Source: Acidobacteriota bacterium (lineage in GTDB: Bacteria > Acidobacteriota > Terriglobia > Terriglobales > Acidobacteriaceae). Taken from it: a stretch of DNA of 36,623 nt. The stretch's first letter is position 1, and each line of letters starts with the position of its first letter. Positions 1 to 36,623 of the stretch are shown here, piece by piece. The notes beneath the pieces were generated by a model. That model worked only from the letters and a program-made list of their open reading frames with translations. It ran no database searches and was not told the DNA's origin. The stretch lies in assembly GCA_003225455.1 (NCBI GenBank), contig QIAB01000036.1, forward strand, positions 1,764-38,386, read 5' to 3'. The position numbers were made by a program, and so were the translations under genes.

Positions 1-2460
1 ATCGGTCGTCGGTAGCCCCGTGTTGTTGTCTATGAAACCGGTAAAAGCCCCCAGGCAAGGAACGAAAGTTGGATCGATTACGCCGCCTTGCGGCAGCGCA
101 TTGGGATTGGAAGTGGCGCCGGCCGGGAGGCAGTTTGGCGGTGCATTAGCCGAAAAGAACGTGGACATACAGCCAGGCAGGCCGCCGCCGAATGCCACTG
201 GCAAGAACGGCGCCTGGAAACTAAGCTGGTCAACGGTGCCGACGTCCTCGCGAACGTAATAGATGCCATATCCGCCGCGAATTGAAGTGGAGTGGTGACC
301 GAAGATATCCCAGGCGAAGCCGACCCGGGGACCTAGTCCGGTCGCGTAATTATTCTTGTAAGTCATATCGCTGCCCGTGGGGGCCAACCCCGCGACGTTC
401 AGGCCTTTTACACAGCCACCGTAGATGAAAGGATATTGGCCCTTGCTGGCGAGATCGGGATCGAGATTCCCTATGTGGCAAGCCTTGTCATAGAAGCCGC
501 CGAAAGTTTCGACGCGAAGCCCGAGGTTCAGAGTTAAATCATTACGGGCCTTCCAGTCATCCTGCAGGAAGAAGAAGTAATTATTTGTGCGGTACTGGTG
601 CTTATAGACGCCGCTGCCACCGAAGCTGAAATCGACCTGGCCTTGCAAAAATTTCTGGAAGTCGGTTAGCCCACCCGAGCCGACATTCGAGTCATTGGTA
701 AAGAAGAGCTGACCGTTAAACACCTGGGGAAACACTTTGTCGAGGTTGACACGAGTGTACTCCCCACCAAAGCGCAGAATGTGCGCTCCTTTTACCCAGC
801 TAACGTTATCGACGAAGTTGAGATTGTTCTGCGTCTGAGACTGATCGGCGAAAGGGGCTGGACCGATCTGAAACCCGGAACTGTTCAGTGTAAATTTGTA
901 AATCGAATCGGTGACGTTGTTAGTTGGACGATCAATCCCGAGGTCCGACGCAGTAACTGGAGGAACGTTTTGCAGGCTGTTGTTGATGCGCACGTATCCG
1001 AAACGGAAATCATTCACCAGCGCCGGAGAGAAAAGATGAGTTTCATTGATGCTGAGGAAACGCGCGGCTATCGGCAGATCGAATGGGAAGTCAAGATCAG
1101 TGGCGCTGACGCTGGTGCCCAGGGTCGCGCCGAGAGAAGCTTGCAACCCACCCGCACCGAATGGCAGGAATGACTCGGAATTTGAGAAAAAGAAGCGCGC
1201 CGAAAGTTTGTCATTGCCGCCGCGAATTTCGCGGTCCCAATTGGTCGTGAATTGGTCATCAGTATATCGACCACCGCGGCTGAAAATGAAAGGCGCGGTT
1301 GAACCGGGGGTGCCTGGAATTGAAGGAATGAGGTATCCACCCGGGAAACTGCCGAATTGCGTACTCTTGAAATTCAGGAGGTTGTGAATAACGGGATCAA
1401 TTCCGGAAGAGCTGGGTAGACCGAATGCTGCCTCGATCGAAGCATCGGACCGGTCGGTTGGCAGCACTGGGAATCCGGGGTTGCTGATAAACGTGCCCGG
1501 TGACAACGCACTGCGCTGACGGGTACCTTGATAGTTGAGGAAAAAGAAACCAGCTTGAGCTTGACTGCCGATCGGCCCTCCGAGACTCCCGCCAAAAATA
1601 TTCTGTTTGATCGTCGGCCGTGGCAGGCCAGCACCCTTATGGAAATACTCGTTAGCGTTAAGAACGTCATTGCGCAGGAATTCATATGCGTCCCCGTGGA
1701 AGGTTTTGGTTCCTGACTTGAGGATAGCGTTGATATTGCCACCGCCATTTCGTCCCTGGCTGGCGTCGTACAGAGAAGTCTGTACTTTAAACTCTCCAAC
1801 AACATCAGGGTTGGGTAACGGAACATTGGTGTTCTGGGCAACATTGTAGTCAGTCGCGCTGATCCCTTCGATCAGATAGTTATTGTTGTCTTCACGCTGC
1901 CCGTTCACAAAAATCTTGGTATTGCCGCGCCCAAGCTGAGAAGACTGATTTAGTTCGGATTCAACCCCGGTTGAGAGCGTAAGTAGTTGCTGAAAATTTT
2001 GCGTGGCGAGCGGCAGTTCACGAATTGTGCGCGATTCGATCGCCTGACCGGTGGTTGCGTCGGTGGTTTCCACTGCCTGCACTTGCGCCTGCACCTCGAT
2101 CTTTTCCTGCACGGCGGGAGGACGGAGCTTTGCTGTCATGCGGGTGGTCTCGGTGATGCGCACTACGATGTCAGCAAATTTGCCTTCTTGAAACCCGGGG
2201 CTTTTCACAGTGATGGTATATGTGCCTACCGGCAACAACGTTGCGGTGAAGGACCCGCTGGAATCGGTCTTGAGCGCACGTGTCAGAACACCCGTATCCT
2301 CATTGACGATCTGCACATCTGCGCCGGCCACCACCGCGCCGCTTGGATCTAGGACTGTGCCAGTGATCGCGCCGGTAGCGCCACCTTGCGCCAGTACTTG
2401 GCCCAATAACCCGAAGACTGCCAGCGCGATCAAAAGAAGTTTGCTTGCTACCCTGGGCAT
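1..2460 (-). CDS. TonB-dependent receptor, Oar-like, partial (N-terminal part)
   Basis: Outer-membrane TonB-dependent receptor of the Oar/carboxypeptidase-regulatory type, probably importing a large or polymeric substrate that cannot be named from sequence. The frame is open for 820 codons from an ATG at 2460 to the window edge, so the barrel C-terminus is missing. Residues 1-25 are a signal peptide ending in VLAQ. Residues about 28-112 form a CarboxypepD_reg/Cna-B-like beta domain (AITGTVLDPSGAVVAGA). A plug-like region follows, with VNGQREDNNNYLIEG near residue 190. The rest alternates like a beta barrel (for example HQYRTNNYFFFLQDDWKARN, encoded at 541-600). I translated several blocks and saw no frameshift. 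GGGGGAG four bases upstream supports the start. Gene family: seen and well known. Substrate: unknown. Confidence 0.93.
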   Translation of the reverse strand, partial: MPRVASKLLLIALAVFGLLGQVLAQGGATGAITGTVLDPSGAVVAGADVQIVNEDTGVLTRALKTDSSGSFTATLLPVGTYTITVKSPGFQEGKFADIVVRITETTRMTAKLRPPAVQEKIEVQAQVQAVETTDATTGQAIESRTIRELPLATQNFQQLLTLSTGVESELNQSSQLGRGNTKIFVNGQREDNNNYLIEGISATDYNVAQNTNVPLPNPDVVGEFKVQTSLYDASQGRNGGGNINAILKSGTKTFHGDAYEFLRNDVLNANEYFHKGAGLPRPTIKQNIFGGSLGGPIGSQAQAGFFFLNYQGTRQRSALSPGTFISNPGFPVLPTDRSDASIEAAFGLPSSSGIDPVIHNLLNFKSTQFGSFPGGYLIPSIPGTPGSTAPFIFSRGGRYTDDQFTTNWDREIRGGNDKLSARFFFSNSESFLPFGAGGLQASLGATLGTSVSATDLDFPFDLPIAARFLSINETHLFSPALVNDFRFGYVRINNSLQNVPPVTASDLGIDRPTNNVTDSIYKFTLNSSGFQIGPAPFADQSQTQNNLNFVDNVSWVKGAHILRFGGEYTRVNLDKVFPQVFNGQLFFTNDSNVGSGGLTDFQKFLQGQVDFSFGGSGVYKHQYRTNNYFFFLQDDWKARNDLTLNLGLRVETFGGFYDKACHIGNLDPDLASKGQYPFIYGGCVKGLNVAGLAPTGSDMTYKNNYATGLGPRVGFAWDIFGHHSTSIRGGYGIYYVREDVGTVDQLSFQAPFLPVAFGGGLPGCMSTFFSANAPPNCLPAGATSNPNALPQGGVIDPTFVPCLGAFTGFIDNNTGLPTTD

Positions 2461-2628
2461 ATGCTCCCCCGTGAATCCTGTCGGATGACCTAGGCGGCTC
2501 CGGCGAGATACACGCGATCCTCTGCGCCGGAAACCAGCTCTGGTATTAAAAAGATGCCTGCCAGATTACTCAAAAAGTAGTCAAGTTTTCAATAACCAAG
2601 TGGATAATTGCGCATCGTGAAACGTTTG

Positions 2629-3417
2629 TTACAGACCTTTGTACAGGCCGCCATCCACTAGAATTGTCTGTCCTGTGATGTACGAGGCACGCTCTGAGGC
2701 GAGCCAAACTATTGTATCGGCAACTTCTGCCGGCTGCCCTAATCGCTTGACCGGAGCGTCCGCCGCCCACGCATCGAAGATTTCCTTCTCGGGCTTTCCC
2801 GAATTGTAAGACCGGGTCTTAGCGAGGTCTTTCAGACGATCGGTGGCCGTATAGCCTGGCCCGACGTTGTTCACCAGAATCCCGTCTTTACCAAATTCAT
2901 TTGCCAGGCTCTTTACCAAACCCACTACCGCGGCGCGCACTGCATTGGACAACACCAGATCAGCAACCGGCTGCTTCGTAGTAATCGAAGTGATGGTGAT
3001 AATGCGTCCCCAACGCTTGCGCTGCATATGCGGAATCACCTCACGAGCGAAATAAACCGTGCTGAGGAAATTCTGCTCCAATGCCTTCTGCCACTCGTCA
3101 ACATTGGCCGCAAGAAACCCTTTTGCCGGAGGCCCGCCAGCATTGGTCACACAAATATCGGTGCTTCCAAACCGGGCAACCACCGCTTCCACGAAGCGAT
3201 GGACTGCATGGGCATCTGTGACATCCAGCGCTTCACTAAACACCTCCGCATTGTATTTTTGTTGGATGGCTGCGGCGGCTTGCTGCAGCGTTTGCGGATT
3301 GCGGGCGCACATGGCCACACGACAGCCTTCCGCAGCGAAAGCCTCGGCCGTCGCCCGCCCAATTCCCTGGCTCGAAGCCGCAACAATTGCAACACGATTC
3401 TTCAGACCTGTTTCCAT
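2629..3417 (-). CDS. SDR-family oxidoreductase with atypical active site
   Basis: Short-chain dehydrogenase/reductase, 262 aa, FabG-like Rossmann fold. The N-terminal nucleotide-binding loop is AASSQGIG (13-20), NAGGPP lies at 92-97, and VDGG lies near the C-terminus. The catalytic Ser is present (S144), but the positions of the usual YxxxK pair hold S157 and R161 (SNAVR). This may be a divergent SDR subgroup or an altered catalyst, so calling it a 3-oxoacyl-ACP reductase would be unsafe. The frame extends upstream to a TTG at 3450. I chose the ATG at 3417 because residues METGLKNRVAIV match the normal SDR beginning. No Shine-Dalgarno is visible. A TATAAT lies 10 bases upstream, so the message may have almost no leader. 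It is transcribed divergently from ilvE. Confidence 0.88.
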   Translation of the reverse strand: METGLKNRVAIVAASSQGIGRATAEAFAAEGCRVAMCARNPQTLQQAAAAIQQKYNAEVFSEALDVTDAHAVHRFVEAVVARFGSTDICVTNAGGPPAKGFLAANVDEWQKALEQNFLSTVYFAREVIPHMQRKRWGRIITITSITTKQPVADLVLSNAVRAAVVGLVKSLANEFGKDGILVNNVGPGYTATDRLKDLAKTRSYNSGKPEKEIFDAWAADAPVKRLGQPAEVADTIVWLASERASYITGQTILVDGGLYKGL

Positions 3418-3427
3418 AAGGGTTGGG

Positions 3428-3433
3428 ATTATA
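3428..3433 (-). promoter_or_regulatory. Candidate -10 box for the SDR gene
   Basis: A perfect TATAAT on the minus strand ends 10 bases before the ATG at 3417. That places a start site within a few bases of the start codon. No convincing -35 hexamer lies 16-18 bases upstream, so the call is weak. Confidence 0.3.
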
Positions 3434-3554
3434 AAGGCTGTTTCATCCAAAGAGCGAGCAACTGTCCCTTGCCCTTATAGCGCGATGAACGCTAATCTTG
3501 AGAAGCAGTGCGTGCCCACTGAGGCAAGGCCGTGATTAAGCTCCCCGGGGACCT

Positions 3555-4499
3555 ATGGCTAATTCCGCAAAATACGTTTGGGTGGATAACCAATTAAAAG
3601 ATGCTGCGCAAGCCAGCGTCCCGGTGGTGAATGCTGGGCTCCATTATGGCTTCAGCGTGTTTGAGGGTATCCGCTGCTATGCAACCGATCGCGGCGCCGC
3701 CGTGTTTCGCCTGGAAGAACACGTCGATCGATTACTAGATTCAGCGCACATCGTCGGCTTTCGCGATCTGCCCTTCAATCGCGAACAACTGATCGACGCT
3801 ATTTACAAGACGATTGCGGCGAATCAATTTGCAGCGTGCTACATCCGGCCCGTGATTTATCTCGACGGTGGAATGAATCTGGTGGTGGATAGCGGCAGAC
3901 CTCGTCTGCTGATTGCAGTTTGGGAGTGGAAGGCTTTTTTCGGTGCGGAGGCCAAAGCTCGCGGCATTCGCGCCAATATCGCTTCGTTCACCCGCTTGCA
4001 TCCCAACATCATGATGACTAAGGCTAAAGTGGGAGGAAATTACGTCAGCTCAATTTTGGCCAAAACCGAATCACAGCGGGCTGGATTTGATGAAGCTATC
4101 ATGCTCGACCCGCAGGGATTTGTGGCCGAATGCACCGGCGAAAACATTTTCGTCGCGCGGAAAAACGTAATTTATACCCCGCCTCGCGCCACAATTCTCG
4201 AAGGAATCACGCGAGATAGCTTAATTACGCTGGCGCGCGATCTGGGCTACGAAGTGGTCGAAGAGCCGATCTCACGCGATCAGCTTTATATTGCAGATGA
4301 AGTATTTGTGTGTGGTACTGCGGCGGAAGTCATCGCGCTGCGGGAGATTGATTTTCGTACGATTGGAAGTGGCAAAGCGGGACCGATCACGCGAGCTCTG
4401 CAAAAGGCTTTTGACGAGGTCACCAGCGGACATCATGCGCGCTCGACGGAGTGGCTGTCGTTTGTGCCGGCTTTCGATGCGGCTGTGGCGAATGTTTGA
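3555..4499 (+). CDS. ilvE: Branched-chain amino-acid aminotransferase
   Basis: Class IV PLP aminotransferase, 314 aa. It catalyses the last step of Leu/Ile/Val synthesis, exchanging amino groups between branched-chain 2-oxo acids and glutamate in the cytoplasm. Seen in the sequence: VWVDNQ near the N-terminus, GLHYGFSVFEGIR at about 28-40, the PLP lysine region AKVGGNYVSS (catalytic Lys about 158), the phosphate/carboxylate region AECTGENIF, and EGITRDS. The length is that of bacterial IlvE. GGGGA lies a few bases upstream of the ATG. The next gene starts 11 bases after the stop, so the two are probably co-transcribed. D-amino-acid aminotransferase or aminodeoxychorismate lyase share the fold but fit these motifs less well. 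Confidence 0.95.
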   Translation: MANSAKYVWVDNQLKDAAQASVPVVNAGLHYGFSVFEGIRCYATDRGAAVFRLEEHVDRLLDSAHIVGFRDLPFNREQLIDAIYKTIAANQFAACYIRPVIYLDGGMNLVVDSGRPRLLIAVWEWKAFFGAEAKARGIRANIASFTRLHPNIMMTKAKVGGNYVSSILAKTESQRAGFDEAIMLDPQGFVAECTGENIFVARKNVIYTPPRATILEGITRDSLITLARDLGYEVVEEPISRDQLYIADEVFVCGTAAEVIALREIDFRTIGSGKAGPITRALQKAFDEVTSGHHARSTEWLSFVPAFDAAVANV

Positions 4500-4510
4500 A
4501 TGGAGGAAGT

Positions 4511-5713
4511 ATGAAGCGGCATAAGCATCGTCAAGAAACCGAGGCGGTTCGTGGGGGAGTCGACTTCCGTAAGAAGAATGGCCCTCTTTCCACGCCGATT
4601 TATCAGACATCGACTTTTGAGGTCACCGATTCGGAGCAGCAACTACGCGCCACCCATACCGACATGTTTTATACGCGTTATGGGAATCCCACGCACACGG
4701 TCGCGGAGAATGCGATTGCTGAACTCGAAGGGGCTGACGGCGCTCTGCTATTTGCCTCGGGAATGACCGCAATTACCACGACGGTGTTGGCGCTCTTGAA
4801 GAGCGGTGACCATATTGTGGCGCAGCGCGACATTTACGGTGGGGCGACAAAATTTTTCAGTCAATGGCTGCCGAAATATGGCGTGGACGTCACGTTTGTG
4901 GATACAACGGAGTACGATCAGCACGCGCGAGCCATTCGACCGAATACAAAACTACTATACGTTGAGTCGCCAACGAATCCGCTCGTTCGGGTCGTGGATA
5001 TCAAGAAAATCGTCGCGCTGGCGAAGCAGCATGACCTGCTTACCATGATTGACGGCACGTTTGCCACGCCTATCAATCAGCGTCCGTATGAGTCAGGTAT
5101 CGATCTGGTGATGCATTCGGGCACGAAATATTACGCCGGGCATTCTGATCTAATTGCTGGCGTAATTGCCAGCCGCCGCGATCTGATCGACACGATTCGC
5201 GAAACCCGCACCACGCTTGGTGGGAATATGGATCCGCATGCAGCCTGGCTGCTGTTGCGGGGCATGAAAACACTGGCTGTCCGAGTGCAGCGGCAGAATG
5301 AAAATGCGTTGCGCATCGCGCAATTTCTCTCCAGTCATGCCAAAGTACGGCGTGTCCATTATCCGTTCCTTGAGCGGCACCCGCAGCGCGCTCTCGCGAT
5401 GGAGCAGATGCGCGGCGGCGGTGGCGTGCTCAGCTTCGAAGTCGATGGCAGCGGCGAGGACGCGCGACGGCTGGCTGAGGCGCTGAATCTGTTTACCCTG
5501 GCTCCCAGCCTCGGTGGTGTCGATTCGCTTGTGACAATTCCTGTTCTGACCTCGCACGCGATGATCTCCGCCGAGCAGCGGGCCAAGATGGGCGTCACCG
5601 ATCAATTAATTCGGCTATCGGTGGGAATTGAGAACGCCGATGATCTAATCGCCGATCTGGAGCGCGCCCTGGCGGTGGTCACTCCGGTCCGACAGCATGC
5701 GGAAGTGGGATAG
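4511..5713 (+). CDS. Cys/Met metabolism PLP-dependent enzyme (cystathionine gamma-synthase/lyase type)
   Basis: Trans-sulfuration family PLP enzyme, 400 aa. Motifs seen: YTRYGNPT (54-61), FASGMTAI (81-88), VESPTNP (151-157), IDGTFATP (180-187) and the PLP lysine in HSGTKYYAGHSD (Lys206). The C-terminal half carries LGGVDSLVTIP and RLSVGIEN, as in MetB/MetC/MGL enzymes. The start at 4511 is preceded by GGAGG at 4502-4506. An in-frame start at 4451 would lie inside ilvE and has no such support. Sequence alone does not separate cystathionine gamma-synthase, cystathionine gamma-lyase, methionine gamma-lyase or O-acetylhomoserine sulfhydrylase. The ilvE neighbour slightly suggests a role linking sulfur amino acids and 2-oxobutanoate/isoleucine, which is inference. 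Confidence 0.92.
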   Translation: MKRHKHRQETEAVRGGVDFRKKNGPLSTPIYQTSTFEVTDSEQQLRATHTDMFYTRYGNPTHTVAENAIAELEGADGALLFASGMTAITTTVLALLKSGDHIVAQRDIYGGATKFFSQWLPKYGVDVTFVDTTEYDQHARAIRPNTKLLYVESPTNPLVRVVDIKKIVALAKQHDLLTMIDGTFATPINQRPYESGIDLVMHSGTKYYAGHSDLIAGVIASRRDLIDTIRETRTTLGGNMDPHAAWLLLRGMKTLAVRVQRQNENALRIAQFLSSHAKVRRVHYPFLERHPQRALAMEQMRGGGGVLSFEVDGSGEDARRLAEALNLFTLAPSLGGVDSLVTIPVLTSHAMISAEQRAKMGVTDQLIRLSVGIENADDLIADLERALAVVTPVRQHAEVG

Positions 5714-5718
5714 AAGCT

Positions 5719-5744
5719 CACAGAGGGACACGAGGCCCACAGAG
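5719..5744. repeat. Short periodic CACAGAGG-type intergenic repeat
   Basis: Three consecutive units of 9-10 bases, CACAGAGGGA / CACGAGGCC / CACAGAG, lie just after the stop of the PLP enzyme. The motif resembles the units CCACCGAGGA and ACACCGAGGG read on the minus strand at 10599-10640. It looks like a dispersed intergenic element of unknown function. It is not a clear terminator, since no U-tract follows. Confidence 0.5.
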
Positions 5745-5837
5745 TAACGCCCTCCTGCAGTTCCTTGAGTTTCGCGTGCCTGCTGTCGCACTTTCCTGTA
5801 CACTTTTGTCCTTTTCAGCTTCCATTCGGAGCGCCTA

Positions 5838-6986
5838 ATGCACAACTTACGCGCAGCTATTATCGGGCTGGGATTTGTTGGCAGAGCGCATCTCGAGGCA
5901 CTGCGGCGGCAAGGTATTCCCGTGGCTGGCATCCTTGGCAGTTCTCCTGAACGAACTGAAGAGGCGCGCGCCATGCTGGGATTGGATCGGGCCTACAAGT
6001 CGCTCGACGACCTTGCGCAAGATAGCTCCGTGAATGTTGTCCACGTCTGCACGCCAAATTATCTCCATCTTGAAGAAGCGACAGGCACGCTCGACTCCGG
6101 CAAGCATGTGTTGTGCGAAAAGCCCTTGGCGATGGACACACGGCAGAGCTCCGCGTTAGTTGACTTAGCGACGAAGCGAAACCTGGCCGGCTGCGTCGCC
6201 TACAACCTGCGCTACTACCCGCTTTGCCAGGAAGCACATGCCATGGTGCAACGAGGCGCAATCGGCGAGCCTCGGCTGGTACACGGCAGCTTTTTGCAAG
6301 ACTGGCTGTTTTATCCAACCGACTGGAACTGGCGTCTGGAGCCGCATTTGGGCGGCGATTTGCGCGCTGTGTCGGATATCGGCACGCATTGGCTCGATCT
6401 GATGATGTGGATCACCGGAAGCAGAGTCACGGAGGTCTGCGCCGATCTTGCCACCGTGATTCCAGTGCGGAACAAACCGCGCGGTCGCGTCGAAACTTTT
6501 CAGCAGCGCGCGAAGGGCGAGTTCGATGAAATCAAGATTTCAACTGACGACTACGCGTCGGTCTTGCTGCATTTCGAGCGCGGGCTGCGTGGCGTGATGA
6601 CAGTTTCGCAAGTGAGCGCCGGACGCAAAGCGCGGCTCTGGTTTGAGGTCGATGGCTCGGAAGGCTCGCTGGCCTGGCATTCCGAAGAGCCGAATACACT
6701 ATGGATTGGCCATCGCAGCGAACCTAACCAGAACATGATGAAGGACCCGGCGCTGATGAGTCCCGCCGCGCGTGGTTATTCCGCATATCCCGGCGGGCAC
6801 ACCGAAGGCTATCCGGACACATTTGCGCAATTGTTTAAGGATTTCTATACATATATTTCCGGTGGTAATCTCAGCGCGCCGCGATCATTCCCGACATTCG
6901 AAACCGGTCACGAAGAATTGATTTTGTGCGACGCCATCGCCCAGAGCGCCCGGGAGCGGAAGTGGGTAACGATTAAGTACGACTAA
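5838..6986 (+). CDS. Gfo/Idh/MocA-family oxidoreductase
   Basis: NAD(P)-dependent sugar or cyclitol dehydrogenase family, 382 aa. The N-terminal Rossmann domain starts AAIIGLGFVGRAHLEAL (GxGxxG-like). The family signature CEKPLAMD lies at 93-100, with E94-K95-P96, where the lysine is a usual catalytic residue. A C-terminal alpha/beta domain holds DIGTHWLDLMMW at 180-191, whose D/H pair is typically in the active site. GGAG lies a few bases upstream of the ATG. The substrate cannot be assigned. The neighbours (PLP enzyme upstream, convergent phosphoesterase downstream) do not point to one pathway. Confidence 0.92.
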   Translation: MHNLRAAIIGLGFVGRAHLEALRRQGIPVAGILGSSPERTEEARAMLGLDRAYKSLDDLAQDSSVNVVHVCTPNYLHLEEATGTLDSGKHVLCEKPLAMDTRQSSALVDLATKRNLAGCVAYNLRYYPLCQEAHAMVQRGAIGEPRLVHGSFLQDWLFYPTDWNWRLEPHLGGDLRAVSDIGTHWLDLMMWITGSRVTEVCADLATVIPVRNKPRGRVETFQQRAKGEFDEIKISTDDYASVLLHFERGLRGVMTVSQVSAGRKARLWFEVDGSEGSLAWHSEEPNTLWIGHRSEPNQNMMKDPALMSPAARGYSAYPGGHTEGYPDTFAQLFKDFYTYISGGNLSAPRSFPTFETGHEELILCDAIAQSARERKWVTIKYD

Positions 6987-7051
6987 GCCATAAAACGCGG
7001 GTTCTGGGTCGGGACGGGCGTGAGGTCCTAGCTCGCCACATCTCGCCTGAT

Positions 7052-8704
7052 CTACGGCGTGCAATCGACCGTCGGCGGCGCTGCCTGGCCGATCGGTGTG
7101 CTGAGCGACGGCGAATGATTGAAGTCAAACAGATCCTCCAGCGGATTCGCAAACTGATCGCGGTTTGTGAGGTGCAGCCGTACATCGTTAATCGTCAAAA
7201 AGCGGCGTTCGATCAGCGCCAAAAGCGACGTGTGATCGCCGATGCTGTGCGAAACGTAGCCCGGTTTCGAGAAAGGCGAAACCGCAATAAACGGAAGACG
7301 AGGTCCCAACTGATTGAAATTGGCGCATTGCAGCGGATACGGACCAGTTGGATCGGCAGCCAGCGCCGGACACAGCAGTTCCGCATCAGCCACGCTGGTA
7401 TCGGTGGCGCTTAAGAAATTCGAGGAACACTCCGCGCCTCCACCCGGCTGCTCGCTGGCAGGAGGATTGGAGAGATCGGCGCATTGTCCAGGAGCAATTC
7501 CATCCGGTGTCAAAGCTGCGCCCTGCTTGGCCTTCGGCGATTTGGCATGATCGTAGAATCCGCCGTGATCGTCGTAGGCGATAAGTATGATCGAGTCTTT
7601 CCAGTTCGGGCCGTTGCGAACCGCATTCACGATCTGGGCGACAAAAGCTTGCCCTCTTTGGATGTCGGTGGGCGGATGCTCGTCATTCTCGAACTGTAAT
7701 CCGAAGAAGCCGAAATTGGGATCGACGAATGAGACCTGCGGTAAGGGGCCGAATAGTGGGTTGCCTGCCGCCTGTCCGAGAAAAACAAATGTCGGCAGGA
7801 AGTGCGGATCGACGCTCTGGGCGCTGAACGGAAGGAAGCTGGCTCCTTGCGGCGCATCCTGGAAGTAGTCCGCCCAGGAAACTCCGTTTTGGTTGAGCAG
7901 GTCGAAAATTGTTCCGGTGATCGGCTTGTATCCTCCCGGCGGGGGAAACGTGTCGGCGCTCGTCACATGTCCAAACGAAGTTGCAGCCATAAGATAGGAG
8001 CGGTTCGGAAATGTAGGCCCGAGCAGAGATGCGAAGTAGCGATCATCGATGGCAAATTTTTGTGCCAAATCGTAGTAGAAGGGAATGTCGTCCTGGTTAT
8101 AGAACCCCATCGTCTGGTCTTCAGTCGCGTTCTCGGTTCCACCGTCGAGTTGCGCGCTCAGGTCGTTGACTCTGACGAAACCATCACTCAGAAAGCTTGT
8201 CAGCGTGCTGTTCGGGTTTAAGAAGTTCACCTCTCCATGAGTGCCAAACCAGGAGTGGTCGAGATCCGGGATGACGCATCGGGTTGGGTCGTGGAATGCC
8301 ACGACCGTCGAGCCATCGTCGTCAAGATTTGAGTTGGTGCAGGTCAGGTTGCCGTTCACACCTGCGACGCATGACAAACCGTCAACGCATTTGTGATCGC
8401 TTGGAAGGCAGTGCCCGTTCGCGTTGTGATAAGGGCTGCCAGGAGCATAGGCGAGAACCCCAAAGTAATTGTCGAACGAGTGGTTCTCCTGCATCACGAT
8501 GATGATGTGATTGACTCTCTGCAGGTCACCATCGGCGAGGGCAAGTCTTGGTCCAGTCAAAAAAAGCGACAGAAGAACCGCACACGATGCAAGGATCAGC
8601 GCTCGATGCTTGGTAAACCTCCTCAGTGGCCCCAACGGAGCAAACTTTCGCACTACCAAGATTTCCTTTCTTACTTTCAAAAAGGGCAAACATTGTACAT
8701 CCAT
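7052..8704 (-). CDS. Secreted phosphoesterase (acid phosphatase/phospholipase C family)
   Basis: Exported member of the PLC/AcpA-type phosphoesterase family, about 550 aa. It hydrolyses phosphate monoesters or phospholipids outside the cytoplasm. A basic N-region precedes a hydrophobic stretch (ALILASCAVLLSLFLTG) and an ALA cleavage site near residue 57. Conserved family blocks are VMQENHSFDNYFG near residue 70, GPTFPNRSYLMA, a metal-site block DDHGGFYDH and a C-terminal DHTSLLALIERRF. The frame extends upstream to a TTG at 8743. I used the ATG at 8704, but a TTG or GTG just downstream of a GAAAGGA near 8663 would give a more usual signal peptide length, so the exact start is open. It is convergent with the oxidoreductase gene. 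Phosphatase versus phospholipase activity is not decidable here. Confidence 0.9.
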   Translation of the reverse strand: MDVQCLPFLKVRKEILVVRKFAPLGPLRRFTKHRALILASCAVLLSLFLTGPRLALADGDLQRVNHIIIVMQENHSFDNYFGVLAYAPGSPYHNANGHCLPSDHKCVDGLSCVAGVNGNLTCTNSNLDDDGSTVVAFHDPTRCVIPDLDHSWFGTHGEVNFLNPNSTLTSFLSDGFVRVNDLSAQLDGGTENATEDQTMGFYNQDDIPFYYDLAQKFAIDDRYFASLLGPTFPNRSYLMAATSFGHVTSADTFPPPGGYKPITGTIFDLLNQNGVSWADYFQDAPQGASFLPFSAQSVDPHFLPTFVFLGQAAGNPLFGPLPQVSFVDPNFGFFGLQFENDEHPPTDIQRGQAFVAQIVNAVRNGPNWKDSIILIAYDDHGGFYDHAKSPKAKQGAALTPDGIAPGQCADLSNPPASEQPGGGAECSSNFLSATDTSVADAELLCPALAADPTGPYPLQCANFNQLGPRLPFIAVSPFSKPGYVSHSIGDHTSLLALIERRFLTINDVRLHLTNRDQFANPLEDLFDFNHSPSLSTPIGQAAPPTVDCTP

Positions 8705-8861
8705 TTTGTCCCGGAGCCCCACTATCTTCGCCAGAATCCACAAGACGCTGAGGATGACTCCCGCTATGGCAGCAGGTCTTTCCGATCATGTCTGGTCGCT
8801 TGCGGAAATCCCGCCGCTCGCGTGAGATGATTAAGGCATGAGTCAGCTCAGACGGTAACCC

Positions 8862-9332
8862 ATGAGACCAGGCCCATCAATGGCACTCCTCGCTGTCGCA
8901 GTCTTGGCTGGTTGGGCTCGAACGATCCGAACCGGGGCGTTAATCGACCAATACAGTAGAGCGGATTGCGTCCCTGTGAGATTTATTTCTCGACACACTC
9001 GTGCGTGGGATTACACGCTCAAGACTCGCGAAGGCATAACCGTCCGCATATCCGGGGTGCAGATGCCCGGCGGACGCATCGACGTTAGATATATGCCGGA
9101 TGGAAAAGTGTCCGTCGCGGCGAATGCAGGAGACTATATCTACCCGGCCGACGTGCGCTTCGACCGAACCGACGAGCGCTTGTACATCATGGCGAGTGGG
9201 GTGCCGGCGGCCTTTGGCGGACCGCAGACTTGGCTCTTCGAATACGATCTCCGACGACGACGCCAAACTGGGCGTGCGCGGGTTGATCCAAGTGTGCTGC
9301 CACAAGTGTGTCCCGTGGATAAATCAGACTGA
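8862..9332 (+). CDS. Hypothetical small protein with hydrophobic N-terminus
   Basis: Not recognised. The open frame gives 156 aa. The N-terminus has a short hydrophobic run (MALLAVAVLAGWA) that could be a signal peptide or anchor. The rest is mixed and likely beta-rich (GVQMPGGRIDVRYMPDG, YIYPADVRFDRTDERLYIM, TWLFEYDLRR). Two cysteines, at about 36 and 150, could pair if exported. The start is uncertain: ATG at 8862 has only a weak ribosome site and an in-frame ATG at 8880 is an alternative. It lies divergent from the phosphoesterase gene and upstream of the rpsP promoter, so it is probably a separate transcript. The protein-like composition supports a real gene. Confidence 0.6.
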   Translation: MRPGPSMALLAVAVLAGWARTIRTGALIDQYSRADCVPVRFISRHTRAWDYTLKTREGITVRISGVQMPGGRIDVRYMPDGKVSVAANAGDYIYPADVRFDRTDERLYIMASGVPAAFGGPQTWLFEYDLRRRRQTGRARVDPSVLPQVCPVDKSD

Positions 9333-9356
9333 CCCACTTACCTGCCGTCCCACGCC

Positions 9357-9385
9357 TTGCCATTCCAGCTAACCTCCGGCATAAT
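9357..9385 (+). promoter_or_regulatory. Sigma70-type promoter of the rpsP operon
   Basis: TTGCCA at 9357-9362 and CATAAT at 9380-9385 are separated by 17 bases, each matching five of six consensus positions. Transcription would start near 9392, giving a leader of about 49 bases. The leader contains a small hairpin, CCGGA (9405-9409) with TCCGG (9414-9418), followed by AAGGAAG ahead of the rpsP start. Confidence 0.6.
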
Positions 9386-9440
9386 AAGAGTTTGTCATAA
9401 CTCCCCGGACTCTTCCGGAACAAGGAAGCAATCTGTGTTA

Positions 9441-9692
9441 ATGATTCGTCTGGCGCGCCGAGGTGCGCGCAAGCAACCGCATTACCGAGTGGTCGTCATT
9501 GAGAAGGAACGAGCGCGCAACGGACGGCCGGTCGAGGTGGTCGGGACTTACAATCCGCGCACCAGCCCTGCCAGCGTCGAGCTTAAGCGTGATCGCGTGG
9601 ACTATTGGGTTTCGAAGGGCGCAAAGATGTCTGACCGTGTGAGCAAGATCGTAGCCCAGCCCGCTCCGGCCAGCGCGGGCTCTGTTGCCTGA
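9441..9692 (+). CDS. rpsP: 30S ribosomal protein S16
   Basis: Small-subunit ribosomal protein bS16, 83 aa, the usual size. The N-terminus MIRLARRGARKQPHYRVVV is diagnostic, followed by the family pattern GTYNPRTSP and VDYWVSKGAKMSDRV. The frame opens further upstream (9357), but only the ATG at 9441 gives the conserved N-terminus. AAGGAAG lies about 12 bases ahead of it. It is the first gene of a translation/RNA-processing operon rpsP-khpA-rimM-trmD-rplS-rnhB, a well-known bacterial arrangement. Confidence 0.97.
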   Translation: MIRLARRGARKQPHYRVVVIEKERARNGRPVEVVGTYNPRTSPASVELKRDRVDYWVSKGAKMSDRVSKIVAQPAPASAGSVA

Positions 9693-9731
9693 TCCTGCCG
9701 GCGGATTTACCCACCAATCGAGGAGCTGCAC

Positions 9732-9983
9732 ATGAGCGAACCAAGTGGGGACATGCGCGCTCTGATCGAGCAGATCGCGAAAGCCCTCGTCGATACGCCT
9801 GACCAGGTGTTCGTTAATCAAGTGGAAGAAGATCAGATTTCGGTGCTGGAGCTCGAAGTGGCCGAGAGCGATATGGGCAGGGTGATTGGCAGGTCAGGGC
9901 GCACCGCCAAGGCTATGCGCAGCCTGTTGGCAGCCGCAGAATTGAAGTTTGGGAAGCACTACGAACTGGAGATTTTGGAGTAG
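9732..9983 (+). CDS. khpA: KH-domain RNA-binding protein
   Basis: Small single-KH-domain RNA-binding protein, 83 aa (KhpA/YlqC family). The GxxG loop typical of KH domains is visible as VIGRSGRTAKAMRSLL in the second half. In other bacteria KhpA forms a complex with KhpB and affects cell division and RNA fate, which is family knowledge. GAGGAG six bases before the ATG is a strong ribosome site. Its position between rpsP and rimM is a common bacterial arrangement and supports the name. Confidence 0.94.
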   Translation: MSEPSGDMRALIEQIAKALVDTPDQVFVNQVEEDQISVLELEVAESDMGRVIGRSGRTAKAMRSLLAAAELKFGKHYELEILE

Positions 9984-10021
9984 GCGAGTCGCGGCCCAAT
10001 CACGCCCGGTTGAGTGAACGA

Positions 10022-10600
10022 ATGACCGGCGAGTTCATCACTCTCGCACGCGTGCTCAAATCGCAGGGGCGGCGCGGGGAAGTTGCAGCGGAAGTACACA
10101 GCGACGTTCCGGATCGATTTCGCGCAGGAATGCACCTGTGGAGCCTGGCCGAAGATGGTTCCCGGCGCGAATTGCAAATTGAAGGCTTGTGGCCGCACAA
10201 GGGCCAAGTGATCCTGAAGTTTGCCGGAATCGATTCCATTTCCCAGGCGGACGAGCTTGCCGGTTGCGAATTGCAGGTGCCGCAGGAAGAACGAGCGCAG
10301 CTTGAGCCGGGTTGGAATTATTTGAGCGATCTGATCGGGTGCACGATTTTCGACGAAGATCGCGAGCTTGGAAAGATTGACGAAGTGCGGTTTCATGCTG
10401 GCGAGGCCCCGGTGTTGGTCGTGAAGGCGGAATCAAAGGAATACGAGATACCGTACGCGGAAGCCTACGTTCGAGAGGTAGATGTCTCGCACAGGCAGAT
10501 TCGGATGTCATTACCGGAGGGCCTGCTCGAGATCAACGCGCCGCTTACGGCGGAAGAGAAACTCGCGCAAAGAAAGGCAACGCGCAAAGGGAAAAAGTAA
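10022..10600 (+). CDS. rimM: Ribosome maturation factor RimM
   Basis: 16S rRNA processing factor that binds S19 during assembly of the 30S head. About 192 aa. The N-terminal RimM beta-barrel starts [21 protein letters not shown]. The C-terminal PRC-barrel part includes [19 protein letters not shown] and [15 protein letters not shown]. The C-terminus is lysine-rich. A TTG four codons upstream (10010) could also start the frame. I prefer ATG 10022 because it puts FITLARV close to the N-terminus as in the family. The stop codon lies at the edge of a long inverted repeat. Confidence 0.95.
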
Positions 10601-10640
10601 CCACCGAGCTTCACAAAGCCCTCGGTGTTCCTCGGTGGTT
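10599..10640. repeat. Inverted repeat between rimM and trmD, CACCGAGG type
   Basis: AACCACCGAG (10599-10608) is the exact reverse complement of CTCGGTGGTT (10631-10640). A further CTCGGTG at 10621-10627 could pair alternatively. The 22-base loop and lack of a U-tract argue against an intrinsic terminator. The minus-strand units CCACCGAGGA and ACACCGAGGG share the 10-base period of the element at 5719-5744. It lies inside an operon, so it may affect mRNA processing or translation of trmD. Confidence 0.6.
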
Positions 10641-10656
10641 ATGTTTCGGGTCCGCA

Positions 10657-11463
10657 ATGAAGATCGACATTGTAACGATCTTTCCAGACTTCTTCCGCGG
10701 ACCGCTGGATTATGGCATCGTCCGCCGGGCGCGGGAAGCAGGCCTGGTCACGATTGAAGTTCACGACCTGCGAGCGTTCGCGCACGACAGGCATCGCACC
10801 GTCGATGACCGCCCATTCGGCGGGGGCGCAGGCATGGTGCTGAAGCCGGAACCGATCTTTGAGTGTATAGAGGCACTAAATATGCCGTCACGCGAGCAGC
10901 GCGCCGGTAAGAATCAGAGTGTGGTGCTGCTTTCGCCTCAGGGCAAACGCTTTGACCAGCAGGTTGCAGGCGAATTAGCCAAGGTTGAGCGGGTTGTCCT
11001 CATCTGTGGCCGCTATGAAGGCGTGGATGAACGCGTCGGCGAATATCTGGCGGACTGCGAATTGTCCATCGGCGATTACGTCCTGAGCGGCGGTGAGCTG
11101 GGCGCGGCGGTGATCGTGGATGCGGTTACGCGGCTGATTCCCGGCGCAGTGGGCAACGAAGTTTCCACGCGGCAAGAGTCGTTCACTGCGGCTGAACTTG
11201 GCAGTGGCGATGGTCCCGGCTCAACGTGCGCGTCCGGCGGGCTGCTGGACTATCCGCATTACACGCGCCCTGCGGAGTTCCGTGGTATGCAGGTTCCCGA
11301 GGTTCTGGTTTCAGGGAACCACGAAGAAATACGTCGTTGGCGACGGCTGGTTGCGCTGAAGAAGACCTTGAGAAATCGTCCAGATTTAATAGCAGGGACG
11401 ACGCTAAGTGAGGAAGATAAACGATTGCTGGACCGGATCAAAAGCGGGACTGAAAATATCTGA
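10657..11463 (+). CDS. trmD: tRNA (guanine-N1-)-methyltransferase TrmD
   Basis: SPOUT methyltransferase that makes m1G37 in tRNAs using S-adenosylmethionine and prevents +1 frameshifting. 268 aa. The start [13 protein letters not shown] is diagnostic. [16 protein letters not shown] (52-67), the trefoil-knot cofactor site [10 protein letters not shown] (118-127) and [14 protein letters not shown] (137-150) are all present. The interdomain linker between ESFT and [11 protein letters not shown] carries roughly 18 extra residues, rich in Gly/Ser, compared with the common form. It lies third from the end of the rpsP operon, with a 56-base gap to rimM that contains the inverted repeat. Confidence 0.97.
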
Positions 11464-11479
11464 ACGAAGGGACAAGACC

Positions 11480-11854
11480 ATGTCGAACCTGATTATTGAA
11501 AAATTGCTGGCTAAGGCAAAGCGCACCGATATTCCCGACTTTGCTCCGGGAGACACCATTCGCGTGCATGTGAAGATCAAAGAAGGCGACAAAGAACGCT
11601 TGCAGGCCTTCGAAGGCGTGGTGATCGCGCGCACTCGCGGTCCTCAAGCCAGCTTCACCGTGCGCAAGATCAGCTTTGGCCAGGGCGTGGAACGCATTTT
11701 CCCGCTCAATTCACGGGTCATCGACAAGATAGATCTTTTGCGTTCTTCTCGTGTGCGTCGTGCCAAGCTGTATTATCTACGCGGTCTCAGAGGCAAAGCC
11801 GCTCGCTTGAAGGATGTTGAAAAGGAGCGGGCGACGGCAGAAGTGGCAGGATAG
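11480..11854 (+). CDS. rplS: 50S ribosomal protein L19
   Basis: Large-subunit protein bL19, 124 aa, at the 30S-50S interface. Family blocks seen: [52 protein letters not shown] and [15 protein letters not shown]. The ATG at 11480 follows a GAAGGGAC ribosome site. The frame stays open further upstream inside trmD, but that part is not conserved. It starts 16 bases after trmD, as is usual. Confidence 0.97.
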
Positions 11855-11920
11855 GATCAAGGGGGCACCGGGTTTTTCCACAGGTTGCGTGCGAAGCCAA
11901 AGTGGGCGAAGATTCATGCC

Positions 11921-12679
11921 ATGCCACGCAAGCCGAACTCCACCCCGGAAAAACAGCTTTCTCCCTCGGCTGCGAAGTTACGTTTGCTCAAACGGCTTCG
12001 CTGTACATTGAAATTCGAGAAGCTGGCTTGGGCTCTGGGTGCGCATCTCGTCGCCGGGGTCGATGAAGTCGGGCGTGGCTCTCTCTTTGGACCGGTAGTT
12101 GCCGCCGCGGTCGTCCTCGACCCGGCATATCGCATTCGCGGCTTGCGTGATTCCAAACTTTTGTTTCCGGAAAAGCGTCAGGTATTAGCAGAACGTATTC
12201 GCCATCATACAATTGCATGGTCGATTGCTGCCGTAGATGCGGCGCGCATCGATCAAATCAATATTTATCAGGCGTCGCGAGTGGCCATGCGCGAGGCGGT
12301 GCTGGGACTTCAGCCGGGCCCCGATCATCTGCTAATCGACGCGCTACGGCTCGATTGCGATCTTCCACAACGCCCCATCATTCACGGCGATGCGCTCTCT
12401 GCCTCGATTGCGGCTGCGTCCATTCTGGCCAAGGTTGAACGTGACCGCCTGGTCACGGAATGGGATCCTGTATTCCCGGTATATGGATTGGCGTCGAACA
12501 AAGGCTACAGCACGCCACGGCACCTCGCCGCACTGCGCGAACATGGGCCGTCTCCACTGCACCGGCAATCGTTCGCTCCGGTGTGGAATGCGCCTGTACC
12601 GCAGGAGGTTTTGGAGTTCATGCTCGCGGAAGAAACGGCAGATCAACTGCCAGAGATCATGGCGGCCGCAAGCTCATGA
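11921..12679 (+). CDS. rnhB: Ribonuclease HII
   Basis: Metal-dependent nuclease that removes RNA or single ribonucleotides from RNA-DNA hybrids. About 252 aa. The signature VDEVGRGSLFGPVVAAAV supplies the first two acidic residues. LLIDALRLD and SILAKVERDR supply the remaining aspartates of the DEDD site. SNKGYSTPRHLAALREHGPS is the usual C-terminal block. An N-terminal extension of about 40 residues, basic and Ser/Pro-rich, precedes the catalytic core. A TTG at 11885 is an alternative start. Its place after rplS is conserved in many bacteria. Confidence 0.95.
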   Translation: MPRKPNSTPEKQLSPSAAKLRLLKRLRCTLKFEKLAWALGAHLVAGVDEVGRGSLFGPVVAAAVVLDPAYRIRGLRDSKLLFPEKRQVLAERIRHHTIAWSIAAVDAARIDQINIYQASRVAMREAVLGLQPGPDHLLIDALRLDCDLPQRPIIHGDALSASIAAASILAKVERDRLVTEWDPVFPVYGLASNKGYSTPRHLAALREHGPSPLHRQSFAPVWNAPVPQEVLEFMLAEETADQLPEIMAAASS

Positions 12680-12756
12680 ACTCGTTCACCTTCAAACATA
12701 ATTTCTGCACGGGCGAGGAATCCTGCACCTGCATCGTTTGAAATACAATTCCCAGC

Positions 12757-13503
12757 ATGTTTCGCATGATGGTGGTCACGGCTCACCCGGATGATGAAGC
12801 CGGGAACTTCGGCGGATCGCTGCGGCTGTACGCCGAGCAGGGCGTCGAAACCTACGTGGTGTGCCTCACGCCGGGACAAGCGGCAACGCATCGCGGCGGC
12901 GCTCGCAATGATCAGGAACTCGCAGCCATGCGGCGCAGCGAATTCGCCGCGTCGTGCGAGATTTTGAAAGTCAGCCGCGGCATTGTGCTCGACTATCCCG
13001 ATGGCAAGCTGCACCGGCAGGATTTGTACAGAGTTGTCTGCGATCTGACTCTGCTGGTTCGGCAATTTCGTCCGCAAATCATACTCACATTTGGAAGCGA
13101 GGGTGGAGTGACAGCGCATACCGATCACTCTATGGCGGGCATTTTCGCCACGCTGGCCTTCCAGTGGGCAGGGCGGAGCAATCGCTATCCCGATCAAATC
13201 AGTGAACATACCAGTCCGCATCGCGCGCAGAAACTGTACTACTCAACTACGGATTTCACATTGCCCGACCGGCAGCCCATTACTTTCCCGCCTGCGACCG
13301 CCGTGATTGATATAGGCGCCGCACTCGAAACCAAGATTGCAGCATTCAAAGCACACAAGTCTCAGTCGTCGCTCTGGCCCATATTCGAGGGAAACGTGCG
13401 CCAGCGCGGACGGGTAGAGATGTTTCATCTGGCGGCCACCCTGAAGCCCGGATCGTGCGAAATGGAGACGGACTTGTTCGCGGGAATCGACGAAAATCTT
13501 TGA
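12757..13503 (+). CDS. PIG-L/LmbE family zinc deacetylase
   Basis: Zinc-dependent N-deacetylase family, 248 aa. The metal-site motif AHPDDE lies at 9-14 (His10, Asp13 by family precedent), and the third ligand region HTDH is at 121-124. Members deacetylate GlcNAc conjugates, as in bacillithiol (BshB), mycothiol or GPI synthesis, or release acetyl groups from antibiotics. Nothing nearby identifies the substrate and no bshA or bshC is in the window. The start could be either of two close ATGs (12757 or 12766), both with weak ribosome sites. It is separated from rnhB by 77 bases and is probably not part of that operon. Confidence 0.9.
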   Translation: MFRMMVVTAHPDDEAGNFGGSLRLYAEQGVETYVVCLTPGQAATHRGGARNDQELAAMRRSEFAASCEILKVSRGIVLDYPDGKLHRQDLYRVVCDLTLLVRQFRPQIILTFGSEGGVTAHTDHSMAGIFATLAFQWAGRSNRYPDQISEHTSPHRAQKLYYSTTDFTLPDRQPITFPPATAVIDIGAALETKIAAFKAHKSQSSLWPIFEGNVRQRGRVEMFHLAATLKPGSCEMETDLFAGIDENL

Positions 13504-13794
13504 CCATCCACCTGAGTGTGGACCACCTAGCGTTGAGCCGACGGGCAGCCGCCGAGTCGCCACGTCAATAGGTAATCTTGTCCCGATCCCTGAGATCCAC
13601 TCAGATATTCCCTTAGTGCATTCAGAACAAGACCTGATCGCTTACAGGACTCAGTGCATCTCGCGTCTGGGCATGCGGCGATCGTCGGCATCTCCTGGTA
13701 CTACGTCCCTCTTGAATTAAGGTTTCAACGGGATTGCCGATGTGCTGATATCGAAGTAGAAGAAGTTCATGCGCATCGCGCTAAGGAAGGCAGC
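13504..13794. other. Intergenic region ahead of the VWFA gene
   Basis: About 290 bases. A small hairpin, TCCAC (13507-13511) with GTGGA (13518-13522), follows the PIG-L stop but has no U-tract. No convincing promoter or RNA motif was recognised. The right end holds the strong ribosome site AAGGAAGG (13783-13790) for the next gene. An in-frame extension to 13654 is open but unlike a signal peptide. Confidence 0.5.
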
Positions 13795-14841
13795 ATGCAG
13801 CTTGGGAACCAACTTTCCTTGCGGGTGAACCGGGCCTTTGCTCTCCTGCTCGTTGTTCTTGTTATAAGTGTGCCGCCAGTCTCGTCCCAGAGCGCCATAG
13901 ATGAAGTTCATATCCAACCGCGAATGATGCTGCCCGCAACCAACGGAACCTCAACCAACGGGGCCATGGATCCGATTGCTGTTTCCGAATCCGGCCCAAA
14001 ACCGATGAAGGTGAACGTTAACCTGGTGCTCGTACCGGTCACAATCATGGATGGCATGAACCGGCTGGTCCAGGGCTTGGACCGCAACAGCTTCCAAGTC
14101 TTGGAAGGCAAGACAGAACAGCAAATCCGTTATTTTTCCAGTGAAGACGCCCCAGTCTCGATGGGCATCATTCTTGACATCAGCGGCAGCATGAAGAGCA
14201 AGCTGGATCGCGCTCGCGAGGCAGTAGTCAGATTTATTAACGATGCCAATCCGGACGACGAATTCTTCATGGTTACTTTTTCCGACAAGCCTGAATTGGT
14301 CTCGGATTTCACACAAAACGTCGAAGATATTCAGGGCAAGCTTCTCTATGCGGCTCCCAAGGGCCGCACAGCCTTGCTGGACGCGATCTATATGGGAATC
14401 GCCAAGATGCGGCAAGCAAAGCATCAACGCAAGGCGCTGCTGATCATCTCCGATGGTGGCGATAATCACAGCCGCTACACCGAAAGAGAGATCGTTTCCC
14501 TGGTGAAGGAAGCGGATGTGATGATCTACGGAATCGGAATTTACAATCACTACTTCCCTACCCAGGAAGAGATGCTTGGGCCCGAGCTGCTGCGTAGCAT
14601 TAGCGAGGTAACTGGCGGAACCTCATTCTCCATCGACGATCCCAACGATCTGGTGGATGCGGCGAAATCGGTCGGTATCATGTTGCGCAATCAGTACTTG
14701 CTCGGCTACCGGCCAGCGGCCACAAAGAAAGATGGCAAGTGGCACAAGATCAAAATTATTTTCAGGCGCCCGAAGAAATTGAAGCTCCCTGGAACTTTTC
14801 ACGTTTATGCGCGATCAGGTTACTACGCGGCGGCAGAATAG
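13795..14841 (+). CDS. Secreted VWFA-domain protein (acidobacterial type)
   Basis: Exported von Willebrand factor A domain protein, 348 aa. A signal peptide covers about 1-33 (AFALLLVVLVISVPPVSSQS). A linker and small beta region follow (VNVNLVLVPVTIMDG, 74-87; SFQVLEGKTEQQIRYFSSED), then a VWA domain from about 122. The MIDAS metal site looks complete: DISGS at 128-132, Thr192 in KGRTALLDAIY and Asp220 in ISDGGDN. The C-terminal LGYRPA and HVYARSGYYAA match the VWFA-related family widespread in Acidobacteria. It probably binds a protein or surface ligand outside the cytoplasm. AAGGAAGG four bases before the ATG fixes the start. Confidence 0.92.
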   Translation: MQLGNQLSLRVNRAFALLLVVLVISVPPVSSQSAIDEVHIQPRMMLPATNGTSTNGAMDPIAVSESGPKPMKVNVNLVLVPVTIMDGMNRLVQGLDRNSFQVLEGKTEQQIRYFSSEDAPVSMGIILDISGSMKSKLDRAREAVVRFINDANPDDEFFMVTFSDKPELVSDFTQNVEDIQGKLLYAAPKGRTALLDAIYMGIAKMRQAKHQRKALLIISDGGDNHSRYTEREIVSLVKEADVMIYGIGIYNHYFPTQEEMLGPELLRSISEVTGGTSFSIDDPNDLVDAAKSVGIMLRNQYLLGYRPAATKKDGKWHKIKIIFRRPKKLKLPGTFHVYARSGYYAAAE

Positions 14842-14987
14842 ATACAGATCGGTGGATGGCCAACGGGCCGGCGTGGAAAATACAGAATTCACCCGATTCG
14901 ATCCCGCACTTTAAGGTGAGATAAAGCTTCTGCGCACTCCTGAACCTACGATTCTGGCCTCCAGCCGCAAGGACTGACCAATTCGCA

Positions 14988-15239
14988 ATGGCTACCCTAT
15001 GTGCCAACCCGGCCTGCCGTGCTCCCCTCCGCTACCTGCGCGATGGCAGGCTGTTTCAATTCGAAGTGCGAGCTGTCGGCCCCGGGAAGGTCCCTCCCCA
15101 GCACCAAGTTTCCCATTTCTGGCTTTGCGGGCAGTGCTCGTCGACTATGACATTAACGTTCGATAACGCCAGAGGGGTCATGGCGATTCCGCGGCAAGCC
15201 GCTGATGAAAATAGCGCCCGCCAGATTACCGAGCCGTAA
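14988..15239 (+). CDS. Small zinc-ribbon protein
   Basis: Unnamed 83-aa protein with a likely zinc ribbon. Cysteine pairs C5-x4-C10 and C47-x2-C50 (WLCGQC) flank a region with aromatic residues (YLRDGRLFQFEV). No other domain is visible. Small proteins of this look are familiar as orphans in acidobacterial genomes, which is a recollection not checked here. The zinc-ribbon call rests only on the cysteine spacing. It lies 146 bases downstream of the VWFA gene on the same strand and could be co-transcribed. The function is unknown. Confidence 0.7.
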   Translation: MATLCANPACRAPLRYLRDGRLFQFEVRAVGPGKVPPQHQVSHFWLCGQCSSTMTLTFDNARGVMAIPRQAADENSARQITEP

Positions 15240-15600
15240 GCGTTCGTAAAATCAAGATTGAAACGTCGTTTACAGTGGAAAGAACTGCCTAGCAGGAATT
15301 CGTCTGAAAAGGCCCAAAAATAGGGAGGGGCAGGCTCCGGCCGTTTAAGGGGAGGTAGCCGATGCCTGCCTTCCGTCTCCTTCGCGTTGGGGTTATTGTG
15401 ATAAATACTCCTGGCGCAGGAATGTCGCCTATCGGGATTATCCTGTATTTTTCAGATGGCATCGCCCTATGGAGACAGTCATTAAGGAAATTCCCTGGGG
15501 GGCGTTGGCCGAGCCAGGTCCCAGAGCCATTCAGGGCCTTCAAGTCCCAGCAGCAGCAACGTTTAGCGATAAATTCGCCTCTCACGGGCTTCGAGGCGCC
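15240..15600 (+). other. Leader region of the GH15 gene
   Basis: A 361-base stretch without a convincing gene. GGCAGGC (15329-15335) pairs perfectly with GCCTGCC (15364-15370), and the inner CGGC (15338-15341) pairs with GCCG (15358-15361). This suggests a folded mRNA leader. A strong ribosome-like site GGGGAGG (15349-15355) sits inside the fold, six bases ahead of an ATG at 15362. That ATG opens a frame out of phase with the GH15 gene. I could not match it to a known riboswitch. Confidence 0.4.
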
Positions 15601-17472
15601 ATGGGCCACGCCAGCTTTCCCCCCATTAAGGACTACGGAATCATCGGGGACTGCCGTGCCGCGGGGCTGGTTTCCCGCGATGGATCAATCGATTGGCTCT
15701 GCTGGCCCCGATTTGATAAGCCGGCCATTTTTGCCGCGCTTCTGGACCGTGAAAAGGGAGGGCATTGGCGGATCTCGGCGGTCGAACCTGCCAGGATTCT
15801 GCGACGTTATTTACCAGATTCGAACGTTCTGGAAACCACATTCGTTGCCAAAAACGGCTCCGCGGTTCTAACGGACCTTATGCCAATCGCTCCGGAGCTG
15901 GCTCGCCAAGAGGTTCTACTTCCAGATCACGAAATTCTGCGGCGGCTCGAATGCATCGAAGGTGAAATCCAGGTGGACGTGCAGTTTGTGCCCCGAGCTA
16001 ATTATGGGCAAAAGGCGGTGGCAATTCGCAGCGCCGGAAAACTCGGTATGCGAATGGAGAGCCACGGGGGGGTCTACTGGCTGCGCAGCACGGTTCCGCT
16101 TGAGCTGCATGACGGCGGAGCATATGCGCGAATCAATTTGCGGGCAGGCGATGCAGTCCGATTTTCGCTCGGCTATGAGGAAGAGGGTCCGGCCATCCTC
16201 CCGCCACTCGACGATGAAACCGTGCTGGAGCGGATTAAAGGTGCTACTCAGTGGTGGCAAGGGTGGGCAAGACAAGCGGACTACGACGGCGCTTACCGGA
16301 ATGAGGTTGTTCGGAGCGCCCTCACACTCAAGCTGATGAGCTTTGCGCCCTCCGGAGCCATCATCGCCGCGCCGACCACCTCCTTGCCAGAGCGTCTCGG
16401 CGCCGATCTGAATTGGGATTACCGATTTTGCTGGCTGCGCGACGCGTCTCTGACGATCCGGGCGCTGCTGGAGTTGGGCTATTGGGAAGAGGCCGGGGGG
16501 TTCCTGGACTGGATCCTGCATGCTACGCGTATAACCCAACCTGAACTGCTGGTTTTGTACACGGTTTATGGTGATTACGCGCCCGACGAGCGCACACTCG
16601 ATTATCTTTCCGGTTACAGGAACTCGCGACCGGTTCGCATCGGCAACGCGGCGCGTGACCAGCTTCAGATGGACGTTTATGGGGAAGTCATCGACGCCGC
16701 CGCCCAATATGCATTTCATGGCGGGCATCTTGACCGCGAAATGCAAAGGGTCTTGATCGGGTTCGGGAATTACGTTCTGAAACATTGGCACTTGCCCGAT
16801 GAGGGAATCTGGGAGCCGAGAAAGGGACGGGCGCATCACACACACTCCAAACTGCTGTGCTGGACGGCCCTGGATCGCCTAGTAACACTTCATAAACGGG
16901 GATTATTACGGGGCGCTCCGGTCGAGGAGTACAAGAAAGTTGCCGAACTCATCCGGCATCAAATTCATGAGCGCGGTTGGAATGCGCAGATGCGAAGCTA
17001 CGTGAGCGTGTTGGATAGCGATGATCTCGACTCAAGCCTGCTGCTTTTCTCCTGGTACGGATTCGAAAAGGCCGGGTCGCCACGTATGCGCGGGACATAT
17101 TGCAAAATATTCGAGCAACTGGGGACCACAAATGGGTTGCTCTATCGTTACCCGAGGAATCCTCCGGAAGGAACCTTTGCTCTTTGCAGTTTTTGGGAGG
17201 CAGAATACCTGGCGATTGGTGGAGGGTCTCTTTCCCAAGCCCACTGCTTATTCCGGCGGCTGTTGTGCTACGCCAACGATCTTGGGCTTTATGCGGAGGA
17301 GATCGATGCAAAAACAGGCGCCGCGTTAGGGAATTTTCCCCAGGCTTTCACCCATGTGGGGTTGATCGGCGCGGCGCTCTCGATTCGTCAGAGGGAGAAA
17401 GGTGAGCAGCAACTCGGGCATCGCCGCGCAGGCTCTTCTGCGCACGAGGCTGCGCATGAGGCGGCAGCATGA
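15601..17472 (+). CDS. Glycoside hydrolase family 15 protein (glucoamylase/trehalase-like)
   Basis: GH15 enzyme, about 623 aa, acting on alpha-glucosides such as starch oligomers or trehalose. The N-terminal domain begins IKDYGIIGDCRAAGLVSRDGS (about 9-29), then WLCWPRFDKPAIFAALL. The (alpha/alpha)6 catalytic region contains LGADLNWDYRFCWLRDAS near 265-283, DVYGEVIDAA, GIWEPRKGRAHHTHSKLL and the C-terminal YANDLGLYAEEID, which carries a catalytic Glu by family precedent. The frame opens upstream to 15469 with no ribosome site. I chose ATG 15601 because the family usually starts a few residues before the DYGIIGD motif. No signal peptide is visible, so it is probably cytoplasmic. Its TGA overlaps the next ATG. 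Trehalase versus glucoamylase is not settled. Confidence 0.9.
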   Translation: MGHASFPPIKDYGIIGDCRAAGLVSRDGSIDWLCWPRFDKPAIFAALLDREKGGHWRISAVEPARILRRYLPDSNVLETTFVAKNGSAVLTDLMPIAPELARQEVLLPDHEILRRLECIEGEIQVDVQFVPRANYGQKAVAIRSAGKLGMRMESHGGVYWLRSTVPLELHDGGAYARINLRAGDAVRFSLGYEEEGPAILPPLDDETVLERIKGATQWWQGWARQADYDGAYRNEVVRSALTLKLMSFAPSGAIIAAPTTSLPERLGADLNWDYRFCWLRDASLTIRALLELGYWEEAGGFLDWILHATRITQPELLVLYTVYGDYAPDERTLDYLSGYRNSRPVRIGNAARDQLQMDVYGEVIDAAAQYAFHGGHLDREMQRVLIGFGNYVLKHWHLPDEGIWEPRKGRAHHTHSKLLCWTALDRLVTLHKRGLLRGAPVEEYKKVAELIRHQIHERGWNAQMRSYVSVLDSDDLDSSLLLFSWYGFEKAGSPRMRGTYCKIFEQLGTTNGLLYRYPRNPPEGTFALCSFWEAEYLAIGGGSLSQAHCLFRRLLCYANDLGLYAEEIDAKTGAALGNFPQAFTHVGLIGAALSIRQREKGEQQLGHRRAGSSAHEAAHEAAA

Positions 17473-17945
17473 ACTGGCAAAGCTGGTTGCTCTCGGGTTT
17501 TCTGGCTACGCTGGCGCTTTCCACCGTGCTCTCCGGAAGTCAGGGTCTTGGGCTGACACGAATGAATATTCCCTACCTCATCGGCACATTCTTGACTCCG
17601 GATCGCGAAAGAGCGAAGTTTTATGGCTTCGCCATCCATATGGTGAATGGGTTGGCTTTCTCAGTTCTGTACGTCTTAGTGTTCGAGGCGCGGCATTTGG
17701 CGAACTGGTGGTTCGGCATGCTGCTTGGACTTGCACATGCCCTTTTCGTGCTTACTGTAGGTGTGAACCTAATGCCCGCTGTGCATCCGCGCATGGCTCG
17801 CGAGCAACACGGGCCGACCGCGACACGCCAGCTCGAACCACCCGGATTCATGGCACTGAATTATGGGCTTCGCACCCCGGTTTCTGTCTTCATCGCGCAC
17901 GCAGTGTTTGGGGCTATATTGGGAGCTTTGTACCAGCTCAATTGA
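17469..17945 (+). CDS. Hypothetical membrane protein
   Basis: Not recognised. 158 aa with about four hydrophobic segments: near 5-27, 52-76, 80-103 and 137-157, so it should sit in the inner membrane. A conserved-looking loop NIPYLIGTFLTPDRERAKFYG joins the first two. Its ATG overlaps the GH15 stop codon (ATGA at 17469-17472), indicating translational coupling and a possible shared role with the glucosidase. The Gly/His content of helices two and three (HMVNGLAF, LGLAHALF) hints at packed helices or a ligand site, but no transporter family is evident. Confidence 0.75.
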   Translation: MNWQSWLLSGFLATLALSTVLSGSQGLGLTRMNIPYLIGTFLTPDRERAKFYGFAIHMVNGLAFSVLYVLVFEARHLANWWFGMLLGLAHALFVLTVGVNLMPAVHPRMAREQHGPTATRQLEPPGFMALNYGLRTPVSVFIAHAVFGAILGALYQLN

Positions 17946-18063
17946 TGAATGCCGGGGCGGTGGCGGCACAGATTTTTTACCGTTTCCTCTGTCTCAGGCT
18001 CGTTCGAAGCGGAACGGTGGCAGAGCGGGCCACGCCATGTGCCCCGGCTCCATTAAGGGCGCT

Positions 18064-19266
18064 TCAGGTCGAGTAGTCGGCGTTGATGCGGACGTATTCC
18101 GCGGTTAAGTCGGTGGTGAGAAATCCTGCCGAGGCTCGGCCACGATGCAATATGATGCGTACATCACAGGACGGCCGTGCCAGTTCTGCGTGTGCTTCTG
18201 CCTCATTAAACGCACATGCGACACCACTGCGGCATACCATCTGGCGTCCGATGAAGATTGTTACTTTGTTCGGATCGATTCGGACGCCGGAAGCTCCGAT
18301 TGCAGCTAAGATCCTTCCCCAATTCGGGTCTGCGCCAGCCCAGGCGGTCTTCACCAGTAATGACCGAGCAACTGATTGCGCCACATCCAGTGCTTCATCA
18401 CGGCTTTTGGCCTGTTCAACTGAGAGCCGAATGACGTGCTGTACGCCTTCACCGTCGGCAACGATCTGCTCGGCTAATGAGCCACAGACCTCCCGCAGTG
18501 CCGCCTGAAACTTGTTTTTCACAGCGCTCAACCGAACCCCGCTCTCTCCGCTCGCCATCAGCAATACCGTGTCGTTCGTAGAAGTATCGCCATCCACGGA
18601 AATGCAGTTAAAGGTTTCATCGCACGCAGCCCGCAAGCATCGTTTAAGCTCGGCCGGAGTCGCCGCTGTATCGGTAAACAGATACACGAGCATGGTCGCG
18701 AGCTGAGGATGGATCATGCCCGATCCTTTGGCGACTCCTAGAATCCTTACGGTTTTTCGTCCGGCACGAAATTTCGTCGATGCCAGTTTAGGCCGGGTGT
18801 CGGTGGTCATGATGGCGCGGGCGAACTGACCTACCGCCGCCTGTTCGCTTGCCTCGCGTTGTGCGATCAGTTCGGGAAGCTTGGTAGTTATCTTTTCTGC
18901 CGGCAGCCGGACACCGATGATGCCAGTCGAGGATGGAAACACGTGTTGCGTGTTGAGCCTAAGCAAATGGGCCGTTTCGCCACAGACGCGCAAACAACTC
19001 CTCAACCCGGAAGGACCAGTCGCGCAGTTCGCGTTGCCGGAGTTCACGATTACGGCGCGCACATGTCCCTGGGCGGCGCTCAGGTGCTTGCGACCAATCT
19101 CTACGGGCGCGGCGATCACGCGATTTCTGGTGAATACAGCGGCTGCGGTCGTGCCTGGAACGGCCTCGACGAGTGCGAGATCCAGATTGCCGCTCTCCTT
19201 GATGCCCGCGCGAACCGCTGAAAACGAAAATCCACGTGGAAGATGAAGAACGCGACGAGCGCTCAT
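18064..19266 (-). CDS. argJ: Bifunctional glutamate N-acetyltransferase/ornithine acetyltransferase
   Basis: ArgJ transfers acetyl from N-acetylornithine to glutamate (cyclic pathway) and can also make N-acetylglutamate from acetyl-CoA. About 400 aa. The self-cleavage/nucleophile site is visible as KGSGMIHPQLATMLVYL, with Thr191 the expected nucleophile. VNSGNANCATG (75-85) and WAGADPNWGRILAAIG are further family blocks. ATG 19266 overlaps the upstream TGA as ATGA. An ATG at 19287 is possible but less likely. It is the last gene of the arginine operon and convergent with the membrane protein gene. It makes an argE deacetylase unnecessary. Confidence 0.95.
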   Translation of the reverse strand: MSARRVLHLPRGFSFSAVRAGIKESGNLDLALVEAVPGTTAAAVFTRNRVIAAPVEIGRKHLSAAQGHVRAVIVNSGNANCATGPSGLRSCLRVCGETAHLLRLNTQHVFPSSTGIIGVRLPAEKITTKLPELIAQREASEQAAVGQFARAIMTTDTRPKLASTKFRAGRKTVRILGVAKGSGMIHPQLATMLVYLFTDTAATPAELKRCLRAACDETFNCISVDGDTSTNDTVLLMASGESGVRLSAVKNKFQAALREVCGSLAEQIVADGEGVQHVIRLSVEQAKSRDEALDVAQSVARSLLVKTAWAGADPNWGRILAAIGASGVRIDPNKVTIFIGRQMVCRSGVACAFNEAEAHAELARPSCDVRIILHRGRASAGFLTTDLTAEYVRINADYST

Positions 19267-19772
19267 GCCTGGAGCTTGACGAGCCATTCGGGAGGTTCGG
19301 GAAGAATGGCGAATTTGGGCAGGTCGCCACGGACCATGGCAACTTCATCGCAGCAATGAAAGCGCGGGCACACGCAGCAATCTTTATAAATCTTGTCTGG
19401 CAGGTCTTCTCGTTGAGCGATGCCGAAACCGAGTTGCGCAAAAAATTCCGGTTTGCGAGTAAAGAGGCAAATGCAGGTTACGGCGTGCTTCTTCGCTTGC
19501 AAGAGCAGCGCTCGTACCAAACGCTTGCCGCCACCTGATCCTTGGTGCCCGGGTTCAACCGTGATTGAGCGGATTTCTGCGAGGTGCAATCCATAAAGAT
19601 GAAGCGCGCCACATCCCACGACGCTGCCGGCGTCCTCCAGCACTATGAAGTCGCGGACGTTCTCGCAGATTTCCGCGAAGCTGCGCGGCAGCAACGTGCC
19701 ATCTCCGGAGTAGTTTGAGATCAGTTGATGAATTCGTTCCGCGTCCGGGAGAACAGCCTCACGCGTGCGCAT
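19263..19772 (-). CDS. argA: GNAT acetyltransferase, short N-acetylglutamate synthase type
   Basis: GNAT-fold acetyltransferase of 169 aa. Its place inside the arginine operon suggests it makes N-acetylglutamate from glutamate and acetyl-CoA (short NAGS). The acetyl-CoA loop is EPGHQGSGGGKRL (73-85), followed by LFTRKPEFFAQLGF, as in ArgA-type GNATs. A cysteine cluster, C132-C133-C135-C140-C141 (DCCVCPRFHCCDE), lies near the C-terminus. It looks like a metal or redox site and its role is unknown. The gene overlaps argH by 14 bases and argJ by 4. The symbol is inferred from context. Another N-acetyltransferase substrate cannot be excluded. Confidence 0.85.
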   Translation of the reverse strand: MRTREAVLPDAERIHQLISNYSGDGTLLPRSFAEICENVRDFIVLEDAGSVVGCGALHLYGLHLAEIRSITVEPGHQGSGGGKRLVRALLLQAKKHAVTCICLFTRKPEFFAQLGFGIAQREDLPDKIYKDCCVCPRFHCCDEVAMVRGDLPKFAILPEPPEWLVKLQA

Positions 19773-21162
19773 GCATGTTCTCCCGCAGAAGATTGACTTT
19801 TTCGCGAGCTTCTTTCATCGCTTTCTGTACGCGAGCCGGTGCGGTACCGCCAGGCACGTCATGAATCGCCAGCACGGAGGAGGGACTAAGGCAAGAATAG
19901 AAGTCCTGATCTACGGCGGGATTAATCTCCTGCAATTCGTGAAGTTTCAGATCCTGCAATTCGCAATTTCGCTCAATGCATAACTGCACCGCATGGCCGA
20001 TCTGCTCGTGCGCTAATCGGAACGGCACGCCACGCTGCACAAGGTAAGTGGCGGCTGCCCACGCGTTCACGAACCCGGATTCTGTCGCTTTCTGCATGCG
20101 GGCATAGTCGAACTCCACAGATTTCATAAAGATGGTGACAAGCGGTATCACGGCCAGCGTGGCTTCGTTCGCGTCGAACAGCGGCTCTTGAGTCTCCTGC
20201 AAATCCTTGTTGTAAGCCAGTGGCAGTCCTTTTAGGGCTATGAGCAGAGTCGTTTGATCGCCGGCGATGCGGGCGGTCTTGCCACGCACTAACTCCAGCA
20301 AGTCGGGATTCTGTTTTTGCGGCAATGCGCTGCTGCCGGTGGAGTAGGCTTCGGGCAAGTGAACAAAGCCAAACTCCTGCGAAGAGAAGATGATCATTTC
20401 CTCAGCCCAGCGGCTGAGATGCAACGCGATGGTCGTAAGCGCATTCACGAATTCGAGAACGAAGTCGCGATCGCTGGTGGCATCGATGCTGTTGACGCTG
20501 ATGCCGTCAAAGCCGAGCTCTTCGGCAATTCCACGTCGATCCAAAGCGACGGTGGTGCCGGCGACCGCGCCGGAACCGAGCGGGCACACATTCACGCGCT
20601 TGCGGCAGTCCGCCAGGCGCTCAGCATCGCGCAAAAACATTTCGACATAGGCGAGCAGCCAGTGCGATATCAATACCGGCTCGGCGTGCTGCAAGTGCGT
20701 ATAGGCGGGCATCGCCGCACTTCCTGCCTGCTCAGCGCGGGAGAGCAGCGCATCGATCCAGTCTGCGATCTTCAATCGCAGATCATCAATACTCGCTCTC
20801 ACATAGAGACGCAGATCGGTGGCAATCTGCTCGTTGCGGCTTCGGCCAGTGTGCAGCTTGTACCCAACATCACCAATGATCGCGACCAACTGCTTCTCGA
20901 TAAAGTGATGCACATCCTCAGCTTCATCATCGTGAAGGAACGCGGGCGATGATGCGGCCTGTTCAGCAATTTGATCGAGTCCCTGCAAAATTGAGATCAG
21001 TTCAGGTGAAGAAAGAATGCCTGCACTCTTCAGAGCGCGCGCGTGGGCGCGGCTGGCGGCGATTTCGTATGGCAGCAGCCTGCGATCAAACGGAAAAGAG
21101 CGTTGCCAGCGCTCGAAGGCGGGATCGAGCGGCTGGCGAAAGCGCCCGGCCCACATCTTCAT
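19759..21162 (-). CDS. argH: Argininosuccinate lyase
   Basis: Splits argininosuccinate into arginine and fumarate, the last step of arginine synthesis. 467 aa, normal for the family. MWAGRF at the N-terminus and the fumarase/aspartase-superfamily signature GSSALPQKQNPD (catalytic loop with the key Ser) are clear, as are HTGRSRNEQIATDLRLY and YTHLQHAEPVLISHW. Its ATG overlaps the argG stop (ATGA, 21159-21162). The end overlaps the GNAT gene. Confidence 0.97.
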   Translation of the reverse strand: MKMWAGRFRQPLDPAFERWQRSFPFDRRLLPYEIAASRAHARALKSAGILSSPELISILQGLDQIAEQAASSPAFLHDDEAEDVHHFIEKQLVAIIGDVGYKLHTGRSRNEQIATDLRLYVRASIDDLRLKIADWIDALLSRAEQAGSAAMPAYTHLQHAEPVLISHWLLAYVEMFLRDAERLADCRKRVNVCPLGSGAVAGTTVALDRRGIAEELGFDGISVNSIDATSDRDFVLEFVNALTTIALHLSRWAEEMIIFSSQEFGFVHLPEAYSTGSSALPQKQNPDLLELVRGKTARIAGDQTTLLIALKGLPLAYNKDLQETQEPLFDANEATLAVIPLVTIFMKSVEFDYARMQKATESGFVNAWAAATYLVQRGVPFRLAHEQIGHAVQLCIERNCELQDLKLHELQEINPAVDQDFYSCLSPSSVLAIHDVPGGTAPARVQKAMKEAREKVNLLRENMHAHA

Positions 21163-22364
21163 TTTTCGACCTCCACGCGGGAGCGGGCACGCAAACGCGA
21201 AGGCAGACCCAGGATGCGGATGAAGCCCTCCGCATCTTTCTGGTTGTAACCGTCGGTCATGGTGAACGAAGAGAGGTCGGTGCGATAGAGCGAATATTCC
21301 GACTCACGGCTCACGATCGAAATGTTTCCTTTATACAAGGAGAGCGTAACTGTGCCAGTGATGGTTTGTTGGGTAGTTTCTACGAATGCATCCAGCGCTT
21401 CGCGCAGAGGCGTGAACCACTGGCCGAAGTAAACCAGGTCAGCATATTTGAGCGCAATGTGCTGCTTGAAATGCGCAAGCTCTCGCTCCAGACACAAGGC
21501 TTCAAGTTCGCGATGCGCTGCAACGAGCAGACTTCCGCCAGGAGTTTCATAACATCCGCGCGACTTGATTCCTACGAAACGGTTTTCGACCAGGTCGACT
21601 CGTCCGATCGCGTTACGTCCACCAATGTCGTTGAGGAGATCAAGGAGGGTAACGGAATCGGCTTTCATACCGTTGACTGAGACCGGAATGCCTTTATCGA
21701 AGCCTAGTTTGACTTGCTCTTCGCGATCAGGCGCTTCCTGCGGCGAGCATGTAAGCTGCCAAGTGCTAGGGAGAGGCGCATTTGCGGCATCCTCGAGTTC
21801 CCCGCCCTCATGGCTGACGTGCCACAAATTGCGGTCGCGGCTGTGAATCTTTTCGCGGCTTGCAGCGACTGGAATCCCATGCTTCTCGGCGTAATCCAGG
21901 CAGTCCTCGCGCGATTTCAAATTCCATTCGCGCCAGGGCGCGATCACTTTAAGCTCAGGAGCTAACGCCTGATACGCAAGTTCGAATCGGACCTGATCGT
22001 TGCCTTTGCCGGTACAGCCGTGCGCCAGCGCCGTCGCGCCCTCGCGCAGCGCAACTTCCACCTGATGTTTCGCAATTACCGGGCGCGCCAGGGACGTTCC
22101 CAGCAAGTATTTGTGCTCATAGACGGCGCCAGCTTTCAGCGCCGGGAAAACATAGCCGGTGAGAAATTCCTGGCGCAGATCTTCCACTACAACCTTACCA
22201 GCACCGGTCTTATAAGCTTTGTCGACGACCGATTCAATGTCGTCTCCCTGGCCGACGTCGGCGACCATCGCAATGACGTCGTAAGAATAATTCTCCTTGA
22301 GCCAGGGAATGATGATGGACGTATCCAGTCCGCCGGAATACGCGAGAACGATTTTTTCAGGCAT
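21159..22364 (-). CDS. argG: Argininosuccinate synthase
   Basis: ATP-dependent ligation of citrulline and aspartate. 401 aa. The N-terminal PP-loop AYSGGLDTSIIIPWLKE (8-24) binds ATP. ALAHGCTGKGNDQVRFE, the IAPWREW block and the C-terminal tetramer region are all of the common bacterial class I type. It overlaps argF by 8 bases (ATGCCTGA), so translation is probably coupled. The final residues are rich in Arg (LRARSRVEVEK). Confidence 0.97.
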   Translation of the reverse strand: MPEKIVLAYSGGLDTSIIIPWLKENYSYDVIAMVADVGQGDDIESVVDKAYKTGAGKVVVEDLRQEFLTGYVFPALKAGAVYEHKYLLGTSLARPVIAKHQVEVALREGATALAHGCTGKGNDQVRFELAYQALAPELKVIAPWREWNLKSREDCLDYAEKHGIPVAASREKIHSRDRNLWHVSHEGGELEDAANAPLPSTWQLTCSPQEAPDREEQVKLGFDKGIPVSVNGMKADSVTLLDLLNDIGGRNAIGRVDLVENRFVGIKSRGCYETPGGSLLVAAHRELEALCLERELAHFKQHIALKYADLVYFGQWFTPLREALDAFVETTQQTITGTVTLSLYKGNISIVSRESEYSLYRTDLSSFTMTDGYNQKDAEGFIRILGLPSRLRARSRVEVEK

Positions 22365-23370
22365 GGGCGCTCCTCACAGGCAAGCGGCTGGCCTCGCCGC
22401 CGAGAAGCAGTAGCAGAATGGCCTTCTGCACGTGCAGCCGGCTCTCCGCCTGGTCGAAAACCACTGAGCGCTCCGAGTCTATCACTTCATCCGTAATTTC
22501 CATCCCGCGATGAGCCGGCAGGCAGTGCATGAACACCGCGTGTGGGGCGGCACCAGCCACGAGCTCCCGGTTCATTTGATACGGCGGGAAAATCCGGTCG
22601 CGTTCTTCGCTTTCGTGCTCATGACCCATGCTGGTCCAGGCGTCTGTATAGACGGCATCCACGCCGAAGACTGCTTCCCGCGGGTCAGTGACGATTTCGA
22701 TCGTGGCACCAGTGTGAGCGGCAATGTCGCGGGCATCGGCCACAATGTGAGCGTCTGGAGCGTATTGCGGCGGCGTGGCAATGCGAATCTTTGATCCTAC
22801 CGACGCGCATGTGAGCAGCAGAGAATGCGCAACGTTGTTTCCGTCTCCGACATAAGCAAGGCAGATTTTTTTGAGATCGCCAAAACGCTCGCGCAGCGTG
22901 AAGTAGTCGGCAAGCGCCTGGCAAGGGTGTTCCAGCTCACTCAATGCGTTGATGACCGGAATGCATGCGTGCTCCGCCATTCCTTCAACTGTCCTGTGGG
23001 CAAAAGTGCGAAGGATGATCCCGTCCACCCAGCGCTCGAGATTGTGGGCGATGTCACTGAGCTTTTCCCGCCCGTCGAGGCGCCCGTGAGTCTGATCGAC
23101 AAACGAAGTCCAGCCGCCCATGCTGGCCATCCCTGCTTCGAACGTCAGGCGCGTGCGCAAAGATGGCTTCTCAAAGAACATCACGATTTGCTTGCCTGCG
23201 AGGGCTGCGCGGAAACGGGATGGACGGGCTTTCATCAGCCCGGCAAGATGAAAAATATCTTCTATGTCTTGCGGGCGCAGATCGCGAATCGAAACCAGAT
23301 CGCGGCAAGACAACCCTGCCGCCGCCTGCGAATGCGCTGCTTGGGTCGTGCTGATTGGCTGGCTGCTCAA
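22357..23370 (-). CDS. argF: Ornithine carbamoyltransferase
   Basis: Makes citrulline from ornithine and carbamoyl phosphate. 337 aa. The carbamoyl-phosphate motif is FEKPSLRTR (66-74), with HPCQALAD and the ornithine-side motifs DAWTSMGHE and MHCLPAHRG, all intact. The start is a TTG at 23370 with AAGGAG nine bases upstream, and it overlaps the argD stop as TTGA. Compared with typical OTCs there is an N-terminal extension of about 20 residues, rich in Ala/Ser/Gln. The SMG motif fits ornithine rather than acetylornithine as substrate, which also suits the presence of argJ. Confidence 0.95.
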   Translation of the reverse strand: MSSQPISTTQAAHSQAAAGLSCRDLVSIRDLRPQDIEDIFHLAGLMKARPSRFRAALAGKQIVMFFEKPSLRTRLTFEAGMASMGGWTSFVDQTHGRLDGREKLSDIAHNLERWVDGIILRTFAHRTVEGMAEHACIPVINALSELEHPCQALADYFTLRERFGDLKKICLAYVGDGNNVAHSLLLTCASVGSKIRIATPPQYAPDAHIVADARDIAAHTGATIEIVTDPREAVFGVDAVYTDAWTSMGHEHESEERDRIFPPYQMNRELVAGAAPHAVFMHCLPAHRGMEITDEVIDSERSVVFDQAESRLHVQKAILLLLLGGEASRLPVRSAHA

Positions 23371-24617
23371 TGTATTCGGCTCCTTTTCGGAAATCGTACG
23401 ACCGCTGATTTGCGCTGCGGGGTTTTGGCCAAGGCCATGTCCAGTGCGCAGATTAGTTGATCCACTTGCTTCTTATGAATGATGTACGGCGGCAGAAATC
23501 TCAGAACCGTCTCATTGGTGCGATTGATCAGGATTCCCTGCTGGAGTAGCTGCGCGACAACGGCCTTCGCGGTTTCGGCGGAATGCAGATCCATTCCCAT
23601 CATCAGCCCCATGCCGCGCACTTCGCGAACGCCGGAGTGCCGCAACTTTAATCGATCGAGGCGTGCGCGGAAGTAATCACCCATCTCACGGATATGGGCA
23701 AGCAGGGGTTCGAGAGTTCGCAGAAATTCGATGGCGACAGCGCAGGCCAGAGGCCCTCCACCGAATGTGGTGCCGTGCATACCGGGATGCATCCCGCTCG
23801 CAACGCGATTTGTCGTGAGAATTGCGCCGAGCGGCAAGCCCGCAGCGAGCGGCTTGGCGACGGTCACAATATCGGGCTTCACTCCATAATGTTGATAGGC
23901 GAAATATCGGCCCGTGCGCCCTAGGCCGCACTGAATTTCGTCGACGATCAGCAAGGCCCCGGTGCGCTCACTCAATTGCCGCGCGGCTTGCAGGAATTCC
24001 TGGCTGAGAGGCCGGATTCCGCCTTCGCCCTGAATGGTCTCGAGGCAGATCGCGCATACACTGCCATCGAACTGCCGCTTCAGATCGTTCGTATCGTTGA
24101 AAGCGACAAAACCGACGCCCGGAACCAGCGGCGCAAATGGATGACGATACTTCTCCTGTCCTGTGGTGGCCAGCGAACCGAAGGTTCGTCCATGAAACGA
24201 ATTTTCCAGTGCCAGCAGCCGCCACTTAGCTCTATGTCCGTTGTGGTTCTGCGTGCGGGCGTAGGCACGCGCAAGCTTTAGTGCTCCTTCCCATGCTTCA
24301 GTGCCGCTGTTGCAGAAAAATGCTTTTTCAAGCCCAGAGATCTTGGTCAGGCGTTTGGCAAGTTCCGCCTGAAATTCGTGGAAAAACAAGTTTGAAACGT
24401 GAATCAGCTGACGCGACTGTCGCCTCAATGCTGAATGAATCGCGGGATGCCCATGGCCCAAAGCATTCACGCCGATTCCACTCAGGAAATCGAGGTAGCG
24501 CTTCCCGCATGAATCCCACAAATAGACCCCGCGGCCCCGCGTGAACAGAACTTTCTGCCGGTCGTATGTGGGCAGGAGGAGTTTCTGCTCGGAGCGAATT
24601 ACGGTGGCCAGATTCAT
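23367..24617 (-). CDS. argD: Acetylornithine aminotransferase
   Basis: PLP class III aminotransferase, about 416 aa, converting N-acetylglutamate semialdehyde to N-acetylornithine. Seen: GRGVYLWDSCGKRYLDFLSG, FCNSGTEAWEGALKLAR, NSFHGRTFGSLATTGQ, IVDEIQCGLGRTG and the PLP lysine region VTVAKPLAAGLPLGAI. The ATG at 24617 overlaps the argB stop (ATGA). The frame runs 40 codons further upstream without conservation. The C-terminal tail after ALDMALAK is about 20 residues and basic (KRSAVVRFPKRSRIH-like). Confidence 0.96.
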   Translation of the reverse strand: MNLATVIRSEQKLLLPTYDRQKVLFTRGRGVYLWDSCGKRYLDFLSGIGVNALGHGHPAIHSALRRQSRQLIHVSNLFFHEFQAELAKRLTKISGLEKAFFCNSGTEAWEGALKLARAYARTQNHNGHRAKWRLLALENSFHGRTFGSLATTGQEKYRHPFAPLVPGVGFVAFNDTNDLKRQFDGSVCAICLETIQGEGGIRPLSQEFLQAARQLSERTGALLIVDEIQCGLGRTGRYFAYQHYGVKPDIVTVAKPLAAGLPLGAILTTNRVASGMHPGMHGTTFGGGPLACAVAIEFLRTLEPLLAHIREMGDYFRARLDRLKLRHSGVREVRGMGLMMGMDLHSAETAKAVVAQLLQQGILINRTNETVLRFLPPYIIHKKQVDQLICALDMALAKTPQRKSAVVRFPKRSRIH

Positions 24618-25399
24618 GCGCCGATCACCTCCGTTCCACATTCCAACTTGGCGAAATAAAACTGCGGAAGGATTTCTGCCTGGGCCGCCGGTAAAATTCG
24701 TACTCTGCCTACGCCTCTCTTCAGCGCGTTGCCGCAAGCCTCCAGCTTAGGAAGCATTCCGCCGGCGATCACTTCGTCCTCCACCAAGGCTGCGGCTTCT
24801 TTCATGTTTAGCCACGGCATCACGGAGCCTTCGGCATCTTGCACGCCAGGGACATCGGTGAGAAAGATCAGCGCATCGGCATGGCACGCGATCGCGCATG
24901 CTGCTGCCATCTGATCGGCGTTCACGTTGTAGTACTCACTGTCTGAGCCAAGAGCGACTGACGAGATCACAGGAATCGCGCTCTGCGCCCATATTGCTTC
25001 CAACCAGCGCGATTCGACAGCAGATATTTCGCCGACGAATCCGAGATCATAGCCTTTGGTCTGCTTCTTACGGGCGCGAAACGTGCCACCATCGCCGCCA
25101 CATAAGCCGATGGCAAGATTTCCTGCGGCTGTGAGCGACGCGACTAAGGTCTTGTTCACGATTCCCGCCAGCACCATCAAGGCAACATCGCGGGTTTCCG
25201 CATCGGTAATGCGCAGTCCATCTACGAAATCGCTCTCCTTGCCCAGGAGTTTCAGAGTGCGGGTGAGAGCGCTGCCTCCGCCGTGCACGACGGCAATACG
25301 GTGACCATCGCGGCTCAATTCCACAACCGCGTGAGCGCATTTCCGCAAGGTGGATTTGTCTTCCAGCGCCGCGCCTCCGATCTTGATGACAAGCTTCAC
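24614..25399 (-). CDS. argB: Acetylglutamate kinase
   Basis: Phosphorylates N-acetylglutamate, the second step of the pathway. 261 aa, the shorter class. The N-terminal VIKIGGAALED and the glycine-rich VVHGGGSALTRTL are the nucleotide/substrate sites. YNVNADQMAAACAIA and LTDVPGVQD follow near 175-205, with GGMLPKLEAC at the C-terminal site. Lacking the long N-terminal helix of arginine-inhibited hexameric enzymes, it may not be feedback-inhibited by arginine, which is inference. The start is a GTG overlapping the argC stop (GTGA, 25396-25399). Confidence 0.96.
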   Translation of the reverse strand: MKLVIKIGGAALEDKSTLRKCAHAVVELSRDGHRIAVVHGGGSALTRTLKLLGKESDFVDGLRITDAETRDVALMVLAGIVNKTLVASLTAAGNLAIGLCGGDGGTFRARKKQTKGYDLGFVGEISAVESRWLEAIWAQSAIPVISSVALGSDSEYYNVNADQMAAACAIACHADALIFLTDVPGVQDAEGSVMPWLNMKEAAALVEDEVIAGGMLPKLEACGNALKRGVGRVRILPAAQAEILPQFYFAKLECGTEVIGA

Positions 25400-26460
25400 G
25401 CCAGGCCTTCCTCTTCACCCCATCCGTACATTGCATTCATATTCTGGACCGCCTGGCCTGCCGCGCCCTTGAGGAGGTTGTCTATGCAGGAGACGAGCAC
25501 CAATCGCTTTTTGTCCACATCCAGGCAGAAGCCGAGATCGCAATAATTAGTGTGCAGCGAAAACTGAATTTGGGGCAGTTGCGGCGTGGCAAACACGCGC
25601 ACCCAGCATTTGCCGGCATAGAAATCCCGAAAGCAGGATTCCACCTGGCCGGGAGTCATTTCGCGATTCAGATGAACGTAAATGGTCGAGAGAATTCCAC
25701 GCGGAATCGGCAGCAAGTGCGGTGCGAAGATCAAATGGCGTGAGTCGAGATTCAATTGCTCGAGAATCTCTCCGACATGGCGATGCCCAAAAACGGAGTA
25801 TGCGGAGAGGTTATCGGCAACAGAAACAAAATGTGTGCGGGAGGAAGGCTCCTTTCCAGCGCCAGAGACGCCAGACTTCGAGTCAGAAACAATTCCCCGC
25901 TCAAGGTCGACAACTCCCGCCCGCAGAAGCGGCGCGAGGGCGAGAATGATTGAGGTCGCATAGCAGCCAGGATTCGCCACCAGCACTGCATTGGCTAAGC
26001 GCTCACCGTTCAACTCGGGTAGACCGTAGATTGCTTTCTCGGTCAGTTCTGTGGCAGTGACAGGGTTCGCGTCTTCCAAGCCATAAACGGCGCGATGCTG
26101 CGCCTGCTTCAACCGCCACGCTCCGCTCAGGTCGATTACGCGCATTCCGCGCGAGATGGCTTCAGGGACCAGCTCGCGGGAAACCTCGTGCGGCGTGGCC
26201 AGAAAGAGTAAATCCACGCCGTGATGCTGCAACGCATTCCAGGAGAATGTGTGTAATAGGTGTCCGCCATTTCCGGAGATCGCCGGGAACAGATGGGCGA
26301 GATCTGGCACTGCATTTTTCGCGGCCGAATTTTCAGAGGAGTCGGACCGGCTCAGCAATAAGGGAGTCTCGAGGCGCGGATGGCGTAGGAGAATTCGCGC
26401 CAGCTCGAAGCCCGAGTAGCCAGTCACACCAAGCACTGCCGTTTTGAGTTTCGCGCTCAT
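25396..26460 (-). CDS. argC: N-acetyl-gamma-glutamyl-phosphate reductase
   Basis: NADPH-dependent reductive dephosphorylation to N-acetylglutamate semialdehyde. About 354 aa. The Rossmann start AVLGVTGYSGFELARILLRHP, the catalytic cysteine motif VANPGCYATS and the late block FAPHLLPIPRGILSTIYV are clear. The ATG at 26460 shares one base with the argR stop (TGATG). The next codon upstream is TTG, also possible. It is the first biosynthetic gene after the repressor. Confidence 0.96.
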   Translation of the reverse strand: MSAKLKTAVLGVTGYSGFELARILLRHPRLETPLLLSRSDSSENSAAKNAVPDLAHLFPAISGNGGHLLHTFSWNALQHHGVDLLFLATPHEVSRELVPEAISRGMRVIDLSGAWRLKQAQHRAVYGLEDANPVTATELTEKAIYGLPELNGERLANAVLVANPGCYATSIILALAPLLRAGVVDLERGIVSDSKSGVSGAGKEPSSRTHFVSVADNLSAYSVFGHRHVGEILEQLNLDSRHLIFAPHLLPIPRGILSTIYVHLNREMTPGQVESCFRDFYAGKCWVRVFATPQLPQIQFSLHTNYCDLGFCLDVDKKRLVLVSCIDNLLKGAAGQAVQNMNAMYGWGEEEGLA

Positions 26461-26903
26461 CAAGCCAGCATCTCCTGAATTCGAGATGCAATTCTGGCGG
26501 CTGCTTTTTTCTCGGGGCAGACAATCAGAATGGTATCGTCCCCCGCGATGGTGCCTAGCGTCTCCGGCCAGTCTTCGGCATCCAGAGCCGCGGCCACGGG
26601 CTGGGCGCTGCCGACTGTAGTTTTAATTACGAGCAGGTTCTGCGCAGGGCGGACCTCTAACACGAACTCACGCACGAGCCGCGAGACTGGCGGTAGGGGC
26701 GGCTCAGCGGCGGTCTCGTCCTGCGGACGGGCATAGCCAGCGCCGGTCTTGACCAACTGGAGATCGTGAACATCCCTTGACAGAGTGGCCTGCCCAACGC
26801 GGAAGCCGCGTTTGCCGAGCGCGCGCTGAAGATCCTCCTGACTGGCCACCGGGCCGCGCTCCAGCACTTCGAGAATGGCTTTCTGTCGCAATGCCTTGCT
26901 CAT
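26460..26903 (-). CDS. argR: Arginine repressor ArgR
   Basis: Arginine-dependent transcription regulator, 147 aa. The N-terminal winged helix shows SQEDLQRALGKRGFRVGQ and the recognition helix ATLSRDVHDLQLVK. The C-terminal oligomerisation and arginine-binding domain shows GTIAGDDTILIVCP. A Pro/Ala-rich linker at about 64-74 joins them. It is the first gene of the operon it should control, giving autoregulation. No Shine-Dalgarno sits before ATG 26903, because the operator palindrome runs right up to the start codon. Confidence 0.97.
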   Translation of the reverse strand: MSKALRQKAILEVLERGPVASQEDLQRALGKRGFRVGQATLSRDVHDLQLVKTGAGYARPQDETAAEPPLPPVSRLVREFVLEVRPAQNLLVIKTTVGSAQPVAAALDAEDWPETLGTIAGDDTILIVCPEKKAAARIASRIQEMLA

Positions 26904-26916
26904 GAATGAATATTCA
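26903..26916. promoter_or_regulatory. ARG box, proximal (ArgR operator)
   Basis: TGAATGAATATTCA fits TGAATnnnnATTCA exactly, the core of the ArgR operator known from other bacteria. It ends on the first base of the argR start codon. Its centre is 20 bases from that of the second box, about two helical turns, so one ArgR hexamer could bind both. Confidence 0.85.
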
Positions 26917-26922
26917 CTTACA

Positions 26923-26936
26923 TGAATAAGTATTCA
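26923..26936. promoter_or_regulatory. ARG box, distal (ArgR operator)
   Basis: TGAATAAGTATTCA, again TGAATnnnnATTCA. It covers the predicted transcription start and touches the -10 hexamer, so bound repressor would block RNA polymerase. Confidence 0.87.
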
Positions 26937-26963
26937 TAATAAAAGCCTGCGGACTTATGTCAA
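26936..26963 (-). promoter_or_regulatory. Promoter of the arginine operon
   Basis: On the minus strand TTGACA (26958-26963) and TATTAT (26936-26941) are separated by 16 bases. The start would fall near 26929, inside the distal ARG box, leaving a leader of about 26 bases. Confidence 0.8.
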
Positions 26964-27007
26964 GCAAAAAGTTACGTGATTAGCGAGCGAACTGCTTCGG
27001 ATGAGCC

Positions 27008-28450
27008 CTACCAGGTTCCGCCAGACTGGCAAAGCGCATGGCGCGCAACCGGCGGTCCTGGCCTGGCTTCCGAGAAAAACAACTTATGCAGACGCTGCAC
27101 AGATTCCTCTGCCCGCGATTCATCCACAAGAAAGCTGATGCTGCGCTCCGAAGCACCCTGACAGATCATGCGCACGTCGATATCAGCGATAGCGCGAAAT
27201 ACCTGGCTGGCGACTTCCGGTCGCCGACGAATCTTCTCGCCCACTAAGCAGACGAGAGCTTTGTGATTCTCCCAGCGCACGCTGGCGAGGCCTTTCAGCT
27301 CTTCGGCAATCGCGGGCAGAGAGGCGATTGAGGTGACGAGCAGCGACAAGCTGCCGCGAGAAGCGGATAGCAAATCCAGCGTGTGCTGGTGATTTTCGAA
27401 GACTTCACAAACTTCGCGCAATAACTCGGGCGCGAGCCAGCGAAGCGGCTCAACATCAACTACGGCAACGCCACGCTTGACGCTGAGCGCCTTTACGCGT
27501 CCTTCATCGCGCGAATGCCCGCAAATTTCCGTGCCGGCTCCCCCTGGGTTCCGTGAGTTTAGAACCCAAACCGGAATATTTTGACGCCTTGCCGGCAACA
27601 GGGTGGCGGGATGAAGGACTTTCGCGCCGAAGTATGCCAATTCCGCCGCCTCCTCAAAGCTCATCCTGGAAACGCGCTGCGCTTCAGAACACAGATCCGG
27701 ATCGGTGGTCATCACGCCATCAACATCAGTCCAGATCTCGATTTTCTTCGCGTGAAGACCGGCACCCACGATGGCTGCACTGAAGTCGGAGCCACCGCGT
27801 CCGAGCGTAGTCGGAATCCCATCAAGCGTAGAACCAGCAAAGCCGCCGAGAACAGGAATACGGTCCGCCTGAAGCAGTGGAGCAAGGAGAATTTGCAGTC
27901 GCCGATTAGTCTCATCGCACAGTGGAGTCGCCCTGGTGTGCGCAGCGTCGGTTATGATGCACTCTTTCGCATCAACCCAAACTGCTTCGAGCCCGTTCCG
28001 CACAAGAGCTGCGCGCACAAGTTTGCTGGAAAAATGCTCTCCCATGCTGAGCAGGTGATCCTGCGCACGCAAGCTGAAGTCACGCGCTGCGGAAATGCTC
28101 CTGAGTAATGCGACAGCAGCACGAAAATCGTGCACCGAATCCTTGAAGAAGAGATCGCCTTCATCCGAGCCCAGAAGCTCTCCGGCAATGCGGAGATGCC
28201 GTTCCTGAATGTCTCTTACGATGGCAAGCGCAGTTTCCAGCTTCCCTTCGGCGGCAGTTCGTCCGGCCGCGAAAAGCTGGTCAGTGACCGCGGCCAGCGC
28301 GCTGACGACCGCTACCTGGCGATGTCGCAGTCGTCCTTTCACGATTTGGCACAGACGGCGAATCGCAGCAGCGTCCTCAACGGAAGTGCCGCCGAACTTC
28401 ATAACTACGCATTGCCGTTCTCCTGCGCTCCCACCTAACAATTCGCTCAT
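27008..28450 (-). CDS. lysC: Aspartate kinase
   Basis: Phosphorylates aspartate, opening the path to lysine, threonine, methionine and diaminopimelate. About 480 aa, monofunctional. The kinase domain begins VVMKFGGTSVEDAAAI near residue 16 and has GFAGSTLDGIPTTLGRGGSDFSAA and EIWTDVDGVMTTDP. Two C-terminal ACT-like segments follow (HTLDLLSASRGSLSLLV; RAIADIDVRMICQGASERSISF), the usual site for feedback by lysine or threonine. The ATG at 28450 follows AGGAGAACGTG. No homoserine dehydrogenase domain is fused. The gene lies behind an intrinsic terminator and a short-ORF leader, so transcription attenuation is likely. It lies about 100 bases upstream of argR. Confidence 0.96.
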   Translation of the reverse strand: MSELLGGSAGERQCVVMKFGGTSVEDAAAIRRLCQIVKGRLRHRQVAVVSALAAVTDQLFAAGRTAAEGKLETALAIVRDIQERHLRIAGELLGSDEGDLFFKDSVHDFRAAVALLRSISAARDFSLRAQDHLLSMGEHFSSKLVRAALVRNGLEAVWVDAKECIITDAAHTRATPLCDETNRRLQILLAPLLQADRIPVLGGFAGSTLDGIPTTLGRGGSDFSAAIVGAGLHAKKIEIWTDVDGVMTTDPDLCSEAQRVSRMSFEEAAELAYFGAKVLHPATLLPARRQNIPVWVLNSRNPGGAGTEICGHSRDEGRVKALSVKRGVAVVDVEPLRWLAPELLREVCEVFENHQHTLDLLSASRGSLSLLVTSIASLPAIAEELKGLASVRWENHKALVCLVGEKIRRRPEVASQVFRAIADIDVRMICQGASERSISFLVDESRAEESVQRLHKLFFSEARPGPPVARHALCQSGGTW

Positions 28451-28471
28451 CACGTTCTCCTCGCGAGCAAT

Positions 28472-28507
28472 AAAAAACCCACCTGCCACTTGCTTCTGGC
28501 GGTGGGT
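28472..28507 (-). terminator. Intrinsic terminator in the lysC leader (attenuator)
   Basis: Minus-strand hairpin. ACCCACC (28507-28501) pairs with GGTGGGT (28483-28477), and GCCA (28500-28497) pairs with TGGC (28488-28485), with a single bulged A and an eight-base loop. A run of six T follows. It lies 22 bases before the lysC ATG, so it should stop transcription just ahead of the gene unless prevented. Confidence 0.85.
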
Positions 28508-28539
28508 CTTGTCGGCCGGCTAAACTTGTCTTTCTCAGC

Positions 28540-28635
28540 TCACCAGACGCCCTCCCCCAGAAGACACGTAATTCGTGTCGCCATACCGGCTGTAATTCGC
28601 TTCGTCTTCCGGGAAGTGGGATTCATGGTTGACAT
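28540..28635 (-). CDS. Putative lysC leader peptide, Thr-rich
   Basis: Frame of 31 codons from ATG 28635 (a second in-frame ATG is at 28626) to TGA at 28542-28540. Its sequence includes NPTSRKTKRITAG and MATRITCLLGEGVW, with six Thr, two Ile and two Lys, and the triplet Arg-Ile-Thr twice. This recalls threonine-operon leader peptides. It lies between the 56-aa ORF, five bases after its stop, and the terminator. No strong ribosome site is present, so it would depend on coupling. A leader role is inference. Confidence 0.45.
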   Translation of the reverse strand: MSTMNPTSRKTKRITAGMATRITCLLGEGVW

Positions 28636-28639
28636 GAAA

Positions 28640-28810
28640 TCAGTTGTTTTGTCCTGAGCGGAGCCGGGGTTCCGGACTTTCTACACAAAACTCTTCGAAG
28701 AACTGCACCAGGCGATCAAGCAGCCTACGCCGGCCGCCAATCATATGCAACCCGCTCTCGTGCTGATGTTCTTCGAGTATCTTATTCAAGCTGGTTTCCA
28801 ATTCACTCAT
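28640..28810 (-). CDS. Small hypothetical protein, 56 aa, upstream of lysC
   Basis: ATG 28810 follows GAGGAG at a spacing of seven bases, a good ribosome site. The 56-residue product is amphipathic and charged (MSELETSLNKILEEHQHES; IGGRRRLLDRLVQFFEEFC) and looks mostly helical, possibly a coiled coil with a basic turn. I recognise no family. It precedes the Thr-rich ORF and terminator, so it is probably co-transcribed with lysC or sits in the attenuated transcript. CCTCAGA at 28869-28875 on the transcribed strand can pair with TCTGAGG overlapping its ribosome site. Confidence 0.6.
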   Translation of the reverse strand: MSELETSLNKILEEHQHESGLHMIGGRRRLLDRLVQFFEEFCVESPEPRLRSGQNN

Positions 28811-28819
28811 AAAAATACT

Positions 28820-28875
28820 CCTCAGATTGTCTTTGATTGTGGGATTGCCGGCAGACGTCGCCAGTAATTCTGAGG
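28820..28875 (-). promoter_or_regulatory. Inverted repeat able to mask the small-ORF ribosome site
   Basis: On the minus strand CCTCAGA (28875-28869) is complementary to TCTGAGG (28826-28820), which overlaps the GAGGAG ribosome site of the 56-aa ORF. The loop is 42 bases. Seven base pairs at this distance could be chance. Confidence 0.35.
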
Positions 28876-28958
28876 TCTTTCCATTAGTAGGCTACCAATC
28901 GGCCGTTGGAAAGAGAAATTTGAAATTCTGATGGACAGGATCAGGAAATTCGATGCGC

Positions 28959-29849
28959 TTACTTTGATGCTGCCGCTAGCTGGCGAACGGTACTAATGAA
29001 CGTAGTCGTGGCCCGCGTCAATGTCCGGTCACGGCGGTAAGCCAAACCCAACTCCCGCCACAATTCCTGGTCCTGGATGGGAATCAATTTCACTCGTCCC
29101 GCCAGAACCTGATCGCGCGCAAAGCTAGCGCTGATTAGCGAAACACCCAGGCCGGCCGCAACGAAGCTCTTGATCATGCCGACGCTCGCGAGTTCCATGC
29201 GCACCTGCAACTGAGCCGCATAGGGACGGAATAGTTTATCCATCAGGCGGCGGCTGAAACCCATCTTGGGGAGAAGCAGCGGCTGTTTGACGATTTCACT
29301 CACGGGCACCACGTCGTGCTTGGCGAGAGGACTCTGTGGACTGACCATCAACATGAGCTGATCGCGAAATATGGCATGCGACTTCAGGCTTGGTGATTTA
29401 ACGGGCAGAGTAACGATGCCAACATCGATGGAACCGTTCTCCAATTTCTCAATGATCTTGTAGCTGAAATTGCGATAGATGCTCATCTGCACGCCAGGAT
29501 AAAGGTGACAGAACTTTGCGAAGACGTCGGGAAGAACGTAGAGGCAGGTTGCTTCGTTAGCGCCGATGACTAGCGTTCCGCGTGTGGTGCTTCCCTGGTC
29601 GGCGACGGCGAGCAGCGATTCGTCGCGCATCTGCAAAAGCTTTTCCGCATAGGCAAACAGAACTCGGCCAGCGGGAGTTAAGGTTACGTCTTTGCCTGAG
29701 CGGTCGAGCAAGCGGTCTCCGTACTCCTGCTCGAGCTGGCGAATTTGCGCGCTGACAGCGGACTGCGACCGGAACACTTTCTGTCCCGCCCGCGAAAAGC
29801 TACCGAGCTTGGCAACTTCGAGAAATGTGACTAGCTGGTCGAAATCCAT
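28959..29849 (-). CDS. LysR-family transcriptional regulator
   Basis: LysR-type regulator, 296 aa. The N-terminal winged helix-turn-helix is at about 1-60 (FLEVAKLGSFSRAGQKVFRSQSA), a linker helix follows, and a periplasmic-binding-like effector domain starts near 91 (GTLVIGANEATCLYVLP). It follows gltB by 54 bases on the same strand and is probably read through from the sulfite/glutamate synthase unit. By position it could resemble CysB/CysL or GltC, which sense sulfur or nitrogen status. Nothing in the sequence fixes the effector. The end is about 150 bases upstream of the lysC leader start. Confidence 0.93.
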   Translation of the reverse strand: MDFDQLVTFLEVAKLGSFSRAGQKVFRSQSAVSAQIRQLEQEYGDRLLDRSGKDVTLTPAGRVLFAYAEKLLQMRDESLLAVADQGSTTRGTLVIGANEATCLYVLPDVFAKFCHLYPGVQMSIYRNFSYKIIEKLENGSIDVGIVTLPVKSPSLKSHAIFRDQLMLMVSPQSPLAKHDVVPVSEIVKQPLLLPKMGFSRRLMDKLFRPYAAQLQVRMELASVGMIKSFVAAGLGVSLISASFARDQVLAGRVKLIPIQDQELWRELGLAYRRDRTLTRATTTFISTVRQLAAASK

Positions 29850-29903
29850 GAGTAGTGCCGTGATTATATCGGAGGCGAGAGAGCGAACTCTGTGCTGCGA
29901 GGC

Positions 29904-32900
29904 CTACATTACGGCCGTCGTTTGACTGTGAACCGGCACTTCCAGCATTGGCACAGAAATCTTTCTCGCCCTGGTCCTTGCCAAAGTGGCAGACCAGGTT
30001 TCAGCGACGCTGCACGGCGGCACAATCGGTTCGACTCGCAGAAACGGCAAGGGCAAACTTGTACTCAGCAATGCTCCGGCTCGCGGACTGTTCGTCAATC
30101 GAAGATGCTTGAGCAGGACACGCCGCAACCAGATTTCCTCGCGAACTTCAAGTGGAGCGAGCCGAACGGACTCCTGGTTGTATCCATGGCCGCCAATCGA
30201 CTCGCGTAGCAGGTAGGCCAGGCCGCCCGTCATCCCGGCACCCAGATTCATACCCGTCGAGCCAAGAATCACAACCACGCCGGCAGTCATATATTCGCAG
30301 GCGTGCTGGCCAGCGCCTTCAACCACGGCGAAAGCGCCGCTGTTGCGCACAGCAAACCGCTCGCCTACTTGGCCCGCAATATACAGCTCGCCGCTGGTAG
30401 CGCCGTAAAGAATAGTGTTGCCGGCGAGCACGTCGCCACGGCGCGAGGCTTCCTCACCGCCACTGATCGAAATCGTACCGCCGCTTAGGCTTTTGCCGAC
30501 GTAATCATTGGCTTCCCCGTTCAGATGGAAATTCAATCCGGGGACCAGAAATGCGCCGAAGCTCTGACCGGCGCTGCCGAAAAATTCGTAGCTCTTGGAG
30601 CCTATCGAAACGTCCGAGCGCCGAAGAATTTCGCTACTCAAATGAGCTCCGATGGAGCGGTCCGCGCTGGAGATTTGGAAATGTTGTCGCGAATCGAGCG
30701 GATGGTTGAGGGTTCTAGTCAGCTCAAGATGCAAGGATGTGTCTTGGTCAATCAGGAACCCTTTTTGTTGAGGTGTGGGAACGAGATCGAGTAAATCGGC
30801 TAAGGCCCGTTTTGCTTCAGAATTTCTCGGCTCGAGGAAGTCTGCTCTACCCACAATATCCGCAATTGACTGTGCGCCCATGCTCGCCAGGCGGTCACGA
30901 ACTTCTCGCGCTAGAGCACGGAAGTAGCTTTCCACCATTTCTGGCTTTCCGGCGAAGCGAGCGCGGAGCTTTTCATCCTGAGTAGCAATGCCTGCGGGAC
31001 AGGTGTTTAGATGACACTGCCGCGCCATTACACATCCAATACTCAGCAGGGCGGCGGTACCGAAGCCGAATTCGTCGGCGCCGAGCAAAGCGGCAACGAT
31101 CACATCGCGCGCGAACTTGAAGCCGCCATCCACGCGCAGTCGAACTTGCCCACGCAAACGAGCCTTGATTAGAGCGATATGGGTTTCGCGGAGGCCAACT
31201 TCCCAGGGTGAACCGGTGTTTTTGATAGAACTCAATGGTGAAGCGCCTGTGCCTCCGTCATGTCCGCTGATGGTGATGACGTCCGCTCCCGCTTTGGCGA
31301 CACCTGCGGCGATAATGCCTACTCCGGTGCTCGCTACCAGCTTTACGCCAATGCGGGCGCGAGGATTCACTGCGCGCAGATCGTAGATTAGTTGCGCGAG
31401 ATCCTCGATGCTGTAAATATCGTGATGCGGAGGCGGTGAGATCAGCGTCATGTTCGGCGTGGCGTGACGCAGGCGCGCAATGTAGGCTGAGACTTTGCTC
31501 GCGGGCAACTGGCCGCCTTCGCCTGGTTTGGCGCCCTGGGCAATTTTGATCTCCAATTCGTCAGCATGAACCAGATACTCGGCGGTGACTCCAAAGCGCG
31601 CCGAGGCTACTTGCTTTACTCGATTGTTTGCTTCTGAACTCCCGCTATAAACCTCGCAATCTTCTCCACCCTCGCCAGTGTTGCTGCGCGCACCCAAGCG
31701 ATTCATAGCAGTGGCCAGAGTGCGATGCGTCTCCGGTGAGACCGCTCCCAAGGACATGGCTTGCGTGCTGAACCTGCTGAGGATGGACGCGTCTGATTCG
31801 ACTTCGTTGAGGGGAATTGGAGGGCCAGGTACCACTTCGAGTTGATCACGGATAGCAATCGGAGCGCGCTGTTCGCCGAGCTCCGAAAACGCTTGGTAGT
31901 TTTCTTCCGTCGGCGATTTGATATAGCGATGCAAGCGGCGGACGAGTTCGGGAGAATTCGCGTGCTGCTCGCCAGCCTGGCGGAAGCGATAAAGGCCGAC
32001 GTCCCGCAACCCTGTCGTTTTCTCCGCAAAGGCTTCGCAGTGCCGGTCTAGACAATCTTGCAGAATTTCGCGGAGACTCTTGCCTCCGCGGGCCCGGCCG
32101 ACATCCTCAAAGAATTCATCACAGATTTCGGCATCGAGGCCTAGAGTTTCAAAGAGTTGGCTGTTGCGATAACTCGCGATGTTGGAAATTCCCATCCGCG
32201 CGATCACCTTGCGCAAGCCCTTTTCGACAGCCACGCGATACCGTGTCGCGCCTGCGGTGGCAAACAGGTTGGCTTGCTGCAGCGCCAGGTAAGGCAGCAC
32301 TGCACTCGCGCCCGCCGCGACAAGCAGAGCAAGATGATGAGTATCGACCACTTGCCCGGTTTCGATGACTAACGGGATTTCACAGCCGCCAGCTTGCACC
32401 AATGATTTCCAAGCGTCAGCCACGGCCAGCAGTGCAGGAACAGCTGCGTGCGCTGCATCCACGCCACGATCCGTGAGCAGAACAAGTCCGCGATTTTTCG
32501 AGGCGGCTTCCGTCGCCTGTTCTCGAATTCTCCTTAGTGCGACTTGCGCTCCTTCAACTCCTTCGCAAACGGGAAACGTAAAATCGATGGAAGCGATGGA
32601 GCGAAAATGCTGCTGCAACGCTTTCAATTGCGCAGTATCGATTACGGGAGACGGGAGCGCAACAGAGTCGCCGAGAGACAACCGCAGCGACATCACATGA
32701 CTCTCCCGCAGTGAATCAATCGGAGGATTCGTGACTTGGGCGAACCGCTGCTTGCAGTAATCCCATAGTGGCCGCTGAAACTTGGAAAGCGAGGCAAGAG
32801 CTGCGTCATCGCCCATGCTCCACACGCCTTCCTGGCCTGGGTCGACCAGAGGACGAAACAACAGTCGAAATTGATCTTCCGTCCAGCCCAAGGCCGCCAT

Positions 32901-34211
32901 ACTCTGCTTGGTCTCTGGCTCGTGCGAAGAGGGGTCGGAGTGTTCTCTCGGACTAACGATGACCGCAGGCTTACGCGCGACCCTTCGTATGGGTAAAGAT
33001 TCATTCGGCCGGACCAACTCGCCGGTGGCGGGATTGGCCAACAACATTTCGCCGGGGCCGAGGCGTTGGCGTTCGATAACTCGCTTCCCGTGCAGGTCTG
33101 CGATGCCGACTTCCGAACCGGCCACCAGCAGGCCATCTGCTGTAAGCGTATAGCGCAGCGGACGTAGGCCGTTGCGATCGAGCCTAGCGCCGACTACCTC
33201 GCCATCAGTAAAAATCAGTGCCGCGGGGCCATCCCAGGGTTCCTGCGTGCGGGCATGTTGCTCCAAGAATCCATGCAGCTCGGGAGTAAGCGCCGGAGCG
33301 TTCTCCCAGGCTGGAGGCACCATTGCCAGCATGGATTCAGTCGCACTGTATCCTCGGCTCAAGTAGAGTTCGAATGCGTTATCGAAGCTGGCGGAATCAC
33401 TGACGCCAAGTTCCAGCAGACGATCTTCGTCAGAAAGTCGCAGCTCTTTTCGCAACGCTGCTTCTCTAGCGTGCAGCCATCTGCGGTTGGCGCTGATGGT
33501 GTTGATCTCTCCGTTGTGGGCAACCAAACGAAATGGCTGCGCCAGCGACCAACTTGGCTGCGTATTGGTCGAATAGCGCTGATGGAAGATTGCGAAGGAG
33601 CTTTCGAATTTCGAATCGCCCAGATCAGGGTAGAACGCAGGCAGTTGCTCAGGTGTCAGCAGTCCTTTGTAAACTACGGTTCGCGAGGAGAGCGAACAAA
33701 CGTAGGTTCCCGAAGGAGCATATCGTTCCACTTGCTTGCGCAGCCGGAACAGGAGTAATTCAAGACGATCTGTTGCGTGCTCAGGCGCGAAGAAACATTG
33801 CGCGATGATAGGAAGCGTATCGCGAGCGCGCGGCCCGACAACCTCTGCCTTAATCGGGACGACGCGCCAACCTAGACAGTAAATGCGGTTGTCGATCGCA
33901 GTCGATTGAATTGCGGCTCGCGCCGAAGCCTCATTGCCGGCAGGTAGAAAGACCATTCCCACGCCGAAAACAGCAGGCAGATCGATCCCGTCCTGCCATG
34001 CCTGTTTGCGAATGAAGGAATCCGGAATTTGTGTGAGCAGGCCAGCGCCATCGCCGCTGCGGCCATCAGCGTCCACCCCACCACGGTGCGCCAAGCGTCG
34101 CAGCGCCTCTAGCGCGCGCTCCACGATCTCATGCGATCCGCGATGACCCAATTGCGTGACAAAACCGACGCCGCACGCGTCGTGGTCGACAGCGAATTGG
34201 TTGCGCCTCAT
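29904..34211 (-). CDS. gltB: Glutamate synthase large subunit
   Basis: Ammonia-assimilating GOGAT alpha subunit, 1435 aa, slightly short of the usual 1500. A 12-residue propeptide precedes the nucleophile Cys13 (HDACGVGFV) of the class II glutaminase domain. The central and FMN/2-oxoglutarate synthase domains follow, with VKLVASTGVGIIAAGVAKAG and ITISGHDGGTGASPLSS. The 3Fe-4S ligands are in CVMARQCHLNTCPAGIATQ (Cys-x5-Cys-x4-Cys). The GXGXG beta-helix domain ends with MTGGLAYLLRE. No gltD small subunit is present within this window. It lies downstream of cysH on the same strand. Confidence 0.96.
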   Translation of the reverse strand: MRRNQFAVDHDACGVGFVTQLGHRGSHEIVERALEALRRLAHRGGVDADGRSGDGAGLLTQIPDSFIRKQAWQDGIDLPAVFGVGMVFLPAGNEASARAAIQSTAIDNRIYCLGWRVVPIKAEVVGPRARDTLPIIAQCFFAPEHATDRLELLLFRLRKQVERYAPSGTYVCSLSSRTVVYKGLLTPEQLPAFYPDLGDSKFESSFAIFHQRYSTNTQPSWSLAQPFRLVAHNGEINTISANRRWLHAREAALRKELRLSDEDRLLELGVSDSASFDNAFELYLSRGYSATESMLAMVPPAWENAPALTPELHGFLEQHARTQEPWDGPAALIFTDGEVVGARLDRNGLRPLRYTLTADGLLVAGSEVGIADLHGKRVIERQRLGPGEMLLANPATGELVRPNESLPIRRVARKPAVIVSPREHSDPSSHEPETKQSMAALGWTEDQFRLLFRPLVDPGQEGVWSMGDDAALASLSKFQRPLWDYCKQRFAQVTNPPIDSLRESHVMSLRLSLGDSVALPSPVIDTAQLKALQQHFRSIASIDFTFPVCEGVEGAQVALRRIREQATEAASKNRGLVLLTDRGVDAAHAAVPALLAVADAWKSLVQAGGCEIPLVIETGQVVDTHHLALLVAAGASAVLPYLALQQANLFATAGATRYRVAVEKGLRKVIARMGISNIASYRNSQLFETLGLDAEICDEFFEDVGRARGGKSLREILQDCLDRHCEAFAEKTTGLRDVGLYRFRQAGEQHANSPELVRRLHRYIKSPTEENYQAFSELGEQRAPIAIRDQLEVVPGPPIPLNEVESDASILSRFSTQAMSLGAVSPETHRTLATAMNRLGARSNTGEGGEDCEVYSGSSEANNRVKQVASARFGVTAEYLVHADELEIKIAQGAKPGEGGQLPASKVSAYIARLRHATPNMTLISPPPHHDIYSIEDLAQLIYDLRAVNPRARIGVKLVASTGVGIIAAGVAKAGADVITISGHDGGTGASPLSSIKNTGSPWEVGLRETHIALIKARLRGQVRLRVDGGFKFARDVIVAALLGADEFGFGTAALLSIGCVMARQCHLNTCPAGIATQDEKLRARFAGKPEMVESYFRALAREVRDRLASMGAQSIADIVGRADFLEPRNSEAKRALADLLDLVPTPQQKGFLIDQDTSLHLELTRTLNHPLDSRQHFQISSADRSIGAHLSSEILRRSDVSIGSKSYEFFGSAGQSFGAFLVPGLNFHLNGEANDYVGKSLSGGTISISGGEEASRRGDVLAGNTILYGATSGELYIAGQVGERFAVRNSGAFAVVEGAGQHACEYMTAGVVVILGSTGMNLGAGMTGGLAYLLRESIGGHGYNQESVRLAPLEVREEIWLRRVLLKHLRLTNSPRAGALLSTSLPLPFLRVEPIVPPCSVAETWSATLARTRARKISVPMLEVPVHSQTTAVM

Positions 34212-34290
34212 CCATCTTGTGTATCTTCAACGGCACGTGAAAGTACAATTTAGAATTTCGATGGCGCTAATGGATTTTTTTGAGCGGCTG

Positions 34291-35034
34291 TTAATTCTCT
34301 TCGCAATGCACCGGATATTCGATTTGGACCAGAGGCGCAGCCACTTGCGGCTCGGCAACGTGCAGGCCGCATTCCGTTTTGTTGAAGCCAGGCCAGCGCC
34401 CGGCGCGAGCATCTTCTCCGGCTTGGATAGGGCGAGTGCAATGTGTGCAGCCGATACTCGAATAATTGCGGTTGTGTAGCGGATTGTAGGGAACATTGTG
34501 TCTGCGGATGTAAGTCCAAACCATTTCAGAAGTCCAATCCGCAATCGGATTCACTTTGACTAGCTGAAACTTCGTGTCCCATTCCACTTTGCGAGCAAAG
34601 CCTCGAGCAGCGGTTTGGGTGCGGCGAATGGCGGTGATCCAGGCCCGCAACTCTCTGAGCTTATTCCTTAGCGGTTCTACTTTCCGCAGGTTGCAGCACA
34701 GATCAGGATCGCGGGTCCACAGGGCTGGCCCGTGGACTTTGTCCTGCTCCTCGGGTGTCAACGAGGAAAAGACTCGCTCGACCTTAATTCCGTACCGCTT
34801 CTCGACGCGGTCAATCAAATCGTAAGTTTCGGGAAATAGAAATTCTGTGTCCAGTGTAAAAACGCGGAAATGGCGATGAACGCGCGAGGCAATATCCATC
34901 AGGACCATGCCTTCGGCGCCAAAGCCAGAAGCCATCGCAATGTCGCCCTGAAAGGTTGTGTACGCCCAGCGGAGAACTTCCTCGGGACGCCAATTTTCTG
35001 CTTGAGCCTGGATCTGCTGTAGATCTTCTTTCAC
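34291..35034 (-). CDS. cysH: Assimilatory adenylylsulfate (APS) reductase
   Basis: Reduces activated sulfate to sulfite with thioredoxin, in the cytoplasm. 247 aa. Residues 33-41 (MASGFGAEG) form a PP-loop-like nucleotide site, and LDTEFLFPETY is the family block. C113-C114 and C196-x2-C199 are the four [4Fe-4S] ligands that mark APS rather than PAPS reductases. C222 in KTECGLH is the redox nucleophile. The start is a GTG that overlaps the cobA stop (GTGA, 35031-35034). Sulfate adenylyltransferase genes are not in the window. Confidence 0.95.
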   Translation of the reverse strand: MKEDLQQIQAQAENWRPEEVLRWAYTTFQGDIAMASGFGAEGMVLMDIASRVHRHFRVFTLDTEFLFPETYDLIDRVEKRYGIKVERVFSSLTPEEQDKVHGPALWTRDPDLCCNLRKVEPLRNKLRELRAWITAIRRTQTAARGFARKVEWDTKFQLVKVNPIADWTSEMVWTYIRRHNVPYNPLHNRNYSSIGCTHCTRPIQAGEDARAGRWPGFNKTECGLHVAEPQVAAPLVQIEYPVHCEEN

Positions 35035-35828
35035 AATGCCCGCTCCTGAGTTCGAGTTCCTGGCAAGGCCTCCAGACGACCAGCAACGAATTGTGAGAAC
35101 TGTTCGCCCAGAGAACGATGTTGGGCGAAGCGCACCACCTCACCGACAACGAGCAGCGACGGCGCAGGAAGCGCGGCGATTGAGGAGAGTTCCGCGATGG
35201 TCGTCTGGCAAATTCTTTCGTCGGGTGAACCGATGCGCGAAACGATCGCGCAGGGGGTTTCGGGAGCTACGCCTGCCCCCCGCAATTTCTGTGCTGTTGC
35301 ATCGTGGTTGTGCCCCGGCATGTACACAACAACGGTCGTGTTCGGGGCGATGGCATCAGGCCAGTGGTCGGAATTCGCGCTCTCTGCGTAATGACCTGTT
35401 AAGAACACGAGTGACGATGCAATCCCGCGATGGGTGAGAGGGATTTGGACGGCGGCTGCCGCGCCAAGAGCAGCGGTGATGCCCGGAACAATCTCCACCT
35501 CGATGCCAGCTTCGCGGAGGGCTTGCATCTCTTCGCCTCCGCGGCCAAAGATGAACGGGTCGCCACCTTTCAAGCGCACCACCTGCAAACCTAACAAGGC
35601 ATACTGGACGAGCAGCGAATTGATCTCGCTCTGCCTGGTGCTTTTGCCTCCGCAACGCTTGCCCACGTTTTGAATTCGAGCCGTGGAAGGCACGAACGCG
35701 AGTATCTCCGTGCTCACCAATTCGTCGTGAAGGACAACGTCTGCGCGCTTCAGAACCCTCAAGGCCTTTAGCGTTAACATCTCCGGATCTCCGGGGCCGG
35801 CGCCCACCAGATATACTTTGCCGTTCAT
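35031..35828 (-). CDS. cobA: Uroporphyrinogen-III C-methyltransferase
   Basis: S-adenosylmethionine-dependent methylation of uroporphyrinogen III to precorrin-2, for siroheme (and possibly B12). 265 aa. N-terminal VYLVGAGPGDPEMLTLKAL, then VVRLKGGDPFIFGRGGEE and VPGITAALGAAAA are the SUMT signatures. ATGA overlap with the upstream gene. In this operon the product most likely feeds the siroheme of the upstream sulfite reductase. Confidence 0.95.
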   Translation of the reverse strand: MNGKVYLVGAGPGDPEMLTLKALRVLKRADVVLHDELVSTEILAFVPSTARIQNVGKRCGGKSTRQSEINSLLVQYALLGLQVVRLKGGDPFIFGRGGEEMQALREAGIEVEIVPGITAALGAAAAVQIPLTHRGIASSLVFLTGHYAESANSDHWPDAIAPNTTVVVYMPGHNHDATAQKLRGAGVAPETPCAIVSRIGSPDERICQTTIAELSSIAALPAPSLLVVGEVVRFAQHRSLGEQFSQFVAGRLEALPGTRTQERAL

Positions 35829-36424
35829 GAACGTTCTCCCTTGTTGATCAGCGCCGTCACAGGTGGCTCGCTGGCGAGCTCGTGAAGCCTATGGCGGCGC
35901 TTTTCCGCATCAATGTTTCGAGCAAAAAGCTCGCGCCGCGCTTTTCCGAGATGTTTTATCCAGCTCTCGTATTCCGGACCATATTGCGTCTCCAGTTCCC
36001 GCCTGAGTTTCTGCGCCAGAGCTGGACTTTCCCCTGCTGTCGAAATCGCAATCTGAAGCTGCCCACGGCGGACGACCGCGGGATAATAAAAATCGCAGTG
36101 CTGGGGATCATCTACCACGTTGCAAAGGACGTTGCGACGCTGAGCCTCGTGAAAGACAGCTTCATTCACGTGCGTCGAGGATGTGGCTACGATTACGAGA
36201 AAGACGCCATCGAGATCTGCCGGAGAAAATTCGCGAGCTTCCCAGCGGATCGCGCCTTTGCGCGCCCACTCCTCGACGGCCGCGTTAGCACGTGGCGCAA
36301 CAACTCGAACCGCAGCGCCAGAGAGCAGCAGACCATTAATCTTTCCCTCGGCGACTGTTCCCGCGCCCACTACCAGGAACGGCCGGCCCTCGAGTTTTAA
36401 AAACATCGGGAACAAACTAGTCAT
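35825..36424 (-). CDS. Precorrin-2 dehydrogenase/sirohydrochlorin ferrochelatase
   Basis: CysG N-terminal/Met8-type bifunctional protein, 199 aa. It oxidises precorrin-2 with NAD and inserts iron to form siroheme. The NAD loop is FLVVGAGTVAEGKINGLLLSG. NVVDDPQHCDFYYPAVV includes the aspartate used for both activities in this family. The SP(A) loop STAGESPALAQKLRRELE is intact. It starts two bases after the reductase stop and overlaps cobA. The symbol is left blank because cysG usually names the fusion with the methyltransferase, which here is a separate gene. Confidence 0.93.
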   Translation of the reverse strand: MTSLFPMFLKLEGRPFLVVGAGTVAEGKINGLLLSGAAVRVVAPRANAAVEEWARKGAIRWEAREFSPADLDGVFLVIVATSSTHVNEAVFHEAQRRNVLCNVVDDPQHCDFYYPAVVRRGQLQIAISTAGESPALAQKLRRELETQYGPEYESWIKHLGKARRELFARNIDAEKRRHRLHELASEPPVTALINKGERS

Positions 36425-36426
36425 CC

Positions 36427-36623
36427 CTAACCCTCAACCGCATGCGGCACACGTCCCGGAGAAGCATCCCGGGCGACGGCGGCCAAAAATCTGCCAGCCA
36501 GGCACTCGCGCAATTCCTCGTCGCTGTGGCGGGCGAAGAATTTCCGCAGATTCTCTCCGGGCAATCTCTCCTGAAGATAGCGCTGCAAAAGACGCTCAAT
36601 CGCGTCCGGAACTTCACTCGCCA
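36427..36623 (-). CDS. Sulfite/nitrite reductase C-terminus (partial)
   Basis: Last 64 residues of a protein running off the right edge, in the frame ending at TAG 36429-36427. The sequence VPDAIERLLQRYLQERLPG and LRKFFARHSDEELRECLAG resembles the C-terminal helix of NirA/ferredoxin-type sulfite and nitrite reductases. The siroheme genes next to it support this. With only the tail visible, sulfite versus nitrite reduction is inferred from cysH rather than seen. Confidence 0.65.
   Translation of the reverse strand, partial: ASEVPDAIERLLQRYLQERLPGENLRKFFARHSDEELRECLAGRFLAAVARDASPGRVPHAVEG

Follow-up and report, generated by a model that had tools for sequence, protein, structure and literature searches.

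The enterobacterial thr operon attenuator (thrL, thrABC) combines a Thr-rich leader peptide with 1:2, 2:3 and 3:4 pairing logic upstream of aspartokinase activity. Poly-cysteine leader ORFs of mycobacteria are reportedly treated in a 2020 paper by Canestrari. The thr leader of E. coli uses eight ACC codons (PMC1183508). Mycobacterial poly-cysteine leader ORFs precede cys operons, and no conserved terminator was found there (PMC1262725). A genome-wide survey associated hardly any of its predicted acidobacterial attenuators with a function (PMC2965389). The window analyzed here, a stretch of 36,623 nucleotides from an acidobacterial genome, contains upstream of lysC the sequence-level features of a trp/thr-type attenuator: pathway-matched control codons, a terminator and mutually exclusive pairings. 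On computational evidence this leader is very probably a ribosome-mediated transcription attenuator that controls lysC and senses charged tRNA-Thr, with tRNA-Ile probably a second input. When the leader region (28400-28850) was compared with Rfam, no match was observed at E values up to 5, the enterobacterial Thr leader included, and by sequence it is not a member of that known family.

Layout and conservation of the lysC leader

On the minus strand, a short ORF (28540-28635) is followed by a hairpin and T-run (28506-28472) and then by the lysC ATG (28450). The features are as follows.

28540..28626, minus strand: leader peptide ORF from the conserved start, 28 codons, MNPTSRKTKRITAGMATRITCLLGEGVW and stop, 5 Thr; frame open in the aspartokinase leaders examined
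28604..28613, minus strand: strand 1 (CCCGGAAGAC), predicted anti-antiterminator, pairing with strand 2
28567..28602, minus strand: control region, lying after strand 1 and before strand 2 (Lys-Arg-Ile-Thr-Ala-Gly-Met-Ala-Thr-Arg-Ile-Thr), where a stalled ribosome is predicted to favour the antiterminator
28563..28579, minus strand: small hairpin GACACG-AATTA-CGTGTC, which shares positions with the beginning of strand 2
28550..28565, minus strand: strand 2 (GTCTTCTGGGGGAGGG), partner of either strand 1 or strand 3
28493..28506, minus strand: strand 3 (CCCACCGCCAGAAG), 5' arm of the terminator and also partner of strand 2
28472..28488, minus strand: strand 4 (TGGCAGGTGGG) with the T-run, the remainder of the intrinsic terminator
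27008..28450, minus strand: lysC, aspartate kinase (480 aa; NCBIfam and Pfam), the regulated gene in the proposal
26903..26963, minus strand: separate promoter-like site and two tandem ARG-box-like repeats in front of argR, conserved there in L002, L030, L033 and L034

The ORF at 28540-28635 encodes MSTMNPTSRKTKRITAGMATRITCLLGEGVW, 31 codons with 6 Thr, and is indeed the Thr-rich frame reported in the initial annotation of this DNA. The upstream in-frame ATG at 28635 gives this length; conservation points to the second ATG (28626) as the likely start codon. A clear Shine-Dalgarno sequence is absent upstream of the ORF. The Thr content of the window leader alone is modestly unusual (5/28; binomial tail 0.0075 against a 4.5% background), and it is conservation, not Thr content alone, that places the leader clearly above chance.

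Relatives were chosen by similarity of the lysC protein (at least 55% identity) and not by the leader. The leader was present in all six such relatives that have an upstream region (L002, L003, L005, L030, L033 and L034); L002 and L032 are one locus, and L004 is cut off within lysC. The initial annotation had made its proposal depend on whether relatives keep the frame with its Thr codons and also the terminator; all three are conserved. The leader peptides roughly follow the pattern M-x(4)-QK-x-x-RIT-(Ser/Thr-rich)-TRIT-CLL. Changes in the length of the control region are multiples of 3, and the +1 change of L002 sits after this region. A search of 299 genomes with an exact pattern recovered only two others, the pattern being too strict.

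Several other elements were observed nearby. Between a LysR gene and the leader lies a 56-aa ORF (28640-28810, minus strand), which shows 60-75% identity in related loci, has no match in Pfam or NCBIfam and would share a transcript with the leader, ahead of it. In most lysC loci, a motif like ATC-N(2-3)-AATTT-N(3)-ATTT (28916-28932, minus strand) is located downstream of the LysR-type gene and ahead of either the leader or the 56-aa ORF, and it may be a binding site of the LysR-type regulator. Elsewhere in the window, 17960-18038 (plus strand) matches the Rfam family CyVA-1 at 60.8 bits.

Alternative pairings and the proposed switch

The terminator stem (28506-28478) and its T-run (28477-28472) have a predicted energy of -22.3 kcal/mol compared with -8.6 in shuffles (z -5.6), and the end of the T-run lies 22 positions upstream of the lysC ATG, in agreement with the strong intrinsic terminator first noted there. 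This terminator, between leader and first gene, is conserved in relatives. The main predicted antiterminator is formed by CTTCTGGGGGAGGG (28563-28550) with 28506-28493, giving 12/14 pairs. A different pairing, TCTGGTG with CGCCAGA, had originally been proposed for this role; it is present in the window as a minor pairing but is not kept in a second lysC lineage (L003, L005 and L062). Strand 1, CCCGGAAGAC (28613-28604), pairs with GTCTTCTGGG of strand 2. The earlier scheme of thr/trp-like attenuation was thus right in kind, and attenuation is the best explanation of the locus, but the scheme used TCTGGTG rather than CTTCTGGGGGAGGG and lacked strand 1, which completes a 1:2, 2:3, 3:4 design.

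The small hairpin GACACG/CGTGTC within the leader frame, also noted at first, is present; close lysC leaders retain it, and that of L002 has one extra base in the loop. Within 28568-28599 (minus strand) there are two copies of the octamer CGAATTAC, which hardly vary at any codon position among close lysC leaders. Of these copies, the second lies inside the small hairpin, and the first is explained by no pairing partner.

Under the proposed mechanism, a ribosome would translate the Thr-rich ORF as RNA polymerase moves along the leader. If threonine is plentiful, this ribosome would get to the stop codon and cover strand 2, leaving strand 3 to pair with strand 4, and transcription would end before lysC. 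A shortage of Thr-tRNA would make the ribosome stall at the Thr codons that separate strand 1 from strand 2, covering strand 1, so that strands 2 and 3 would pair, the terminator would be blocked and lysC would be transcribed. Computation shows the elements, their conservation, the alternative pairings and the codons that fit the pathway in paralogous leaders; we infer that termination and stalling actually occur, which amino acid is sensed and what exactly Ile contributes.

The computed pairings are consistent with this design, the antiterminator and a terminator-protecting 1:2 pairing being mutually exclusive. Across 25 divergent leaders, cognate strands outpaired swapped ones in all three pairings, 1:2, 2:3 and 3:4 (permutation p = 5e-5 in every case, an optimistic value because the permutation ignores relatedness), and the 1:2 and 2:3 pairings were far stronger than with shuffled strands. 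In L089, the core sequence of strands 1, 2 and 3 is altered together, and joint changes of this kind in single leaders are persuasive evidence of coevolution at the sequence level. Folding of five lysC leaders with a ribosome masked in the middle Thr stretch sequestered strand 3 with a probability of 0.70-0.93. With the ribosome masked at the stop codon the values were 0.14-0.54, being 0.14-0.28 in L005, L033 and L003 and 0.47-0.54 in the window and L034. The effect of ribosome position on the fold in silico is therefore clear in L003, L005 and L033 and weaker in the window and L034. In the window leader, strand 3 is 78% sequestered with no ribosome, the untranslated leader being predicted to favour the antiterminator, and still about 47% with a ribosome at the stop codon; this residual sequestration indicates a predicted off state that is weaker than in several relatives.

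Related leaders and the amino acid probably sensed

A model trained on eight lysC leaders alone (R1) matched 139/398 genomes of the family (E <= 0.01) and, in a 297-genome sample of the phylum, nothing outside the family. Among 52 fetched loci, the downstream gene was an aspartokinase in 31, a rhodanese-domain gene in 9 and a nitrite/sulfite reductase-type gene in 9, and one each lay before a sulfate-binding protein, ilvC and ilvD. The leaders that R1 found before sulfur genes carry poly-Cys ORFs on the shared scaffold, and those before ilvC and ilvD (L106 and L107) are Ile/Val/Leu-rich. Since Thr, Cys and Ile/Val/Leu leaders precede the corresponding genes, leader codons match the downstream pathway. 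A broader scaffold model (R2) matched 133/300 family genomes, matches that are less independent than those of R1 because its training used leaders already chosen. It added Thr-type leaders before homoserine dehydrogenase genes, Val/Ile-rich ones before ilvB, and poly-Cys leaders before cysK, cysD, siroheme synthesis and a MoaD/ThiS-like protein; some matches precede unassigned genes, and one weak match (L138) comes from another family of the same order.

The same genome has, just outside the window, a poly-Cys leader, MNSSCQICACCSCCCMRVSGAGRLLI (G000:C18:39906-40052; L094:3407-3553, minus strand), that is built on this scaffold and has a strong terminator ahead of a nitrite/sulfite reductase-type gene; it is a probable cysteine attenuator, judged by its sequence. 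The genome's third match (L123), which precedes ilvC, shows the scaffold and was set aside, a convincing Ile/Val/Leu leader ORF being absent. In several Cys-type paralogues a promoter-like site lies so close to the leader ORF that the ORF would be nearly leaderless. A weak scaffold match (E 0.009) before proB, L146 (G021:C42:24830-24922), has a Pro-containing leader ORF, MNIMMIFPNLSLLPCPPARSVGLPWKRSAETK, and is a possible proline attenuator. Downstream of two Cys-rich scaffold leaders (L133 and L166) are genes for a product that seems to resemble outer-membrane proteins of the FadL type, so that these leaders may be linked to the uptake of sulfur compounds.

It is likely that one scaffold has been reused with swapped control codons to form a multi-amino-acid network, apparently confined mainly to one acidobacterial family. 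In this network the Thr class, with Ile or Met, would serve lysC and hom; the Cys class would serve genes of assimilatory sulfur metabolism (sir-like reductase, siroheme synthesis, cysD, cysK, rhodanese and sulfate transport); and further leaders would serve ilvB, ilvC and ilvD through Ile/Val/Leu codons and perhaps proB through Pro.

Codon composition bears on which signal is read at lysC. Thr makes up 20% of codons in 29 aspartokinase leaders compared with 6.5% in 19 Cys-type leaders and 4.5% in the background, Cys 18% in the Cys-type compared with 2.7% in the aspartokinase leaders, and p values for such comparisons are indicative only, the leader sequences being related. Codon choice in the leaders is biased as well, to ACA for Thr (59% versus 17% in genes) and to TGT for Cys (71% versus 25%). 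Among 15 aligned leaders of 31 codons, there are no stops in frame 0, whereas all 15 have stops in frame 1 and 3 have them in frame 2. Substitutions in these leaders have no third-position bias, with 17, 22 and 21 variable sites by codon position, so that dN/dS-type selection on amino acids cannot be claimed. The kept frame, the in-frame indels, the codon choice and above all the pathway-matched codons are evidence that the leader is translated. A divergent lysC leader, L132 (G003:C164:2779-2871), is Leu/Ile/Val-rich and not Thr-rich, an exception to the codon rule. Sensing of cysteine through the conserved Cys codon of Thr-Cys-Leu-Leu was considered and rejected, this codon being lost in L002, L075 and L078.

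Isoleucine as the signal, whether alone or together with threonine as in the thr leader of E. coli, is rather unlikely. Ile is enriched in aspartokinase leaders (8.8% versus 1.3%), and certain aspartokinase or hom leaders (L089, L134 and L143) are Ile-rich; most close lysC leaders, however, have 4-8 Thr against 1-5 Ile, and their core stretch is rich in Thr and Ser.

The initial annotation had not mentioned that lysC leads an arginine gene cluster. The order lysC-argR-argC-argB-argD, with further arginine genes, the three Arg codons of the leader, and the invariant CGA of both Arg codons of the Arg-Ile-Thr repeats in the 15 aligned leaders could indicate that arginine is sensed. This is very improbable. 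Arg is not enriched (8.2% in aspartokinase leaders, 8.3% in the Cys type and 7.9% in the background), and although lysC precedes argR in L002, L030, L033 and L034, it is the last gene before an opposite-strand gene in L003 and L005, where the leader is present nevertheless. Moreover, argR has a strong promoter-like site of its own, TTGACA-16-TATTAT (26963-26936, minus strand), and TGAAT-N4-ATTCA repeats resembling ARG boxes at 26936-26923 and 26916-26903 (minus strand), which suggests that the arg genes do not depend on the attenuator. From the sequence, the leader probably does not serve arginine.

A ligand-binding riboswitch or protein-binding leader in which the ORF is incidental could explain the very high nucleotide conservation, which extends to the third positions of the Arg-Ile-Thr repeats and to the small hairpin, but is hardly credible here. 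In addition to the lack of an Rfam match at permissive E values, the whole window yielded no riboswitch or known leader at the Rfam gathering threshold, covariance models of the lysine riboswitch (L-box) and T-box did not match the window, and the paralogous leader loci likewise gave no riboswitch or known leader in Rfam. The paralogues keep the 1-2-3-4 scaffold and swap the interval between strands 1 and 2 for pathway-matched Cys or Ile/Val/Leu codons, a change not expected of a ligand pocket. It is highly unlikely that the element is just a constitutive upstream terminator or transcript end without a part in regulation, because a plain terminator would need neither the coevolving competing pairings nor the open control region with pathway-matched codons that is kept.

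Significance and comparison with known systems

The genome has three aspartokinase genes, the lysC of the window among them. Full-text literature searches, in which coverage of the relevant papers was incomplete, returned no earlier report of the leader. The initial view of a single lysC attenuator has to be widened in one respect: the leader belongs to an attenuator family with different control codons. One acidobacterial attenuator now has a likely function. The leader set presents one RNA scaffold with varied codons, and because the scaffold is the same while the codons differ, the signal of each leader can be read from its peptide. These leaders would provide an example from nature of RNA switches with swapped codons and would let amino-acid regulation be predicted in abundant, hard-to-grow soil bacteria.

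The L-box and T-box can likewise precede amino-acid genes such as lysC, but involve no translated control region. The Cys-type paralogues resemble the mycobacterial cys leaders in having a run of Cys codons before sulfur genes and differ from them in their strong intrinsic terminator and competing strands. With the ilv, leu and trp attenuators of proteobacteria and actinobacteria, the acidobacterial leaders share a leader peptide, control codons and an intrinsic terminator; they occur in another phylum, and leaders for several amino acids share one RNA scaffold. With thrL, the lysC leader shares a Thr-rich peptide, the 1:2, 2:3, 3:4 logic and aspartokinase activity downstream. In contrast to thrL, it controls a monofunctional lysC, its Thr codons are mostly ACA rather than ACC, and its scaffold is common to leaders for other amino acids.
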